Shown: one piece after another, positions 1-64,000 of the stretch
Layout of the letters: the number at the start of each line of letters is the position of its first letter
How positions within the stretch are numbered: the stretch's first letter is position 1
Source of the DNA: Croceivirga sp.
GTDB taxonomy: Bacteria; Bacteroidota; Bacteroidia; Flavobacteriales; Flavobacteriaceae
DNA: 64,000 bases
Direction: 5' to 3'
Assembly: GCA_028284285.1 (NCBI GenBank)
Contig: JANQSA010000051.1
Location: 62,001-126,000, forward strand
Notes under the pieces: generated by a model
Told to the model about the DNA's origin: nothing
Databases searched by the model: none
What the model saw: the letters and a program-made list of their open reading frames with translations, nothing else
Position numbers and translations under genes: made by a program

Positions 1-263
1 GAATGAAGGAAAGCGAGAATGTTTACCCTTTATATGACCTAACCTGTTCTTCTCTTACAGCCGGAGCGCATCCGGACAATGAAGAATTGAACCAATACCG
101 GTTGGAAGAAACCTTGTTTGGAGAACATAATTTCGGAATACTAACGGTTACCGGGCCCCGTACCGCACGTGTACTCAACATGTGCATATATGATAAAGAT
201 GGAAAGGAAGTATGGAGCAGGGACATCCATGCAAAAGAACTGACGTATACATCGGGCGGGTAA
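1..263 (+). CDS. C-terminal fragment of a PhoD-like alkaline phosphatase/metallophosphoesterase
   Basis: The reading frame is open from the window edge and ends at TAA 261-263, so only about the last 87 residues are present and the real start lies outside. The tail contains PLYDLTCSSLTAGAHPDNEE, an asparagine/arginine-rich link, then NFGILTV and a final D-G-K-E-V-W strand. This layout is characteristic of the C-terminal cap of PhoD-type alkaline phosphatases, which are secreted phosphodiesterases/phosphomonoesterases. None of the metal-binding residues are in the window, so activity cannot be judged. The ATG at position 3 is an internal methionine. Family assignment rests on the tail only. 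Confidence 0.6.
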   Translation, partial: MKESENVYPLYDLTCSSLTAGAHPDNEELNQYRLEETLFGEHNFGILTVTGPRTARVLNMCIYDKDGKEVWSRDIHAKELTYTSGG

Positions 264-308
264 AGCATTATCATTATCTGACCAATTCGGTATGCTGCTT
301 GGGTAATG

Positions 309-977
309 CTATTCCTTGAAACCGCCCTTGAGCAGTCCGTAGAATTCGTTTCGAAGTTGATCCTCTTTGAAACGTCCCCCATACTCCACAGTAGTGGTAA
401 AACTGTCTTTATCTTTTATCCCCCTTGAGGAAACACAAAGATGTTTGGCATGAACCATAACAATTACATCTTCTGTTTCCAAAGTTTCTTGCAGATCATT
501 CAAAACTTGAAGGCAAAGACGTTCCTGTACCTGCGGGCGATGGGCGTAATAATCAACCAATCGATTAATTTTGGACAGTCCAACAACTTTATGCTTTGGA
601 ATATAACCTACATGCGCATGTCCTGTAATGGGCAAAAAGTGGTGCTCGCAGGAGGAGTCAATGGTGATATCCTGCTCCACCAACATTTTTTGATAGCCGT
701 ACTTGTTGGCAAAAGTGGATATTTTGGGCCGATTGTCCGGATTTAACCCGTAAAATAACTCTTTTACGTACATCTTGGCAAAGCGGTAGGGGGTGCCGGA
801 AAGGCTGTCGTCGTTAAGGTCCAGCCCCAGAGTTTCCATTATTTTCTGAAAATGATGTTGGATGAGATCAATCTTTTCATTATCTGAAAGGGCAAATGCA
901 TTCTCCGTCATTGGGGTTTCCAGGGAGGTAGCAATATGTTGGTCGCCTAAGGCCTCAATTTTTTCTATATCCAGCAT
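309..977 (-). CDS. folE: GTP cyclohydrolase I (zinc-dependent FolE)
   Basis: FolE converts GTP to 7,8-dihydroneopterin triphosphate, the first step of folate/pterin synthesis in the cytoplasm. The 222-residue protein has the usual full length. The zinc ligands are visible as Cys110 and His113 (SSCEHHF) and Cys181 (HLCVSSRG), so this is the zinc-requiring FolE1 form, not the metal-flexible FolE2. The substrate-site stretch GLSKINRLVDYYAHRPQVQE is intact. It lies 12 bases downstream of the MerC-domain gene, apparently in one operon read from a promoter next to the dyad at 1464-1484. Linkage of a zinc enzyme to a likely zinc-starvation operator would make sense as compensatory expression of a zinc-dependent enzyme (inference). 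Confidence 0.95.
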   Translation of the reverse strand: MLDIEKIEALGDQHIATSLETPMTENAFALSDNEKIDLIQHHFQKIMETLGLDLNDDSLSGTPYRFAKMYVKELFYGLNPDNRPKISTFANKYGYQKMLVEQDITIDSSCEHHFLPITGHAHVGYIPKHKVVGLSKINRLVDYYAHRPQVQERLCLQVLNDLQETLETEDVIVMVHAKHLCVSSRGIKDKDSFTTTVEYGGRFKEDQLRNEFYGLLKGGFKE

Positions 978-989
978 GAGTAATAAATC

Positions 990-1409
990 TTAAATATTGG
1001 AGTGTTCTTCAACGCAATAACCGTCTTTTTCAAATTGGCAATACCTGTGGTTGTATAAATGGAAGAAAATTAGCCCCACTGCAGGCACATAAATGGCCTG
1101 TTCGACAAGTGGCACTATAGCAAGTTTTTCATTTAGTACTACAAGCAATAATAGTGCCCAGCTCACCCATAATGCCACCCGCATCCATCTTTTAGATGTT
1201 GTCTTGCCGGACCACCAAATAGCAAGCAGGGAGATGAACAAAAAGACGAAATCCAGAATTCCCCACCACTGCAGATGGGCCTCCCCATCACTTATCAAAC
1301 CCGCCTGTGCTACAAACAGAAATGGAGTGGCCAGGCAATGTACCAGGCATAACCCACTGGCCCATGCACCAATTATATCTGATTTTGATGTAAACAGTAC
1401 GGATTTCAT
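990..1409 (-). CDS. MerC-domain membrane protein
   Basis: The protein is a 139-residue inner-membrane protein with three to four hydrophobic helices. The first helix carries Cys21 and Cys25 in SGLCLVHCLATPF, the hallmark of the MerC mercury-transport domain. Flavobacterial MerC-domain proteins are usually not part of mer operons, and none is present here, so the substrate is unknown. I chose the ATG at 1409 (MKSVLFTS) over the frame's upstream start at 1457. The upstream start would place the -7 promoter element CAAAAATA (1444-1451, minus strand) inside the coding region. It is the first gene of the folE operon and divergent from the ABC transporter at 1517. Metal uptake is an inference from the CxxxC motif and the context. 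Confidence 0.75.
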   Translation of the reverse strand: MKSVLFTSKSDIIGAWASGLCLVHCLATPFLFVAQAGLISDGEAHLQWWGILDFVFLFISLLAIWWSGKTTSKRWMRVALWVSWALLLLVVLNEKLAIVPLVEQAIYVPAVGLIFFHLYNHRYCQFEKDGYCVEEHSNI

Positions 1410-1443
1410 ACGATTCCCTTGGTCGTTTAAATTAAAATGGATA

Positions 1444-1451
1444 CAAAAATA
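1444..1451 (-). promoter_or_regulatory. -7 promoter element of the MerC/folE operon
   Basis: On the minus strand this reads TATTTTTG, matching the Bacteroidota sigma-factor element TAnnTTTG. It lies 34 bases upstream of the chosen MerC start and 13 bases from the dyad at 1464-1484. It mirrors the element for the divergent operon at 1495-1502. Confidence 0.55.
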
Positions 1452-1463
1452 GCCCAAATTTTT

Positions 1464-1484
1464 AAATGCAACTTAGTTGCATTT
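1464..1484. promoter_or_regulatory. Zur/Fur-like operator, perfect 9-bp dyad (copy 1)
   Basis: The site reads AAATGCAAC, three bases, GTTGCATTT: a perfect inverted repeat of 9-bp arms. It lies midway between two divergent -7 elements (1444-1451 minus and 1495-1502 plus), so one bound dimer could block both promoters. Further copies lie at 14804-14824 and, less perfect, at 34268-34288. A Fur-family repressor gene is part of the operon it would control (4320-4721). Binding by that protein is inferred. Confidence 0.7.
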
Positions 1485-1494
1485 ACATTTCCTT

Positions 1495-1502
1495 TATTTT
1501 TG
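1495..1502 (+). promoter_or_regulatory. -7 promoter element of the MacB-like ABC/Zur operon
   Basis: TATTTTTG matches TAnnTTTG. It lies 14 bases before the ATG at 1517, giving a very short leader, and 10 bases separate it from the dyad at 1464-1484. The dyad would therefore overlap the -33 region. Confidence 0.6.
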
Positions 1503-1516
1503 TATAAATAATTCTA

Positions 1517-2143
1517 ATGATAAAAACAGCAGGACTAAATTTTGCATATTCCGGAGAACAAAGCTTTGATTTTCCGGATATTGATTTAGTTCCGGGGGAA
1601 CATTTGCTCATTTTGGGACCCTCCGGGGTTGGAAAAACCACCTTACTACATTTGCTCTCCGGGATACTACCGGCATCAAGCGGAAAAATTTTTATTGATG
1701 ATGTTGAAATCACCGCTTTGGACCGAAAAGCTTTGGATAGATTTCGCGGCGCCCAGGTGGGATTAATTTTCCAACAATACCATTTTATAAAGTCGTTGAA
1801 TGTAGATGAAAACCTTCAATTACGACAGCGCTTTCCAAAAAAAATGAAGGATAATGAGCGACGCTATCGTCTTGCCGAACGATTGGGACTTTCAAAACAG
1901 CTTAAGAAAAAGGTAACACAACTCAGCCAGGGGCAACAACAACGGCTTGCCATAGCACAGGGGGTAATACACCAACCTAAAGTAGTGTTTGCCGATGAAC
2001 CTACTTCTAATTTGGATAACAGTAACTGCGACAAAGTAGTACAGCTTTTAAAAGACGAAGCAGAAATAAGTAAAAGCAGCCTGGTTATTATTACACATGA
2101 TCAGCGGGTAAGTCAACATTTTTCAAACCGGATCACATTATGA
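1517..2143 (+). CDS. ABC transporter ATP-binding protein, MacB/LolD type
   Basis: This cytoplasmic ATPase has 208 residues, close to the usual LolD/MacB nucleotide-binding domain. It shows Walker A GPSGVGKT (34-41), Q-loop Gln86, signature LSQGQ (136-140), Walker B VVFADE (156-161) and the switch histidine in ITHD (194). It overlaps the permease gene by 4 bases (ATGA), so the two are translationally coupled. Transporters of this type are mechanotransmission machines working on periplasmic substrates or lipoproteins, not classical importers. The context (histidine-rich permease, CFFC proteins, Fur-family gene, operator at 1464-1484) resembles the zinc-responsive MacB-like operons described in pseudomonads. 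A role in periplasmic zinc handling is inferred from this. Confidence 0.9.
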   Translation: MIKTAGLNFAYSGEQSFDFPDIDLVPGEHLLILGPSGVGKTTLLHLLSGILPASSGKIFIDDVEITALDRKALDRFRGAQVGLIFQQYHFIKSLNVDENLQLRQRFPKKMKDNERRYRLAERLGLSKQLKKKVTQLSQGQQQRLAIAQGVIHQPKVVFADEPTSNLDNSNCDKVVQLLKDEAEISKSSLVIITHDQRVSQHFSNRITL

Positions 2144-3435
2144 ACCTTGTATATCTGGCCTATCGCAATATGATCTCAAAACCGTTAAATCTGGTTTTGA
2201 GCCTTTTACTTTTGGTGTTAAGTGTTTCGCTTGTCACTTTTATACTTCAGCTTAGCCAACAATTAAATGGGCAAATAGACAAGAATATTGGTCCTGTGGA
2301 TATGGTAGTGGGCGCTAAAGGAAGTCCGCTGCAACTGGTGTTGTCCTCTGTCTTACATATTGATGTCCCCACAGGAAACATTAAACTGGAGGAGGCGAAT
2401 AGTATTAAAAAACATCCTTTTGTTGGGTCAGCCATACCGGTTTCCTATGGGGACAACTATAAAGGGTATCGTATTTTGGGAACAGAACGGGCCTACCTTG
2501 ATAGTTATAATGCTGTACTGGGAGAAGGTCGTTATTATGAAAAATCTTTTGAAGCTGTTGTGGGCAGTAATGCGGCTAAAAAACTGGGGCTCGAATTGGG
2601 TGATACCTTTATAAGTTCTCACGGTCTGGTAGCCGCAAATGCAGAAGCGCATGAAGACCATCCCTATACCGTGGTGGGCCTCTTAGAACCGACAGGAACT
2701 ATAATTGACCAGTTGCTAGTCTGCAATTTAGAAAGTATTTGGGATGCCCATGCGCACGGGGAGGAAGAAGACGATCAGGAAGAAGATGACCGTGAAGCGC
2801 AAGACAATGAGGAACACCACCATGAAGCCCATGATCACGAAGCGCATGACGAAGAGGAACATCAACATGAGGAAGATGGCCATGACGCTGAACTGGAAAT
2901 TACCTCCCTTTTAGTGACGTTCAAAAGTCCTTTAGGCTTGGTACAGTTGCCCCGTTTTATCAATGAGAATACGAATATGCAAGCCGCCCTTCCCGGTTTT
3001 GAACTGCAGCGCCTAATGGGATTGTTAGGTTCGGGCCTGAAGACCATAAACGGAATTGCGATGGCCATTTTGCTGGTTTCCGGATTTAGTATTTTCATCA
3101 GCTTGTTAAAAACCATCCGGGAACGACGACAGGAACTCGCATTGCTGCGTACCTATGGGTTAGGTACCGGAAAACTCCTACGTTTGGTATTGTTTGAAGG
3201 GCTGTTCCTGGCTTTTTTCGGCTTTTTATTCGGGTGGTTACTGGGAAGACTGGCTTTGGTAGTCGCATCAAGATATATTGAAACAGGATATGGATACGTT
3301 CTTCAAATAAAGGGCCCCGATCTTATGGAATTTGTATTTCTTGGAGTAACTTTGGTTATTGCTATTGTCGCGGTATTGTTAGCCTCTACATCCATTTTTA
3401 AATTGAACATTTCCAAAACCTTAGCTGATGAATAA
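2140..3435 (+). CDS. FtsX/MacB-family permease with His/Asp/Glu-rich periplasmic loop
   Basis: The 431-residue permease has one N-terminal membrane helix (about 17-38), a large periplasmic domain, then three helices (about 302-325, 350-375, 395-420), the FtsX/MacB topology. The periplasmic domain contains an insertion at about residues 204-250 made almost entirely of His, Asp and Glu, with eleven histidines. Such loops bind transition metals, typically zinc, in ZIP and CDF transporters. It is coupled to the ATPase at 1517 by a 4-base overlap and overlaps the next gene by 8 bases. The loop is low-complexity and may vary among strains. What the complex moves is unknown; zinc sensing or delivery is inferred. 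Confidence 0.85.
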   Translation: MNLVYLAYRNMISKPLNLVLSLLLLVLSVSLVTFILQLSQQLNGQIDKNIGPVDMVVGAKGSPLQLVLSSVLHIDVPTGNIKLEEANSIKKHPFVGSAIPVSYGDNYKGYRILGTERAYLDSYNAVLGEGRYYEKSFEAVVGSNAAKKLGLELGDTFISSHGLVAANAEAHEDHPYTVVGLLEPTGTIIDQLLVCNLESIWDAHAHGEEEDDQEEDDREAQDNEEHHHEAHDHEAHDEEEHQHEEDGHDAELEITSLLVTFKSPLGLVQLPRFINENTNMQAALPGFELQRLMGLLGSGLKTINGIAMAILLVSGFSIFISLLKTIRERRQELALLRTYGLGTGKLLRLVLFEGLFLAFFGFLFGWLLGRLALVVASRYIETGYGYVLQIKGPDLMEFVFLGVTLVIAIVAVLLASTSIFKLNISKTLADE

Positions 3436-3865
3436 ATGGTTGCTATTGCTGCTTTCGCTCTTTGTAATTCAAGGGGTAAGTGCTCAGCTCGAATTGACCT
3501 GGGAGGATTTTGCAGATGTCAATTTTGAGCCGGAATACAATGAAAAATACGATGTTCATTTTCTGATGCCCAGGTTTGGGGAAAAGATTAAAACCTACAA
3601 CGGAAAACAGATTACAATTACCGGGTATTTTTTGGATATTTCAGGAAGCGGAGAGGTGTTTTTGATCTCTCAAAATCCCATGGCCTCTTGCTTTTTCTGT
3701 GGAGCTGCCGGACCGGAGACGATAATTGAAGTTAGCTTTAAAGAAAAACCACCCTTTAGAACCGATCAAATTGTTTCAGTTACCGGAATGCTGGAGCTTA
3801 ATGCCAATGATGTTGACCATTGTAATTATATTTTAAACAGGGCATCAGGGAAACTGATGAAATAA
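3428..3865 (+). CDS. Periplasmic CFFC protein, DUF3299-like (copy 1)
   Basis: The 145-residue protein has a signal peptide cleaved near Ala19-Gln20. The core reads YNGKQITITGYFLD followed by an LISQNPMASCFFCG motif (Cys88, Cys91) and a late conserved cysteine (Cys132 in HCNYIL). The GK-x-ITGY strand plus a cysteine-bearing loop resembles the OB-like DUF3299 domain, which accompanies MacB-like zinc-responsive transporters in other bacteria. The two CFFC cysteines plus Cys132 are a plausible metal site or redox centre. It overlaps the permease gene by 8 bases and precedes a paralogue by one base, so all are one operon. Function is not known; DUF3299 membership is by eye. Confidence 0.65.
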   Translation: MNKWLLLLLSLFVIQGVSAQLELTWEDFADVNFEPEYNEKYDVHFLMPRFGEKIKTYNGKQITITGYFLDISGSGEVFLISQNPMASCFFCGAAGPETIIEVSFKEKPPFRTDQIVSVTGMLELNANDVDHCNYILNRASGKLMK

Positions 3866-3866
3866 T

Positions 3867-4304
3867 ATGAAACCTGTAGTGCAATTGCTTATTTTTCTTG
3901 TGTTTTGCTTTGGTATAAAAGCGCAAACAGCATTGGACTGGTCAGATTTGGAACGGGGCATCTCCTGGAAAAAAAGTACCTCTAAGTTAACCTACCCCGG
4001 TTTTTTGGAAGCTAATTTTTCTGACAAGCTAACTGATTTGGAAGGAAAAGAAGTTTCGCTGATAGGATTTCTATTGGTATTGGATGGAAAGCAATCCATC
4101 TATATGCTTTCCAAAAATCCTATGGCAAGCTGTTTTTTTTGTGGTAATGGCGGGCCTGAGACCATATCAGAAATTGCGTTTGTCAAAAAACCCTCTTTTG
4201 TTATGGACGATCTAATTACGGTAACCGGAGTCCTCCGGTTAAACCGGGACGACCCCTTGCGTTGTTATTACCTGATCGAGGAAGCAGAAGGATTTGGACT
4301 TTAA
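3867..4304 (+). CDS. Periplasmic CFFC protein, DUF3299-like (copy 2)
   Basis: A tandem paralogue of the preceding gene with the same length (145 residues) and plan: signal peptide ending near Ala19-Gln20, LEGKEVSLIGFLL strand, LSKNPMASCFFCG (Cys89, Cys92) and Cys133 in RCYYLI. The segment NPMASCFFCG-x-x-GPETI is almost identical in both copies, whereas the N-terminal thirds have diverged. This suggests that the cysteine loop is the functional centre. Two different copies could form a heteromeric partner of the MacB-like transporter. It is followed 15 bases later by the Fur-family repressor gene. Confidence 0.65.
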   Translation: MKPVVQLLIFLVFCFGIKAQTALDWSDLERGISWKKSTSKLTYPGFLEANFSDKLTDLEGKEVSLIGFLLVLDGKQSIYMLSKNPMASCFFCGNGGPETISEIAFVKKPSFVMDDLITVTGVLRLNRDDPLRCYYLIEEAEGFGL

Positions 4305-4319
4305 AAAGAGATAGCTATC

Positions 4320-4721
4320 ATGGAGTACGCAATGATCGATGGCCTCTTGCAAAAACAGGGGTTAAAAAGGACAAAATTGCGGGTTGCACTTTTACACTAC
4401 CTATTCAGCGCTAAACACGCACAGTCCTATTCCGATATTAAGCAGGCACTTGGAGCAAATGTTGATAGATCCACACTATATCGCAATCTTACCACTTTTG
4501 AGCAAGTTGGGATCCTTCACCGTATTGAGCATGATGGTGTGACAAAATATGCCTTTGGCAAAGCCCATGAACACGGCCTCAATCATGCCCATTTTATTTG
4601 TGAGGAGTGTGAAACGGTATATTGCATGGAGGAGTTTACACCACTTCAATTTAGTGTTCCAAAAGGATTCAAAACCCAGAAAGTGCAAACCATTATAAGA
4701 GGCATCTGTGCGGATTGCTAA
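4320..4721 (+). CDS. Fur-family transcriptional repressor (probable Zur)
   Basis: The 133-residue protein has an N-terminal winged helix (about 8-75, with DRSTLYRNLTTFEQVGIL as the recognition region) and a C-terminal metal-binding dimerisation domain. The structural zinc site is seen as two CxxC pairs, Cys94/Cys97 and Cys130/Cys133, with the regulatory histidine cluster HEHGLNHAHF just before. Fur-family members use Fe, Zn, Mn or peroxide. I favour zinc because the gene is the end of the operon with the His-rich permease and because FolE and a COG0523 GTPase, both zinc-linked, share the dyad operator. The dyad at 1464-1484 would make it autoregulated. Specificity is an inference. Confidence 0.85.
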   Translation: MEYAMIDGLLQKQGLKRTKLRVALLHYLFSAKHAQSYSDIKQALGANVDRSTLYRNLTTFEQVGILHRIEHDGVTKYAFGKAHEHGLNHAHFICEECETVYCMEEFTPLQFSVPKGFKTQKVQTIIRGICADC

Positions 4722-4743
4722 GACTACCTAACTAAAATTTACT

Positions 4744-6612
4744 ATGAAAAACCTCATTCTTTTATTATCCTTATCCTTAGCGGTAAACCTCATCTTAGCC
4801 CAACAGACAGATATCCCGAAAAGTTATAGTAATATTCATAAAGATGAAACCGGCCTTTACCTTAAAGAAAAAGACCAACGCTACTATGCTGTTAAAAGCA
4901 AGCCCAACTATACCCTTAAGCAGTTGTTTGGGAATCCAAAAGGCACCTCCGAAGGGGTAACCCTGGATTTCGGTGATTTTAAAGGTACTATAACTTACGG
5001 GTTAATTCCTTATGGGAAAGCACCTCATCCACTACCTGTTTTTAGATTTGTAAAAACCCTGGAATCAGGTAAGGCCAACATCAACATTAAAAGTGATTTT
5101 AGGTACCCCTATGATTTTGTGGATTGGCAAAAGAACCAGATGCTATCCATTGGATACCGCTTAACGGATGAAACAGGAATGGTGGTTTATGATGGTGAAG
5201 TGTCGCTTAAGGGGAGAGGTCCGTTCACCGTGGCACCGGCAATCTATGAAGGCCCTTTTGTAAACATGCTCAAGGATACCAGTGCAACGGTATGGTTTAA
5301 CACTACCTTGCCGGTAGCTGTGGATTTGCAAATCAATGGAGAAACCATCAGTAGTCCCACAGGAACACACCATGAAATACCGGTTGCTAAGTTACTACCT
5401 GAAACACAATACAACTACTCGGTAAGTTATGATGGTTTTAACCAGCAATATCATTTAAAAACCGCTCCTAAACCTGGAAGCAGGATACCATTTGTTTTTG
5501 CGTATACCAGCGATAGCAGGCACGCCACCGGAGGTGGAGAACGAAAAATTTATGGTGCCAATGCCTACATTATGAAAAAAATTGCTGCGCTGGCGTATGC
5601 AAACAATGCGGTATTTATGCAGTTTAGCGGTGATCTTATCAATGGTTACCTGGGAACAGATGCCGAGACCCAATTGCAATATACCAATTGGAAAAAAGCG
5701 GTGGAACCCTTTTGGCATTACATTCCTTTTCAGGTGGGGATGGGAAATCATGAGGCATTGGGGCATATCTTTCAGGACAGTTTGGGAAGAACCCGTGGTT
5801 TCGTAGACAAGTTCCCTTTTGAAACAGAATCAGCTGAAATGGCCTTTGCCAAGGCCTTTGTAAACCCTATTTCAACCTTGCAGAGTGAGGATGGCAGTGC
5901 GTATGACCCATCTGCTACAACCGTTGATTTTCCTTCGTATGCTGAAAATGTATTTCATTATCAATATGATAACGTAGCCGTGGTGGTATTGAACAGTGAT
6001 TATTGGTACGCACCGAGCTTGTCCTTCAATCCCATAACTTCCGGGGGGCTACATGGTTATGTTATGGACAATCAACTCAAATGGCTGGAAAATACAATAA
6101 CCGCTCTGGAAGAGGATGCGACTATAGACCATGTTTTTGTAACCCAGCACACCCCGGTTTTTCCAAATGGTGGACATAGTCGTGATGATATGTGGTACAG
6201 TGGGAACAATGAAAAACGGCCGTTGGTAGCGGGCAAAGCGGTCCAAAAAGGAATTTTAGAACGGAGAGACGAGTATTTGGACATTCTTATAAATAAAAGT
6301 CAAAAGGTTTTGGCCGTATTGACCGGGGATGAACACAATTACAACCGCTTAAGGCTGACAGACGAAGTCACCATCTATCCTGAGAACTACCCGCATGAAA
6401 AATTAAAGGTGTCTCGACCTATTTATCAAATCAATAACGGTGCTGCCGGTGCCCCGTATTATGCGCAAGAGGTTTTACCCTGGAGTGAACATACAAAAGC
6501 CTTTAGCGTGGAAAATGCGGTTTGCCTCTTTTATATAGAGGGTCCAACGGTAAAAATGAAGGTGGTCAATCCGGATACCTTGAACGTTATTGATGAAATA
6601 CAACTAAGATGA
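4744..6612 (+). CDS. Secreted purple-acid-phosphatase-like metallophosphoesterase
   Basis: The 622-residue protein has a signal peptide (cut near Ala19-Gln20), a beta-rich N-terminal region, an FN3-like domain (about 160-240) and a calcineurin-type phosphoesterase domain. Metal ligands are recognisable in the DSRH, GDLINGY, GNHEALG, TQHTPVFPNGGHS and GDEHNYNR blocks. It would hydrolyse phosphate esters in the periplasm or outside. It starts 22 bases after the Fur-family gene and is probably read through from the same operon, which could put a metal-dependent phosphatase under metal control. A second phosphoesterase of this class lies at 17353-19230, with different extra domains. Confidence 0.8.
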   Translation: MKNLILLLSLSLAVNLILAQQTDIPKSYSNIHKDETGLYLKEKDQRYYAVKSKPNYTLKQLFGNPKGTSEGVTLDFGDFKGTITYGLIPYGKAPHPLPVFRFVKTLESGKANINIKSDFRYPYDFVDWQKNQMLSIGYRLTDETGMVVYDGEVSLKGRGPFTVAPAIYEGPFVNMLKDTSATVWFNTTLPVAVDLQINGETISSPTGTHHEIPVAKLLPETQYNYSVSYDGFNQQYHLKTAPKPGSRIPFVFAYTSDSRHATGGGERKIYGANAYIMKKIAALAYANNAVFMQFSGDLINGYLGTDAETQLQYTNWKKAVEPFWHYIPFQVGMGNHEALGHIFQDSLGRTRGFVDKFPFETESAEMAFAKAFVNPISTLQSEDGSAYDPSATTVDFPSYAENVFHYQYDNVAVVVLNSDYWYAPSLSFNPITSGGLHGYVMDNQLKWLENTITALEEDATIDHVFVTQHTPVFPNGGHSRDDMWYSGNNEKRPLVAGKAVQKGILERRDEYLDILINKSQKVLAVLTGDEHNYNRLRLTDEVTIYPENYPHEKLKVSRPIYQINNGAAGAPYYAQEVLPWSEHTKAFSVENAVCLFYIEGPTVKMKVVNPDTLNVIDEIQLR

Positions 6613-6685
6613 TTTTTGATGCAAAAAAAGTCTTCTTTTGACCTTTTTCAATATTTTGTACCGCAAGCTTATCATTTAGGAGGTA

Positions 6686-7270
6686 TTACCAAAACTTGTT
6701 GTCCAACATCGAAATCAGGGACATCCCGGCTGCAGCTCCCGAGATAAAAACATTCCATTCACGGTGTTTTACTCCAATAACGTTAAGGAAGAGAAAAGCT
6801 ATTCCGACAATAAAAAACACCACTAAAAGTTGGCCCAATTCAATCCCCAGATTAAAGCCTAATAACGGTACAACAATAGAAGAAGTACCCATTATCAACG
6901 CTTTAAAGTAATTGGAAAAGTCCATACCGTGTATGAACCCGAAGAACAAAGCCATGGCATAGTTTTGACGCATCCGCAAAAAGTTTTCGGTAGCATTCGG
7001 ACCAATTACATTGTGTAGGGCAGTAATGAATATGGTTGCAGGAATAAGGAATTTAATAATGTTGGAAGGTAGGGTAACCAGGTCAAAAGATACCAAAGCC
7101 AGGGTGACACTATGGCCGATGGTAAAAGCGGTAACTAAAATGAGAATGTTGCGCCACTGTTCTATACGGTAGACCGCGCAGAGTACGATCAGGAAAAGAA
7201 TATGATCGTATCCCGCCAGGTTGGAAATATGTTCGAAACCTAATTTTAGGTAAAATTCAAACGGATGCAT
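6686..7270 (-). CDS. HupE/UreJ-like membrane protein
   Basis: The 194-residue protein has about six membrane helices. Two family motifs are visible: GFEHISNLAGYDHILFLI near the N-terminus and FIHGMDFSNYF near residue 118, both histidine/aspartate motifs within helices. HupE/UreJ proteins are secondary carriers, some shown to take up nickel or cobalt. No hydrogenase or urease gene is in this window, so the substrate here is open. It begins 1 base after the DUF6702-type gene and is in one operon with it. The convergent phosphoesterase gene ends at 6612. Confidence 0.8.
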   Translation of the reverse strand: MHPFEFYLKLGFEHISNLAGYDHILFLIVLCAVYRIEQWRNILILVTAFTIGHSVTLALVSFDLVTLPSNIIKFLIPATIFITALHNVIGPNATENFLRMRQNYAMALFFGFIHGMDFSNYFKALIMGTSSIVVPLLGFNLGIELGQLLVVFFIVGIAFLFLNVIGVKHREWNVFISGAAAGMSLISMLDNKFW

Positions 7271-7271
7271 A

Positions 7272-7781
7272 TCAGAATTTTAGCTCGTGAACAGCTGTTT
7301 TTTTATTAAGCATTAGGCTTTTGGATTTTCCGTCAACATGAATATAGACAATGTTGTTTTGATCAAAGAACAGGTCGGTGAAAACCGCATTTTTGATTTC
7401 CATCGATTGCAATGGTGGCGTATGCTTGTACTCGAAATACACCCATAGTGCAGTGTTCTCTCCTTCACCACTCAGTTTCTTGCTTTTTATTTTCAGGTCC
7501 ACCCTTTTACTGTTTGCTTTAACATAGAAAAATTGATTGAGATAGTCCAGCAACATCTCATTGGCTTTGGGGGATTCATTCGGCTGGCAGAAAGCGAGTT
7601 CTTTACTATAAGGATCAAAGACTATGGCTTCGTTCACATCCGTCAAGAATAGCTTCAGATGGATGGTAAGCAGTTGCTTGTTTGAGGTATACTCAATTTC
7701 ACATAAAGATAAGCGCAAGGGATGCGCTATCGATTGCACGGACACCCCCAAAGTAAATAAAGCAACTAGAATTCTAAGCAC
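7272..7781 (-). CDS. DUF6702-like secreted protein, partner of HupE
   Basis: The protein has about 169 residues with a signal peptide ending near AHPLRLS, then an all-beta region. It matches the small secreted proteins that precede HupE-like carriers in flavobacteria. There is no in-frame ATG: a TGA stands three codons above the possible starts, so translation must begin at TTG 7787 or GTG 7781. I chose the GTG because it directly precedes the hydrophobic stretch. The start lies 16 bases past the stop of the dipeptidase gene, so the operon may be dipeptidase - DUF6702 - HupE. Function unknown; a metal-delivery or chaperone role is only guilt by association. Confidence 0.7.
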   Translation of the reverse strand: MLRILVALFTLGVSVQSIAHPLRLSLCEIEYTSNKQLLTIHLKLFLTDVNEAIVFDPYSKELAFCQPNESPKANEMLLDYLNQFFYVKANSKRVDLKIKSKKLSGEGENTALWVYFEYKHTPPLQSMEIKNAVFTDLFFDQNNIVYIHVDGKSKSLMLNKKTAVHELKF

Positions 7782-7797
7782 GGCCAAAAACGATCAC

Positions 7798-9078
7798 TTA
7801 GGATGATGCATTGGTTTGTAGTTGCTCTGCAACGGCCTGAACGTCTTTGAAAACACGGATCAAATTGCCGCCCCAGATTTTTCGGATCTGCTCTTCCGTA
7901 TACCCACGCTTTACCAGTTCAATGGTAATATTCATTACTTCGCTGGCATCAAAAACCCCTTCAATTCCTCCGCCTCCATCAAAATCGCATCCAATCCCAA
8001 CGTGATCTATTCCAGCCACTTTCACAATATGGTCTACGTGATCTGCCACATGCTCAACGGTAGCCGGCGGGTTGGGGTATTTTTCGTTGAGTTTCTGAAA
8101 GGATTGACGAAGTGCTGCCCGTTCTTCTTTGGTCATTTCCCCGATAGGTTTCATAGTGGCACGTAGCTCGGCTATGGCGGAGTCGCGCTGAACGTTAGGG
8201 GGGGCTTCCCGCAGATAATCGGCCAACATGGTAAGTTGAACTACACCGCCGTTTTCTGCCATTAGCTTTAACATCTCATCGGTCATGTTACGTTCATGAC
8301 GGGTAACCGCTCGCGCATTGGAATGGCTTGCGATAATGGGAGCTTTCGACATTTTTATGGCATCGTAAAACACACTGTCGTTACCGTGCGAAACATCAAC
8401 CATAACTCCCAGGCGATTCATTTCATCTACAACTTTAGCCCCAAAGTCGCTGATGCCGCCGTGTTCAGAGCCATCGGGATCAGTAGCGGAATCGGCCAAA
8501 TCATTATTTGTTGAATGGACCAGGGTGATATAGCGTACTCCTTTTTTAAAATACATAGCAACATTCGACAGATCTTTTCCAATGGGATAACCATTTTCAA
8601 TGCCAATATAAATGGCCCTTTTCCCTTCCTTTTCCAAGGTATAGGCGTCATCGGGATTCAATGCCAGACCAACAATATCTGCATTCTTTTCGGTGGAGGC
8701 TATGATGGAATCTATCATTTGGAGGCACAACGCCTTGGCCCTAGTGTTCCCCTCGTCGTCACGGATATCCTGCGCAACAAAAGCGGCAAAGAAGATAGCG
8801 TCCAGATCTCCCTCAATCATTCTTGGGTAGTCCACTTTGGAACCGGTTTCTTTTGGATCGTGCCGTTCGGCCATGTCAAAACCAGGTTCAATCATGCGCA
8901 AAGGGGTATCTGCATGGGTATCAAGAGTGAGCACCCGTTTGTGGATTTCAAGGGCTCGTTGCACCAACTCTTCTTCGGTTTCAGGTGTTGAATCCGCACC
9001 GGTTGTTTTTTGTTTACAGGCGATTAGTAACCATACGAACAAGAAAAAAAGGAGATAAGTAGGGGAAAGCTTCAACAT
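7798..9078 (-). CDS. Membrane dipeptidase, peptidase family M19, lipoprotein
   Basis: The protein has 426 residues and belongs to the renal-dipeptidase family, binuclear zinc enzymes that cleave dipeptides. The HADTPLRMIEPG block holds the first His-x-Asp metal pair. The bridging glutamate lies in IGIENGYPIG, and later histidines in VDVSHGND and ASHSNARAVTRHERN. I moved the start to ATG 9078 (MLKLSPTY), because a short hydrophobic segment ending in the lipobox LLIAC (Cys21) follows directly. The longer frame would put 24 charged or polar residues before the signal peptide and overlap argE. It probably sits on the periplasmic face or the outer membrane. Confidence 0.9.
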   Translation of the reverse strand: MLKLSPTYLLFFLFVWLLIACKQKTTGADSTPETEEELVQRALEIHKRVLTLDTHADTPLRMIEPGFDMAERHDPKETGSKVDYPRMIEGDLDAIFFAAFVAQDIRDDEGNTRAKALCLQMIDSIIASTEKNADIVGLALNPDDAYTLEKEGKRAIYIGIENGYPIGKDLSNVAMYFKKGVRYITLVHSTNNDLADSATDPDGSEHGGISDFGAKVVDEMNRLGVMVDVSHGNDSVFYDAIKMSKAPIIASHSNARAVTRHERNMTDEMLKLMAENGGVVQLTMLADYLREAPPNVQRDSAIAELRATMKPIGEMTKEERAALRQSFQKLNEKYPNPPATVEHVADHVDHIVKVAGIDHVGIGCDFDGGGGIEGVFDASEVMNITIELVKRGYTEEQIRKIWGGNLIRVFKDVQAVAEQLQTNASS

Positions 9079-9136
9079 GTATTCTGGCTTAATGGATTGT
9101 AATGCGCTAAATATACGACAATAGCCGTATGGTGAG

Positions 9137-10303
9137 TTAGGCAAAGTCATCCCGCGACAACTCCTGAACCAACTTTTTCAACATTTCCACTCCCTTCTCC
9201 AATTGTTCCTTAGTAATGAATTCATTAGCCCTGTGGGCCTGTGCTATGGATCCTGGCCCGCAAATAGCCGAATGAAAGCCTTCATTAGCAAATTGCCCGG
9301 CTTCTGCAGCATAGGAAACCGTATCTAATTTTGAGTTCCCGGATATTCTTTTGATCAATCCAACTACATCATCATCGGCTTTTGTATCCAAATAGGGGAC
9401 GGGTGGGTGGTTTTCAACGGTTTTAATGGAAAAATCGGGAAAGATCCTTCGCAATTCTTCTTCACGGTGTTGACAATAGGTTTCAAATTCGGAGACGATC
9501 TCTTTTATATCATCCATAGGTATGGTACGTAAATCCCAGTAAAAATGAGCCTTGTCCGCTATTACATTCGGAGCAATACCCCCGTGAACCATTCCGACAT
9601 GAATGGAAGAATGCGGCGGATGAAAACGATCATCCAAACGTCCGGCGGCAATCAGTTGGTTCATTTTGTTTTCCAACCAGAGTATCAGTCGCATGGCCTC
9701 ATGAATGGCGCTGACTTCTTGTTTTATACGACTGCTGTGTCCTGCAGAACCGTTCACATAGGTCTCCAAAATATAAATACCCTTCTGTCCGACAATGGGT
9801 TCCATTAAAGAGGGTTCCCCAATAATGGCATATTTTGGTGTTTCGGTATAGTGGGTCTTAATGGCCTGCGCCAATTCAGGTCCGGCCAAACAGCCGACTT
9901 CCTCGTCGTAGGAAAATGCAAAATAAAGTGGCTTTTTCAGGTCTGCGCCTATCATTTGAGGCAGTGCAGCCAAACAACAGGCAATAAAGCCCTTCATATC
10001 ACAAGAACCTCTACCATACAATTTACCGTCGCCTTTATCGGTCAGCACAAAAGGATCCGTGGTCCAATCCTGACCTGCTACCGGTACTACATCGGTATGG
10101 CCGGAAAGAATAACCCCGCCATCGGTATCCGGCCCTATCCTACAGTGTAATGAAGCTTTATTTCCTTCGGCGTTAGGCAATAAGTTTACTTCAACCCCGT
10201 AGGATTCAAGGTAGTCTTTTATCCAATGGATGATACTTAAATTACTATCACCTCCGAACACCGGAAAGGAAACGAGTTTTGCAAGAAGGTGTTCTACAGT
10301 CAT
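9137..10303 (-). CDS. argE: Acetylornithine deacetylase (M20 family)
   Basis: ArgE releases acetate from N-acetylornithine in arginine synthesis, and M20 relatives handle other N-acyl amino acids. The 388-residue protein has the expected length. The metal ligands are visible: His69 and Asp71 (GHTDVVPVAG), Asp102 (GRGSCDMKG) and the catalytic/bridging Glu134-Glu135 (SYDEEVGCLAG). The dimerisation domain follows from about 175 to 290. Only one base separates it from the upstream YfcC-type carrier gene, so both are cotranscribed. No other arg genes are in the window, which leaves room for a catabolic role on imported acyl amino acids or peptides. Confidence 0.85.
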   Translation of the reverse strand: MTVEHLLAKLVSFPVFGGDSNLSIIHWIKDYLESYGVEVNLLPNAEGNKASLHCRIGPDTDGGVILSGHTDVVPVAGQDWTTDPFVLTDKGDGKLYGRGSCDMKGFIACCLAALPQMIGADLKKPLYFAFSYDEEVGCLAGPELAQAIKTHYTETPKYAIIGEPSLMEPIVGQKGIYILETYVNGSAGHSSRIKQEVSAIHEAMRLILWLENKMNQLIAAGRLDDRFHPPHSSIHVGMVHGGIAPNVIADKAHFYWDLRTIPMDDIKEIVSEFETYCQHREEELRRIFPDFSIKTVENHPPVPYLDTKADDDVVGLIKRISGNSKLDTVSYAAEAGQFANEGFHSAICGPGSIAQAHRANEFITKEQLEKGVEMLKKLVQELSRDDFA

Positions 10304-10304
10304 A

Positions 10305-11708
10305 TTAACTATAATTTATGGTCACAGCTACTATTAAGGCCAAAAAGGCAATACCGAGTAGACTTATCAAGACAGGAAAGATAAAACGAATCCATCTGTC
10401 AATCGGTACACGGCACATACTGAGCATAGCGATAAGCCCTCCAAGGGTTGGATTCACAAGGTTAGAAAGGCCATCACCGATTTGAAACGCCAGAATAGTA
10501 ATTTGCCGGGTTAGTCCCAGGGATTCTCCAAGCGGAAGCATAACGGGCAAGGTGGCTAAGGCCTGTCCGCTTCCGGAGGGAATAAAAAAATTGATTACCG
10601 TTTGGGAGATAGTCATGCAAATGGCTGAGGCATATAAAGGTAAACCTTGTAATACAGTGGAGAGTTGATGCGAAATAGTATCTCCGATGTTTCCCATTTC
10701 CATAAGCACTTTTATAGAGGTCGCAAAACCTACCATAAAGGCTCCGGGCGCAGCGATACTCACTGCTTTTAATACGGTCTCGCTCATAGCTGTAGCGCTC
10801 ATTCGCGATACCAAACCTGATAAAAAAGCAATGATCAGGAATACCGCCGAAAGCTCATTAATGTACCAATTCAAGTTAAATACGCCATATAAAACCGCCA
10901 AAAGACCCGCTATAAAAATGGCAAGGACCATCCGGTTATTTCCGGTCAATTGATATTCCTGAATGGGTCTCGATAAGGTCAATTCTGTTGTATTGAGACC
11001 ATGGCCAAGACTCTTTTGCGGCTGTAACATGATCCTTTTGAAGTACCTCACATTATAATAGGCCATTATACTCAAGGCTGTGAGACAAAGTATGCTTCGC
11101 AGTACCGCTCCGGAAAACATGGGCAGTTCAGCGATCTTATGTCCGGTGCCAACGGTATAAGGATTGATTGGCGATAATCCGAATCCAATGGTCATGGCTC
11201 CTACCGAAATACCGGCGGCCAAAATCAGATCCCCACCCAGTGCAAGACTGAGTACTGCGGCTATGGGTACCATGGCAATATTGTTTTCGTACCCCACTGC
11301 AACACCAAGTAGCCCGTAGATAAAAGTCATGATGACAATTATGAGGTGTTTGTTTTTTAGGCCCAGCTTTTTAACGAGTGTACCGACGGCATTTTCTACG
11401 GCTTTCGATTTTTCCATAAAGCCAAACATGATACCTCCTGCCAGGACAATAAATATAATCTCTACTGCCGCTTTGAATCCTAACGGTATGGCTTTGAACA
11501 TATCCAGAAATCCAACGGGTGTGGCGGAAATTGTTTTGTACGAATTGGGAACCACGGTATTTCGGCCGTCCACTACAACCCGTTCATACGTTCCGGCGGG
11601 GAGGAGGTAGGTTAACAGGGTCACCAGGACAATTATGGAAAACAACATGCTTATGGCATGCGGTATACGGCTAAAAAAAGATTTGGTTTTAGACTTTGAT
11701 GTAGTCAT
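10305..11708 (-). CDS. YfcC-family amino acid/peptide carrier
   Basis: The 467-residue integral membrane protein has about 12 helices. The N-terminus (SFFSRIPHAISMLFSIIVL, then LLPAGTYERVVVDGR) and the motif PSGSGQALATLPVMLPLGE fit the YfcC/DcuC-like family, often annotated as arginine/ornithine antiporters or C4-dicarboxylate carriers. The gene precedes argE by one base. An imported substrate that ArgE deacylates is plausible but unproven. The 243-base upstream gap (11709-11951) should hold its promoter. Confidence 0.75.
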   Translation of the reverse strand: MTTSKSKTKSFFSRIPHAISMLFSIIVLVTLLTYLLPAGTYERVVVDGRNTVVPNSYKTISATPVGFLDMFKAIPLGFKAAVEIIFIVLAGGIMFGFMEKSKAVENAVGTLVKKLGLKNKHLIIVIMTFIYGLLGVAVGYENNIAMVPIAAVLSLALGGDLILAAGISVGAMTIGFGLSPINPYTVGTGHKIAELPMFSGAVLRSILCLTALSIMAYYNVRYFKRIMLQPQKSLGHGLNTTELTLSRPIQEYQLTGNNRMVLAIFIAGLLAVLYGVFNLNWYINELSAVFLIIAFLSGLVSRMSATAMSETVLKAVSIAAPGAFMVGFATSIKVLMEMGNIGDTISHQLSTVLQGLPLYASAICMTISQTVINFFIPSGSGQALATLPVMLPLGESLGLTRQITILAFQIGDGLSNLVNPTLGGLIAMLSMCRVPIDRWIRFIFPVLISLLGIAFLALIVAVTINYS

Positions 11709-11821
11709 TTAAGGATAATGGAAATCTATGATCTTTCCGTTTTAGGAATCAATTCTTAAAAAACAAGCGGTCCCGGTGTTAGAGACCTTGCGAATTTAAG
11801 AAAACCGATGTAAGTGTTTCC

Positions 11822-11853
11822 AAAAAAAGGAATTTGGAATGATTCCCTTTTTT
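11822..11853 (-). terminator. Probable terminator of the COG0523-DinB-LCIB operon
   Basis: Read on the minus strand, GGGAAT pairs with ATTCC(C) across an 8-base loop, followed by a run of seven T. It lies about 100 bases after the stop of the LCIB-type gene. The A/T tracts on both sides would let it act in either direction. Confidence 0.5.
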
Positions 11854-11951
11854 GAACATTAGTTTAACGAATACCTTTTCCTAAGGTACCCTCAATAGCA
11901 ATGAAACAGGAGTTTTGCACTGCTACCAATTCCTTCGGATGATCATCTTAG

Positions 11952-12665
11952 CTATAAACTCTTGACATCTATTACTTCAAAATGTCTGGCATCAAAGTAG
12001 TCGTCCAATCCATAATCCGTATTGATAATGATCCCTCCCAACAAGGTAACGGTATCAACCGGAAATTCAGCTTTACATGACTTTAAATGCTTGCGAACCT
12101 TTTTATCAATGATTTCGTAGGTCGCTTCTGTAATCGCTTTTTCTCTATTTTCACTTTCCAATATTTTTGCTCTGTAAGGAAGCAAGCTTTCCTCGAGTTT
12201 CATTTGTTGATAATCATCATCATTCAATACGGGTGTATAAGTATCATCCTGGAACCGTTTCAACGCCAGCATAAGGGCACCACAGGAGTTACCGGTATGC
12301 TCCTGGCGCGGTCGGTACATCTTGCCCAAATCGCCATGAATCGTAATCCCTATATGTGGGCCATAAAAGATAAATGCGCTCCCTTCATCGGGAATATGGT
12401 GGGCAAAAGCAGTCATACCGGTTTGCCCGGCGAAAGGTAATCCACCCAATCCCCCCATGATGAACGGACCGAACAGGACATTGAAGAAGGTTGTGGAAGG
12501 TACATTGATATCATCTGAACATACGGATGTTGCCATCAATACTTTGGAGATATCAATATTATGCTCTAGTTGCATTTTTCCGAGGTAATGAATGGAAGTA
12601 TCCTTGGCATCCATGGCCTCCGGAAAGTAGGTTTTTACTATTTCTGCAAATTTTCTTTGTAGCAT
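11952..12665 (-). CDS. LCIB-type carbonic-anhydrase-like protein
   Basis: The 237-residue cytoplasmic protein (no signal peptide) matches the LCIB/LCIC family first known from algal carbon-concentrating mechanisms, whose fold is beta-carbonic-anhydrase-like. The family core is clear: VCSDDIN, then GGLGGLPFAGQTGMTAFAHH, YGPHIGI, and RPRQEHTGNSCGAL. By analogy with that fold the zinc ligands would be Cys49, His104 and Cys128, with Asp51 and an arginine near 118-120 as the catalytic dyad. It is the last gene of an operon with an exported DinB-like protein and a COG0523 zinc-chaperone-type GTPase, under a Zur-like dyad. I infer that it is a zinc protein served by that GTPase. Activity is not known: some LCIB homologues are inactive alone. 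Confidence 0.72.
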   Translation of the reverse strand: MLQRKFAEIVKTYFPEAMDAKDTSIHYLGKMQLEHNIDISKVLMATSVCSDDINVPSTTFFNVLFGPFIMGGLGGLPFAGQTGMTAFAHHIPDEGSAFIFYGPHIGITIHGDLGKMYRPRQEHTGNSCGALMLALKRFQDDTYTPVLNDDDYQQMKLEESLLPYRAKILESENREKAITEATYEIIDKKVRKHLKSCKAEFPVDTVTLLGGIIINTDYGLDDYFDARHFEVIDVKSL

Positions 12666-12722
12666 TGGTACAGTTTTAAGTGGTTATTTTAATTTACTAT
12701 TTGTTTAGCTTCTTCCTGGTAA

Positions 12723-13316
12723 TTACCATCCATAATACCCTTTTGGGATCACTCCTTTCAGACGCAAGTATACGACACATTGCCCCCGGTGGTGAATGAT
12801 ATGGTTTTCCAGAGCATAAAACAACCGCCACATCGGAATTGTTTCCCCTGCAAAATCACAATCCGAGAGGAGGACATCATCCGAAAGCTCTTTTATGGAT
12901 TGTCGAACAAAAGCGTACATATTTTCCAGTTCCTTGATAACATGGTCCCTGGACATCTGTACCGGAAGTTTTATCCCTTCATAGGGATTTTTTATTCCTG
13001 CCCGGCCAGCCAACTGTCCACACGTAAAGATAACACAGTGGCGCCATTGCTCGGAAAACGTCATGGCTTCATCAGTGTATTTAAAGATAAAATATTCAGG
13101 GGGCATCTGTTTCACATTGGTCATGGTCATGATTTCAGAACGATGCCAGGCCGCTATAAGTTCTTTCCTCAGTTTATCTGTAGTTTCTTTACCCGTGATT
13201 AAACCGGCTTTCGCCGATTCGGCAGGGGGCGCTGTTTTGCTATTATCCATTCGACAGCCCAGGGTTGAAAGCAAACCAAAGCCCAAAATATTTCTTAGAA
13301 ATTGTATGCGATTCAT
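12723..13316 (-). CDS. DinB-like metalloprotein with lipoprotein signal
   Basis: The 197-residue protein has an N-terminal segment ending in a lipobox-like STLGC (Cys20), unusual for the mostly cytoplasmic DinB/YfiT four-helix fold. The predicted metal histidines are in AAWHRSE and ENHIIHHRGQ; the HxxxH of the last helix is typical of DinB proteins that bind Zn or Ni. It begins 22 bases after the COG0523 gene and ends 57 bases before the LCIB-type gene, so it is in their operon. A second, cytoplasmic DinB-like protein is at 51705. The biochemical role of the exported one is unknown. Confidence 0.7.
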   Translation of the reverse strand: MNRIQFLRNILGFGLLSTLGCRMDNSKTAPPAESAKAGLITGKETTDKLRKELIAAWHRSEIMTMTNVKQMPPEYFIFKYTDEAMTFSEQWRHCVIFTCGQLAGRAGIKNPYEGIKLPVQMSRDHVIKELENMYAFVRQSIKELSDDVLLSDCDFAGETIPMWRLFYALENHIIHHRGQCVVYLRLKGVIPKGYYGW

Positions 13317-13338
13317 CTTAAATGTAACGGGAGGTTGC

Positions 13339-14562
13339 TTACACTATGGGATAAGCCCGCTCAACAGGCCATTCATCATCATACCCTTGTAGCCATTTTT
13401 GAGATTCAAGTTCTTTAATTGTGGTTAAACAAGCGTCTAGGTCAGCTCGCATCCGTTCTTCGTCCATACCTTGGCCAATGAATACAATCTCGTTTTTTCT
13501 ATCGCCAAAGGTTTTGTCCCATTCTTCTTCAATTTCCTCTTGATTTTCCAAAAACGCCAAATATTGTGCACGCTTTTGAAAAGGCATGCTGCTCCACCAA
13601 ACCCCTGCACTGTCAGCTCTCAACGAACCTCCAGCCTGGCCCCATATCAAAGCCTGTTCAGGACGTGAAGCTATCCAAAACAATCCTTTGCTACGAATGA
13701 CGGTATTTGGAAATCGATACTGCACATACTGCCAAAAACGCTCCGGATCAAAAGGTTTTTTACTACGATATACAAAAGAACTTATCCCGTACTCTTCGGT
13801 CTCAGGAGTATGTTCATCCTTATTCAATTCTTCTATCCAACCGGCGCTTTGTTCCGCTTCTTCAAAATCAAAGAGACCAGTGTTGAGTACGGCCTTGGGA
13901 CTTATTTTGCCAAAGCTGGATGTAATGATCCGGGCGGACGGATTAAGCTTGGTAAGCGTTGCACCCAAAATGCCCAACTGCGCTTCAGAAACCAGGTCTG
14001 TTTTGTTAAGAACAATAACATTGGCAAACTCGATCTGGTCGGTCAATAAGTTAACAATAGTCCGGTAATCCCCCTCGATATCGGTAAGATCCCTGTCCAT
14101 CAAAGTTTCGGGGCTACCAAAATCTTTGAAAAAGTTAAAAGCGTCCACTACGGTTACCATAGTATCCACATAGCTAAAGCGGGAAAGGTCAATATTGTTT
14201 TCCTCGTCTACAAAAGAGAAGGTTTGCGCAACCGGTATGGGCTCACTAATGCCCGTACTTTCAATAAGCAGATAGTCAAACCGGTTTTCCTTAGCCAGGC
14301 GTTCTACTTCCACCATCAAATCTTCCCTTAGGGTGCAGCAGATGCATCCGTTGCTCATTTCCACCAGTTTTTCCTCCGTACGAGAAAGGGTGTTTTCGCT
14401 TTTTACCAATTCCGCATCCACGTTAACCTCGCTCATATCGTTAACAATCACCGCTACTTTTAAGCCTTCTTTGTTGTGCAAAACATGGTTAAGCAATGTG
14501 GTCTTTCCGGCTCCCAGAAACCCACTAAGAACCGTTACAGGTAATTTGTTGTTGTTTTTCAT
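13339..14562 (-). CDS. COG0523 (CobW/G3E family) GTPase, zinc-chaperone type
   Basis: The 407-residue cytoplasmic GTPase has Walker [10 protein letters not shown] (14-22), the metal-binding CxCC motif in NGCICCTL (73-76), the ESTGISEP block (101-108) and the NKTD base-recognition motif. A C-terminal CobW_C domain follows. Zinc-regulated COG0523 members (ZagA, ZigA, ZNG1) deliver zinc to client enzymes during shortage. The Zur-like dyad at 14804-14824 upstream and the two putative metalloproteins downstream support the zinc branch over the cobalamin branch. The mRNA leader would be about 220 bases and contains an inverted repeat (14645-14699). Confidence 0.88.
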
Positions 14563-14644
14563 CTGTTTAAAATTTTTAACTATTTGATAATAGGATACTT
14601 AAAAATTTAAGAACCGATGCGACCACTCGTTGCACTCGTTCTCT

Positions 14645-14699
14645 CATGAATTTATTTTAATCATCCCACCGAGTGAATTTTTGATTAAAAAAATTCATG
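14645..14699 (-). repeat. Imperfect inverted repeat in the COG0523 leader
   Basis: The left arm 14645-14662 (CATGAATTTATTTTAATC) pairs with the right arm 14683-14699 (GATTAAAAAAATTCATG) with one mismatch/bulge region around a 20-base loop. It lies between the presumed promoter and the start of the COG0523 gene, so an RNA hairpin would form in the leader. It could be a regulator, a stabilising stem or a decayed small mobile repeat. Confidence 0.45.
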
Positions 14700-14803
14700 T
14701 TCGTTTCATTTCCCTTTTTCAATGGTTACGACTATTCACTTATAGAACATTGGTAAAAAAACGCTAAAACCGCTAAACGGTAAAAGTATAGGAAAACGAA
14801 GAT

Positions 14804-14824
14804 AAATGCAACCGAGTTGCATTT
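14804..14824. promoter_or_regulatory. Zur/Fur-like operator (copy 2)
   Basis: AAATGCAAC, three bases, GTTGCATTT: the same 9-bp arms as at 1464-1484 with a different spacer (CGA instead of TTA). The symmetry extends to 11 bp per arm (14802-14826). Conservation of the arms but not the spacer is what an operator should show. It is placed to control the COG0523-DinB-LCIB operon and possibly the divergent PAS gene. Confidence 0.7.
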
Positions 14825-14918
14825 ATGTTTTAAATGATGACTAATCTCATACATACTCTTTTGAATAAACAGCTGTTACCTTTAAAATCAATTTAGAAGT
14901 AACTCTAAGAAAGAATCT

Positions 14919-15410
14919 ATGGCAAACAAAAGAAAAAGGTACCTATCACCTATACAAAGTCTTGATTTTTACCTCGATAACTTCCATTCACTGTGCAGAA
15001 AGTTAAAACTTGAAAATGACCTGTTGGAGTTAAAGGGTGTTTTGAATCGGGATTTAGAACTCTCGGTTGTCAAAACATTGCAATCGGTTTCTTATCAGGC
15101 TTTAGTGGTTACCGATTTGGAAAGGAACATCATTTGGGTGAACAACGGATTTCATGAAATGACAGGTTATTCCAAACATTTTGCCATTGGAAAGCGACCT
15201 ACATTCCTACAGGGTAAGAAAACCTCCCAAAAAGCAAAAAAGGAAATACGTAATTTGCTGGTGCAGCAAAAAAGGTTCTCCAAAGCGCTTATGAACTATC
15301 GAAAGAACGGTGAAGAGTATATTTGCCAAATTGAGGTGTTGCCATTATTCAATGATAACAAAGAGGTTACCCATTTTCTCGCGATGGAAAGGGAACAAGC
15401 TGCCGCCTAA
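14919..15410 (+). CDS. Short PAS-domain protein, LOV-like without the photoactive cysteine
   Basis: The 163-residue protein consists of a basic helical N-terminus and one PAS domain (about 52-155). The segment NNGFHEMTGYS...GKRPTFLQG (91-99) aligns with the LOV-type motif GRNCRFLQ, but the flavin-bonding cysteine position is occupied by proline/threonine. A classical LOV photocycle is therefore not expected. There is no kinase or output domain, so it would act by protein contact or bind a small ligand. It is divergent from the COG0523 operon and shares the region with the dyad at 14804-14824. Role unknown. Confidence 0.7.
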   Translation: MANKRKRYLSPIQSLDFYLDNFHSLCRKLKLENDLLELKGVLNRDLELSVVKTLQSVSYQALVVTDLERNIIWVNNGFHEMTGYSKHFAIGKRPTFLQGKKTSQKAKKEIRNLLVQQKRFSKALMNYRKNGEEYICQIEVLPLFNDNKEVTHFLAMEREQAAA

Positions 15411-15474
15411 TAAACCACTTTTAGGAATTATACTTTCCGGAGGGTCTTTTTTGGATCGCATACGTCTTATTTTC

Positions 15475-17172
15475 TTAATACCCCGCTGCCTGCCCGTCTT
15501 TCCGACTTTCTGATGCGCCGTGATATACCTTGTTTTTATCATCCCATAATATGGCCTGGTAGCCTCCATAGATGCCACGGGCAGTACCCATTCTGTGCCC
15601 TTTATCCATAAGCCCCCGGATAGTAGTGTACGGGATGCCGGATTCCGTTCGTATCAAGCCAGTATTTCCGGTTGTCCTTCCCATAGGGGTAGCCCCACCG
15701 GTATGGTCCCAACGGGGAGCATCCCCGGCTTCTTGCAAATTCATTCCAAAATCCACAAGGTTCATTACAATTTGCGTATGTCCCATCGGTTGAAAATCAC
15801 CTCCCATGACCCCAAAACTGACATAAGGCTTGCCGTCTTTTGTTATGAAAGCCGGGATAATGGTATGAAAAGGGCGTTTCCCGGGTTCGTAAGTATTGGC
15901 CTGCCCTCTCTTTAGGCTAAACAATTCACCACGGTCTTGCAGCATAAAACCTAATTTTGGCGGTGCCATTCCGGAACCCATACCACGGTAATTGCTTTGG
16001 ATCAGGGATATCATTGTACCCTCGTTATCCGCAGCCGTCATGTAAATGGTCTCTCCAACTGAAATTTCTCCGGCGGCATACTTTCCTGCGCGCTCACCAA
16101 TTTGCTCCCTCCTTGTTTCCGCATAGTCATCTGAAAGCAATTGCTCGACAGGAACATCAAAGAAATCCATATCCGCATAATATTTGGCACGATCCTCAAA
16201 GGCCAATTTCTTGGCTTCGGTAAAAAAGTGCAGGTGTTGGGTACTTCCAAATTCAATATTGGAAAAGTCGTAGCCTTCCAGTATTTGCAACATTTGAAGT
16301 GCGGCAATGCCCTGACCATTGGGAGGCAATTCCCAAACATCATATCCTCTGTAATTAATAGCTACCGGTTCCACCCATTCGGATCGATGTGCAGCAAGAT
16401 CTTTGGCCGAGAGAAAACCTCCTTGTTCCCTGATAAATTTTCCAATGGTCTTAGCAATATCGCCCTTGTAGAAAACGTCCCGTCCCCCTTCAGCAATTTT
16501 TCGATAGGTATTGGCCAGATAGGGATTTTTATAAATCTCCCCTTCATCAGGCAGTTTTCCGCCATTCTGTGATTTATAGGTATCCTGGATATTCGGAAAC
16601 CCTTTGGACTCAAAAAAGGGAACAGAGCGTTGCATGTACCAGGCGATCAACTCCGTTAGGGGAAAGCCTTTTTCAGCGTAGTCAATGGCCGGAGCCAGAA
16701 TTTCCGTCATGGGTTTTGACCCGAATTTTTTATGGAGTTCAAACCATCCGTCTACTGCCCCCGGAACACTGACAGGTAGCGGTCCATGCGATGGAATTTT
16801 CTCCATACCTTCTTTTTCAAAATATTCCAGCGTAAGGTTGCCGGGCGAACGTCCACTGGCATTTAAGCCGTACAGCTTTTTGGTCTTTCCGTCCCAAACA
16901 ATAGCAAAGAGATCACCTCCAATACCACATCCTGTGGGTTCCATAAGGCCCAATGCTGCATTTGCCCCAATGGCAGCGTCAATCGCATTCCCTCCACTTT
17001 TAAGGATGTCCAACCCAATTTGGGTCGCCAGCGGGTGGCTGGTGGCCACCATTCCGTTTTGACCCAACACTTCCGAACGGGTGGCAAAGGGCTCTCCGGT
17101 AATTCGGTCCTGGGCAATGGCATATTGTATAAAGAATAAGAAGTAAAAAAAGTAAGGATAAAAATGTCTCAT
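15475..17172 (-). CDS. ggt: Gamma-glutamyltransferase
   Basis: The 565-residue precursor has a signal peptide (about 1-20) and is expected in the periplasm, where it hydrolyses or transfers the gamma-glutamyl group of glutathione-like compounds. The family start HPLATQIGLDILKSGGNAIDAA and GGDLFAIVWD are intact. The autocatalytic nucleophile should be Thr375 in GETIYMTAADNEG, which would begin the small subunit. SNYRGMGSGM forms the glycine-rich oxyanion region. The gene is monocistronic between the PAS gene (convergent) and the phosphoesterase at 17353 (divergent). Confidence 0.92.
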   Translation of the reverse strand: MRHFYPYFFYFLFFIQYAIAQDRITGEPFATRSEVLGQNGMVATSHPLATQIGLDILKSGGNAIDAAIGANAALGLMEPTGCGIGGDLFAIVWDGKTKKLYGLNASGRSPGNLTLEYFEKEGMEKIPSHGPLPVSVPGAVDGWFELHKKFGSKPMTEILAPAIDYAEKGFPLTELIAWYMQRSVPFFESKGFPNIQDTYKSQNGGKLPDEGEIYKNPYLANTYRKIAEGGRDVFYKGDIAKTIGKFIREQGGFLSAKDLAAHRSEWVEPVAINYRGYDVWELPPNGQGIAALQMLQILEGYDFSNIEFGSTQHLHFFTEAKKLAFEDRAKYYADMDFFDVPVEQLLSDDYAETRREQIGERAGKYAAGEISVGETIYMTAADNEGTMISLIQSNYRGMGSGMAPPKLGFMLQDRGELFSLKRGQANTYEPGKRPFHTIIPAFITKDGKPYVSFGVMGGDFQPMGHTQIVMNLVDFGMNLQEAGDAPRWDHTGGATPMGRTTGNTGLIRTESGIPYTTIRGLMDKGHRMGTARGIYGGYQAILWDDKNKVYHGASESRKDGQAAGY

Positions 17173-17352
17173 AGTAAGCTGTTATGGGTTTCTAAAATAA
17201 TAAAAATGATGATGGCAAATAGGGGATGGGGTTGACAAACAACAATGCCGGCACTCCCGGGATTAACACAATGATAATATTTAGTATAAGTAAATAAAAT
17301 TTACAAATAATAAATTTAACCTTGAGAATTCATCGCTAAAATCTATTGATCC

Positions 17353-19230
17353 ATGAAAAAGAATCTAGTAGCATTCCTTGTTTTAGGCGTTATGTTTCTC
17401 AAGTTAAACGCACAGGAATTCAAGGTGAAACCCTATCTGCAGTATGCTACTAAAACGAGTATGCGTATTTTATTTGAAACCGAACAGCCCACTAAGGCCG
17501 TTGTGCGGTACGGTAATGCATTGCCCGATGCAAAAGCCCCCAATTTGTCATTACGTGTTTCCGATGATGATTTAAGGACCATGCACGAAATAGAACTTGT
17601 GGGTTTGGAGGTTGAAACCAACTATTTCTGGACGGTTGACATTATTGCTGAAAATGGAAATATGTTCCAGAGCAAGGTGTCTACTTTTAAAACAAACGTA
17701 AAAGACCGAACTGCCTTTTCCTTTGCTTTGGTGGGCGATTCCCAAAGAAACAGGAAAGATACCATTGTATGGAGCCGAATTTCGGAACGGGTATGGAACA
17801 GCAGGCCGAATTTCGTGGTCCATGTTGGGGACTTGGTAGATGACGGGTTGCGGGTCACCGATTGGACCGAACAGTTCTTGCCTGAAGGGTATACGTTAAT
17901 GAGCCGCATTCCAATGTATTCGGCCCTGGGAAACCATGAAAACGATTCAGAATACTATTACCAGTATATGGCGAACCCGAACCCGGAGTATTATTATTCC
18001 TTCACTTACGGTAATGCCGAGTTTTTCGTAATAGACACCAATCGCGATGTGACTGAAAATTCAGAACAGTATAATTGGCTGGAACAAGCTTTGGCAAAAT
18101 CGACTGCTACCTGGAAGATAACGATGCACCATCACCCTCCTTATAGTTCGGAAGAGAATGACAATGGAGATACCTATAAAGGCTTGTCCACCTATGGTGT
18201 GATGGCTATCCGGGACCTGGTTCCCTTATACGAGCGCTATGGGTTGGATTTTTGCCTGTACGGTCATGTTCATATGTATGAACGTACCTGGCCCATAAAG
18301 AACAATATGGTCGACCAGGAAAATGGTGTGGTCTATATAAATTCGGGTGGAGCCGGAGGATCTATTGAAGGGTTCGCACCAACGCGAAACTGGTTTAGTC
18401 TGGAGCAGCGCCCCGTTCACCACTATTGTACGTTTGCCGTTTTTGACAAGACGATAGTTTTTAAGGCGATTGATATCGAAGGGCGTTTGTTTGATACGTT
18501 TCAAATGACAAAAGAAGACCATATACTTGTTGTTCAACCACCAGCTCCGATCTTAAAAGTAGCAGATGACAGCTTCTTTGGGCAAACCTCATTTTCACTG
18601 GAAGGCGGCTTTGATAATTTGGATATACACTACACTCTTGATGGAAGTCGTCCGACAAAAAAATCCAAAAAATACACTGAGCTTGTAGCGATTAAAAAAA
18701 CAACTACGGTAAACGCCATCGCAGTTGATCAAAATGGAAATACTAGTAGGGTGTTGACCCGAAAAATAGTTCATGTTCCCATATCAAAAGCATTGAAAGT
18801 TGGGAAGTTAAAACAAGGGGTTCGATATGAATACTACGAAGGGGAGTGGGAGAAGTTACCTAATTTTAAGACGCTTCGTTCCTTATCAAAAGGAGTGGTG
18901 AAAAATTTCAAGATCCAGGGACTTAATAAAAGGGAAGATTCATGGGGCCTGGTCTTTGATTGCTATTATTACGCTGCGCATAGCAAGGTCTATAATTTCT
19001 TTACCCGTTCAGATGATGGTTCCCAATTGTTGATCAATGATATTATGGTTGTGGACAACGATGGTGATCACTCTGTGCGACAGATGGACGGGAGCATCTA
19101 TCTGGAGAAGGGATATCACAAGATGGAAGTTCGTTATTTTGATAATCACCATGGTCACCAACTGGATACCGGTGGGTTGGAAAACGGTAAAAAGTATTCA
19201 TTTTCAACAAAAAGTTTATTTTACGACTAA
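17353..19230 (+). CDS. Secreted purple-acid-phosphatase-like protein with chitobiase-C-like and PA14-like domains
   Basis: The 625-residue protein has a signal peptide (1-20), an FN3-like N-terminal domain (about 22-112) and a metallophosphoesterase domain (about 120-385). Metal ligands appear in VGDSQRN (Asp129), HVGDLVDDG (Asp160), GNHEND (Asn194-His195), HHHPPYSS and YGHVHMYER. A CHB_HEX_C-like beta domain (about 400-475, HYTLDGSRPTKKSKKYTE) and a PA14-like domain (about 485-615, FFTRSDDGSQLLIND and GYHKMEVRYFD) follow. The last two are usually carbohydrate-linked, so the enzyme may be held on glycans while removing phosphate. No T9SS sorting tail is seen. It is a single-gene transcription unit with a terminator at 19276-19305. 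Confidence 0.8.
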   Translation: MKKNLVAFLVLGVMFLKLNAQEFKVKPYLQYATKTSMRILFETEQPTKAVVRYGNALPDAKAPNLSLRVSDDDLRTMHEIELVGLEVETNYFWTVDIIAENGNMFQSKVSTFKTNVKDRTAFSFALVGDSQRNRKDTIVWSRISERVWNSRPNFVVHVGDLVDDGLRVTDWTEQFLPEGYTLMSRIPMYSALGNHENDSEYYYQYMANPNPEYYYSFTYGNAEFFVIDTNRDVTENSEQYNWLEQALAKSTATWKITMHHHPPYSSEENDNGDTYKGLSTYGVMAIRDLVPLYERYGLDFCLYGHVHMYERTWPIKNNMVDQENGVVYINSGGAGGSIEGFAPTRNWFSLEQRPVHHYCTFAVFDKTIVFKAIDIEGRLFDTFQMTKEDHILVVQPPAPILKVADDSFFGQTSFSLEGGFDNLDIHYTLDGSRPTKKSKKYTELVAIKKTTTVNAIAVDQNGNTSRVLTRKIVHVPISKALKVGKLKQGVRYEYYEGEWEKLPNFKTLRSLSKGVVKNFKIQGLNKREDSWGLVFDCYYYAAHSKVYNFFTRSDDGSQLLINDIMVVDNDGDHSVRQMDGSIYLEKGYHKMEVRYFDNHHGHQLDTGGLENGKKYSFSTKSLFYD

Positions 19231-19275
19231 CCGGAAGGGTGGTTTTAGGCTTTCCCCAGGGATACCCTCCGAGCT

Positions 19276-19305
19276 AGTGCATTGGAGGGAGTCAAGCACT
19301 TTTTT
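19276..19305 (+). terminator. Rho-independent terminator after the PA14 phosphatase
   Basis: AGTGC(A)TTG pairs with CAAGCACT around an 8-base loop with a single bulged A, followed by six T. It lies 45 bases past the stop of the phosphatase gene and before the convergent BNR gene. Confidence 0.55.
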
Positions 19306-19323
19306 GTTTTACCAGGTACCGTT

Positions 19324-22300
19324 TTATTCTTCGGTAGTTGATAGTATTGCTATTTTGTTTTCAGATACCTGTTCATTGATTTCTGAAATGTAGTCGCCCA
19401 TCAATTGATTTAGGTCGCTAATCTCTTTATCTAACTCCTGGGTAACTTCTGCAAAAAACTCCTCCGCTTGATCCGTGGGGGGATAATCACCGCGTTGGGA
19501 GTCTGTCATCAAAAATGCCAGGCGGTTATTAATTCGAATACCGTGATTCAAGGGATCTTGTCGACTTTGATTCTTGGTCATATGGATAGTATTTTCAATA
19601 CCATCTAATTTCGATTCAAAGTCCGAGATCATGTCTCTTAAACTCTTTTTCAACTCCGGCTTTCCCTTGATATAGTCCAGGTCCTTTTTAACGGTTCTAA
19701 TCTCAATAATTGCGGTATTCGCCCTGCTCACCTGATCCCTTACTTTGATCAGAAAATCAAATTGTTTTTGATAATCACGCGCTGAATTGGGCATTCTGGG
19801 ATCCTTAACAATGGTTAGGATCTGTTCCGAAGTTTGTCCGTTGTAATTCAATCGTACTTTATAGTCCCCCGGAACCGCTTTGGGCCCAATATTCGGTGAG
19901 GAATAAAACACCATGCCTTTAAAGGTTTTATATCCCGGGTAGCGCATGTTCCAAATCAATCGGTTCCCACCCGATTTGACTTTTAGAGGTTTATCCGCTT
20001 CGGGATTCAATTTGTCCTCCTTGGCCACATTTGAAAAACGCTGGATCAATGTGCCGTCTAATTCCAAAATCTCTATGGAAACCCTATCCCTTTTTTGACT
20101 GTCTTTTATGTAAAAATTGATGATCGCGCCATTCGGATGATTCTCACCGACCAATTGGGTATTCGGTTTTCGCCATCCTCCGGATTGTTGCATTCGATAG
20201 GCCTGGTCAGGTTTATACAAATAACATTGACTTCCGGCAATGTCCTCGGACAGTTGATGGAGTGGCGTAAGGTCATCGATCATCCAAAAACTACGGCCAT
20301 GCGTAGCTGCGATCAAGTCGTTGTCCCTTACATGAAGATCGCGAATAGAGGTTATCGGTAGGTTGAGTTGAAAAGGGGACCAACTATTGCCATCATCAAA
20401 AGAAACATACATACCCCATTCTGTTCCGGCGTACAACAGTCCTTCCCGAACTTTATCCGAACGGATGGCCCTTGTATAGTGATTGCTTTTGATCCCTTTG
20501 GTAATTACCTTCCAGGTTTTACCATAGTCCGAAGTCTTGTACAGGTAGGGCGTATAATCCCCGAACTTATACGAAGTAGCGGCCACGTAGGCCGTACCGT
20601 TTTGAAACGGACTGGGATCAATACAGTTGATCATATTAAGTTTGGGACTAATACTGGAAGGAGGAGTAATATTCTCCCAGTTTTCACCATTGTCCCTTGT
20701 AATATGCAGTAGCCCATCGTCGCTTCCTACCCAAATAACACCCGGCTCCAAAGGAGATTCATTGATCGCAAAGAGATTGGAATAGAATTCTGCTCCGGTA
20801 TTGTCCTGGGTAATCGGACCACCGGAAGACTGTATGGTTTCGGCTAACCCCCGGGTAAGATCCGGTGAAATAGTTTGCCAGGTTTGGCCTTCATTGGTAG
20901 TTATATGTAAAAAATTTGATCCCGCATACAACTTGTTGGTATCATGTATGCTGAATTTGACGGGAAAGTTCCAGTTAAAACGATATTTCATGACCTTGGC
21001 ACCTGAACCGGCAGGGTTGTCCGGCCAGATATTGATGGAACGGGTTTGATCAACGGAATGGTCCCGGCGCATCATATAGCCTTTATACGTTCCTCCGTAG
21101 ACCACATCATTGTTCTTTGGGTCCGGAGCAAGGTGCGCACTTTCGCCACCAGCCGTTGCTTCCCAGTCCCTTTCCGTGATACTCGATCCCGGGGTGCGAT
21201 GGTAGATGCGAACAGTACTGTTGTCTTGTTGTGCCCCGTATATTCTATAGGGAAAAGTATGGTCCGTGGTAACCCTGTAAAACTGTGCTGTAGGTTGATT
21301 ATAATAGGTGGACCAATTCTCCCCACCATCATTGGAAACCTGGGCACCGCCATCATCGGCAATCACCATCCGCTTATTGTTACTGGGGTCGATCCAAAGA
21401 TCGTGATGGTCTCCATGTGGCGCATTCTTTAAGGTAAATGTCCTGCCACCGTCAGTGGACACTCCATAGCTAACATTCATCACGTAGACCTTGTCCTTAT
21501 TCTGCGTATCTGCATAAATCCGGCTGTAATACCAGGCCCTTTGTCGCAAAGCCCTGTTCTCGTTTATTTTTTTCCAGTTTTTACCTGCATCATCCGATCG
21601 GAAAACACCGCCATTTTCCGCTTCGATAATCGCCCAAACTCTGTTAGAATCAACAGGGGAAATCGCTATACCCACAATACCCCAGACCCCTTTGGGCAAG
21701 CCGTTGTATTTGGAAATATCGGTCCAGGTATCGCCACCATCGGTACTTTTGTATAGTTTACTATCAGGTCCTCCACTGTCCATTCGGTACCCGTTTCGCT
21801 TCATCTCCCAGGTGGCCGCATAGATAATTCTCGGATTGTTGGGGTCCAGTATCAAATCCCCGGCCCCCGCCTTATCACTTTCATAAAGTATTTTTTCCCA
21901 GCTTTCACCTCCGTCCTTGGAGCGATAGACCCCGCGGGTTTTGTTGGGCTTCCAAAGATTACCGATGGCAGCCACATAAACAAGGTCAGGATTGGTAGGG
22001 TGTATTCGAATTCTTGAAATATGTTCAGACCCTTCTAGCCCTATGAATTTCCAGGTTTCTCCTGCATCAAGACTTTTCCAGATACCATTCCCTGAGGACA
22101 CATTTCCCCTGAGGGTCTGCTCTCCTTCACCAACATAGATAACATTGGGGTCCGATTCTGAAACTGCCAAAGCACCGATTGACCCTCCAAAATAGCCATC
22201 AGAAATACAGCCCCATGTACTGCCCGCATCGGTAGTTTTCCAGACCCCTCCACCTGCTGTTCCCATGTAGTAAAGGTTCGGATTGTGCAGTACTCCCGAG

Positions 22301-22476
22301 ACCGTTCCTGCACGGCCTCCCCTAAATGGGCCTAGCAGACGCCATTGAATGGAGTTGTATAAAGACTCGGGATAGTTTTCAGTGGGGATCTTGCTGCTTT
22401 TTTTGCGTTGAGCGGTCAAATTTCCCAAAGGGAAAACTATGAAAATCAGCAAGGGGTAAAGGAAAAACTGTTTCAT
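19324..22476 (-). CDS. Large secreted BNR/sortilin-like beta-propeller protein
   Basis: The 1050-residue protein has a signal peptide (about 1-22). The segment to about residue 720 is filled with Asp-box repeats of the pattern S/T-x-D-x-G-x-T/S-W. At least ten are readable, for example KTTDAGSTW, KSLDAGETW, RSKDGGESW, KSTDGGDTW and KTSDYGKTW. This gives one or two beta-propellers of the VPS10/exo-sialidase-like type. The C-terminal third is a beta region followed by charged helices. Flavobacterial members are often labelled glycosyl hydrolases, but I see no sialidase catalytic set (RIP motif, arginine triad), so enzymatic activity is doubtful. Substrate binding at the cell surface is the safer guess. 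Confidence 0.8.
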   Translation of the reverse strand: MKQFFLYPLLIFIVFPLGNLTAQRKKSSKIPTENYPESLYNSIQWRLLGPFRGGRAGTVSGVLHNPNLYYMGTAGGGVWKTTDAGSTWGCISDGYFGGSIGALAVSESDPNVIYVGEGEQTLRGNVSSGNGIWKSLDAGETWKFIGLEGSEHISRIRIHPTNPDLVYVAAIGNLWKPNKTRGVYRSKDGGESWEKILYESDKAGAGDLILDPNNPRIIYAATWEMKRNGYRMDSGGPDSKLYKSTDGGDTWTDISKYNGLPKGVWGIVGIAISPVDSNRVWAIIEAENGGVFRSDDAGKNWKKINENRALRQRAWYYSRIYADTQNKDKVYVMNVSYGVSTDGGRTFTLKNAPHGDHHDLWIDPSNNKRMVIADDGGAQVSNDGGENWSTYYNQPTAQFYRVTTDHTFPYRIYGAQQDNSTVRIYHRTPGSSITERDWEATAGGESAHLAPDPKNNDVVYGGTYKGYMMRRDHSVDQTRSINIWPDNPAGSGAKVMKYRFNWNFPVKFSIHDTNKLYAGSNFLHITTNEGQTWQTISPDLTRGLAETIQSSGGPITQDNTGAEFYSNLFAINESPLEPGVIWVGSDDGLLHITRDNGENWENITPPSSISPKLNMINCIDPSPFQNGTAYVAATSYKFGDYTPYLYKTSDYGKTWKVITKGIKSNHYTRAIRSDKVREGLLYAGTEWGMYVSFDDGNSWSPFQLNLPITSIRDLHVRDNDLIAATHGRSFWMIDDLTPLHQLSEDIAGSQCYLYKPDQAYRMQQSGGWRKPNTQLVGENHPNGAIINFYIKDSQKRDRVSIEILELDGTLIQRFSNVAKEDKLNPEADKPLKVKSGGNRLIWNMRYPGYKTFKGMVFYSSPNIGPKAVPGDYKVRLNYNGQTSEQILTIVKDPRMPNSARDYQKQFDFLIKVRDQVSRANTAIIEIRTVKKDLDYIKGKPELKKSLRDMISDFESKLDGIENTIHMTKNQSRQDPLNHGIRINNRLAFLMTDSQRGDYPPTDQAEEFFAEVTQELDKEISDLNQLMGDYISEINEQVSENKIAILSTTEE

Positions 22477-22861
22477 AAATTGTAGCTGTTAAGGTATCCT
22501 AAAAATAGCAATATTAATTTCTTGGAGTTGTTAAACGACATGTGTAATAGATCTGTGTCATTGAGATAACCAGGATTTTTGTTACGAAGAGCCTTCTTTG
22601 AGCTATGCCAAGCTGGCAAGCTTTCCCGGTTTTCCTGCTTCCTATGAAATAGACCGGAACGCGCCTTTTCATTGGCCAATCCGATTGTTAGTTGGTACTT
22701 GGAAGTGCCACCTTGCAAAAGCTTTCGGATTTTGAAGCGTATGGCGAGCCCGTATCCTTGTGGGCATCAGTGCTATGTTGATGGAAAGTGAGGAGAATCT
22801 CTCTTAATGTAAAAAGTAAAGTAGCTGAATGTTACCTTTGATTCACCAAAAGCATAGCAAC
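22477..22861. other. 385-base intergenic region
   Basis: It separates the divergent BNR and NlpC/P60 genes. The right end holds the promoter of the latter (22833-22840). The left part holds a minus-strand open frame of about 80 codons (22473-22718) with no recognisable product or start context; I do not call it a gene. No repeats or RNA were recognised. Confidence 0.5.
22833..22840 (+). promoter_or_regulatory. -7 element for the NlpC/P60 gene
   Basis: TACCTTTG matches TAnnTTTG and lies 21 bases before ATG 22862. It falls inside the longer frame that starts at 22829, which argues for the downstream start. Confidence 0.5.
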
Positions 22862-24250
22862 ATGCGACCTATTTTAATTGTAATAGTTTCCGGCTGTTTT
22901 GGATTCTTTGCTTGCAAAAGTTCGGATAAGGAAGAATTGACCATTCAAATGGATACCTATACTTACGATCGTTTGGAGTATCCCGACAGGGATGTTCTGG
23001 TTCCCGATTCACTGCAAAACGAATTCATTGATACCTTTTTTACTCCCTGGAAAATGAATCCGGAGGATTTGCCCACCACTCTGGAATCATTTCCGGGAAA
23101 AGACCTGTCTTACTTAGAAAAGTACCTAAATGAAGATGAATGGTATGGGGAGAATAAACAACAACACAAGAAGTGGCAAAAAGAGGAAATTGTTACTAAT
23201 GCAAACCCTAAAGATTTTCCTAATTTTCTAAAAAGGGGAATAGTAACCTCCCACACCAATCTTAGAAGGGTTCCAACACATAAACCGGGCTTTGACAGGT
23301 ATTCAAAAGCCGGTGAAGGCTATCCCTTTGATTATTTTCAAGAAACAATAGCATGGGCAAATACCCCGGTCTTCATTGCACACATCACAAGGGATAGGCA
23401 ATGGTGTTATGTGATTAGTTCTTTTTACAAGGGTTGGGTATCCATGCATGATCTTGCTATTGCGGATCAAGATTTTATTAAACAGTGGTTAACGGGAAAT
23501 TACTGCCTACCTATTTCGGATGAGCTCAATTTGCAAAATGAGATATCCAATTACGCCGTAAATGCCAAGATGGGGATGCTGTTACCTTATGAGGAAAGTC
23601 CGAATAATACGGATAAAATTACGGTCTATTATGTTAGTGCGAATGAAAACCAGAATGCGAAGGTCCTGAAAGCTGAGGTAGCTAAAAGTGAAGTGGCCCT
23701 GAATGATCTTAAAATTAATGAGCATAGCCTTAAAAAGCTGGTGGCTAACCTGATCGGCAGGCCATATGGTTGGGGGGGATATTTGGAGAATCGGGATTGC
23801 TCCTCAATGATTCGCGATTTGTTTAGTACCTATAAGATTGGGTTGCCCAGGGATTCCAAAGATCAAATCAGGGTAGGGTATACATATGATCTAAGCGGCT
23901 CTGCGGATGAAAAAATTAGGCTGATTAAGGAAAAGGGAGTCCCATTTTTCACCATTTTGAGAAAAAAGGGGCACAATATGTTATACGTGGGCGAAGCGCC
24001 CAATGGAGAACCTTTAATTCTTCATGCGATTTGGGGGTTAAAAACCTCTTATGCAGATGCGGTGCTGGCTGAAATGTTAAAAAAATATCCCATTGAAGGG
24101 ATCCACCAGGAGGCCAATGGAAAGTTGAAGGGTAGACATATTATTGGGGAGGCGGTAATAACTTCGGTAAATCTTGGAAGTGGTGACAGCCAGATGACCA
24201 CTCCCTTAATTGACGAAATCTATGCTATGACCAATATACTAGAACATTGA
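22862..24250 (+). CDS. NlpC/P60 peptidase with SH3-like domains, lipoprotein
   Basis: The 462-residue protein starts at ATG 22862 (MRPILIV). A hydrophobic stretch and lipobox GFFAC follow directly, and a -7 promoter element lies inside the longer alternative. SH3b-like segments (about 130-210 and 215-270) precede an NlpC/P60 domain. Its catalytic cysteine is Cys313 (NRDCSSMIRD), with histidines in KGHNMLYVG and LILHAIWG. The layout matches the SH3-NlpC/P60 gamma-D-glutamyl-diamino-acid endopeptidases (YkfC-like) that cut peptidoglycan stem peptides during turnover. A neighbouring racemase-like gene (25109) may belong to the same cell-wall amino acid theme. Confidence 0.85.
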   Translation: MRPILIVIVSGCFGFFACKSSDKEELTIQMDTYTYDRLEYPDRDVLVPDSLQNEFIDTFFTPWKMNPEDLPTTLESFPGKDLSYLEKYLNEDEWYGENKQQHKKWQKEEIVTNANPKDFPNFLKRGIVTSHTNLRRVPTHKPGFDRYSKAGEGYPFDYFQETIAWANTPVFIAHITRDRQWCYVISSFYKGWVSMHDLAIADQDFIKQWLTGNYCLPISDELNLQNEISNYAVNAKMGMLLPYEESPNNTDKITVYYVSANENQNAKVLKAEVAKSEVALNDLKINEHSLKKLVANLIGRPYGWGGYLENRDCSSMIRDLFSTYKIGLPRDSKDQIRVGYTYDLSGSADEKIRLIKEKGVPFFTILRKKGHNMLYVGEAPNGEPLILHAIWGLKTSYADAVLAEMLKKYPIEGIHQEANGKLKGRHIIGEAVITSVNLGSGDSQMTTPLIDEIYAMTNILEH

Positions 24251-24258
24251 GCACCGAA

Positions 24259-25122
24259 TTAATGGTTGGTAATGAAAGACTCCACTTTTAGATTGAATTT
24301 TTCAGGAGCTTCCCAGAAAGCAGCATGACTGGGTATGGACACTACCTCAGCATTTGGGACATGCTCTTTTAGCCACTTATCCGATGATCTGTACCAGGAT
24401 TCACGTACCATAAAAAGCATCGGGATCTTTTCATTTAGACTTTTTACTACTGCATTGTAATCGCTTATCATCCCATCGATATATAGACTTAATGCGGCAT
24501 CATTTGGGGTCATTAGCATTTGATTCACCATCCAATGGGCTTCTTCACTGTCCAGATCTTGTTGTGTCATCCAGTTGGCCGTACCCAAAGCATAGTCCTT
24601 TCGATTATCAACTAAACTCTTTAAGCTACCCCGGTAACCATCAAATGTGCCGTATACCCATTCTTCATTAGTATTTCCTATCCATTTTGGGGGCTCATCG
24701 ATAAACACCAGATGACTCAGGTTTTCTATTCCATATGCTTTTATATATTCATAAATAGTGGCACAACCACTTGACCATCCCACCAAAACCACATTTTTCA
24801 AGTCCTTCTTTCGGATGATATCGTGCAACTCAACAGCATGATTTTTGTAGGTGTTATAGTTGGTTGTCTTATCTGATTTCCCATGACTTCTGGGGTCGTA
24901 GGAGATATATCGATACTTCTTGCTGAAATATTCCTTTTGTTTTAGAAAAAATTGTGAGGTCATGGTCCAACCCGGAATAAAAAGTAGGGGTTGACCCTTA
25001 CCTTGATCTTCCATGTAGATGGCAATACTGTCCTTTCCTGCGGTAATAAACTCTCCTTGGGTATGGGCAAACACACTCCAAAACAAGAAAAAGCAAAGGA
25101 TTACGGGTTTAAACGAACTCAT
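24259..25122 (-). CDS. Secreted alpha/beta hydrolase
   Basis: A 287-residue protein from ATG 25122 (MSSFKPVILCFFLF), directly before a signal peptide ending near HTQGE. The longer frame to 25182 would prepend residues that spoil the signal peptide. The alpha/beta-hydrolase fold shows the nucleophile elbow VGWSSGC, an oxyanion region FIPGWTM and the final catalytic histidine in SHAAFWEAPEKF. The substrate is unknown; the family includes esterases, peptidases and haloperoxidase-like enzymes. The start overlaps the stop of the racemase-like gene by 14 bases, so the two are probably expressed together. Confidence 0.8.
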   Translation of the reverse strand: MSSFKPVILCFFLFWSVFAHTQGEFITAGKDSIAIYMEDQGKGQPLLFIPGWTMTSQFFLKQKEYFSKKYRYISYDPRSHGKSDKTTNYNTYKNHAVELHDIIRKKDLKNVVLVGWSSGCATIYEYIKAYGIENLSHLVFIDEPPKWIGNTNEEWVYGTFDGYRGSLKSLVDNRKDYALGTANWMTQQDLDSEEAHWMVNQMLMTPNDAALSLYIDGMISDYNAVVKSLNEKIPMLFMVRESWYRSSDKWLKEHVPNAEVVSIPSHAAFWEAPEKFNLKVESFITNH

Positions 25123-26332
25123 CGAAAACATATTTTGGCAGGGATTCTTTGTAATTAATTTGTAGGTAGTTGTGACCATCAATTAGGTGGCTAAATCCTT
25201 CAGGGGTGATTTCCGGAGCATCCGGTCCTATCAAGGTAGCGATATCTCCGACGGCCACCTGCCGCTCTTCTCCAATAACCACATTACAGTGACTGGCATT
25301 TACATTCACTACTGTGAACAATTTGCTACCTATGAGTACTTTAGCGCCATTTTCAGCGGAACTGGCATAACCATCAGCCCAGCCTATAGGCAGGGTAGCT
25401 ATCCATTCCTCCTGTTTTACTTCATAAAACCTGGAAAAGCCGATCGTATCTCCTTTTTTAAGTCGTTCCAGGCGAATAATACGGGCCCTTAATCTGAAAG
25501 TCGGTTGTAACGGGTATGCTTTGGCTTGCGACATAACGGCTTGGGGGAAAGATCCGTGTAACAAAATTCCCGGTCTTACCATGGACAAGTGGGACTCCTG
25601 TAGCTGCAATAATGATAACGACGGGGCAATGTGAGTGTTTTTTACAGAAACGCCCATAGCGGCTAATTGCTCCTTGAACAACTGAAAACGTTTGAGCTGT
25701 TCTTTGGCAAAATCTATGGGTGATGTTAGTGTTGAGAACAGCCCGGTAATTGTTATTTGTGGGTTCCTGGTCAAGGTCTGTATCCAGTCAAGTGGTTGGT
25801 CATAGGGCATACCCATACGCCCCAGGCCAGTATCCACATAAAGCTGCACTTTTACCTTTCGCGTCTCATCAATAGGCAAAGCCGCTATTTTTTTACAGGA
25901 TTCTTTGGAAAAGGCACTTAAGGTAATTTCTTCTTTTAAGAGCTTTTGGCCAAGGGAATCGGAGAAATCCCCCATGAGTACAATAGGTTTTTTTATACCG
26001 GCTTCTCTAAGCGCTATACAACGGGTATCCTTCACAAGGGCGAATCCATGTATATATGGGCTGTTGTCCAAAATTTTGGCTACTTGAACATCTCCCAGGC
26101 CATACGCGTTGTTTTTGAGGACTGCCAGAATGGGTTTCCCTTGTGCCATTTTTGCGATTAGCGCGGCATTATTAAGGTACGCTTTGGCTGAAAGCTCTAT
26201 CCAGGGGTTGATCATTGTATCACTATCCCAGTTGAATGATAGCGACTGTGGTTTTACCATTATAGGTAAAATACCCAATCCAGTTGTTGCCAGGGCGGTC
26301 TTTTTAAAGAAGGATCTTCTGGAGGACTTCAT
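25109..26332 (-). CDS. Tat-exported alanine-racemase-like PLP protein, divergent active site
   Basis: The 407-residue protein has the alanine racemase fold: PLP lysine Lys73 in LAVLKNNAYGLGD, VDTGLGRMG at about 167-174, and TLPIGWADGY at 313-322. Two features are unusual. The N-terminus SRRSFFKK plus a hydrophobic stretch is a twin-arginine export signal, so the enzyme would fold with PLP in the cytoplasm and act in the periplasm. The position of the catalytic tyrosine (SYG in standard enzymes) aligns with Phe299 in IGFSR, and the substrate-side MDQ aligns with ASH (346-348). It may be a periplasmic racemase of altered specificity or have another activity. I leave out the symbol alr for this reason. 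Confidence 0.75.
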   Translation of the reverse strand: MKSSRRSFFKKTALATTGLGILPIMVKPQSLSFNWDSDTMINPWIELSAKAYLNNAALIAKMAQGKPILAVLKNNAYGLGDVQVAKILDNSPYIHGFALVKDTRCIALREAGIKKPIVLMGDFSDSLGQKLLKEEITLSAFSKESCKKIAALPIDETRKVKVQLYVDTGLGRMGMPYDQPLDWIQTLTRNPQITITGLFSTLTSPIDFAKEQLKRFQLFKEQLAAMGVSVKNTHIAPSLSLLQLQESHLSMVRPGILLHGSFPQAVMSQAKAYPLQPTFRLRARIIRLERLKKGDTIGFSRFYEVKQEEWIATLPIGWADGYASSAENGAKVLIGSKLFTVVNVNASHCNVVIGEERQVAVGDIATLIGPDAPEITPEGFSHLIDGHNYLQINYKESLPKYVFDEFV

Positions 26333-26582
26333 AGTTTTGGTTTTCTATATTATAATGCTTTACCACCGTGGTGTTTTTGATAAACACCCTGAATTCCATA
26401 GCAGTAAAGGTGGTATTGCATAAATCGTAAAAGTTAACTTCAGCTTATCTCTTACTTGTTCAGAATAAGCAAATATCGTGTTATTATAGCCATTCTATTG
26501 GGGTTGCTTCCCTTTCCACCGACCACTTTGATTTTCTTGGACCATAGTGCTATAAAAGATTTTATACTTCTGGTTTGCTTTA

Positions 26583-28823
26583 TTAAAACTGCTTTAAAAA
26601 TGTAATCTTACTTATGAATTGCATACTTCGCTGCACCGGGTCAAAGATCTCGGTTTGGGTATCGTTAAACACCAGGTAAACAAAGGACAAGGGCATATAC
26701 TCCCAACTGAACCGGATGTTCCAACGCCCTTGTTCGTCAAAGCTGTTATATTGGTAAAATGTAGAAAGCTGCACCCTGGGATTCAGGGCAAGGCGTATAC
26801 TAGCAGTATATAAATCGGTTTCAAGGTCTTCCTGTAGTATCCCAACGCTATTGATATTGTTATGCTCATAATCGGCTGTAAGGGAAACATGGGGTAACGG
26901 TGCGTAACGCAGTCCGGCAATTACCGTATTTCTAGTACCGTTATAAAAATTACCAAAGTCAAACTGAATGGAACCCGATAGCTTTTTGGATTGATCGGAA
27001 TTATATCGAACCAGGTATCGGGTATAGCTATACCTTCCTTGTTCAATTTCAAGACCTAAAGGCGCAAAATCAAAATTGATATTTTGCCATGTAGGCCTTA
27101 AAGAAGCCTCTAAAAAACTGTTATCCTTGAACCAGGTGTAGATCGGAAAGATGTAGAGATTGGATTGCTGGAAATTCCCAAAATCTTCAAAATCATGGAA
27201 ATAATTAAAAAAAACACCTGGGTCCCAACGGCGTACAAAGGGCAACCATTTTGGCCGTAAGATGGCATAGCCCCCCGGACTATGAAAGACAACGTCTTTT
27301 TGACGAACAAAGCCCATATCCGGGGCATAGTCTTCGCTAACAAAAGTATTGAGGTATCCTAAATAATAATCGTTGGTACGAGATCCTGCGAACAGTCGTC
27401 CTGCATAACCAGTATCTCCTGTTTCACTATCGAATGAGGAGGACAACAGATAGGAAAGGGTAATTTCGGCTTTTGGACGGATAAGCCCATCGATGGAAAT
27501 GGTTGTATTATTTTGACTTTCCAGGTTCAAGCTATTCAGTACATCATCCCTTCGATACGTTACCATGGCCCCAATATTGTTTTCCTCACCGTAATTCTGA
27601 GTGTAGCGCGCCACGCCAAAAGTGCTTCCCGGGCTGTCGTCGGTTTCGCGCTGTCTGACCGCTAAGGCGGCAATAGTTCGGTTTTCATTGCGATCCGTAT
27701 AGCGAGCGCCCGCGTCCAAAGGAGCAGGAGCTGCATTAAACGCATTCGAAAGGCCTATGGTACGGCTGAAAAAGGGACGTACCCAGGAATTACCACCCCC
27801 AGCCCAAATCCCCGAGTTCTCCAAGAAGAATTGACGCCGCTCCGGAAAAAAGATATTGAAACGTTCCAGGTTGTTCACGGCCCGGTCCACATCGGCCTGG
27901 GCAAAATCGGTATTAATGGTCAAATCCAATACGGCATTGGGGCTGATGGCCCATTTTACGTCGCCTCCCACCTTGGGATCATTCAACCTATCCGTTAAAA
28001 CGTCCCCTTCTTTGTTTTCGTCGTATTGATACAACGCGTAAGGCTCCACCCTAATATTCGCAGAGGGCGGCGGAACTTCCAATCCGGTTAGTTTGGCGGC
28101 ATATACCATACGGTTTTCGGAAAAGGACTGCGGGATGGCAGGAAAAACCGTTTTCTCAAAATCCTTTCGCGCCAGGCGATAAAAGGTGATTCCCCACTCC
28201 ACGGGAATACCTTCAATTGGTGGGTCATAACGGACAGATTTGAAGGGAATAGCGAATTCGGCATAATATCCCTCGTCAGTACGTTGGGTACGAACACTCC
28301 AAAGCGCATTCCAGTCTGTATCCGTATTGTTGTCATTAAAACTTTGTAGATCCAGTTGATTGCCATGTGGCGTAGTTTGGAAAGAAACCGCATACTGTTT
28401 GGTATTCTGCGCGTCAATTTGGATACCAAACACATCGTTTTCTCCCCGGTTAAAATCGCGACGGAGATCCTGCATCCGCACCCCTTTTTTCCCCAGGGAA
28501 TCCGACGCAAAAACGCCAACGTACAGGTTTTTATCATCATAGAGGATTCGGACCACAGTAGGATTTTGTATTGCACCTCCCTGTACCGGCTCCACCCGAA
28601 AAAAATCGGTGACAGGTTGGGCCCGCTCCCAATCCGCTTCCTCTAAACGGCCATCAATAGTAAGCTTTCCCATAGCTTTTGCTGCTGAAATGGTGATCGG
28701 TATCTCCGGTGGAGGGAAGTTATCTGTTGCTCTACCCTCCTGCGCACGGATACCATTAAGACCGGTACAAAGGATAAGCAGCAGGACGGGTTTTAGGCAG
28801 TTTTGAAATACAAAACATCTCAT
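26583..28823 (-). CDS. DUF5916 protein with CBM9-like N-terminal domain
   Basis: The 746-residue protein has a signal peptide ending near IRAQEG, then a CBM9-like domain (about 40-235, including KLTIDGRLEEADWERAQ and YAEFAIPFKSVRYDP). A long C-terminal beta-strand-rich region follows, ending in Phe (ITFLKQF), the typical last residue of outer-membrane barrels. This matches the flavobacterial DUF5916 family, of unknown function, often next to exporters or hydrolases. It ends an operon-like series with the ABC transporter and DUF1579 genes, 13 bases downstream of the latter. Confidence 0.75.
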   Translation of the reverse strand: MRCFVFQNCLKPVLLLILCTGLNGIRAQEGRATDNFPPPEIPITISAAKAMGKLTIDGRLEEADWERAQPVTDFFRVEPVQGGAIQNPTVVRILYDDKNLYVGVFASDSLGKKGVRMQDLRRDFNRGENDVFGIQIDAQNTKQYAVSFQTTPHGNQLDLQSFNDNNTDTDWNALWSVRTQRTDEGYYAEFAIPFKSVRYDPPIEGIPVEWGITFYRLARKDFEKTVFPAIPQSFSENRMVYAAKLTGLEVPPPSANIRVEPYALYQYDENKEGDVLTDRLNDPKVGGDVKWAISPNAVLDLTINTDFAQADVDRAVNNLERFNIFFPERRQFFLENSGIWAGGGNSWVRPFFSRTIGLSNAFNAAPAPLDAGARYTDRNENRTIAALAVRQRETDDSPGSTFGVARYTQNYGEENNIGAMVTYRRDDVLNSLNLESQNNTTISIDGLIRPKAEITLSYLLSSSFDSETGDTGYAGRLFAGSRTNDYYLGYLNTFVSEDYAPDMGFVRQKDVVFHSPGGYAILRPKWLPFVRRWDPGVFFNYFHDFEDFGNFQQSNLYIFPIYTWFKDNSFLEASLRPTWQNINFDFAPLGLEIEQGRYSYTRYLVRYNSDQSKKLSGSIQFDFGNFYNGTRNTVIAGLRYAPLPHVSLTADYEHNNINSVGILQEDLETDLYTASIRLALNPRVQLSTFYQYNSFDEQGRWNIRFSWEYMPLSFVYLVFNDTQTEIFDPVQRSMQFISKITFLKQF

Positions 28824-28836
28824 TTCTCAACCATTA

Positions 28837-29415
28837 CTATTCACGAAGACGCTTATATTTTACCTCGAGAACCGTCACAAATCCATTACCATCACCATAG
28901 TCCTGTTTCTCCACAAGTTCAAAGGCGTCAGGAGAAATAATCTGAAAATACGTGTGCTTTTCCACAATCCCACTGGGATGGACATCCTTACCTTTGAAAA
29001 CCAGGGTGTTTTCATCCACCCACTTGCCGTTGGGATAACGTACTACCATACCATCGCTGTCAAAGTACCAGGTCTCATAGCGTTGGGTATCAGGATTATA
29101 GGAATGGTACCCTTTGCCGAGATAGGTTTCACCATTGTGAAACGCAAGTATATCGTCTGTTATAAAAGTATTGTTCAAGGTCCAGTAAGCACTATAGGTC
29201 CCTTTTTCTGGCTTATCCGGCCGCTTTCCGTCCCCATAGAACCACGTCTCGGTTTTCCATTCGCCCACTAGAAAATCCAGCTTTTGGGTTCCTTCTCTTT
29301 TCTGTTCCAGTTTGGATCTTGTAGCGGTAGGCGTATCCTCTTTTGTTTGCGAATAGCTTAAAACAACGGTCAGGGCAGATAGACAAAGTACATATGTAAT
29401 TTTTTTTTGATGCAT
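28837..29415 (-). CDS. DUF1579-like secreted protein
   Basis: The 192-residue protein starts at ATG 29415 (MHQKKITYVL), one base after the stop of the ABC permease, with a signal peptide ending near SYSQT. The body KLDFLVGEWKTETWFYGDG...YHSYNPDTQRYETWYFDSDG is a lipocalin-like beta-barrel typical of DUF1579 proteins. The alternative start at 29469 would overlap the permease and destroy the signal peptide. Function unknown; a ligand-binding role is suggested by the fold only. Confidence 0.7.
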   Translation of the reverse strand: MHQKKITYVLCLSALTVVLSYSQTKEDTPTATRSKLEQKREGTQKLDFLVGEWKTETWFYGDGKRPDKPEKGTYSAYWTLNNTFITDDILAFHNGETYLGKGYHSYNPDTQRYETWYFDSDGMVVRYPNGKWVDENTLVFKGKDVHPSGIVEKHTYFQIISPDAFELVEKQDYGDGNGFVTVLEVKYKRLRE

Positions 29416-29416
29416 C

Positions 29417-30844
29417 CTAGGTTGCCAGTAGGTTGTTTTTTGTCTGCCGTTTATACATGAGAATTCCAATCAGATACACCAATACGGAAAGCCCGAGTAT
29501 CAGCAATACCCTGTTTTGAACAGATGTCTTGGTATTGGTATAAACAAATTTGGGCAGATTGGGATAATCCTGCTGGGAAAAACTCTGATTGTTATACAAA
29601 AAGGGCATAAAATGCTCCCGCCATGAAGCTGCAAAGCCTATTACCTGCTTCCTGAAACTTTCATAATCCTGAGTAGAGGTTCCCGCCATTTGATTCAGGG
29701 ATTCCTGAGCAATGATCGCCGGGGAGATCCATTTGAAACGGCCTACCCAATCCTGCTGTTTTTGCAATTGTTCTTCGTAGGCATCCACCACAGGAGATAG
29801 CTCTTTTTTGATCAAACTTTGGGAAGCCATATAGCGGTGCCAGAAACTTCTTGTTTGTGTGGTGTCGTTAAGGGCGTATTCCGGATGGTCCCTCAGGTAA
29901 TTGTCCAGTATCTCATCTTGCCTTGCGGTAACCTCTGCTTTCAGACTTCGCATCTCGTTGATCATCAAGGTGCGGGAAGGCATGGGATAAAGGGTATTAC
30001 CCATTTGGTTTAGCACGGATGGTACCAACAGCACAAATACTACCCACAGCCCTAATAGGGCCACCGCATTCTTCGCTGAACTTCCCACCCAAAGATTGAT
30101 CAAAAAAGCCAGGGCAAACCAAAAGAGCATATACGTCAGGACTATCCCCAACAAACCGAAATAAACGGCTGCTTGCGCGAAGGGATTGATCCCATGCACC
30201 AAAAAAACAACAGTTAACGCAATCAGGACCAGAACGGCGAGCCAGAAGAAGCGTAAACCCAGTTTTTGTAATACCCAGTTTTGAATACCAATAGGCTGTG
30301 CCGCCAGTAATCGTAGGGAGCCGCTCTCTTTTTCGGAAGAAAGTACATTATATGAAAAGGCAATGATGAGCAGGGGCAACAGATAAACGATAACAAAAGC
30401 GAGATCAAAACTACCAAAGAGTAATTGTACCGGACTGGTCATTTCTGTAAAATTGAGTGCAAAATCATCTCCGCTTACTGTAGGCTTTACATAATGGGTA
30501 AAGAGGTCCGCTTGTCCTGTTGCCATAAAAGCCATGGATTGCGGTTCCATGGCGGCTACCCTGGGGTGATAATTACCTACCGCCATGGGGCTGGTGGGAA
30601 TGGTCCATGGCGAGGCACTGACTTCCAGGCCACGTTCTACCGAGTCCAATAGTTTTAACATCATTGCATCGTTTTCCTTAACTTCTTCCTGTGCGGTAGT
30701 GATGTCCTTCTTACGTTTCTCAACTTTTTGTATTCCGTTAAAAGTGGAAAAGCCAAATAACAAGAGCAAAACAATGCTAAGTAATTGGATCCAACGGCTT
30801 CGTAATAACTGTTTCAGTTCATATTTGAAATTGTACGAAAACAT
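29417..30844 (-). CDS. ABC exporter permease with DUF3526-type domain (2)
   Basis: The 475-residue permease has an N-terminal helix (about 15-35), a large periplasmic domain (about 40-150), five helices to about 290, a second soluble region and a last helix near 445-465. It contains PLLIIAFSYNVLSSEKESGSLRLLAAQP, the typical ABC-2 coupling stretch. It is paralogous to the upstream permease, and both show the DUF3526 domain arrangement seen with NosF/CcmA-type ATPases. Together with the ATPase at 32250 they form a heterodimeric exporter of unknown cargo. Confidence 0.8.
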   Translation of the reverse strand: MFSYNFKYELKQLLRSRWIQLLSIVLLLLFGFSTFNGIQKVEKRKKDITTAQEEVKENDAMMLKLLDSVERGLEVSASPWTIPTSPMAVGNYHPRVAAMEPQSMAFMATGQADLFTHYVKPTVSGDDFALNFTEMTSPVQLLFGSFDLAFVIVYLLPLLIIAFSYNVLSSEKESGSLRLLAAQPIGIQNWVLQKLGLRFFWLAVLVLIALTVVFLVHGINPFAQAAVYFGLLGIVLTYMLFWFALAFLINLWVGSSAKNAVALLGLWVVFVLLVPSVLNQMGNTLYPMPSRTLMINEMRSLKAEVTARQDEILDNYLRDHPEYALNDTTQTRSFWHRYMASQSLIKKELSPVVDAYEEQLQKQQDWVGRFKWISPAIIAQESLNQMAGTSTQDYESFRKQVIGFAASWREHFMPFLYNNQSFSQQDYPNLPKFVYTNTKTSVQNRVLLILGLSVLVYLIGILMYKRQTKNNLLAT

Positions 30845-30846
30845 GA

Positions 30847-32253
30847 TCAGAAGTTTTTAGTAGTAAATAAGAGCAATCCAAAAGATCCTAAAAGCCATCC
30901 TCCCATTACCATTAAATTAGACGCATTGCTTTCCAGCGTAGTCTTTAGTTCAGGGGGGTCATACTCAAAAACAGGAAGCCCCTTCCAGAAGTCGGCATCG
31001 GCCTGATAGGACCAATTGCCATATTCGGAATTCACCGCAAAATTATCGTTCAGGAATTTTTGAGTGGCCACCCGATACTCTTCTGCGGCATCGGCAAAGT
31101 CCCAATGCGTGGCATAATCGGTATTGGCAATGGCCATACTCAGAAAGCGTGTGGGCAGATAAGGAGAAATGGCTGCTAAACCTCTATACACCTTGGCCTG
31201 CTGGGCATACTGGTCTTTGAGGTAATTATAATGCTTCACGTATACTTCAGCTTCGTGTTCCTCTGACTTTTGCATACGATACCCGTCAAAATTAAAGGGC
31301 AATTGGTGTAGGCTATCCACACCGTATTCCCGAAGCACTTCTTCCTCCAATAGTTTCGTCTCCTTACTCCAGGGATTATGGCCATCCAGTCCCTGCTTTT
31401 TATCCTTTAATACATTAGCGGCAAATTCTTGCCGGGTAGGGTAGGGGTGTTTGTTTTCGGCAATGTTACTGGCTGCCTTTGGTGCCGCCAGACAAGCAAT
31501 GATCCATATACAAAGCGATACGACCAAGGAAATCCCTGATTTTTTCATTTTTGAGGAAATCAGCAAAACAATATTGATAAAAATGATGTAATACCCCAAG
31601 TACACCAAATACATCATCAATAAGGAACTCCAACTGAACACCCCAAAATCACTGAGATTTCCCAGAAGTAAACCCGCTACGAGAAACAAAACTGTTGTGA
31701 TTACGAGCACGGGTAAGAAAAGGGCCATCCATTTTCCCAGTAGCCATTTCCAGTTAGAAATTCCCTGACTTTTCAAAAGCGTAAGGGTTCCCATTTCCCG
31801 TTCTTTGGTAAAACTGTTATACCCTAAAAGAATGATCAGCAGGGGAATGATGAATAGCAGGATGAAATCCGGAGTCAGATCCCCAAAACGTGCCAGAGCG
31901 GTCTGATCCGCTGCAGCACTAAACTGTGCTTCATTGCGATTATGGGCTTCTAAAAAGATGGAAGTCCCCGCAAATTTGTCTACCCCTTGATCTACAAGGG
32001 ATAAAGGATATTTGGGTTTGAAAGCATAGGTCCCGTAATGAGCAGCTGAATGGGGGTTCTTTTCGCCTTGATTATCCCATACCGCCCGCTCCGTTGTTTT
32101 GGCTACTTCATATTGTTCGTTGACATTCTGGTAATGCCTGGCACTGATCCAGACAGCTACCCCGGTTAGCAATAAGACGATAACCACTGCAATTCGTACC
32201 CGGCCTTCACGAAGCAGTTCCTTGGTTTCTTTTACAAATGTTTTTGAGATCAT
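30847..32253 (-). CDS. ABC exporter permease with DUF3526-type domain (1)
   Basis: The 468-residue protein has the same plan as its downstream paralogue: N-terminal helix, periplasmic domain, then LLIILLGYNSFTKEREMGTLTLLKSQG as coupling stretch and several helices, with a second soluble region before the last helix. It overlaps the ATPase gene by 4 bases (ATGA) and ends two bases before the second permease. All three genes form one translationally coupled set. Confidence 0.8.
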   Translation of the reverse strand: MISKTFVKETKELLREGRVRIAVVIVLLLTGVAVWISARHYQNVNEQYEVAKTTERAVWDNQGEKNPHSAAHYGTYAFKPKYPLSLVDQGVDKFAGTSIFLEAHNRNEAQFSAAADQTALARFGDLTPDFILLFIIPLLIILLGYNSFTKEREMGTLTLLKSQGISNWKWLLGKWMALFLPVLVITTVLFLVAGLLLGNLSDFGVFSWSSLLMMYLVYLGYYIIFINIVLLISSKMKKSGISLVVSLCIWIIACLAAPKAASNIAENKHPYPTRQEFAANVLKDKKQGLDGHNPWSKETKLLEEEVLREYGVDSLHQLPFNFDGYRMQKSEEHEAEVYVKHYNYLKDQYAQQAKVYRGLAAISPYLPTRFLSMAIANTDYATHWDFADAAEEYRVATQKFLNDNFAVNSEYGNWSYQADADFWKGLPVFEYDPPELKTTLESNASNLMVMGGWLLGSFGLLLFTTKNF

Positions 32254-32966
32254 GATACCAGTTCTTTATAATCCATGGTGCTGAGATAGGCTTTTTCCAG
32301 TTCGGGAAGCGTAATGTCATGCCCCGCGAATTGTTGTTTCAATTGACCATCTTTCATGATACCAATCTGGGTAGCTACTTCTTTAGCACGAAACAAGTCG
32401 TGGGTTGCCATCAATGTGGCCACTCCTTTTTCACGGAGTTTTTGCAGCACTACTCCAAATTCATTACTTGCCTTGGGATCCAATCCCGAAGTGGGTTCAT
32501 CCAGCAGTAATACTTTGGCCTCCTTGGCCAGGGCAATAGCGATGCCCACTTTTTGCCGCATCCCTTTTGAGAAGGTGGATATTCGATTTTCAAAAGCCTC
32601 CGATTGCAGACCGGCTTCTTCAAGAACTATTTTTAAATCTGACCTGGACAAGGTTTTCCCTGCAATTCCTGAAAAATAGTCCAGGTTCTCCACCGCAGTT
32701 AAGTTGGGATACAACATCAGGTTTTCAGGGATATAGGCCAAAAAACGTTTCGTAGCTTTGGGGTTTTCCTGCACATCCAATTGGTTGATGAATGCACTTC
32801 CCGAAGTGGGTGTAATAAACCCTAATAACAAGTTGATGGTGGTCGTTTTTCCGGCACCGTTGGCCCCCAAAAGACAATAGATTTCGCCTTCTTTAACATT
32901 GAGATTTAGGTGATCCAATGCGATTTGTTCACCATATTTTTTTGTAAGGTTGTTTGTGATAATCAT
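32250..32966 (-). CDS. ABC transporter ATP-binding protein, CcmA/NosF type
   Basis: The protein has 238 residues starting at ATG 32966 (MIITNNLTKKYG). The 28-codon upstream extension has no family similarity and covers the probable operator at 33006-33027. Walker A is GANGAGKTT, the signature FSKGMRQKVG, and Walker B LLLDEPTSGLDP. CcmA-type ATPases drive ABC-2 exporters; the partner permeases are the next two genes. No sign of nos genes for copper or N2O reductase is present. Confidence 0.88.
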   Translation of the reverse strand: MIITNNLTKKYGEQIALDHLNLNVKEGEIYCLLGANGAGKTTTINLLLGFITPTSGSAFINQLDVQENPKATKRFLAYIPENLMLYPNLTAVENLDYFSGIAGKTLSRSDLKIVLEEAGLQSEAFENRISTFSKGMRQKVGIAIALAKEAKVLLLDEPTSGLDPKASNEFGVVLQKLREKGVATLMATHDLFRAKEVATQIGIMKDGQLKQQFAGHDITLPELEKAYLSTMDYKELVS

Positions 32967-33005
32967 GACAAAGATGATTTTAGTGAAATAAACAATTCGT
33001 CGCGA

Positions 33006-33027
33006 TGTAACGGGTAATGACGTTACA
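33006..33027. promoter_or_regulatory. Inverted repeat, candidate operator of the ABC exporter operon
   Basis: TGTAACG, 8 bases, CGTTACA: a perfect 7-bp dyad whose nearest edge is 39 bases upstream of the ATPase start. No regulator gene is adjacent. The size and spacing fit a dimeric regulator site. It could instead be a chance or RNA element. Confidence 0.4.
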
Positions 33028-33081
33028 CGGATAATGGCGTTAGCTTTCAAAGGCTTTGACCTTTAAAGGAGAGGGAAGGAG

Positions 33082-33414
33082 TTAAGACAGGGGATAGGGT
33101 GGCCCCCTCAGAGTATGTATGTTGTCTTTTTCAAAGACATAAACATAGGTTCTGCTGGCAATAATAAGGTTACCTATTAGTATTCCCAAAGGGATGAATA
33201 CCATAGGCCATAAAAAAAAGGTTTTCCCCAATAACTTGGCATACAGCTCGCAGGTAGGGCAGGTATCATCAATTGGGGAGTTATGGCTCGTTGCTTCAAA
33301 ATGGGTATGAGAACAATGGGAAGAGAAAACATGAATGGTAGGATACGACAGCTGCAAAAGGAGCAGAGTTGCCAGTGCTGTTCCCAACCACTTATTTGCC
33401 GTATTGCCTCTCAT
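33082..33414 (-). CDS. Small membrane protein with HxxC/HxH and CxxC motifs
   Basis: The 110-residue protein has an N-terminal hydrophobic segment (about 10-30), a short soluble segment with SSHCSHTHFEATSH (His33, Cys34, His36, His38) and TCPTCELY (Cys52, Cys55), then a second helix (about 66-88) and a C-terminal RGPPYPLS. The same plan is seen in the gene at 36838. It resembles DUF2946-type metal-associated proteins found with TonB receptors, but I cannot confirm the family. It lies between the acidic lipoprotein and ABC exporter genes on the same strand. A metal-binding role is inferred from His/Cys clustering. Confidence 0.55.
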   Translation of the reverse strand: MRGNTANKWLGTALATLLLLQLSYPTIHVFSSHCSHTHFEATSHNSPIDDTCPTCELYAKLLGKTFFLWPMVFIPLGILIGNLIIASRTYVYVFEKDNIHTLRGPPYPLS

Positions 33415-33549
33415 TTGAAAAAAGGGAGCAGAAACAATCTACTCCCCGTATACTACTGTAATATACTATTATTATTACATAACACTACCATCTACCACGC
33501 AGATTAACAAAATAAAGAGTGGTAAATAGTATGTGGCTAATACATACTA

Positions 33550-34185
33550 TTACTGAATATTCAGGACAAACTCCAAGTCAAAATCAGTATCGCCATCTTC
33601 AGAAGTAGAGGTGGCCGTTTTAACGAGTGGTTGGTGCTGTAAGTTTACTCTAAAACTAGCTCCATTTTGGGCAGCACCCGTAGTCCATCGTGTTACTAAA
33701 CCAACGGGGTTACCTGACCCATCTTGCTCATCAGAATCCTCGTCCAGATAATTAATAGGATCGGCAGCATTATCTTCACCTATATTACCATCGCCGGTAG
33801 GGCTGGTAAACGCGCCATCAGTAAATTCAAAAAAGAATTGGTGCTCGTCATCTTCACCCTCTATTTCCTCACCAATATCTTCTACATCATCAGGGTCTAA
33901 AGCATTCAGAATTGTATAGGTTAATATATACGTAGTGTTTGCCGCCAATGTAATATCGTCTAACACTTCCAGATCTGCCGCTCCGGCATCATCCGGATCT
34001 TCAGCTTCAGCGGTAATTGCTGTGCCACCGCCTTCCGGAGTAAAAATAAGCGTCACATTTGTGAAAACTTCGGGAAGGTTTTCTTCATCCGGGGCATCGT
34101 CATCGTCGCTACAACTTACTATAGCCATAGCCGCAAATAAAAGGGTTAGTAAACGTAAATTTTTAAATAGTTCAATCGTCTTCAT
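33550..34185 (-). CDS. Acidic lipoprotein next to TonB receptor
   Basis: The 211-residue protein has a signal peptide with lipobox AIVSC followed by SDDDDAPDEE and a beta-rich body. Asp and Glu dominate throughout. Related genes next to TonB receptors in flavobacteria are annotated only by vague fold similarity. It would sit at the outer membrane and could bind a cation or a metal complex for the receptor encoded just upstream. The dyad at 34268-34288 and a -7-like TACCTTTA (plus 34234-34241) precede it, so it may have its own metal-regulated promoter. Confidence 0.65.
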   Translation of the reverse strand: MKTIELFKNLRLLTLLFAAMAIVSCSDDDDAPDEENLPEVFTNVTLIFTPEGGGTAITAEAEDPDDAGAADLEVLDDITLAANTTYILTYTILNALDPDDVEDIGEEIEGEDDEHQFFFEFTDGAFTSPTGDGNIGEDNAADPINYLDEDSDEQDGSGNPVGLVTRWTTGAAQNGASFRVNLQHQPLVKTATSTSEDGDTDFDLEFVLNIQ

Positions 34186-34267
34186 TTTTCTTTTTTAATG
34201 GTTTATAATTGTTCTTAGCTTAAAAAATAAATGTAAAGGTACTTTTGAATTTTGTATTTAAAGCTGT

Positions 34268-34288
34268 TTTTGCAACTGAGTTGCATTT
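34268..34288. promoter_or_regulatory. Zur/Fur-like operator (copy 3, imperfect)
   Basis: Minus strand: AAATGCAAC, three bases, GTTGCAAAA. The inner TGCAAC-N3-GTTGCA is fully conserved with the copies at 1464 and 14804, and the outer three bases of one arm differ. It lies 83 bases upstream of the acidic lipoprotein gene and 39 bases beyond the TonB receptor stop. Confidence 0.6.
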
Positions 34289-34326
34289 AGAGTTGGAATT
34301 TTTATTTATTTCATAGTTTTTTTGGA

Positions 34327-36729
34327 TTAAAATTGGTAATTCAATGTGAAAAGTAAATTTATCCCGGGTTCATCTGCAAAATATCTGAACTCATTCAAAT
34401 AATTGCGATAACTGGTATTTAATAGATTTTGAGCAGCAATACTTCCTCCAAATCTGTCCCATTTAAAATCCCAGGATGCGTCAAGTAAAAAGTAGCCATT
34501 GGGTGCATCCAAAAAATCGAAAATTTCGGAGTCTGGTGTAATTACTGTTGATCCGTCCACTAAATCTTCGAGCGGTACCGTTCGTGGTGCTTGAAATTGT
34601 TCAAACGTATAGCTTGGGCGTAGCGTCCATTTTGAGGAATCAAAAATCCACATCTCGCCTTGATCCCATTCTAACTCAAGATTGGTGGAAATAGGTGCTA
34701 TATTAATTAGAGGTTCATCTTGGCCTGTATTTCTAGACCATAGATAACTCAAGCCGTAAGTGGCAGATAAATCATTAGTGAGCTCTTTTTTCCACGTATA
34801 ATCCAAACCTAAAAACAACGCATCAGCCTGGTCATAATAAAAGGTGGGATTAACCCCTGTAAACCCCCGGCTAACCCCTACGGGCCTGTAAAATATAAAG
34901 TTGTCTATATAATTCACATAGGTAGTGATGACGTGTGTGTTGTTGTTATTATACGTGCGGAATTCATTGGTCAGTTTATACCCCCTTTCTAATTCCACAC
35001 TACTTTCATCTAAAAGGGTAACTTGAGAAGTGTTAAGTGTACCATCATCATTAAATCCGGATCGTAACAAACCAAATATCGATCTTGAACCATGTCTCCC
35101 GAAACTAAAAAGCTCTGCTACATTGGGTGTACGAAAGGCCGAACCTATGTTGGTTTTAAAACTACTGTTCCCGGAAAGCTGCCATTGATAGCCTAATGAG
35201 GTTGTGAAATTGGTAAACGTATAGCGATCTCTAAAAATAGCTTGCGTATTATCACGCCCACGTACATCATTGGTTTCGGTATCTAATCGAAGCCCCACCT
35301 CAAAAGTATCTTCGCCAAATTGTATTTTTTCAATTATAAAAGCGCTAAACCTACTTGCATTATAATTAGGAATAAAAGGTACATTGAAAGTACCTGGATT
35401 GTTGTCATTGTTTTGTTCAAAATATTGCACTCCTATGGACCCATCTATGCCTTTCCAAGTGGGGTGTTCCCATTCCAGTTGATAATCATAGGTTAGCAAA
35501 TCCAAATCTATAATAGGAAACTCTTCGTTCCTGCGCACATCAAATTCGCGTCTTTTATTTAATTGTACACCGGCACGAAAATTAAGTTTACCTTCTTCAG
35601 AATATTTCCAATCTACTTCTGCTTTGGCAAGGTGGTGCTGTGTAATATGATTCGGTTCTCTAACCGTATAGGTAAATGGATCCGTAAAGTCCGGCACATC
35701 TGCATTATAGGCTCTAATTAATGCCTCGGAACTCTCAACAAAGGATGCACGCAATAAACCCAGATCCTGATCTATAAAACTGTAGTATATTTTAAAATCC
35801 CAATCGTTGAGATAATGTCGGACACCTAAACCAAATGCGCTTTCTTCCTTCCCCGTATTACTAAGATTGTAATCGGGTGCTTTACGATCACCTATCCTTG
35901 TATAACTCCCATTTGCAAAATAGCTCCATTTTTCCGTGCCTTGACCAATTTCTACATTTGCATTATACCCACGGCCGTTGGTTTGATACCCTATTCCTGC
36001 AGTACCGTACAATGGGTTATCTAATACTAAAGGGTTGGGTTCAACAAGTACAACACCACTTAAAGCTTCGGGACCAAACCGTACTCCTGCAGCACCTTTG
36101 ATTACTGTAATGTTATTTGCAGCATTAATGTCTATTTCCGGGGCATGTTCTGTTCCCCAATTTTGAAAGCCATGCTTTAACCCATTGTTTAAAATTAAAA
36201 TCCGGTTCCCCGACAACCCATGAATCACAGGCAACTGCACATTGGTGCCGGTTGAGGCAAAGGTCACTCCTTCAACTTTTGATAAAGATGCGGCCAAGGA
36301 TTGTGTGGGATTACTACTAATTTCTGCTTTATTCAGGGTAATTTGGGCAACAGTTTCGGTACCTATTACTTTGTTTTTTTCAGCTTGGACAGTCACTTCG
36401 TCCAATCCGGTAATCTTTTCTGTTAAGTAAAATGAGGCTAACGAGCCTTGTTCATTCCGATGTACCTGCCTGGATTGTGAATACCCAAGGGAAGCGATGA
36501 TCAAAGTATTGGTTTCGGAACATAAACCGGTGATCAAAAACGCGCCATCTTCGTTAGTAGTTGCATATTTTTCTATACCTTCAACTCGAACCGTAGCATA
36601 GGGTATGGGCGCTTTCGTTACTGCGTCCAGGACCATCCCTTTAACGGTATAGGCACAAGATTCGTTTTGGCCTAGCACAAAGGAGGACCAAAACAAGGCA
36701 AATAACAAAATGGGAAGCAGTGGCTTCAT
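34327..36729 (-). CDS. TonB-dependent outer-membrane receptor, possible metal uptake
   Basis: The 800-residue protein has a signal peptide (about 1-20), a carboxypeptidase-D-like regulatory domain (about 27-110), a plug domain (about 115-230; VIHGLSGNRILILNNGLKHG and GVRFGPEALSGVVLVEP) and a 22-strand-type barrel ending in LLFTLNYQF with terminal Phe. There is no SusD partner, so a polysaccharide role is unlikely. The plug segment resembles ZnuD-like receptors, and the neighbours are an acidic lipoprotein, two small His/Cys proteins and a Zur-like dyad. A zinc or other metal-complex substrate is therefore inferred, with moderate confidence. Confidence 0.85.
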   Translation of the reverse strand: MKPLLPILLFALFWSSFVLGQNESCAYTVKGMVLDAVTKAPIPYATVRVEGIEKYATTNEDGAFLITGLCSETNTLIIASLGYSQSRQVHRNEQGSLASFYLTEKITGLDEVTVQAEKNKVIGTETVAQITLNKAEISSNPTQSLAASLSKVEGVTFASTGTNVQLPVIHGLSGNRILILNNGLKHGFQNWGTEHAPEIDINAANNITVIKGAAGVRFGPEALSGVVLVEPNPLVLDNPLYGTAGIGYQTNGRGYNANVEIGQGTEKWSYFANGSYTRIGDRKAPDYNLSNTGKEESAFGLGVRHYLNDWDFKIYYSFIDQDLGLLRASFVESSEALIRAYNADVPDFTDPFTYTVREPNHITQHHLAKAEVDWKYSEEGKLNFRAGVQLNKRREFDVRRNEEFPIIDLDLLTYDYQLEWEHPTWKGIDGSIGVQYFEQNNDNNPGTFNVPFIPNYNASRFSAFIIEKIQFGEDTFEVGLRLDTETNDVRGRDNTQAIFRDRYTFTNFTTSLGYQWQLSGNSSFKTNIGSAFRTPNVAELFSFGRHGSRSIFGLLRSGFNDDGTLNTSQVTLLDESSVELERGYKLTNEFRTYNNNNTHVITTYVNYIDNFIFYRPVGVSRGFTGVNPTFYYDQADALFLGLDYTWKKELTNDLSATYGLSYLWSRNTGQDEPLINIAPISTNLELEWDQGEMWIFDSSKWTLRPSYTFEQFQAPRTVPLEDLVDGSTVITPDSEIFDFLDAPNGYFLLDASWDFKWDRFGGSIAAQNLLNTSYRNYLNEFRYFADEPGINLLFTLNYQF

Positions 36730-36837
36730 ACAGATCCACTTTTAAAGGATAAATAAAAAGAGACTATCAGGGGTAAAAGAACCCGGATTCTTAATTCCTT
36801 TATCAATCGTAACCTTGAAGATTATGCAGATAAAAGT

Positions 36838-37143
36838 CTAAGCTAATAAAGGCGGGGGCCTGCCAAAAAGAGTTTTGTTGAAGACGGGTGCTACACAAAC
36901 ACTCTTGTAAGAATCTTTTTGTTGGTGAAAATGTGGTGCGTTATCAACTCTAATTGATGGAAAATCAGCAGGAGCAAAAAACTCTACATTTTGATGGTAA
37001 AGAGCATGTTCACAAAGTTCGCAATTGTCTTCGTGCTCGTCGTCATGGCTGTGATGCAAATGGTTGTGAATGGCAACGGAAGAGACCTTAAAGGCAATCA
37101 AAGCCAGCAATAATAAGATGTATAAATCCTTTTTCACTGCCAT
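36838..37143 (-). CDS. Small His-rich protein with CxxC motif
   Basis: The 101-residue protein starts at ATG 37143 (MAVKKDL), preferred over the TTG at 37152. After one membrane segment (about 6-24) comes a histidine cluster (HNHLHHSHDDEHED, His26-37), then Cys41-Glu-Leu-Cys44, a polar region with HFH, and a C-terminal GRPPPLLA. The plan matches the gene at 33082. A -7-like TAGCTTTG (minus strand, plus 37150-37157) ends just 6 bases before the ATG. The gene precedes the TonB receptor on the same strand with a 108-base gap. A metal-binding periplasmic role is likely but unproven. Confidence 0.6.
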   Translation of the reverse strand: MAVKKDLYILLLLALIAFKVSSVAIHNHLHHSHDDEHEDNCELCEHALYHQNVEFFAPADFPSIRVDNAPHFHQQKDSYKSVCVAPVFNKTLFGRPPPLLA

Positions 37144-37208
37144 AAGCAGCAAAGCTAAGTCTTTAGACCCAAAGCATTATGTTAAGAAATTCATAATTTT
37201 TATTCAGT

Positions 37209-37724
37209 CTATTTAAATAGAAAGGCCAATCCCATGCGTTTGAGCATCTTTTTTTCAAAACCCCAAAAGAAAGTAAATTGACCAAAAAGCCAACCAAACA
37301 ATACCAATAGTATTTGGTAAATGGGTAAAATGATCAGTATGCGTATGGGCCAATAGATCCAGCCGCTGGAAGTGGCCCTGTCAATTCCGATAAAATGGGT
37401 CAGGGGCTCCGCCAATTTTGCAGAAATACTGCCTGTTATGGCGAACACTATGAAGATGGCAATCATTTCCCATTTATACTCCACCACCCATTTGTTCTCC
37501 AGTTTTTTAAAGCACCATAAGAAAAAGCGTAACATAACAAAGTACAACAGCACAGTTACCCCAAGGGTAAAAGGCCATTCAAATCCCGTATTGTTCCATG
37601 AAAAAAGGTGTAATAGCCGTCTGGAGAACATATACGAGGTTCCAACCAGTGAAAGAAAACCTAAAATGGGGAAGAGCAATTGCCAGTTTTTGGAAATTTC
37701 CCATCGAAGCTTAAGGCGATTCAT
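37209..37724 (-). CDS. DUF6787-like membrane protein
   Basis: The 171-residue protein starts at ATG 37724 (MNRLKLRW); the frame's earlier start adds 14 residues with no clear purpose. About four membrane helices are visible, with conserved LKLRWEISKNWQLLFPILG near the start and LFGWLFGQFTFFWGFEKKMLKRMG at the end. The latter motif is typical of the small flavobacterial family next to serA-serC clusters. Function unknown. A strong hairpin at 37773-37805 separates it from the DUF937 gene. Confidence 0.65.
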   Translation of the reverse strand: MNRLKLRWEISKNWQLLFPILGFLSLVGTSYMFSRRLLHLFSWNNTGFEWPFTLGVTVLLYFVMLRFFLWCFKKLENKWVVEYKWEMIAIFIVFAITGSISAKLAEPLTHFIGIDRATSSGWIYWPIRILIILPIYQILLVLFGWLFGQFTFFWGFEKKMLKRMGLAFLFK

Positions 37725-37772
37725 TGTCCAAAAATAAGGCAATACCCGATGTATTTCCCAAACCAAGCAGTA

Positions 37773-37805
37773 AAAAAGCCATTTGCATATCGCAAATGGC
37801 TTTTT
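37773..37805 (-). terminator. Bidirectional rho-independent terminator
   Basis: AAAAAGCCATTTGC pairs perfectly with GCAAATGGCTTTTT around a 5-base loop; each strand ends in a T tract. On the minus strand it ends the fdx-side operon running through acyl-CoA reductase, serC, serA and DUF937. Confidence 0.85.
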
Positions 37806-37826
37806 CCTTTGTATTTGTATGAAATA

Positions 37827-38468
37827 TTATTTTCCAAATAAGCCGCCTAACAGGCCTCCAAGGCCTCCTTTTTTCTGACCGCCACTGTTTAATACCATAC
37901 CGGCCAGGTCATCCAATACGCTGCCGTCGCCATCGGAATCTAAAAACGACTCGATAAGGGATTGTTGCCGATCAGCTGTATTTCCACCCCCCATTAATCC
38001 TCCAAGAAGTCCGGAAAGCGCATCCGGGTTGTTTACGTTTTGTTGTCGGGTTTGTTTTCCTAAAAACCCCAGTAATATAGGAGCAGCTACCCTTAGAATT
38101 TGTGAGATGGAACCCGCGTCTAAGCCCGATTTTTGACTTAAAGCATTTTCCACCTGGGGTTGTTTGCTTCCAAGTACATGACCCAAAATTCCGGCACCAT
38201 CATCTATTACTTGTTGATCCACTCCGCCGCTGAATAATCCTCCCAGATTATCTAAAATACCTCCATCATGTTTGGAAGAAAGGGCATTATACAAGCCCTG
38301 GGCGCCCCCCGGGGTTGAAGCATTTCTTTTCATTGCGCCCATAAGTACGGGTAGGGCCATACCCAAAACATCCGCGGTTTTACCTTCGGATTGACCTGTT
38401 TGTCCGGCCACGCCACTGACAATTTGTTTGCCTATTGGGCTATTGATTAAATCTAATAATCCTGACAT
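37827..38468 (-). CDS. DUF937 (YidB-like) protein
   Basis: The 213-residue protein starts at ATG 38468 (MSGLLDLINSPIG). Two DUF937-like helical repeats are followed by a Gly/Leu-rich C-terminus (GGLGGLLGGLFGK) and a calcium-loop-like DSDGDGSVLDDL segment. No signal peptide is seen. The gene follows serA by 68 bases and is usually found there in flavobacteria. Function unknown; YidB-like proteins are abundant but uncharacterised. Confidence 0.75.
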   Translation of the reverse strand: MSGLLDLINSPIGKQIVSGVAGQTGQSEGKTADVLGMALPVLMGAMKRNASTPGGAQGLYNALSSKHDGGILDNLGGLFSGGVDQQVIDDGAGILGHVLGSKQPQVENALSQKSGLDAGSISQILRVAAPILLGFLGKQTRQQNVNNPDALSGLLGGLMGGGNTADRQQSLIESFLDSDGDGSVLDDLAGMVLNSGGQKKGGLGGLLGGLFGK

Positions 38469-38536
38469 TGTATTAGTGTTTAGAATGAGCAAACAATGTA
38501 CAAAAAGTGGGGATTAAAAATCAGTGGAGATGCAAA

Positions 38537-39496
38537 TTATTCCAAAGAATTAATGATTTTTTTAGCGAGTTCAATTCCAATTCTCTCCTGAGCTTCTACG
38601 GTAGAACCTCCCACATGTGGGGAAAGGGATATTTTGGGATGCATTAACACTCTTATCTCAGGAGTGGGCTCGGATTCAAATACATCTAAGCCCGCAAAAC
38701 CTACTTTACCGCTATCCAAAGCTTTGACTAAAGCCACTTCATCCAGGACGCCGCCCCTTGAGGCATTGATAATACCCACTCCGCTTTTCATTTTGTCAAT
38801 TTCAGAAGCTCCAATGACATAGTCTTTCTGGGATGGAAGGTGGAGCGTGATGAAATCGGATTCCTGTAATACCTGATCCAAAGGACTTCCGGTAAGCGAA
38901 AAATGTAGGGTTTGCCCATCAAAAAAAGAAAGCGCTACCGACTTTTCATCAGGATGATGATCATGAAAAACTACTTTCATCCCAATGCCAATGGCCAACC
39001 GGGCTACCTCCTGGCCAATATTTCCAAAACCTATAATACCAAGGGTTTTTCCCCGAAGCTCTGTAGCGCCGGCATAGGACTTTTTTAATTGGCCAAATCT
39101 TGTGTCGCCATCCAAGGGCATATTCCGGTTGGCATCCTGCAAAAATCGAACCCCGGTGAGTAAATGCGCAAAAACCAATTCCGCAACAGCGGTAGCAGAA
39201 GCTTCCGGGGTGTTAATCACCTGTACACCCTTGTCTTTAGCATAGCAAACATCAATATTATCCATGCCCACTCCGGCTCTACCTATAAGCCTTAGTTGTG
39301 GGCAGGCATCCAATAACTCCTTCTGCACGCTTGTAGCGCCACGAACCAGCAGCACCTCAATGGCATTCCGGTTGATGTAATTGGCAAGTTGTTCCTGCGC
39401 CACCCTTGTAGTGAACACTTCAAATCCCTTCTGTTCAAGAAGTTCTTTCCCGGCATCGGATATCCCATCGTTGGCCAGAATTTTCGTTTTCCCCAT
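38537..39496 (-). CDS. serA: D-3-phosphoglycerate dehydrogenase
   Basis: SerA oxidises 3-phosphoglycerate to 3-phosphohydroxypyruvate with NAD, the first step of serine synthesis. The 319-residue short form lacks the C-terminal ACT regulatory domain. The Rossmann motif GIIGFGNIGQEVARLA, substrate-binding VRGATSVQ and the catalytic Arg/Glu/His set (INASRGGVLDEVAL, SPHVGGSTVEAQ) are present. It follows serC by 40 bases in the same operon. The lack of the ACT domain suggests that feedback inhibition by serine is absent or uses another mechanism. Confidence 0.93.
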   Translation of the reverse strand: MGKTKILANDGISDAGKELLEQKGFEVFTTRVAQEQLANYINRNAIEVLLVRGATSVQKELLDACPQLRLIGRAGVGMDNIDVCYAKDKGVQVINTPEASATAVAELVFAHLLTGVRFLQDANRNMPLDGDTRFGQLKKSYAGATELRGKTLGIIGFGNIGQEVARLAIGIGMKVVFHDHHPDEKSVALSFFDGQTLHFSLTGSPLDQVLQESDFITLHLPSQKDYVIGASEIDKMKSGVGIINASRGGVLDEVALVKALDSGKVGFAGLDVFESEPTPEIRVLMHPKISLSPHVGGSTVEAQERIGIELAKKIINSLE

Positions 39497-39536
39497 TCCT
39501 TGGTTTAAGGTGTTATATTTTAAGTAAGTCCTTCAA

Positions 39537-40601
39537 TTAGCCTTTTCGTTCCAATTCACTCATTATGTCTACCAAAACGCCAACACTTTCCATGGGAAGT
39601 GCATTATACATAGACGCCCGGTAACCCCCTACGGAACGGTGGCCGTTTATGCCGTTTATACCCGCCTCCTTGCACATTTCATCAAAGGTTTCTTTTAGAG
39701 TGTCATCGGTGATATTAAATGTGGCATTCATCAGGGAACGGTCCTCCTTTTTGGCATAGCCTGAGAATACCGGGTTGAGATCAATCTCAGAATAAATCAA
39801 TTTGGCTTTTTTGTCATTCTGCTCCTCAATTGCGGGAATACCTCCCAAATCCTTTAGCCATTGCAGTGTGAGCATGGAGACATATACCGCAAACACGGAT
39901 GGGGTGTTGAACATGCTATCTTTGGCTATGTGTGTCTTGTAATCTAACATAGATGGAATTTTTCTGGAGACTTTTCCCAAGATATCCTCTTTTACTACGA
40001 TCAAAGTAGTGCCGGCAGGGCCCATGTTCTTTTGGGCTCCCGCATAGATAATGTCGAATTTTGAAAAGTCCAATTGTCTTGAGAAGATATCGGAACTCAT
40101 ATCACAGACCAGTGGCACAGCTATCTCCGGAAACTTTTTAATTTGTGTGCCAAATATGGTGTTGTTGGAAGTGAGGTGAAGGTAATCCAGGTCTTCCGGT
40201 ATGACATAGTTTTTAGGAATATGATTGAAATTTTCCTCTTGTGAGGAAGCTACTTCCAATACTTCTCCAAACAATCTTGCCTCCTTAATAGCCTTTAAAC
40301 TCCAGGTACCGGTATTTACGTACCCCGCCCGTTTTTCCAACAGATTATAGGCAACCGTTAAAAATTGAGTACTTGCTCCGCCTTGTAGAAATAGCGCCGA
40401 ATACCCTTTATTTTCCAACCCTAACAGTTCCAGCGCCAAATGGCGGGCGCTTTCCATAATGGACACAAACTCCTTGCTGCGATGCGAAATTTCAATAAGG
40501 GAAAGCCCCATTCCGTCCAGTTCAATTACTGCCTCAGCTGCTTTTTTCATTACCGGTTCCGGCAATATGCAAGGGCCCGCGCTAAAATTATGTTTTTTCA
40601 T
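39537..40601 (-). CDS. serC: Phosphoserine aminotransferase
   Basis: SerC transaminates 3-phosphohydroxypyruvate with glutamate, the second step of serine synthesis; the family also acts in PLP synthesis. The 354-residue protein has the N-terminal NFSAGPCILPEPVM, the phosphate loop QGGASTQF and the PLP lysine in IIYAGAQKNMGPAG. GINGHRSVGGYRASMYNA near the end is typical. It lies between the acyl-CoA reductase and serA genes on the same strand. Confidence 0.95.
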   Translation of the reverse strand: MKKHNFSAGPCILPEPVMKKAAEAVIELDGMGLSLIEISHRSKEFVSIMESARHLALELLGLENKGYSALFLQGGASTQFLTVAYNLLEKRAGYVNTGTWSLKAIKEARLFGEVLEVASSQEENFNHIPKNYVIPEDLDYLHLTSNNTIFGTQIKKFPEIAVPLVCDMSSDIFSRQLDFSKFDIIYAGAQKNMGPAGTTLIVVKEDILGKVSRKIPSMLDYKTHIAKDSMFNTPSVFAVYVSMLTLQWLKDLGGIPAIEEQNDKKAKLIYSEIDLNPVFSGYAKKEDRSLMNATFNITDDTLKETFDEMCKEAGINGINGHRSVGGYRASMYNALPMESVGVLVDIMSELERKG

Positions 40602-40686
40602 GTATATCGCTTTTGTCTCTGCCTGGTATCACTTAAAAAATAATGGGCAAAGGTCTTAAAATTTTATGGATTGGAGGTAGTATAAT

Positions 40687-41736
40687 TTACCCCAGATCGA
40701 TTAAAAACTCCAGGGTGTCTATTCCGTCGGCATAATCGTTAAGTTCAGGGGACTGTGCTGTACCGGGCGGCACTTCATTGGGTAAAAAATTATAAGACAC
40801 TACGCATTGAATGGCATGGGAAGATGGGAGCAACTGTTGTTTTAATGCGTCGGAGTCCCGGTAATACTCAAAGAAGAGGGTGCCCACTGGGGAGGCAATG
40901 CCTTTATCCTCTTTTAAAATTACAAATCCGTTGTCCAGAATTTTACAATCGGACATTAGGTATACCGCCTTATTGTAATCGTAATTATTGGCGTACTTAT
41001 GATTTTGAAGAATGGAATTCCAGGGTAAAATAGCCGAAAAGAAAAGATCAAAATCATACCCTTCCGGGACATAAAGTTTGGATACGCTTCTACAACCCAA
41101 TCCAAAATACCTAAAAACATCTTCTCCAAGCAGTGACAAGGTCTCCTGGGATTCTTTTCCTGTCAACACCGCTATGGAATTCCTATTTTTCCGGATAATA
41201 TGAGGAAACGCGCTAAAATAGTACTCAAAATAGCGTCCTGTATTATTGCTCCCCGTTGCAATTACCCCATCAAAATCCTGTAGTTTTCCTTCGGTAAAAG
41301 CAATCCATTCTTTAATACCGTCATCCACAGCCATGAGGTATTCCACCAAAAAGGGTAATAAAACCTTGTCGTTGGAAGAAAGCTTGACCAATACTGTATT
41401 TCCCGAAAATAACACACATAAAAAATCGTGGAAGCCCACAAGGGGAATATTGCCCGCCATGATTATCGCGATCCTTTTCGGTTTTTTCTGTTCAGGTAAA
41501 GTATAGGACGAGAGCCATTGTACAACTTTTTCCCGGGAGAGCACCTTGCTCCAATACTTGAGGACATGATGGATGTTCTCAATGCTGAACCAGGGATTTT
41601 CTAAATGAGCTTGTTCAACAGCTTTTTCAAGTTTCCCGCTCCATACATCCGTAGCGGTATTTCCACTTTCACAAAAATTGTTAAGGAATTCACCTAGTTT
41701 CACAAAAATGTTCAAATGCCGGGGGTAAAGTGCCAT
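40687..41736 (-). CDS. LuxC-type acyl-CoA/acyl-protein reductase
   Basis: The 349-residue protein belongs to the LuxC family, NADPH-dependent reductases making aldehydes from activated fatty acids, but flavobacterial members outside lux operons have no proven substrate. [19 protein letters not shown] and the catalytic-cysteine region [19 protein letters not shown] (cysteine in GLGCRS) are clear. It is the first gene of the minus-strand operon running into serC-serA and divergent from the ferredoxin gene. The pairing with an electron-carrying ferredoxin is conserved in flavobacteria. Confidence 0.8.
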
Positions 41737-41803
41737 TATATTTGTAGAGTATGTCGCCAGGATTTATTTTTGTGTAAAAGTAAGCATTGAAAAAGGAAAG
41801 ATC

Positions 41804-42157
41804 ATGGCTATCATTATAACCGATGAATGCATAAATTGTGGGGCGTGCGAACCCGAATGCCCCAATACTGCGATTTATGAAGGTGCGGAGGAGTGGCGCT
41901 ACAGTGACGGAACTTCTCTAAAGGGGAATGTAGTATTGCCCAATGGCAAAGAGGTTAATGCAGATGAGGTGCAGGAACCTGTTAGTGATGAAGTATATTA
42001 CATCTCTCCGGACAAATGTACGGAGTGTATGGGCTTTCATGAGGAGCCACAATGTGCTGCGGTATGCCCGGTAGATTGTTGCGTCCCTGACGAAGACCAT
42101 GTAGAAACCGAAGAAGAACTCCTGGGGAAGCAACGTTTTATGCATCCGGACGGATAA
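41804..42157 (+). CDS. Two-cluster [4Fe-4S] ferredoxin, YfhL/FdxA-like
   Basis: The 117-residue cytoplasmic electron carrier has a first site [18 protein letters not shown] and a second site [23 protein letters not shown] with an insertion between the second and third cysteine, typical of the Alvin-type ferredoxins. An additional 40-residue insert lies between the sites. It is divergent from the acyl-CoA reductase. TATATTTG at about 41739-41746 looks like its -7 element. A terminator follows at 42181-42207. Confidence 0.9.
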
Positions 42158-42180
42158 TTAATACAAAAGGAATTATTTCA

Positions 42181-42207
42181 CCCGAATCCCTGTGATTCGG
42201 GTTTTTT
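42181..42207 (+). terminator. Rho-independent terminator of the ferredoxin gene
   Basis: CCCGAATC pairs with GATTCGGG around the loop CCTGT and is followed by six T. It begins 24 bases after the ferredoxin stop. Confidence 0.85.
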
Positions 42208-42333
42208 ATGGAAAAGGAGAAAGCGTATACCGGCATCTGGATGAAGATCGGATGTTTTTTGTCTGCTCTGGCCATTCTGGGGGTAGCTACCGTGATTATT
42301 ATCTTTATATTCAACCTGTGGAGCGGTTTTTAA
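42208..42333 (+). CDS. Possible 41-residue single-helix membrane protein
   Basis: A short frame starts at the ATG directly after the T-run of the ferredoxin terminator. It encodes a charged N-terminus (MEKEKAYTGIWMK) and one hydrophobic helix (about 14-36, SALAILGVATVIIIFIF). Composition like that of a real membrane peptide speaks for it. Against it, no promoter or ribosome site has room between the terminator and the ATG, so its mRNA would have to come from readthrough. I could not recognise a family. Confidence 0.35.
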   Translation: MEKEKAYTGIWMKIGCFLSALAILGVATVIIIFIFNLWSGF

Positions 42334-42493
42334 TAGTAGTACCCATTAAAACCTCAACCAATATCCTATATTTGCTGCCTTAAAATTTGATTTGAGATTT
42401 CATGGAATGGGTTGACTATAACAAATGGTTCTACTCCTAAATAGCAAGGGATCTCGCTAATCTTTGATCTAACAGCAATAGTCTCCTAAACTT

Positions 42494-43588
42494 ATGAAAG
42501 CTGGAATTGTAGGACTACCCAACGTAGGAAAGTCAACATTGTTTAACTGTCTTTCCAATGCCAAAGCACAAAGTGCGAACTTTCCTTTTTGCACTATTGA
42601 ACCCAATATTGGGGTGGTCAATGTTCCTGACCATCGCCTGGAAAAGCTTGAAGCCTTGGTGAAGCCCCAACAAGTGGTGCCGGCTACTGTGGAAATTGTA
42701 GATATTGCAGGCCTGGTCAAAGGGGCCAGTAAAGGTGAAGGATTGGGCAATCAATTTCTGGGGAATATTCGTGAAACCGATGCTATTTTACATGTACTTC
42801 GCTGTTTTGACAATGACAATGTGGTTCATGTGGATGGATCAGTGGATCCCATTCGGGATAAGGAAACCATTGATATGGAATTGCAACTCAGGGACCTGGA
42901 AAGTGTGGAAAAGCGATTGGATAAAGTGAACAGGGCAGCTAAAACCGGGAATAAAGACGCGCAAAAAGAAGTAGCTGTACTTAATGCGGTGAAAGAGGGG
43001 CTGGAATCCGGAAAATCGGCACGGGCCATCGCAATAGCATTGGAGGATCGGGCGGAGTATATACAACCCCTGCAATTAATTACGGATAAGCCGGTAATGT
43101 ATGTTTGCAATGTAGACGAGAAAGCGGCGGTGGAGGGCAATACTTATGTACAACAAGTTCGGGAAGCGGTAAAAGATGAAAATGCCGAGGTGATTTATCT
43201 GGCGGTAGGTACCGAAGCCGATATCGCCGAGCTGGAATCGTATGAAGAACAACAATTGTTCTTAGAGGATCTGGGTCTTTCGGAACCAGGTTCGGCCAAA
43301 TTGATACGAGGGGCGTACAAGCTTCTCAAACTGGAAACGTATTTTACCGCCGGAGAAAAAGAAGTAAGGGCCTGGACGATACAAAAAGGTTTCACCGCTC
43401 CTCAAGCAGCCGGAGTGATCCACACAGACTTTGAAAAGGGCTTTATACGTGCCGAGGTGATCGCATTTGAAGAGTATATTCACCACGGTAGCGAAGCCAA
43501 AGTGAAAGAGGCGGGTAAAATGCGTGTGGAAGGCAAGGACTATGTGGTAAAAGATGGAGACGTGATGCATTTTCGGTTTAATGTGTGA
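42494..43588 (+). CDS. ychF: Redox-regulated ATPase YchF
   Basis: YchF is a universally conserved Obg-like P-loop NTPase that prefers ATP and associates with ribosomes. The 364-residue length is standard. G1 GLPNVGKST is at about 7-15, the G3 region [17 protein letters not shown] is intact, and the C-terminal TGS domain ([15 protein letters not shown] to [20 protein letters not shown]) is complete. It stands alone upstream of parE. Confidence 0.97.
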
Positions 43589-43695
43589 GAGAACTATCAA
43601 CAATCCATTGGTTTTCTTTGTTGATTACTTTCCTGCTGTCCCATTTTGATTTTTGCCCCATAATTTTATATTAGACGGGATAATCCCACTATTAC

Positions 43696-45552
43696 ATGGC
43701 ACAAACCCAATATACCGAAGAGAATATTCGTTCCCTGGACTGGAAGGAGCACATCCGTATGCGTCCTGGAATGTACATAGGAAAGTTGGGGGATGGCTCC
43801 TCCGCAGATGACGGTATTTACATTCTGTTAAAAGAGGTGATAGATAACTGTATCGATGAGTTTGTCATGGGCGCTGGCAAGACCATTGATATTGCTATCA
43901 AGGACAACATTGTGAAAGTACGGGATTATGGTCGGGGCATTCCTTTGGGAAAAGTGGTGGATGTGGTTTCCAAAATGAACACCGGAGGGAAATATGACAC
44001 CCGGGCCTTTAAAAAATCAGTAGGATTAAATGGAGTGGGGACGAAGGCCGTAAACGCCTTGTCTACTTTTTTTAAAGTGGAATCTACCCGGGATGGCCAA
44101 TCCAAATCCGCAGAGTTCCAAACCGGTAACCTGGTGGAAGAAAATTTGGAAGAGAGCTCTAAGCGTCGAGGTACCCAGGTGAGTTTTGCACCGGATCAAA
44201 GCATTTTCAAAAACTATAAATACCGAAATGAATACGTAGAGCGAATGCTCAAGAACTACGTGTATCTCAATCCGGGATTGACCATTGTTTTTAATGGAGA
44301 GAAATACCACTCGGAAAATGGGCTTAAGGATCTGTTGGAAGACACCAACAGCCAGGAAGACTTCCTGTATCCGGTAATCCATTTAAAAGGTGAGGATATT
44401 GAGGTGGCATTGACCCATAGCAAAACCCAGTATAGCGAGGAATATCATTCTTTCGTAAACGGACAACATACTACCCAGGGTGGGACACATCAGGCAGCGT
44501 TCCGTGAGGCCATAGTAAAGACAGTCCGCGATTATTTCGGGAAGAATTATGACGCCTCAGACATCAGAAAATCAATTATTTCAGCTATCTCAATTAAAGT
44601 AATGGAGCCGGTTTTTGAGAGCCAGACCAAAACCAAGCTAGGTTCCACGGATATGGGAGGTGGTTTGCCTACCGTACGTACTTACATCAATGATTTTGTG
44701 GGAAGGTATCTGGACAATTACCTGCATAAAAATCAGGAAACCGCAGATTTATTGCGAAGAAAGATCATTCAGGCCGAAAAAGAGCGCAAGGAGTTGTCCG
44801 GTATCCGGAAATTGGCCAGGGAAAGGGCGAAAAAAGCGAGTTTGCACAACAAAAAACTTCGGGATTGCCGTTTTCATTTGGGTGATATGAAAAACGAACG
44901 TCGCCTGGAAACCACTTTGTTCATTACTGAGGGGGATTCTGCATCGGGTTCTATCACCAAATCCCGGGATGTTAACACCCAGGCGGTCTTTAGCTTGCGA
45001 GGGAAGCCTTTGAATTCCTATGGAATGACAAAAAAGATTGTATATGAGAATGAAGAATTCAACCTCTTACAGGCTGCCCTGAATATAGAAGAATCGCTGG
45101 AGAGCTTGCGCTATAACAACATTGTTATTGCTACAGATGCCGATGTTGACGGTATGCACATTCGTTTGCTACTCATCACCTTCTTTCTGCAGTTTTTTCC
45201 GGAACTCATCAAGGAAAATCATTTGTACATCCTGCAAACTCCGTTATTTAGAGTACGCAATAAAAAGGAGACCGTGTATTGTTATTCTGAAGAAGAAAAG
45301 AAAGCTGCCATCGCAAAATTGTCCGGGAAACCTGAGATCACGCGTTTTAAAGGATTAGGGGAAATATCACCGGATGAATTCAAACATTTTATTGGGGAAG
45401 ATATCCGATTGGAGCCGGTTATGTTGGACAAGGCGATGTCCATAGACAGGTTGTTACGGTTCTACATGGGAAAAAATACTCCTGACAGACAAGAATTCAT
45501 AATTAATAACCTTAAAGTTGAACTGGATCTGGTAGAAGAAAACCAATTGTAA
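43696..45552 (+). CDS. parE: DNA topoisomerase IV subunit B
   Basis: ParE is the ATPase subunit of topoisomerase IV, which decatenates chromosomes. The 618-residue protein has the GHKL ATPase domain ([34 protein letters not shown]), the transducer domain, and the TOPRIM domain ([19 protein letters not shown]). It precedes parC by 26 bases in an operon. The short length, close to other flavobacterial ParE proteins and lacking the GyrB insertion, supports ParE over GyrB. Confidence 0.93.
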
Positions 45553-45578
45553 AATAACAAGCCACTTTTGCTCGTATC

Positions 45579-48206
45579 ATGGAAGAGAACGGAGAATTGC
45601 AGGAGAATTTTTTAAATGAGGAACATTCCACAGGGGAATCGCTTACCCGGGTAACGGGAATGTACAAGGATTGGTTTTTGGACTACGCCTCTTATGTGAT
45701 CCTCGAGCGGGCCGTACCGGCTATTGAAGATGGTTTTAAACCGGTACAACGGCGAATTATGCACGCCTTGAAAGAGTTGGACGACGGGAGGTACAACAAG
45801 GTGGCCAATGTGGTGGGGCACACTATGCAATACCACCCTCATGGTGATGCCAGCATAGGGGATGCCATGGTGCAAATAGGGCAAAAAGAGCTGTTGATCG
45901 ACACCCAGGGTAACTGGGGGAATATCCTGACCGGCGATAGCGCAGCCGCTTCCCGATATATAGAAGCCCGACTTTCCAAATTTGCCCTGGAGGTAGTGTT
46001 TAGTCCAAAAATTACGGAATGGCAACTATCCTATGACGGAAGAAAAAAAGAGCCCGTAAACCTTCCTGTAAAGTTTCCTTTGCTTTTAGCTCAGGGGGCG
46101 GAAGGAATTGCTGTTGGGCTTTCCACAAAAATACTCCCTCATAATTTTAACGAACTGATAGATGCCTCTATTAAACATCTGAAAGGACAGCGCTTTACAC
46201 TATTTCCGGACTTTCCCACTGCCGGGATCATAGATGTCACCAACTATAATGATGGCTTAAGGGGCGGTAAGGTACGGATCCGGGCGCGTATCGAAAGTTT
46301 GGATAAGAATACATTGGTTATTAAGGAGATACCTTATGGCACTAATACTTCTTCTTTAATAGACTCTATCTTAAAAGCCAATGACAAGGGGAAAATAAAA
46401 ATTAAAAAAATTGAGGATAATACGGCTGCAGAGGTAGAGATCCTTGTTCACATTCCCAGTGGTATTTCTCCGGACAAAACGATAGATGCCCTATATGCTT
46501 TTACGGCCTGTGAATCCTCCATTTCCCCCCTGGGATGTGTGATTGAAGACAATAGCCCCGTATTTCTGGGAATAAGCGAAGTCCTGAAGCGATCTACAGA
46601 GAACACGGTACAATTGCTAAAGGAAGAGCTTGAAATCAGATTGAATGAGTTAGAAGAGCAATGGCATTTTGCTTCTCTGGAACGCATTTTTATTGAAAAC
46701 CGGATTTATCGGGATATTGAAGAGGAAGAGACCTGGGAAGGTGTGATCGCAGCCATAGCTAAAGGTTTACAACCCCATACCCAACATCTGAGGAGAGCGG
46801 TTACCGAAGAGGACATTGTAAAGCTCACGGAAATTCGGATTAAACGAATTTCAAAATTCGACCTGGACAAGGCAAAGCAGCATATTGAAAGCCTTGAGGA
46901 AGGTATCGGGGAAACCAAACATCATCTGGCGCATCTTACGGATTTTGCCATCAATTATTTCAAAACCCTTAAGAAAAAGTACGGGAAGGAGCGAAATCGT
47001 AAATCCGAGATCCGGATTTTTGACGATATTGAAGCGACCAAGGTAGTCATTCGCAATACCAAGCTGTATGTAAACCGCGAGGAGGGGTTTGTAGGAACCT
47101 CCCTGCGAAAGGATGAATACGTAACGGATTGTAGTGATATTGACGATATCATTGTCTTTACAAAAAAAGGGGGGATGATGATCACCAAGGTAGATTCCAA
47201 AACCTTTGTGGATAAGAACATCATCCATGTTGCCGTGTTTAAAAGGAAAGATAAGCGCACCACCTACAATATGATCTATAAGGACGGTAAAGGAGGGGCA
47301 TGCTACATCAAACGATTTAATGTCACGGGCATTACCCGTGACAAAATGTACAACTTAACCAGCGGCAAACCCTATACCGATGTATTGTATTTCAGTGCAA
47401 ATCCTAATGGAGAAGCCGAATTGGTTACGGTGCATTTAAGGCATTCCGGGAGTATTAAGAAGCTAAAATGGGATGTGGATTTTGCGGATGTCCTCATAAA
47501 AGGCAGAGCTTCCAAAGGAAATATTGTCACCAAATACGCGGTAAAGCGTATTGAGTTGAAGGAAAAAGGATTGTCTACCCTGAAGCCCCGTAAAATCTGG
47601 TTTGATGATGTGGTACAACGTTTAAATGTTGACGAAAGAGGGGAACTTCTGGGCGAGTTTAGGGCAGAAGACATGCTCTTGGTCGCCAACCAAAGGGGAT
47701 ACGTAAAGACCATACCTCCCGATCTAAATACGCGCTTTGATGATGATACCATTGTTTTGGAAAAATGGAAACCCAATAAGCCTATTTCCGTTATCTACTA
47801 CGAAGGAGAAAAAGAACGGTATTACGTTAAGCGTTTTTTAATTGAAAACCCCAATAAGGAGGAACAGGTCATCTCAGAACATCCTAAATCACAGTTAGAG
47901 CTCATTTCTACCGATTGGCGACCTGTTGTGGAAATAGAGTTTGCGAAACCCAGAGGTAAAGAGGCCAAACCCAATGAACGGGTTACCGTTGAGGATTTCA
48001 TAGCCGTAAAAGGAATAAAAGCGCTTGGCAATCAACTCACTTCCCTTAAGGTCAAACAAATAAACCGTTTAGAGCCTCAGCCTTTTGATGAGCCAAAAGA
48101 ACAAGCTGCAACGGATATTGAAGTGGTGGATGAAGAAGCTATTTCCGGTTCAGAAAAAGAAATTGATGTTAAAAACAGTGAATCTGATCAACCGACCTTG
48201 TTTTGA
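45579..48206 (+). CDS. parC: DNA topoisomerase IV subunit A
   Basis: ParC is the cleavage/religation subunit that pairs with ParE. The 875-residue protein carries the winged-helix core (PVQRRIMHALKELDDGRYNK, YHPHGDASIGDAMVQ) with the active tyrosine in AASRYIEARL. A beta-pinwheel C-terminal region runs from about 480 on. No strict GyrA-box is seen, in line with ParC. The last about 40 residues are acidic and poorly conserved. Confidence 0.93.
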   Translation: MEENGELQENFLNEEHSTGESLTRVTGMYKDWFLDYASYVILERAVPAIEDGFKPVQRRIMHALKELDDGRYNKVANVVGHTMQYHPHGDASIGDAMVQIGQKELLIDTQGNWGNILTGDSAAASRYIEARLSKFALEVVFSPKITEWQLSYDGRKKEPVNLPVKFPLLLAQGAEGIAVGLSTKILPHNFNELIDASIKHLKGQRFTLFPDFPTAGIIDVTNYNDGLRGGKVRIRARIESLDKNTLVIKEIPYGTNTSSLIDSILKANDKGKIKIKKIEDNTAAEVEILVHIPSGISPDKTIDALYAFTACESSISPLGCVIEDNSPVFLGISEVLKRSTENTVQLLKEELEIRLNELEEQWHFASLERIFIENRIYRDIEEEETWEGVIAAIAKGLQPHTQHLRRAVTEEDIVKLTEIRIKRISKFDLDKAKQHIESLEEGIGETKHHLAHLTDFAINYFKTLKKKYGKERNRKSEIRIFDDIEATKVVIRNTKLYVNREEGFVGTSLRKDEYVTDCSDIDDIIVFTKKGGMMITKVDSKTFVDKNIIHVAVFKRKDKRTTYNMIYKDGKGGACYIKRFNVTGITRDKMYNLTSGKPYTDVLYFSANPNGEAELVTVHLRHSGSIKKLKWDVDFADVLIKGRASKGNIVTKYAVKRIELKEKGLSTLKPRKIWFDDVVQRLNVDERGELLGEFRAEDMLLVANQRGYVKTIPPDLNTRFDDDTIVLEKWKPNKPISVIYYEGEKERYYVKRFLIENPNKEEQVISEHPKSQLELISTDWRPVVEIEFAKPRGKEAKPNERVTVEDFIAVKGIKALGNQLTSLKVKQINRLEPQPFDEPKEQAATDIEVVDEEAISGSEKEIDVKNSESDQPTLF

Positions 48207-48267
48207 CGAATTATTCCAGTATCTTCCGGCATTATAGTTTCCCTAATTCCTTTAATCATTAAAGCCT

Positions 48268-49224
48268 ATGGATTTCACGAACCCACTGGTATACGGGGTA
48301 CCGGTCTTTATTGCTTTTATCTTAGTAGAACTGACGTATAGTAAAGCTCACGGAGATGACCATATATACCATTGGAAGGATTTATTTGCAAGCGGTTTCA
48401 TGGGGATTGGTTCAGCCGTTTTGGGCCCCCTCTTTAAGGTGCTTTTTGCCATAGCGCTTTTTGAAGGCGTTTATGAATGGTGTAATCCTTATGTTGATGG
48501 TGTCCGGCAGAATGTATTGGGGTATGCCTCCTTTGGATATGCCTGGTACATTTGGCTTTTTTGTCAATTGGCAGATGATTTTACCTATTATTGGTTCCAC
48601 AGAGCGAACCATGAAATCCGTTTTTTATGGGCGGCACATATTGTCCACCATTCTTCCGATAATTTTAATTTGGGTACTGCGGTGCGAAATGGTTGGTTTA
48701 CCATATTGTACAAACCACTGTTTTATATGTGGATGCCGGCAATAGGATTTCCTCCTGAAATGGTTTTGGTGTGTTTGGGTATTGAAGCCTTATGGCAATT
48801 TCAATTGCACTCCCAGTATATTCCGAAATTAGGATGGTTGGAAAAGATTTTTAATACCCATACCATGCATCAGGTCCATCATGCTCAAAATGTGGAATAC
48901 CTGGACAAAAATCACGGAGGGTTCTTAAATATTTTTGACAAGCTTTTTGGCACCTGGAAAGAGTTTGATGAGGAAATAGATGTCAAGTATGGGGTCATCC
49001 ATTCCCCTAATTCGTACAACCCCGCTGTTATCCTTACGCATGAATACAAGGACATATGGAAGGATGTAAAAAAAGCGGATAAATGGTCCCATAAGCTCAT
49101 GTACATTTTTGGGCCACCAGGATGGAGCCATGACGGGAGTACATTAACCGTTAAACAACAACAGGCACTTCACAAAAAGCAACAGCAATTGGAACCGGGA
49201 ATGGTGTATCAACGGCCAAACTGA
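48268..49224 (+). CDS. Sterol desaturase/fatty acid hydroxylase family protein
   Basis: The 318-residue membrane protein has the di-iron histidine clusters of the family: HRANHE (near 111), HIVHHSSDNF (near 128) and HTMHQVHHAQN (near 200). These enzymes hydroxylate or desaturate lipids in the inner membrane. Flavobacterial members near parC are of unknown substrate; hydroxylation of carotenoids or fatty acids of sulfonolipids or flexirubins is possible. It lies 61 bases after parC and ends one base before the convergent TerC gene. Confidence 0.85.
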   Translation: MDFTNPLVYGVPVFIAFILVELTYSKAHGDDHIYHWKDLFASGFMGIGSAVLGPLFKVLFAIALFEGVYEWCNPYVDGVRQNVLGYASFGYAWYIWLFCQLADDFTYYWFHRANHEIRFLWAAHIVHHSSDNFNLGTAVRNGWFTILYKPLFYMWMPAIGFPPEMVLVCLGIEALWQFQLHSQYIPKLGWLEKIFNTHTMHQVHHAQNVEYLDKNHGGFLNIFDKLFGTWKEFDEEIDVKYGVIHSPNSYNPAVILTHEYKDIWKDVKKADKWSHKLMYIFGPPGWSHDGSTLTVKQQQALHKKQQQLEPGMVYQRPN

Positions 49225-50046
49225 TCATTCTTCCAGTAGGTCCTCTGTTACTTCCCTTTGTTTTCTGTTTCGCATCATTCGCATATCCAGGAATTCTACC
49301 ATGAGCGAGAAGGTAATGGCAAAATACAAGTAGCCTTTGGGAATGGAGCCTACCTCATTGTCAAATACTACCAAATGGGATAAATGGGCGGCCTCTGCAA
49401 TAAGCATAAATCCAATCAGGATCAGGAAAGAAAGGCCCAGGACCTGAATAGAAGGATGCCGATTCACAAATTCTCCCACGGGATTGGCAAACAGCAACAT
49501 GATGATCACGGAAGCCACTACGGCAACTATCATTAGGATGAGTGCATCGTTGGGGTTAGGGGAGATACCGTTGGTCATTCCAATAGCGGTAAGAATTGAA
49601 TCAAAGGAGAATACGATATTAATCACGGTGATTTGAACAATAGCATTGGTTAACGAGGTGGATCGCGCCTTTTTGACTTCCCGTTCATCATGACCCCGAT
49701 CCTCAATTTTTTCATGGATCTCTTTTGTGCTCTTGTACAGCAAAAAAAGTCCTCCTAAGAATAAAATAAGAGCCTGCCAACTAATCCCGCCATGGATCCA
49801 GGACTCACTCAAGACCAAAAATGGTTTTTTCAGGGAGGTGAGCCAGGTAATTCCGAAAAGTAAAATAATCCGCATGGCCATGGCCAAAACCAACCCAATA
49901 TTGGTCGCTTTTTTCCTGTCTTTTTTTTCCAGTTTACCGGCAGCAATGGTAATAAAAATAATATTGTCTATGCCCAGAATGATTTCCAAAAACGTCAAGG
50001 TAAAGAGCGCCATCCAGGCGTCCGGGCTGGTGAAGATTTCAAACAT
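49225..50046 (-). CDS. TerC-family integral membrane protein
   Basis: The 273-residue protein has about seven helices with the TerC motif FLEIILGIDNIIFITIAAGK and the second acidic motif NIVFSFDSILTAIGMT. TerC/Alx proteins export metal ions such as manganese, in some cases during protein secretion. There is no tellurite operon around it. It follows the gene at 50049 on the same strand by two bases and shares its transcription. Confidence 0.9.
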   Translation of the reverse strand: MFEIFTSPDAWMALFTLTFLEIILGIDNIIFITIAAGKLEKKDRKKATNIGLVLAMAMRIILLFGITWLTSLKKPFLVLSESWIHGGISWQALILFLGGLFLLYKSTKEIHEKIEDRGHDEREVKKARSTSLTNAIVQITVINIVFSFDSILTAIGMTNGISPNPNDALILMIVAVVASVIIMLLFANPVGEFVNRHPSIQVLGLSFLILIGFMLIAEAAHLSHLVVFDNEVGSIPKGYLYFAITFSLMVEFLDMRMMRNRKQREVTEDLLEE

Positions 50047-50048
50047 GG

Positions 50049-50438
50049 TTAGTGTTTTTTATAAGCGGTTGCTCGTAATTTTTTAGCCGAACCTACGGCG
50101 TTGAACTCAAATGTATAAGAACTATCGGTAGTGGTCAAAATTTTTATATGGATGGATTTTTCCTCAGCTCGATTCTTTGGATTGCGATTTTTCAAAATGT
50201 ATTCACAATCATTGATCCAACGGACGGTTGAGGTATCGGTGCTGCCTTGAAAATACTCAACTTCCAGGGAGTCATTTCTGATAAAGGTGGTAATAAGACT
50301 ATCCCCTTCCAACAGGGTGTAGGAAAAGAAGGTTCCGGTTTTGTGCTGTGCACAATCCCGGTCGGGTAGGGTAAAGCAGGCCGTTACCAGGAGTACGGGT
50401 AGGAGTGCCGGTACCCCTTTGGGTATAAATCGATTCAT
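50049..50438 (-). CDS. Small lipoprotein of unknown function
   Basis: The 129-residue protein has a signal peptide with lipobox LLVTAC and a beta-strand body with two further cysteines (RDCAQHKTGTFFSY, WINDCEYIL). Such genes are often labelled topoisomerase IV because they lie near parC; nothing in the sequence supports this. It precedes terC by two bases, so it is in the same unit. Function unknown. Confidence 0.7.
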   Translation of the reverse strand: MNRFIPKGVPALLPVLLVTACFTLPDRDCAQHKTGTFFSYTLLEGDSLITTFIRNDSLEVEYFQGSTDTSTVRWINDCEYILKNRNPKNRAEEKSIHIKILTTTDSSYTFEFNAVGSAKKLRATAYKKH

Positions 50439-50453
50439 ACCGTAAAAATACTC

Positions 50454-50846
50454 CTATTTTTTGGGGTCATAGGAACGAAATGTACCATCGCCGTAAAACA
50501 GCACCACCCTGACCAGTTCTTTCTCCGGATCATCTTTGCGTTCACCGTCTGGTACAATGGCCCGTGTGCTGGTAGAATCCCCAGCTTCTTCATACAGTAC
50601 GGGTGGGTCAGTAGCAGCAGTGGCCGTTGCGATAAGATCTGAACGGAATTCCCCCTTTCCAATCAGCAGCCAATACAGATTTACTTCGGGATATTCCTGG
50701 ATAAGCTTCAAAACAAAATCCAAACTGGGCTTATTCCTACCCGAGAGTAGGTGGGAAATACTGGAACGCGGTATCCCCAAACTATCCGCAAAGGCAGAAG
50801 GGGTCAATTGGTAATACTCCATTAGGGTTTTAAGCCGGTCAAGCAT
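50454..50846 (-). CDS. XRE-family helix-turn-helix regulator
   Basis: The 130-residue protein has an N-terminal helix-turn-helix (about 9-55, LTPSAFADSLGIPRSSISHLLSGRN broken by the turn) and the motif YPEVNLYWLLIGKGEF typical of flavobacterial XRE proteins. The C-terminal part is variable and acidic, ending in DGTFRSYDPK. A paralogue is at 61286. TTTACA-N2-TGTAAA dyads at 50851-50864 and 51076-51089 are likely operator sites, the first of them only 4 bases upstream of its start. Targets beyond itself are unknown. Confidence 0.8.
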   Translation of the reverse strand: MLDRLKTLMEYYQLTPSAFADSLGIPRSSISHLLSGRNKPSLDFVLKLIQEYPEVNLYWLLIGKGEFRSDLIATATAATDPPVLYEEAGDSTSTRAIVPDGERKDDPEKELVRVVLFYGDGTFRSYDPKK

Positions 50847-50850
50847 TAAG

Positions 50851-50864
50851 TTTACAAATGTAAA
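50851..50864. promoter_or_regulatory. Dyad TTTACA-AA-TGTAAA, candidate XRE operator
   Basis: Perfect 6-bp arms with a 2-base centre, 4 bases upstream of the XRE start codon. A second copy with centre TT lies at 51076-51089. The position fits autorepression. Confidence 0.5.
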
Positions 50865-51075
50865 TTATTAAAGATAAAGGTAACAAAATCTGGCTAAACG
50901 AGATCGGATTCGCCCTGTAGATATTTCATTCGACAGCTTAAGTAAAAGATATTAAAATACTGATTACTAATTAAGTATTATACAGTGAAACTTGATTAAC
51001 AATCTATTGATATTTTCAGTTCAAGGATGTAAACAACGAGTACTACACTGAGCAAGTACAGTTTACAATTATAAA

Positions 51076-51089
51076 TTTACATTTGTAAA
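51076..51089. promoter_or_regulatory. Dyad TTTACA-TT-TGTAAA, second copy
   Basis: Same arms as at 50851-50864. A further GTTTAC at 51061-51066 pairs with GTAAAC at 51085-51090. It lies about 130 bases upstream of the Lrp-type gene and 230 bases from the XRE gene. Confidence 0.5.
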
Positions 51090-51216
51090 CAAACAGGCGT
51101 AGAAGTGCTATGATTTTGGGTGACAGGGAGTACTTTCTTGAATTATTTTTAAAAAATAAGTCAATTAATTACAATATATTTCTTAATTCATTAATTTTAC
51201 TGCAAACTTTATTGTT

Positions 51217-51696
51217 ATGAGCAAAGTGAAACTGGATGAAATAGACCATCAGATTCTTGACATGCTAATTGACAACACCCGTACGCCGTTCACGGATATC
51301 GCAAAAAAACTGTTGATTTCGGCGGGCACGGTGCACGTACGTGTTAAAAAAATGGAAGAAGCCGGTATCATCAAAGGGTCTTCTTTGACCTTGGACTATG
51401 TTAAGCTAGGGTATTCTTTCATTGCCTATGTGGGTATTTTTTTAGAAAAAACACATCAAACAAAATTTGTGTTGGAACGCCTTACGCAAATTCCTTATGT
51501 CACTGTTGCACATATCACTACCGGAAAATTCAATATCTTCTGTAAGATTCGTGCCAAGGACACTACCCATGCCAAAAACATCATCTTTAAAATAGACGAT
51601 ATAGACGGTATTAACCGGACGGAAACCATGATCTCCCTGGAAGAAAGCATCAATGATAAGAAGCGGTTGATGCACACTATTTTCAACGAGCTATAA
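51217..51696 (+). CDS. Lrp/AsnC-family transcriptional regulator
   Basis: The 159-residue protein has an N-terminal winged helix (about 6-60, LDEIDHQILDMLIDN and the recognition helix region SAGTVHVRVKKMEEAG) and a C-terminal RAM ligand domain (about 70-150). These respond to amino acids. The effector is unknown; proline dehydrogenase and alanine dehydrogenase genes lie a few kb away, which makes amino acid catabolism a reasonable target. The DinB-like gene follows after 8 bases. Confidence 0.9.
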   Translation: MSKVKLDEIDHQILDMLIDNTRTPFTDIAKKLLISAGTVHVRVKKMEEAGIIKGSSLTLDYVKLGYSFIAYVGIFLEKTHQTKFVLERLTQIPYVTVAHITTGKFNIFCKIRAKDTTHAKNIIFKIDDIDGINRTETMISLEESINDKKRLMHTIFNEL

Positions 51697-51704
51697 GTTA
51701 CCTG

Positions 51705-52223
51705 ATGAAGGTATCGCAATTGGAGTCCTGGGAATATGATCCCTACTATGCCCCGTATATCAAAACTTTGGGCAATGTTACCGTATTGGATACCTTGGAA
51801 AAGGGATACGATAGCATGGTGGAATATATTAAAGGCATACCGGAGCATAAAATGACTTATGCCTATGCCAGGGAAAAGTGGACGGTTGCCGAAGTCCTAT
51901 TGCACCTAATAGATGCTGAGCGGGTTTTTCAATACCGGGCTTTGCGTTTCTCCCGGAACGATAAGACGGCCCTCCCGGGATTTGATCAGGATAGTTATGT
52001 GGAAGAGTCTGGGGCAGGGCAAAAAACAAAAGAACAGTTGCTTGAAGAATTTAGTGCGGTACGAAAAGCCAGTATTGCTTTGTTTGCATCCTGTACGGAT
52101 GCGCTGCTATTACGATGGGGGATAGCGAGTGGCAGTAAAGTAAGCGTCAGGGCCTTAGGGTGTATTATTGGAGGACATCAGCGGCATCACCTTAAGATAT
52201 TAAAGGAAAGGTATGGTCTTTAG
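51705..52223 (+). CDS. DinB-like four-helix metalloprotein
   Basis: The 172-residue cytoplasmic protein has the DinB/YfiT fold with the metal histidines in VAEVLLHLIDAERVFQYRALRF and GGHQRHHLKILKERY. Its biochemical role is unknown; bacillithiol or mycothiol transferases belong to the superfamily. It lies 8 bases behind the Lrp-type regulator gene and its end overlaps the convergent gene at 52220 by four bases. Unlike the relative at 12723, it has no export signal. Confidence 0.75.
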   Translation: MKVSQLESWEYDPYYAPYIKTLGNVTVLDTLEKGYDSMVEYIKGIPEHKMTYAYAREKWTVAEVLLHLIDAERVFQYRALRFSRNDKTALPGFDQDSYVEESGAGQKTKEQLLEEFSAVRKASIALFASCTDALLLRWGIASGSKVSVRALGCIIGGHQRHHLKILKERYGL

Positions 52224-52552
52224 GAAAAGTCTTCGGTCTCCGAATCCAATTCAGCCGTTACATCAAGATCTGCATTCAGCACCTCATCTTTAGCAGTGTT
52301 CTCCGCAGAGGTATGCTCCAACTCCTTTTCGATATTGGCATCAAAATTGGAAATAAAGTTAGACAGGCTTTTGCTGATTTTCACCAGATAAATCGTATCC
52401 ACGGTCCGTACTTCAACGGCTTCAATAAGCTCACCGTTGGGCTTTTTTAGCACAATAATATCATCATCGCCATATCCGTGAGGGTACAATTCAATTAATA
52501 AGGCCGCCGCATGGTGGTCAAGTTTCTTGTAGTCTATAATAATGCGTTTCAT
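52220..52552 (-). CDS. Conserved hypothetical acidic protein
   Basis: The 110-residue protein starts MKRIIIDYKKLDHHAAALLI and shows a compact alpha/beta N-terminal half with YPHGYGDDDIIVLKKPNGELIEAVEVRT. The C-terminal tail is acidic and disordered. Similar small genes accompany aroB/proline dehydrogenase in flavobacteria. No function known. Confidence 0.65.
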   Translation of the reverse strand: MKRIIIDYKKLDHHAAALLIELYPHGYGDDDIIVLKKPNGELIEAVEVRTVDTIYLVKISKSLSNFISNFDANIEKELEHTSAENTAKDEVLNADLDVTAELDSETEDFS

Positions 52553-52647
52553 GGCTGGTATATCCGATTTGTTATTCCGAAACTATAAAAAAATGCAAGC
52601 TTCCCGGGTAAAGAGTTGTCAATGAATAGTTTTAGTATATGAAGCTA

Positions 52648-53703
52648 CTATTCCTTGTAGTAAGCAAAAGCCGCCTTAAAAAGATGCGGTGCTATCTGTA
52701 CATCAATGACAGCAGTACCAATTTCCTGGAGTAAAACAAAATTGATATTTCCATGAGAATTTTTTTTATCGTGCTTCAACAGGTCCACAATAATGGCCTG
52801 GTCCCGGGAAGAAATGGCCTTACGATCAAAATGACCTAAAAAAACACGCTTTATCTCATCCAATTCCACCCTGGAAAGACCGGTAAGCTTGTGGGACAAA
52901 TAGCCTTCAAGGATCATACCGATGGCAATGGCTTCCCCATGCAATAACGCCCCGTGCCTTGGGGCTTCCAGAAAGTAGGACTCAATAGCATGCCCGAAGG
53001 TGTGCCCGAAATTCAGTTTTTTGCGGATGTTCTTTTCCAGGGGATCCTGGGTAACGATCTGGCCCTTGATATGTATTGAGGTCTGAATATGAGCTGAAGT
53101 AGTAAACGATGTTGCTGAAGCTAAAGCCTGCCAGTATCCGCTATCCCAGATCAAGCCGTGTTTGTACATTTCGGCCGCACCACTTTTTAGCTGACGTTGG
53201 TCCAGGGTTTTTAGGAATTCGGGAAAAACCAAAACCATTTGTGGTTGCACGATCACCCCTACCTGATTTTTAAGGGTCCCCAGATCTACCCCTGTTTTGC
53301 CCCCAAGGGAAGCATCTACCATAGCCAATAAGGAGGTGGGGATATTGATAAAGTCTATTCCCCGCTTAAACGTACAGGCTACAAACCCGCCAAGATCGGT
53401 AACCACACCTCCTCCGAGATTGATAAGCAAACTGTTGCGATCACACCCCAGTTCGGACAACCCCTCCCATACCGGGATACAGCTTTGTACACTTTTGAAG
53501 GCCTCGCCGGGCTTAATAGTGAGCACCCCATCCGGAGTGAAGGGAACTAAATCTTGAAATACGGGCAAACAAAGTGCCCTGGTATTTTCATCTACCAGGA
53601 TTACCACTTTAGAGTACTTTTTCTGTTCCAGAGTTTGGAGCAATGCAGCAATGGCTACTTCATTAAAATGCACTTCATGTGCCGGTGTTACTACGGATTC
53701 CAT
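52648..53703 (-). CDS. aroB: 3-dehydroquinate synthase
   Basis: AroB turns DAHP into 3-dehydroquinate, the second shikimate step. The 351-residue protein starts at ATG 53703 (MESVVTPAHEV); the longer frame begins at a TTG. NAD and zinc sites are visible: NLGGGVVTDLGGFVACTFKRG, the KNQVG/PQMV region, SGAAEMYKHG, and NFGHTFGHAIE with the zinc histidines. It is divergent from proline dehydrogenase with a 90-base gap. Confidence 0.95.
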   Translation of the reverse strand: MESVVTPAHEVHFNEVAIAALLQTLEQKKYSKVVILVDENTRALCLPVFQDLVPFTPDGVLTIKPGEAFKSVQSCIPVWEGLSELGCDRNSLLINLGGGVVTDLGGFVACTFKRGIDFINIPTSLLAMVDASLGGKTGVDLGTLKNQVGVIVQPQMVLVFPEFLKTLDQRQLKSGAAEMYKHGLIWDSGYWQALASATSFTTSAHIQTSIHIKGQIVTQDPLEKNIRKKLNFGHTFGHAIESYFLEAPRHGALLHGEAIAIGMILEGYLSHKLTGLSRVELDEIKRVFLGHFDRKAISSRDQAIIVDLLKHDKKNSHGNINFVLLQEIGTAVIDVQIAPHLFKAAFAYYKE

Positions 53704-53793
53704 CGGTTCAATTCTCAATCAAAGAAAACCATAATTTGATAAAAAGAATATTCCGGCAGGACTTATCTTTGTTTTCTTGTGAATTTGATAAGA

Positions 53794-54960
53794 ATGGATC
53801 GAATTTTTGAAGATACTGCAACAGCGTTTCAAATGAAAAGCGATTCCGAATTGGAACGCGCTTACTTTCTTTTCCGGCTAATTGCCAATGAACCCCTGGT
53901 CCGGATCGGTACTGCGGTGACCAATTTTGCGATCAACGCCCATTTGCCGGTAGAAGGACTCATACGGGCTACCGTGTTTGACCACTTTTGCGGAGGTGTG
54001 AATGAAGCGGATTGTTTACCGATCATAGATAAGATGCATGAAAAAGGAGTGTGTTCTATCCTGGACTATTCCGTGGAAGGTAAGGAAGAAGAAGCACAAT
54101 TTGATTTTGCGGTGGAAAAGGTATTGCATGTACTGAATTTTGTAAAGGAGAAAGCGGCTATTCCCTTTGCCGTATTCAAACCCACCGGTTTTGGAAGAAG
54201 GGCCCTTTACAAAATGGTAGGGGAAGGGGCAGCGTTGTCCACGGAAGAAAAAACGGAATGGGAAAAGGTAATCGCCCGCTATCACCAGGTTTGCCAAAAA
54301 GCGCATGAACTGGACGTGGCCTTATTGATTGATGCCGAGGAAAGCTGGATGCAAGATGCTGCAGATGAGTTGGCATGGCAAATGATGAAGGCGTATAATA
54401 CGGAACGTGCTATTGTATTTAATACGGCACAACTCTATCGTTGGGATCGACTCGCCTATTTGGAAGAATTGTATAAAAAGGCGATAGCAGCCGGGGTAAA
54501 GGTGGGTATAAAAGTGGTACGAGGCGCTTATATGGAGAAGGAAAATGAACGGGCAAAGGAATATGGTTATCCCAGTCCCATCTGTGCTTCCAAGCAGGAC
54601 ACGGATAACAATTTTGATAAGGCAGTGGCCTTTATGATAAAACATCTGGAGGTATTTGAAATTTTTGCAGGTACGCACAATGAAGAAAGTGTACATAAAC
54701 TCCTGGAACTTATGAAAACGGATGATATCCCGGCAAAGGATCCAAGAATTTGGATGGGGCAATTATACGGGATGAGTGATCATATTAGTTTTAATCTTGC
54801 GGCCCATGGGTACAATGCGGCTAAATATGTGCCCTATGGTCCGGTACGGGATGTAATGCCCTATTTAATTCGAAGGGCAGAAGAAAACACCTCGGTAACC
54901 GGGCAAACCTCAAGGGAACTGGAACTCTTAAAGAAAGAAAAAGCACGAAGGAAGCTCTGA
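53794..54960 (+). CDS. Proline dehydrogenase
   Basis: The 388-residue FAD enzyme oxidises proline to pyrroline-5-carboxylate. It is monofunctional (no P5C dehydrogenase domain) with the TIM-barrel core: ILDYSVEGKEEE, FKPTGFGRRALY, LLIDAEESWMQDAADEL, VKVVRGAYMEKE, AGTHNEESV, QLYGMSDH and YVPYGPVRDVMPYLIRRAEEN near the C-terminus, a signature region with the substrate-binding arginines. I use ATG 53794 instead of GTG 53779. The last helices carry the highly basic tail KKEKARRKL. Confidence 0.92.
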   Translation: MDRIFEDTATAFQMKSDSELERAYFLFRLIANEPLVRIGTAVTNFAINAHLPVEGLIRATVFDHFCGGVNEADCLPIIDKMHEKGVCSILDYSVEGKEEEAQFDFAVEKVLHVLNFVKEKAAIPFAVFKPTGFGRRALYKMVGEGAALSTEEKTEWEKVIARYHQVCQKAHELDVALLIDAEESWMQDAADELAWQMMKAYNTERAIVFNTAQLYRWDRLAYLEELYKKAIAAGVKVGIKVVRGAYMEKENERAKEYGYPSPICASKQDTDNNFDKAVAFMIKHLEVFEIFAGTHNEESVHKLLELMKTDDIPAKDPRIWMGQLYGMSDHISFNLAAHGYNAAKYVPYGPVRDVMPYLIRRAEENTSVTGQTSRELELLKKEKARRKL

Positions 54961-54983
54961 TCCCATCTTAGTGTTAACGGGCC

Positions 54984-55349
54984 CTAGTCCAACGATTTCA
55001 CCTTAACGTCGGAGGCACAGCTTTCCACTATGATAACCCTATCCGCATCGTTTTTTATCCGGTAGATCTTACAGGGTTCGGCTTTCGTATCGCTCTTCCG
55101 AAAATCTACATTTCCTTCGGTAAAAAAAGAATGCCACAGCACCGAATCCCGGGAAAAACGAGCTTCCAACCCTGGGGAATACGTAATCGGTTTGGCCCTG
55201 AGGTCCTTTAATACCCTGCAGTTGGGGAAGTAACAGAATTCTACGCCTTTTTCCCCGGCCTTTTTTTGCACAAAGAAGACCAGAAAAACCAGTCCAAGGG
55301 ACAGTCCTACCAGATACCAGCCCAATCGTCGTAAAAAACCGCCTCCCAT
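54984..55349 (-). CDS. DUF4258-type small membrane-anchored protein
   Basis: The 121-residue protein has one N-terminal helix (about 8-28, YLVGLSLGLVFLVFFV) and a soluble domain with CYFPNCRVLKDLRAKPI, conserved cysteines and CKIYRIKNDADRVIIVESC. Its ATG overlaps the ald stop codon as TAATG, so translation is coupled. Conserved beside ald in flavobacteria; function unknown. Confidence 0.7.
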   Translation of the reverse strand: MGGGFLRRLGWYLVGLSLGLVFLVFFVQKKAGEKGVEFCYFPNCRVLKDLRAKPITYSPGLEARFSRDSVLWHSFFTEGNVDFRKSDTKAEPCKIYRIKNDADRVIIVESCASDVKVKSLD

Positions 55350-56548
55350 TAAAAGATCAAGAAATTAATATCACTGTAGGACAACCCAAACCAGTCGCCC
55401 ACAGATTTATTGGTCAGGATGCCGTGGTACATATACAGGCCGTTCCGTAACCCTTTATCAAATCGCAATGCGTTTTCCAGTCCGCCATCCTCACCGATTT
55501 TAAGCAAATAGGGGGTAAAGATATTACTGATGGAAATAGAAGAGGTACGTGGATAGCGGGAGGGGATGTTGGGCACCCCGTAATGGATCACCCCATATTT
55601 TTCTACCGTAGGTTTCTCGTGATCTGTCACCTCGGAACTTTCAAAACACCCGCCCATATCAATGCTCACATCAATGATGACAGCGCCTTTTTTCATGTTT
55701 TCCACCATACTGGTAGAGACCACCACCGGAGAACGGTCCTTGCCCCGGGTAGCGCCAATGGCCACGTCACAGCGCTTCAACGCTTTTAAAAGATTCTTAG
55801 GCTGTATGGTTGAGGTGTATACCGTCTGATTCAAATTGGTCTGGATGTTCCGCAGTTTGGTAATGGAATTATCAAATACCTTGATGTTAGCGCCCAGGCC
55901 CAAGGCGGATCGGGCGGCAAACTCCCCCACCGTACCGGCGCCTATGATCACCACTTCTACGGGCGGTACGCCACTGATGTTGCCAAACATCAATCCGTTG
56001 CCCTGGTTGGCGGCAGCCATCAATTCTGCTGCCACCAGAATGGAAGAGATCCCGGCAATCTCACTTAGGGAACGCACAGCGGGATATTTCCCATCTTCAT
56101 CCCGGATATACTCAAAAGCTATGGCGGTGATCCGTTTTCTGGCCAGTTGTTCAAAATATTTTTTGGATTGTGTTTTGATCTGCAGGGCAGAGATCACAAT
56201 GGCCTGGGGATTCATCAATTCGATCTCCGAAAGGGTAGGGGGCTCCACCTTAAGCAGTAGCGGGCAGGAAAACACTTTTTTGGTGTCTTTGGAAATCTCG
56301 GCTCCGGCATTGGTGTAGTCCAGGTCAGAATAATTGGCAGATTCTCCGGCGCCGGATTCAATGAGTACGCGATGTCCGTGGGCCGTAATCGCGTTGACCG
56401 CATCCGGGGTAAGGCAGATACGTTTTTCCTGGTATTGGTTTTCTTTGGGCAGGCCGATAAACAATTCCCCTTTTTGTTGGATCACTTCCAGGGTTTCCTC
56501 CTGGGGCAATAATTGTTGCCGGCTAAAGGGCGAGGCAGGTTGCTCCAT
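55349..56548 (-). CDS. ald: Alanine dehydrogenase
   Basis: Ald interconverts L-alanine and pyruvate with NAD. The 399-residue protein has the N-terminal catalytic domain (GLPKENQYQEKRICLTPDAV, the substrate-binding region) and the NAD-binding GAGTVGEFAARSALGLGA. The longer N-terminus (about 30 residues) relative to standard Ald is typical of Bacteroidota. The C-terminal part YGVPNIPSRYPRTSSISISN is conserved. It is followed by a coupled DUF4258-type gene; upstream lies the accessory 186-residue membrane protein gene. Confidence 0.9.
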   Translation of the reverse strand: MEQPASPFSRQQLLPQEETLEVIQQKGELFIGLPKENQYQEKRICLTPDAVNAITAHGHRVLIESGAGESANYSDLDYTNAGAEISKDTKKVFSCPLLLKVEPPTLSEIELMNPQAIVISALQIKTQSKKYFEQLARKRITAIAFEYIRDEDGKYPAVRSLSEIAGISSILVAAELMAAANQGNGLMFGNISGVPPVEVVIIGAGTVGEFAARSALGLGANIKVFDNSITKLRNIQTNLNQTVYTSTIQPKNLLKALKRCDVAIGATRGKDRSPVVVSTSMVENMKKGAVIIDVSIDMGGCFESSEVTDHEKPTVEKYGVIHYGVPNIPSRYPRTSSISISNIFTPYLLKIGEDGGLENALRFDKGLRNGLYMYHGILTNKSVGDWFGLSYSDINFLIF

Positions 56549-56575
56549 ACAAGTAAAGCTGACTATTTGTCAAAT

Positions 56576-57136
56576 TTACAGATTTTTTGCAAGGGTTTCC
56601 TTACGTTGCTCCAGCTTCTCCCGTTCTTTACGCAGTTCTTCTTTTTCCTTTAATACCTGGAGTTCGGCATCCATGGCCTCCAGGTCAATGCCGTGTACAT
56701 GTTTGTCATACAGTTTAACACGAATAAAGTACACAAAAGGAATGACCACCACACAAATGGGTAGTAACCACATGATGTTTTCACTATCAATAGTTTCATC
56801 TTGATAAAAATATACCTCGAAAATTTGGAACACGTACATTAAGAGCGGAATTAAAATAATATGATACCACCAGTGTTTACAGGTAAAAAACCAGATTAAC
56901 AAAAGATATAGAGGCACTAATTTTCCTAGAACGAACCAGCCATGTCCTTCAATTGATGGGAATCCATTTTTACCAATTTCCATCCACAAAAACCTAACTG
57001 TTTCTATAGACTCATCATCAGGAAGATATTCATGACTTTTAAAAACAAAAGGAGATAGAACGATTAGAAATGCCAAAAAGGATTCTATCAATATTCGCTT
57101 TTTTGCTAGCTTATTGAATTTCGTTTTAGCTGGCAT
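56576..57136 (-). CDS. Single-module member of an unrecognised membrane-protein family
   Basis: The 186-residue protein has four hydrophobic helices (about 16-33, 64-83, 86-108, 117-137) and a charged C-terminal coiled coil (about 148-184, rich in KEKEELRKEREKLEQRK). The segment NGFPSIEGHGWFVLGKLVP, then CKHWWYHIILIPLLMYVFQI, aligns with the second half of the three proteins at 58003-61283 (GFPD...K...WWRYALLFPILLTVYQL). It is therefore the one-module form of that family. It stands between ald and tsaE, on the same strand as both. No function known; membrane location with a cytoplasmic helical tail is inferred from charge distribution. Confidence 0.7.
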   Translation of the reverse strand: MPAKTKFNKLAKKRILIESFLAFLIVLSPFVFKSHEYLPDDESIETVRFLWMEIGKNGFPSIEGHGWFVLGKLVPLYLLLIWFFTCKHWWYHIILIPLLMYVFQIFEVYFYQDETIDSENIMWLLPICVVVIPFVYFIRVKLYDKHVHGIDLEAMDAELQVLKEKEELRKEREKLEQRKETLAKNL

Positions 57137-57164
57137 TAAAAAATTGTTTATAATCTAAACAACG

Positions 57165-57192
57165 AAAAAAGGGCAACCATATTTTGTTGCCC
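57165..57192 (-). terminator. Rho-independent terminator of the 43-residue gene
   Basis: On the minus strand GGGCAAC pairs with GTTGCCC around an 8-base loop, followed by six T. It begins 30 bases after the small gene's stop and lies before the ATG of the next minus-strand gene (57136). Confidence 0.8.
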
Positions 57193-57221
57193 CTGAATTT
57201 TGTAAAAGAAAGCCTTAAATA

Positions 57222-57353
57222 CTACTTCTTTTTTTGCATGGTGTGCTTTCTTTTAACTCCTGTGTCTTGACCATCAATAATATAAGAAGATGCCGAGGCA
57301 GCAACTAACATAACAATAGCCAAGAGACCAAAAATGAGTTTTCTAGTGTTCAT
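57222..57353 (-). CDS. 43-residue secreted or membrane peptide
   Basis: The frame from ATG 57353 to TAG encodes MNTRKLIFGLLAIVMLVAAS, then ASSYIIDGQDTGVKRKHTMQ and a lysine tail: a textbook signal-anchor segment followed by a basic hydrophilic tail. A -7 element TACATTTG (minus strand, plus 57396-57403) 42 bases upstream and a strong terminator at 57165-57192 bracket it exactly. This makes it a convincing small gene despite its size. It is a possible secreted peptide or toxin-like peptide in the accessory region; function unknown. Confidence 0.7.
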   Translation of the reverse strand: MNTRKLIFGLLAIVMLVAASASSYIIDGQDTGVKRKHTMQKKK

Positions 57354-57395
57354 CGTACTACATTTTTTGGTTAATAAAATGAATTCATTCGATTC

Positions 57396-57403
57396 CAAAT
57401 GTA
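57396..57403 (-). promoter_or_regulatory. -7 element of the 43-residue gene
   Basis: Minus strand TACATTTG, a perfect TAnnTTTG match. About 20 bases upstream on that strand is CATTTTCTATAAT (plus 57414-57426), which contains TTTTCTA, resembling the TATTTTCTA boxes at 61701-61709 and elsewhere in this region. Confidence 0.6.
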
Positions 57404-57525
57404 GGAAAATTTATTATAGAAAATGCATTTTGTCGATATTTTTTGCATTTTAACCGAAAAATTGACCCTTTTGTCGAAGGAATGAATTGTTGTTTGAAGA
57501 TACTAAAACCTCATGAGGAGGGGGT

Positions 57526-57948
57526 TTACCTTCCGGAATACTCGATACTTCGGGTAGTTTCGTCGACAAACTGCAAGCGGAGGGCCATGTGGTCTTCGGG
57601 CAAGAGATTGGGGATCTTTTCCGGCCATTCGATAAAAACATAGGCGCCGCTGGAAAAATAGTCTTCCAATCCCAGGTCCAGGGCCTCTTTTTCAGATTGA
57701 ATTCTATAAAAATCAAAATGGTAGGCGAGTAGCTCTCCCCGGGCATCTACATATTCATTAACAATGGTAAAGCTGGGGCTGTGCCCGGTATCTTTCCCTC
57801 CCAAAACCCGGATCATGGCTTTGATCAAGGTGGTTTTGCCGGTGCCCATAGGTCCATAAAAACAAAAGACTTTTTGCAGGGATGCCTTCAATAGGGTTAT
57901 AGTAAGCCAGGGAAGGTCACTTTCTTTGTAGACTATCTTCGAAACCAC
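57526..57948 (-). CDS. tsaE: tRNA threonylcarbamoyladenosine synthesis ATPase TsaE
   Basis: TsaE is the ATPase that supports TsaB/TsaD in making t6A at position 37 of ANN-decoding tRNAs. The 140-residue protein has the P-loop GPMGTGKTTLIKAM, the SPSFTIVNEY loop and the DFYRI-x-LGLEDYF motif with EWPEKI near the end, all complete. Translation starts at GTG 57948; I see no ATG nearby. It is normally near ald in flavobacteria; here the small gene and the single-module membrane gene lie between them. Confidence 0.93.
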   Translation of the reverse strand: MVSKIVYKESDLPWLTITLLKASLQKVFCFYGPMGTGKTTLIKAMIRVLGGKDTGHSPSFTIVNEYVDARGELLAYHFDFYRIQSEKEALDLGLEDYFSSGAYVFIEWPEKIPNLLPEDHMALRLQFVDETTRSIEYSGR

Positions 57949-58002
57949 TACATTTAAAATTACAGAATATTGTATTACTGTTTTTACAAAACTTCTCCAT
58001 TA

Positions 58003-59049
58003 ATGAATACTACCAAAATTCTTTTATCAAAAAAAGACCATTTTTTTCAGAATCTGGTTTTTGTGATTTTGATTTTGGCCAATTCGTTGATATTGCAATT
58101 CCATTTACTTGGCGAGGAAACTTCATCTAATTTAAGGTTTAACGGGAAAACACTATCGCATGTTTACGACAGTGATCAAATGTTCTATTGGATACTGTTA
58201 AGTTATTTTCAGCTACTCGCATTTCATGTTATTTTCTTTTTTACAGTTAAAACAGGGATTAGATATTTTGCACTGTTTGGAATATTCTGGCATACCTGGG
58301 GTTTAACAAATGAGCTTTTATTGTTATTCGATTTGAACTATTACAGGGATACAATAAAACTGTTATTGATGTGTACGGTCCTCTTTTTGGGAATTCTGGA
58401 GTTTGTGCGAAGTGTACTACGCAAAAAGAAGCCCATAGATTCTGATCAGACAGGCAAATCACTCGGATATTATCTGCTAATTACCGTTTTCATGTTCGGG
58501 CCCATGCTGATGGAAAAAATCTCTTATGAACTATCTTCCGGTAAAGATACTTACGTTATTCTTGGCGTACCCATAGGTAGTCGCGGTTTTCCGGATTTTT
58601 CACTACTGGTTTGGTTTACAAGTTTAAAATTGCAATTGGTTTTTCCTTTGATCGTTTTATTCCTGCATCTGAAAGCATGGTGGCGCTATGCGTTACTTTT
58701 TCCCATATTGCTAACCGTTTATCAATTGAGAAGTGGCTTGAACCCCAATCTAAAGGACATCGATGCATATGAGATTTTTGAAGCCGCACCCTTATTACTT
58801 ATAGTGTTGGCGCTGTTATTGTTTCTCTCCCGGTCCGCCTACTATCAATCCAAAACCGCCCGGCTCTTCAAACGGGCTGCAAAAAATGTAGAAGCTTTGG
58901 TCCAGGTCCGATTTAAAAAACAGGAGCATTTTCTAAAAAATGCTAAAGCACGATTCACCCAGTTGAAATCGGACAAAGATCCGAATGAACAAGAACTACG
59001 CGACCTAAAACAGCATTTGGAAAAAGAACTCCAGGAATACGAACGTTGA
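58003..59049 (+). CDS. Double-module member of the unrecognised membrane family (1)
   Basis: A 348-residue protein from ATG 58003 (MNTTKILL). Two related modules of about four helices: residues about 14-140 (FVILILANSLILQ... RYFALFGIFWHTWGL) and about 160-290 (DTYVILGVPIGSRGFPDFS ... AWWRYALLFPILLTVYQL). A basic coiled coil follows (about 300-345, ending EQELRDLKQHLEKELQEYER). It shares these features with the next two genes but is the most diverged of the three. It starts 54 bases from tsaE, divergent. I do not recognise the family; a sensor or immunity role in the membrane is possible. Confidence 0.7.
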   Translation: MNTTKILLSKKDHFFQNLVFVILILANSLILQFHLLGEETSSNLRFNGKTLSHVYDSDQMFYWILLSYFQLLAFHVIFFFTVKTGIRYFALFGIFWHTWGLTNELLLLFDLNYYRDTIKLLLMCTVLFLGILEFVRSVLRKKKPIDSDQTGKSLGYYLLITVFMFGPMLMEKISYELSSGKDTYVILGVPIGSRGFPDFSLLVWFTSLKLQLVFPLIVLFLHLKAWWRYALLFPILLTVYQLRSGLNPNLKDIDAYEIFEAAPLLLIVLALLLFLSRSAYYQSKTARLFKRAAKNVEALVQVRFKKQEHFLKNAKARFTQLKSDKDPNEQELRDLKQHLEKELQEYER

Positions 59050-59086
59050 TGCCTTACAGCCTGTGCCGACGTATTTCACCCTTTTA

Positions 59087-59095
59087 TAGAAAATA
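59087..59095 (+). promoter_or_regulatory. TAGAAAATA box upstream of membrane gene 2
   Basis: The nonamer lies 54 bases before ATG 59150. Exactly 24 bases separate it from the probable -7 element TATCTTTT (59120-59127). The same box and spacing recur at 60210-60218. It is identical to the inverted boxes at 61701-61709 and 61781-61789. Confidence 0.45.
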
Positions 59096-59149
59096 GTCGT
59101 AGTAAAACAAAAAAATCGGTATCTTTTGGCGCCTATCTAACCTCAAAGA

Positions 59150-60175
59150 ATGATAGCTAAAAACCAAAAAAACACCTTCGGTAAAGAAGTGTGGCTAGCC
59201 TTAATCATTATAGGCAATTGCTTGATTGGGCTGTTACATCTACCGGTAGATCCACAGTTTTCCACCCTTCACGTATTGGGCTATGAATACCATCATGATT
59301 TTGTCAACAATCGGGCATTCGTATGGTTTACAATTTGTCATTTACAAATACTGGTGTATACTATGCTGTGTTTTTACTTCAGCAAAAGACGGGTTAAATG
59401 GGCTTTATCCTTTTTAATGTATTGGATGGTGTATACGCTGGTTTGGGATATATTTCAATGGGCAAATGGGAACACCGTACTAATGACGCAGAGCCTGAGT
59501 ATTTTGTTGACGATTATTTTGATTGGGGTATTGGTAAGTAGAAAAATTAAGCGGGAAGGAAGTAAGGATCATATCTTTAAATTCAAAAAGTACAAATCTG
59601 ATGTGTTCATAGCAATACTAATCATTTTTCTACCTTATTTAGAAAAAAGTATTTTTCATCTACCATTTGATCTGCGGGAACTACATATACTGGGGTTAAC
59701 CATTTCCAGTAGTGGATTTCCCAATATCAGTTCATTTTTGGGTTACCTGTTATTAAAAGTGTATTTGTTACTTCCTACGCTGCTATGCTTTTTTGAAGTA
59801 AAAAAGTGGTGGCGTTATGCCTTATTAATTCCGATTTTACTGGCCATCTTTCAGATTAGGACCGCGCTTAACCCCGATACGGAAGATTTGGACACCTATG
59901 AAGTTATCCAGGCCTTACCTTTGTTGCTTTCGGTATTGTTCTTACTGCTTTTTCTCTCCAGAACTGCCTATTATCAATCAAGAATGATGCGATTGTACCA
60001 AACCACCTATCATAATCTGGAGGTGTTGGTGCACAAAAGACTTCAAAATCGGGAAGCCTTTTTAAAAACCACAAAGGAAAAATGGCAGCAATTAAAAACT
60101 ACCTCGTCAGATGAGCAGGAATTATTGGACTTAAAACAACATTTGGAACGAGAGCTTAAAAAACAGGGGCGTTGA
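59150..60175 (+). CDS. Double-module member of the unrecognised membrane family (2)
   Basis: The 341-residue protein has the same two-module plan. Module 1 contains LHVLGYEYHHDF and KRRVKWALSFLMYWMVYTL; module 2 contains LHILGLTISSSGFPNISSF and KKWWRYALLIPILLAIFQI. The internal similarity is plain by eye, so the protein arose by duplication of a module like that at 56576. The C-terminal coiled coil (LEVLVHKRLQNREAFLKTTK to the end) is nearly identical to that of the next gene, whereas the N-terminal modules differ more. About eight helices. Function unknown. Confidence 0.7.
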   Translation: MIAKNQKNTFGKEVWLALIIIGNCLIGLLHLPVDPQFSTLHVLGYEYHHDFVNNRAFVWFTICHLQILVYTMLCFYFSKRRVKWALSFLMYWMVYTLVWDIFQWANGNTVLMTQSLSILLTIILIGVLVSRKIKREGSKDHIFKFKKYKSDVFIAILIIFLPYLEKSIFHLPFDLRELHILGLTISSSGFPNISSFLGYLLLKVYLLLPTLLCFFEVKKWWRYALLIPILLAIFQIRTALNPDTEDLDTYEVIQALPLLLSVLFLLLFLSRTAYYQSRMMRLYQTTYHNLEVLVHKRLQNREAFLKTTKEKWQQLKTTSSDEQELLDLKQHLERELKKQGR

Positions 60176-60209
60176 TGCTATCCGGATTTTCCTATTCATG
60201 GAACTCTAG

Positions 60210-60218
60210 TAGAAAATA
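60210..60218 (+). promoter_or_regulatory. TAGAAAATA box upstream of membrane gene 3
   Basis: Identical nonamer 54 bases before ATG 60273, with the same 24-base spacing to a -7-like TATCTTCC (60243-60250) as in the preceding gene. The flanking sequence has diverged between the two copies more than the box. Confidence 0.45.
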
Positions 60219-60272
60219 CTCAAAATATAAAGAAAAATCCTGTATCTTCCTTTGCCCATTTAACTTGGGGTA

Positions 60273-61283
60273 ATGGTAGCTAAAAATCGAAAAAGTCCAT
60301 TTGTCAAAGAAGTGTTATTGGCACTTCTGATTTTGGGTAATTGTCTGTTGCCACAACTGCATTTGTGGGTTAGCGATGAACTTACCAGAATTACCGTATT
60401 CGGTTATGACTATAGTCATGGTTACTCCAGTAATCAAGAATTTATTTGGAGGCTATTATGTTATGTTCAAATACTGATTTACATCCTTATTTCTTTCTAT
60501 TGTACTGCAAGAAGGTACAAGTACGCCTTACTTGCACTGATATATTGGGTAGTCTATAATACATTAGTTTGTCTAACACCTATTGCTATCTTAGAAGAGA
60601 TACGATCCGTTTTACTGTGGTCCGCAGTATTCATCACATTGTTTTTGGTGAATGTAAAACTAGTAATGGCTGGAGAGAAAAGCTTTACGTTCAAACTACC
60701 CAAAGACAAATTGGATGTAAGTATTGTCGTTGTTCTTTTGCTACTTCCTCTTTTACATAGATTATCGTATAACTTGCCTCAGGGTATTCGGGAAATAACA
60801 ATATTGGGGCATACTGTTTCAAGTTTTGGTTTTCAAGATTTAGACGCCTTTTTTACCTACTTATTCCTTAAAATTTACATTCTGGTCCCATTATTATTTT
60901 TCTTTTTGGCTACAAAAAGATGGTGGAAATATGCATTGCTTGTCCCTATCCTTTTAGTGGTATTTCAACTAAAGACAGCCTTTAATCCCCATTCTGAATA
61001 TTTAGATACCTATGAAGTGGTTCACGCCTTACCTTTATTGATTTCGGTATTAATATTGTTACTTTTCCTCTCCAAAGCTGCCTACTACCAGTCAAAAATG
61101 GTGCGATTGTACCAAACCACGTATGATACTCTGGAGGTGTTGGTGCACAAAAGATTCCAAAATAGAGAAGAATTTCTAAAGACAATAAAAGAAAAGTGGC
61201 AGCAATTAAAAACTACCCCGTCAGATGAGCAGGAATTATTGGACCTAAAACAACATCTGGAACAAGAGCTTCGAAAAAAGTAA
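60273..61283 (+). CDS. Double-module member of the unrecognised membrane family (3)
   Basis: The 336-residue protein repeats the plan: module 1 with ITVFGYDYSHGYSSNQEF and ARRYKYALLALIYWVVYN, module 2 with ITILGHTVSSFGFQDLDAF and KRWWKYALLVPILLVVFQ, then a coiled coil ending EQELLDLKQHLEQELRKK. It is closest to gene 2, which suggests recent tandem duplication including the promoter. It ends two bases before the convergent XRE gene stop. It is the last of the tandem array and the nearest to the peptide export operon. Confidence 0.7.
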   Translation: MVAKNRKSPFVKEVLLALLILGNCLLPQLHLWVSDELTRITVFGYDYSHGYSSNQEFIWRLLCYVQILIYILISFYCTARRYKYALLALIYWVVYNTLVCLTPIAILEEIRSVLLWSAVFITLFLVNVKLVMAGEKSFTFKLPKDKLDVSIVVVLLLLPLLHRLSYNLPQGIREITILGHTVSSFGFQDLDAFFTYLFLKIYILVPLLFFFLATKRWWKYALLVPILLVVFQLKTAFNPHSEYLDTYEVVHALPLLISVLILLLFLSKAAYYQSKMVRLYQTTYDTLEVLVHKRFQNREEFLKTIKEKWQQLKTTPSDEQELLDLKQHLEQELRKK

Positions 61284-61285
61284 TA

Positions 61286-61666
61286 CTAGTCTTTTTCCCC
61301 TTTTAATTTTTCAATCTCCGCCGTCACTTCATCCAGCAGGGCACGCAATTCCCTTTCCTGTCGCTCCCGGATCTTGGCCTCAATAATACGTTCCAATTCC
61401 ATTTTCTCGCTGCTGGGTAGCTCTCCGGTCTTTAGAATAGCCTTGTCCGGATTCAACATTTCGCCTTCGCCGGTCATTAACCAGATAAGATTGAGCTGCG
61501 GATAGGTACGGATAATAGTCTCAATGACATCACTCCCGACAGAAGCGTGATTTTTCTTCATCCGGAGGGTATAGCCATTGCTGGCGCCAATGGAAAGATC
61601 AAATTGGCGGGCGCTCATACCGGAGTACTCGATAAACTGTAAAAGCCTATCAATAGTTTTTATCAT
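61286..61666 (-). CDS. XRE-family regulator next to the peptide exporter
   Basis: The 126-residue protein has an N-terminal helix-turn-helix (about 14-55, MSARQFDLSIGASNGYTLRM) and the motif YPQLNLIWLMTGEGEM as in the XRE protein at 50454. The C-terminal half is a charged coiled coil (about 88-125, AKIRERQERELRALLDEVTAEI). It is divergent from the HlyD gene (141 bases) and convergent with the membrane gene 3. TAGAAAATA boxes stand in both divergent promoters, so it probably represses both itself and the exporter operon. Confidence 0.8.
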   Translation of the reverse strand: MIKTIDRLLQFIEYSGMSARQFDLSIGASNGYTLRMKKNHASVGSDVIETIIRTYPQLNLIWLMTGEGEMLNPDKAILKTGELPSSEKMELERIIEAKIRERQERELRALLDEVTAEIEKLKGEKD

Positions 61667-61691
61667 GATGTTTCAGTTCGAGTTAGCGAAA

Positions 61692-61709
61692 CAAAAATAC
61701 TATTTTCTA
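61692..61709 (-). promoter_or_regulatory. XRE gene promoter with adjoining TAGAAAATA box
   Basis: Minus strand TAGAAAATA (plus 61701-61709), one base, TATTTTTG as -7 element (plus 61692-61699). The box abuts the upstream side of the -7 element, the position expected for a repressor. The XRE start codon is 25 bases downstream. Confidence 0.55.
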
Positions 61710-61780
61710 TGGTTCCACCCCTATTGGACCGGGGTTTTTCCCTGTTAATAACTTCTTTTATCGATTAATTTCTTTTTAAA

Positions 61781-61800
61781 TAGAAAATATTCTACATTTG
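61781..61800 (+). promoter_or_regulatory. HlyD operon promoter with TAGAAAATA box
   Basis: TAGAAAATA (61781-61789) is followed after TTC by the -7 element TACATTTG (61793-61800). TAGAA and TTCTA (61781-61794) also form a short dyad. The ATG of hlyD is only 7 bases after the -7 element, so the mRNA may be leaderless. Confidence 0.6.
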
Positions 61801-61807
61801 ATTTGTT

Positions 61808-62959
61808 ATGAAAGTCATTTTCCCCAAGGAGATCATCGAGAATACTGTTCAGGTCTACCTGCCCAAAAACAACAGTACCGGTACAACCATTTATGGGATA
61901 GTACTCGGAGGGTTGGTTTTGGGATTGCTATCGCTACCCTTTATAAAGGTACAACTGTATTCCACTGTTCAAGGATGGATAAAACCCAGCAAAGAACGTA
62001 CCGCCTTAACGAGTATGCACCCGGGAAAAGTACTCTTTTCCGGTTTGTATCCGAATACCGAAGTAGGGCTGGGGGATACCTTACTGATTTTGCACAGTGC
62101 TCAACTGGAAGAACAACTGGCACAACAGCACTACACTTTCACACGGCTGGAGGAACAGCTTTCGGATCTACGGCATTTGGTCCAGGGAAAAGTGCATTTA
62201 TTGAAGCATTTGGTGTCTAATCCTTATAAGAAAGCCTATCTGGAGTATCAGGAACAACTTCGGGAGCACTATACCCGTATTAAAAAACTAAAGCGGGATC
62301 ATGAGCGTAATCAAAAATTACTGGCAGGTGGTGTTATTGCCCCGGTAGCCTTTGAAGATCAAAAATTGGAATACGATCTTGCCCGAAATGCCCTTCAACA
62401 ATACAAAAAAAAACAACTAAGCCACTGGCAGACCACCCTGATTGAACTGGAAGATCAACAGAAAGGGGCGGTACATCAGATCAACGCCCTGCGAGAAACC
62501 AAAAAAGAGTATGTGATCACCGCCCCGGTATGCGGGACCCTGCTTAATCTTAGGCAAGGCATAGCAAAGGGCAGTATGATTGCCGCTGGAGCGCTATTGG
62601 CTGAGATCTCCCCCGATGCCGAGGTGCTGGCGGAATGCTATATCAGCCCCATGGAGATTGGCCTCATTGATCCTGCAAAGCCTGTTAAATTTCAAATAGA
62701 TGCCTACAACTACAACCAGTGGGGCATGGCTACGGGTAACATCCTGGAGATGGGAAAGGATGTTGAATTCATCGATAACACTACGGTCTATAAAGTGCGG
62801 TGCGCCATTGATCAGAAGTATCTACAGCTTAACAACGGAGCAAAAGGACAATTAATCAAAGGGATGAGTTTTACCGCCCGATTTGAATTGGCGGAACGCA
62901 CACTTTTTCAATTGCTATATGACACCATAGACGATTGGATTCATCCCGGAACACTCTAA
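61808..62959 (+). CDS. HlyD-family membrane-fusion protein of a peptide exporter
   Basis: The 383-residue protein has a short cytoplasmic start (MKVIFPKEIIENTVQVYLPK), one membrane helix (about 26-48), a biotinyl-lipoyl-like half-motif, a coiled-coil hairpin (about 95-225) and the returning beta domain (VITAPVCGTLLNLRQGIAKGS at about 240). It links the inner-membrane C39 transporter at 63307 to an outer-membrane channel, which is not in the window. It resembles HlyD proteins of bacteriocin-type exporters in Bacteroidota. It is the first gene of the operon. Confidence 0.88.
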   Translation: MKVIFPKEIIENTVQVYLPKNNSTGTTIYGIVLGGLVLGLLSLPFIKVQLYSTVQGWIKPSKERTALTSMHPGKVLFSGLYPNTEVGLGDTLLILHSAQLEEQLAQQHYTFTRLEEQLSDLRHLVQGKVHLLKHLVSNPYKKAYLEYQEQLREHYTRIKKLKRDHERNQKLLAGGVIAPVAFEDQKLEYDLARNALQQYKKKQLSHWQTTLIELEDQQKGAVHQINALRETKKEYVITAPVCGTLLNLRQGIAKGSMIAAGALLAEISPDAEVLAECYISPMEIGLIDPAKPVKFQIDAYNYNQWGMATGNILEMGKDVEFIDNTTVYKVRCAIDQKYLQLNNGAKGQLIKGMSFTARFELAERTLFQLLYDTIDDWIHPGTL

Positions 62960-62980
62960 TTCGATTAAACCCTCAGTATT

Positions 62981-63295
62981 ATGAAGATGGTCACAAAAAT
63001 GGAGAACATGCTACAACTGCATGACCGTATTAAAACAAAAAATACAGGTGCTCCGGATGTCATTGCCAAAGCTTTGAATATCAGTGAAACAGAAGTGTAC
63101 TACCTGATTCAACAGCTTTTGGAATTGAATCCTTCGCTGCAGTATCATCATGAAAAATCCACTTACTATTACGCAGACGGTTTTCCCAACCATGTCGCGG
63201 TCTCTGTAGCCATTATTGCGGGTAACAATCCGATCCAGAAACTATTGAACGTCTCTTCGGACGAACCGGTTACGCATAATTTTCTGTTTGCCTAA
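62981..63295 (+). CDS. Small winged-helix-like protein between exporter genes
   Basis: The 104-residue protein has an N-terminal region (about 9-68, LHDRIKTKNTGAPDVIAKALNISETEVYYLI in two helices, then ..YHHEKSTYYYADGF) that looks like a winged helix of the DeoR/HTH type. The tail contains AVSVAIIAGNNPIQKLLNV. It is 21 bases after hlyD and 11 bases before the C39 transporter, so cotranscription is certain. It lacks a double-glycine leader, so it is not a good precursor peptide candidate. A regulator of the precursor gene is an inference. Confidence 0.55.
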   Translation: MKMVTKMENMLQLHDRIKTKNTGAPDVIAKALNISETEVYYLIQQLLELNPSLQYHHEKSTYYYADGFPNHVAVSVAIIAGNNPIQKLLNVSSDEPVTHNFLFA

Positions 63296-63306
63296 ATACT
63301 TAAGCC

Positions 63307-64000
63307 ATGGCAAAGATCACCATTAAACAACATGACATCACAGACTGCGGTGCTGCCTGCCTTGCTTCTGTAGCCGCCCACCATGGTTTTCAGTTACCCA
63401 TTTCACGTATACGGCAATATGCCGGCACCGATAAAAAAGGTACCAATGTTTTTGGGCTGATCAAAGCGGCGGAGAAAATGGGGTTTGAGGCCAAAGGAGT
63501 ACGCGGTGATTTTGAAAGCCTTTTTAAAATACCAAAACCTGCCATTGCTCATGTCATCGTTAAAGAGCGGTTGCAGCACTATGTGGTGATTTACCGGATT
63601 ACCAAAAAACATGTGTTCATCATGGACCCCGGTACCGGGAAATTGGAGAAGCGTTCCCCCGAACGTTTCAAAAAGGAATGGACCGGGGTTTTGGTTTTGC
63701 TTTTGCCTAACCAGGATTTTATAAAAGGGAATGCTAAAGTATCGCTGCTCCGAAGGTTTTGGTATTTATTACGACCGCACCGGACTGTACTGCTACAGGC
63801 TTTTGTCGGTGCTTTGGTCTACACATTGCTGGGCTTTTCCATGGCTATTTACCTGCAAAAGATCACCGATCATGTCCTGGTGAATGGTAATATCAAGCTG
63901 TTGAATCTAATGAGTTTGGTAATGCTATTGTTGTTGTTGACCCAGTTGGTCATTGGAGCATTAAAGGATATCTTTTTGATCAAAACCGGCCAACAAATTG
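63307..64000 (+). CDS. Peptidase-containing ABC transporter (C39), N-terminal part
   Basis: The frame runs off the window, so about 231 residues are visible. The N-terminal C39 peptidase domain (about 1-135) shows Cys14 in DITDCGAACLASVAAHH, His91 (QHYVVIYRI) and Asp107 (MDPGTGKLE), the complete catalytic set. Membrane helices of the ABC exporter begin near 160. Such transporters cleave double-glycine leaders and export bacteriocins or other peptides. The NBD and the precursor gene are expected outside the window. Together with HlyD it forms the export machine. Confidence 0.92.
   Translation, partial: MAKITIKQHDITDCGAACLASVAAHHGFQLPISRIRQYAGTDKKGTNVFGLIKAAEKMGFEAKGVRGDFESLFKIPKPAIAHVIVKERLQHYVVIYRITKKHVFIMDPGTGKLEKRSPERFKKEWTGVLVLLLPNQDFIKGNAKVSLLRRFWYLLRPHRTVLLQAFVGALVYTLLGFSMAIYLQKITDHVLVNGNIKLLNLMSLVMLLLLLTQLVIGALKDIFLIKTGQQI

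What the first reader, a model, noticed from the sequence alone, without database searches (positions are those of the whole stretch)
56576..61283. Unrecognised membrane-protein family showing module duplication in one locus
Seen: the 186-residue protein at 56576 has one module of about four helices with GFP...K and WWYHIILIPLL segments, plus a charged coiled coil. The three proteins at 58003, 59150 and 60273 each contain two such modules (for example KRRVKWALSFLMYWMVY in module 1 and KKWWRYALLIPILLAIFQ in module 2 of gene 2) and the same type of coiled-coil tail. So a one-module form and three tandem two-module forms surround tsaE. Inference: the two-module form arose by internal duplication and then tandem gene duplication. 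Four diverging copies next to a peptide exporter and its repressor would fit immunity or sensor proteins. I know no name for this family.
Basis: partly seen in the sequence, partly recalled or inferred. Interest (0 to 1): 0.7.

Follow-up and report, generated by a model that had tools for sequence, protein, structure and literature searches.

The report
Secreted peptide with paired membrane protein
The odd membrane proteins belong to an unnamed bacterial family whose one-unit members sit beside an overlooked gene for a tiny, often repeated secreted peptide, while the two-unit members sit beside a DNA-binding protein, which together look like an unrecognised peptide-signalling system.

Summary
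In detail: one one-module gene (1M) and three two-module genes (2M) flank tsaE, the modules are homologous (profile E 2e-22), and no described family matches. In 119 loci, relatives of it lie upstream of 113 of 113 core 1M genes and of 5 1M genes elsewhere, but of 0 of 68 other module genes. Its C-terminal 10-16 residues are repeated 2-6 times in 19 of 118 distinct precursors, with 323 synonymous against 57 nonsynonymous codon differences; tandem peptide+1M pairs and six tandem peptide genes occur. 2M genes instead pair with an XRE-like gene (26 of 82 complete loci have both, none modules alone). 31 of 45 xre genes have an operator TATAGN8CTATA within one mismatch (1.3 expected); in the window a weaker copy overlaps the promoter of a bacteriocin-like export operon. 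Best reading: a peptide pheromone with its 4TM receptor, plus peptide-less 'eavesdropping' 2M sensors acting on a repressor. Association is shown; secretion, binding and signalling are inferred. Ten searches of the held papers found no description.

The parts
56576..57136 (-). one-module protein (1M), 186 aa: 4 predicted TM helices, beta-hairpin after TM1, conserved cytosolic loop and tail (HWWYH; KLYDKHVHGIDLEAMD), short coiled coil
57222..57353 (-). small secreted-peptide gene, 43 aa, MNTRKLIFGLLAIVMLVAASASSYIIDGQDTGVKRKHTMQKKK (signal peptide judged by eye)
57396..57403 (-). TACATTTG, -7 box of Bacteroidota type (consensus TAnnTTTG recalled) upstream of the peptide; such a box lies within 110 bp of 89 of 123 peptide genes (11 expected)
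57165..57192 (-). terminator-like hairpin GGGCAAC..GTTGCCC and T run between peptide and 1M; terminator-like sites in 65 of 88 such gaps (0 in shuffles)
57526..57948 (-). tsaE, conserved neighbour
55349..56548 (-). gene labelled ald (alanine dehydrogenase, name recalled), conserved neighbour downstream of 1M
58003..59049 (+). two-module protein (2M) copy 1, 348 aa
59150..60175 (+). two-module protein copy 2, 341 aa; model pLDDT 87, pTM 0.79
60273..61283 (+). two-module protein copy 3, 336 aa
61286..61666 (-). XRE-like regulator, 126 aa, tail-to-tail with copy 3 (2-bp gap), charged C-terminus
61779..61796 (.). operator-like site AATAGAAAATATTCTACA (2 mismatches to TATAGN8CTATA)
61793..61800 (+). 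TACATTTG, presumed -7 box of the exporter operon, overlapping the operator-like site
61808..62959 (+). HlyD-type adaptor, first gene of the export operon, divergent from xre
62981..63295 (+). p104, small protein; relatives elsewhere resemble HTH_11 below cut-off, this copy itself only weakly HTH-like
63307..64000 (+). start of the C39-peptidase ABC exporter; it continues beyond the window and is followed in L011 by p109, two double-glycine peptides and a 228-aa protein without Pfam match

Best explanation
A two-part peptide-signalling system of Flavobacteriaceae. Part 1 (core): a short separate transcription unit makes a Sec-exported, often lipidated small precursor whose C-terminal 10-16 residues (about [VI][DE]K.[KR][IVL]..) are released as a signal; the next gene makes a 4-TM inner-membrane protein (1M) that meets the peptide with a variable, acidic outer face and passes the event on through a conserved cytosolic loop and tail. 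Part 2 (accessory): 2M proteins are fused double copies of the same sensor without a peptide gene of their own, paired with an XRE-like repressor; 2M holds or releases the repressor, which sits on an operator beside the divergent gene's promoter (here the export operon hlyD, C39 exporter, double-glycine peptides). A population's or a rival's peptide would then switch on bacteriocin-like export. Shown: gene pairing, repeats under protein-level constraint, the operator in related loci, the architecture. Inferred: secretion and cleavage, ligand-receptor relation, 2M acting on XRE, direction of regulation.
For: In 119 loci the peptide gene is upstream of 112 of 113 core 1M genes within 450 bp and of the last (L094) at 527 bp; of 19 other single-module genes, the 5 at other places have it and the 14 on the opposite strand beside xre lack it, as do 54 of 54 2M genes. 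The peptide profile alone, run on the own genome, gave a second peptide (E 1.8e-5) with a diverged 4TM protein right behind it. The five best relatives of that protein (L209-L213), and two core-type ones, have a candidate peptide upstream by a loose pattern; an eighth (L216) did not. Peptide dose is raised by 2-6 internal repeats in 19 of 118 distinct precursors (323 synonymous, 57 nonsynonymous codon differences between units; 21% synonymous expected), by six tandem peptide genes before one 1M (L178), and by tandem peptide+1M pairs with diverged peptides (L141 three, L172 two). In these paralogues outer loops are 29-48% identical, TM parts 50-69%, cytosolic parts 58-82%. Outer loops are acidic; the last 14 peptide residues have net positive charge in 88% of 131. 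Peptide distance tracks outer-loop distance given ald, TM and cytosolic distances (r 0.13, p 0.001) but not the cytosolic part (r -0.03, p 0.70). xre: of 82 complete loci 26 have modules and xre, 0 modules without xre, 1 xre alone; 43 of 45 xre genes convergent with a module gene. Operator exact upstream of 23 of 45 xre genes (0.05 expected), within one mismatch 31 (1.3 expected); one perfect site in each of six chosen genomes, all at the xre locus (positions).
Against: No experiment and no known receptor fold (Foldseek best E 1.2 and 0.9). Signal peptide and lipobox were judged by eye; the Cys is absent in several clades, the window included. No operator at the peptide genes (0 of 123 within one mismatch), so the core pair's target is unknown. 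2M outer loops track the peptide no better than 2M TM parts (n 32), so that 2M senses this peptide is a guess. The distance correlations are small, TM parts share in them (0.12, p 0.015), and relatedness can inflate them. 77 of 118 precursors have one recognised unit and 22 none by my anchor pattern, so repeats are not required. 14 of 45 xre genes lack the operator at one mismatch, the window's site has two, and only 7 of 36 sites overlap a TAnnTTTG box toward the divergent gene and 2 toward xre. The own-genome peptide search also gave lipoprotein-like hits without a 4TM neighbour (L162). 60 of 199 family genomes had no match.
Confidence: 0.45

Rival explanations
1. The peptide is a small envelope lipoprotein and 1M its permanent membrane partner (a structural or stress complex, not a signal).
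For: Many precursors have a lipobox-like Cys (by eye); a core gene pair in a mostly fixed, housekeeping neighbourhood.
Against: The Cys is missing in several clades, the window included; repeats, six tandem genes and diverged tandem pairs fit dosage and specificity better than a fixed stoichiometry.
Confidence: 0.22
2. Toxin and immunity: the peptide is a secreted bacteriocin and 1M (and 2M) protects the producer.
For: Mostly cationic C-termini; close pairing; 2M near a double-glycine bacteriocin-like operon in 7 of 45 xre loci.
Against: Module family found in 139 of 199 sampled genomes of the family, at a mostly fixed locus where mapped; six peptide genes against one 1M in L178; the C-terminal part is hydrophilic (by eye).
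Confidence: 0.13
3. 1M is a maturation or release factor for the peptide (processing or export helper).
For: Close adjacency, ORFs as called overlap in 29 of 117 pairs; most conserved residues cytosolic.
Against: No catalytic motif recognised by eye; outer face varies with the peptide; 2M relatives exist without a peptide gene beside them.
Confidence: 0.12
4. 2M proteins are immunity proteins for the exported double-glycine peptides, and xre simply regulates the bacteriocin operon.
For: Adjacent in the window; variable copy number, 0 to 4 two-module genes per xre locus.
Against: In 38 of 45 xre loci no exporter was found in the stretch held (some stretches end early); 2M lies in a separate, convergent unit.
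Confidence: 0.1

Closest known systems
RRNPPA peptide pheromone systems (Rap-Phr, NprR-NprX) of Bacillota
   Same: Small exported precursor beside its receptor gene; precursors with several pheromones or several propeptides ('chatterers') and receptors without propeptide ('eavesdroppers') (PMC9765709: outline and abstract seen; PMC11343458: outline, abstract and three passages seen)
   Different: Membrane protein with 4 or 8 TM helices instead of a cytosolic receptor; no sequence relation (NprX model touches only signal-peptide residues 1-19, below cut-off); Bacteroidota
Pheromone-induced class II bacteriocin loci of lactic acid bacteria (recalled)
   Same: Peptide signal, membrane sensor, control of a C39-exported double-glycine peptide operon
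   Different: XRE-like regulator with its own operator where those systems (by recall) use a histidine kinase and response regulator; the proposed signal has no double-glycine leader
Bacteroidetocins (PMC6671954: abstract and passages seen)
   Same: C39 exporter with double-glycine peptides in Bacteroidota
   Different: Their described region holds a 5-TM protein, peptide, thiol oxidoreductase and exporter; I did not compare that 5-TM protein with 1M/2M. The Sec-type peptide here has no GG leader or four-Cys pattern
LytTR regulators with a membrane inhibitor (HdrRM, BrsRM; recalled)
   Same: Small regulator thought to be held by a neighbouring multi-TM protein
   Different: Regulator here is XRE-like; the membrane proteins were not compared directly

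Membership tests
RRNPPA quorum-sensing systems | cytosolic receptor with TPR repeats | tested here: not met
   1M/2M are predicted 4TM/8TM proteins without a TPR or other Pfam family at cut-off
RRNPPA quorum-sensing systems | small propeptide gene next to the receptor | tested here: met
   113 of 113 core pairs; export itself inferred
RRNPPA quorum-sensing systems | processed peptide binds the receptor | not testable with these tools
   needs biochemistry
Class II bacteriocin with immunity protein | double-glycine leader on the peptide | tested here: not met
   the 131 peptide hits begin, after any upstream extension, with a signal-peptide-like stretch and show no GG leader by eye; GG leaders only on the separate export-operon peptides
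Class II bacteriocin with immunity protein | membrane protein protects against the peptide | not testable with these tools
   needs a toxicity assay
XRE/CI-type regulators (window 61286-61666) | HTH similarity | tested here: inconclusive
   no Pfam HTH hit; PHROGs transcriptional regulators E 4.5e-5 and 2.8e-4; 28% to xre2 (E 7e-5), which hits HTH_3 at 2e-7
XRE/CI-type regulators (window 61286-61666) | palindromic operator at its own or the divergent promoter | tested here: met
   23 of 45 relatives exact, 0.05 expected; the window's own copy has two mismatches
Any described family of 4TM proteins in the libraries searched | profile match at cut-off, or fold match | tested here: not met
   sub-threshold hits listed under Tried and rejected

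The most novel reading that the evidence does not exclude
A peptide-pheromone system proper to Flavobacteriaceae: multi-copy secreted precursors with a dedicated, previously unknown 4TM receptor family, chattering by repeat or gene amplification, plus peptide-less double receptors (2M) that eavesdrop and lift an XRE repressor from a bacteriocin export operon.
Probability: 0.4. Interest if true: 0.92.

Novelty: new variant of a known kind. Interest (0 to 1): 0.78.

Why it matters
If right, a large family of mostly environmental bacteria has a peptide language of which my searches found no account, built from a receptor family and a peptide family without a match in the libraries searched. It gives cheap, direct tests: synthetic 12-mers, one reporter promoter and single-gene deletions. 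Even if the signal model fails, the gene pair, its module family being found in 139 of 199 sampled genomes of the family, and its XRE-coupled derivative with a defined operator are worth naming.

Tried and rejected
Known families: Pfam, NCBIfam, PHROGs, PADLOC, PDB sequences and Foldseek gave nothing convincing. Below threshold and taken as chance: DUF2070 (3 of 46 1M, best E 0.001), Hpt (1 of 37 2M, 9e-5), DUF4992 and DUF2106 (8 of 44 peptides each, 0.008 and 0.009), phrog_9373 (0.002), a PDB ribosomal protein (0.16). Viral contigs: no relative of the 341-aa protein. Spread beyond the family: profile A2 in 295 genomes of the class matched 4: the own genome and three at E 3.5e-4 to 7.9e-4, short, two with stops, one inside a 1,047-aa frame, taken as chance; the eight other same-family genomes listed there had none. 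The peptide profile in the same sample hit 50 of 295 genomes, mostly on signal-peptide positions only; in the 29 loci scanned no plausible peptide was followed by a 4TM gene of this kind (one had a 445-aa ORF with 3 hydrophobic stretches). NprX and PG1828 hits cover signal-peptide residues only (8 peptides). No Rfam match. Operator: none near peptide genes, 2 of 54 at 2M genes (0.8 expected), controls near chance (porX 0/85, aroB 0/85, hd 2/80, ald 3/109 with 1.5 expected, one of them exact). 2M outer loops do not specifically track the peptide. A first repeat count with fixed patterns (296:37) favoured identical units and was replaced by an anchor-based count (323:57).

Limits of the counts. 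The named loci are the best 80 of 343 relatives, so close relatives are over-represented; stretches from across the family were chosen by me. Near-duplicates (for example L053/L166, L142/L176) were left in, except that precursors were made distinct. The tree used 50 of 54 two-module genes (L164-L167 dropped), 12 of 14 extra single modules (L176 dropped) and 26 chosen peptide-paired rows. 17 incomplete loci hold 2M genes: 15 show xre, L042 and L046 do not, their contigs ending at the 2M genes; L085, incomplete, has xre and no 2M. Literature: ten searches returned no paper on this family or peptide as far as listings show; subscription papers are mostly absent, so this is weak.
Full report
Check of the observation. 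BLASTP and HMM comparison show one module in the 186-aa protein and two in the others. Module 1 against module 2 by profile-profile comparison gives probability 99.5 and E 2.4e-22, against at most 0.7 in 20 column-shuffled controls. AlphaFold models from family alignments (46 and 37 sequences) give each module as TM1, beta-hairpin, TM2, TM3, TM4, the last followed by a helix or coil (pLDDT 81 and 87, pTM 0.55 and 0.79). Lys+Arg counts favour N-in and C-in. No described family or fold matched convincingly.

Spread. The genome is a Flavobacteriaceae; the best named loci are an unnamed Flavobacteriaceae MAG (92% for 1M), Croceitalea and Croceivirga. With the four-protein profile 139 of 199 genomes of the family match; in a class-wide sample of 295 nothing credible lay outside it.

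Core locus. Gene names porX, ald and others are recalled labels for window genes used as BLAST queries. 2M genes lie on the opposite strand, mostly between porX and tsaE; single-module pairs with xre can lie between 1M and ald; L143 has its three 2M genes elsewhere.

The missing gene. The gap between tsaE and 1M holds a small ORF with a signal-peptide-like start and a short, mostly cationic end. A profile made from these finds one in 129 of 130 loci; the exception, L143, has only 2M genes (some loci are the same region fetched twice). In 119 loci, 112 of 113 1M genes on the tsaE/ald strand have it within 450 bp and the last (L094) at 527 bp. Of 19 other single-module genes, 5 at unrelated places have it and 14 on the opposite strand beside xre do not; nor do 54 of 54 2M genes. 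Of 124 profile hits one has no module gene behind it.

Tests of the pairing. The peptide profile alone, run on the window's genome, gave a second small-ORF hit on contig C13 at E 1.8e-5 among 22 matches up to E 10. Behind it, overlapping, is a 4TM protein that the 341-aa query had missed and that the module HMM hits weakly (19 bits); an integrase and an XRE gene are beside it. The next short hit (E 0.008, L153/L162) has no such neighbour. The C13 protein found 18 other genomes; of the 8 loci looked at, its five best relatives (L209-L213) and two core-type ones have a candidate peptide upstream by a loose pattern, L216 none.

The peptide behaves like a dosed product. Of 118 distinct precursors, 19 carry 2 to 6 units; between units codons differ 323 times synonymously and 57 times not, where random changes would be 21% synonymous; unit spacings are 10 to 16 residues in the 14 arrays measured. 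L178 has six tandem peptide genes with identical C-termini before one 1M; L141 and L172 have tandem peptide+1M pairs with diverged peptides. It looks like its own transcription unit in many loci: TAnnTTTG upstream in 89 of 123 (11 expected), a terminator-like hairpin before 1M in 65 of 88 (0 in shuffles).

1M looks like a receptor. Cytosolic loop and tail are the most conserved, outer loops variable and acidic. In tandem paralogues outer loops are 29-48% identical, TM parts 50-69%, cytosolic parts 58-82%; in L172 the contrast is slight. Peptide C-terminal distance tracks outer-loop distance (partial r 0.13, p 0.001 given ald, TM and cytosolic distances) and TM (0.12, p 0.015) but not the cytosolic part (-0.03, p 0.70) over 107 loci. 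These effects are small and relatedness may inflate them.

2M and XRE. Among 82 loci spanning porX to ald, 26 have 2M or extra modules with xre, none has modules without xre, one has xre alone, 55 neither; 43 of 45 xre genes are convergent with a module gene, 41 within 100 bp. A tree puts module 1s together and most module 2s together (exceptions in L117 and L178; few columns, many open forks), so the fusion seems older than the tandem copies. In L143 the copies carry remnants of the xre 3' end, a trace of tandem duplication (by eye; an xre BLAST label in L167).

Operator and target. TATAGN8CTATA is exact upstream of 23 of 45 xre genes (0.05 expected) and within one mismatch in 31 (1.3 expected); the same stretch serves the divergent gene (hlyD 6 of 8, p104 12 of 20, p109 4 of 9); other genes are near chance. 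In six genomes chosen because their site fits, the tight form TATAGAWTATTTTCTATA occurs once perfectly, at the xre locus in all six by position, with one further one-mismatch site in all. In five exporter loci (L043, L044, L045, L048, L106) it overlaps a TAnnTTTG box toward hlyD, in L145 not; the window's site has two mismatches but the same overlap (61779-61800). In most other loci no such box overlaps. The operon holds the C39 exporter and, beyond the window, two double-glycine peptides; similar ones are in L043, L045, L048 and L145, one in L106. Of 45 xre loci 7 have the exporter, 18 have p104/p109 without it, 20 neither in the stretch held.

Interpretation. The layout resembles what is called chatterers (several pheromones per propeptide, or several propeptides) and eavesdroppers (receptors without propeptide) in Bacillota RRNPPA systems (PMC9765709, abstract; PMC11343458, abstract and passages), with proteins that show no relation to them. 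It is not a member of that family. The signal model is inference; confidence 0.45.

Noticed in passing
L011 9697-10026 (p109), window 62981-63295 (p104): Small proteins, HTH_11-like below cut-off in the three relatives tested, encoded with the exporter or alone and divergent from xre; p109 in L011, L043, L045 and L145 ends in ..LSGG or ..LTGG plus a 12-residue tail, like a double-glycine cut site at the C-terminus of an HTH protein.
   Followed up: partly
L011 10154-10336 and 10355-10516: Two adjacent double-glycine leader peptides rich in glycine, resembling two-peptide bacteriocins, downstream of the C39 exporter.
   Followed up: partly
L161 5100-8231 (own genome, contig C13): Second peptide+4TM pair next to a phage-type integrase and an XRE regulator, so the pair may also travel on a mobile element.
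   Followed up: partly
L143 1-4750 (same genus): Three very similar 2M genes with remnants of the xre 3' end between them, a seemingly recent tandem duplication away from tsaE.
   Followed up: partly
L139, L146: Peptide+1M pair beside a gene recognised by eye as mutS, with the peptide end IDKDKYEVPPNG in both.
   Followed up: no
window 57165-57192 and relatives: The terminator-like hairpin after the peptide gene is very similar in several genera (about GGGCAATCAATAAATTGCCC and a T run); the short transcript might have an RNA role too.
   Followed up: no
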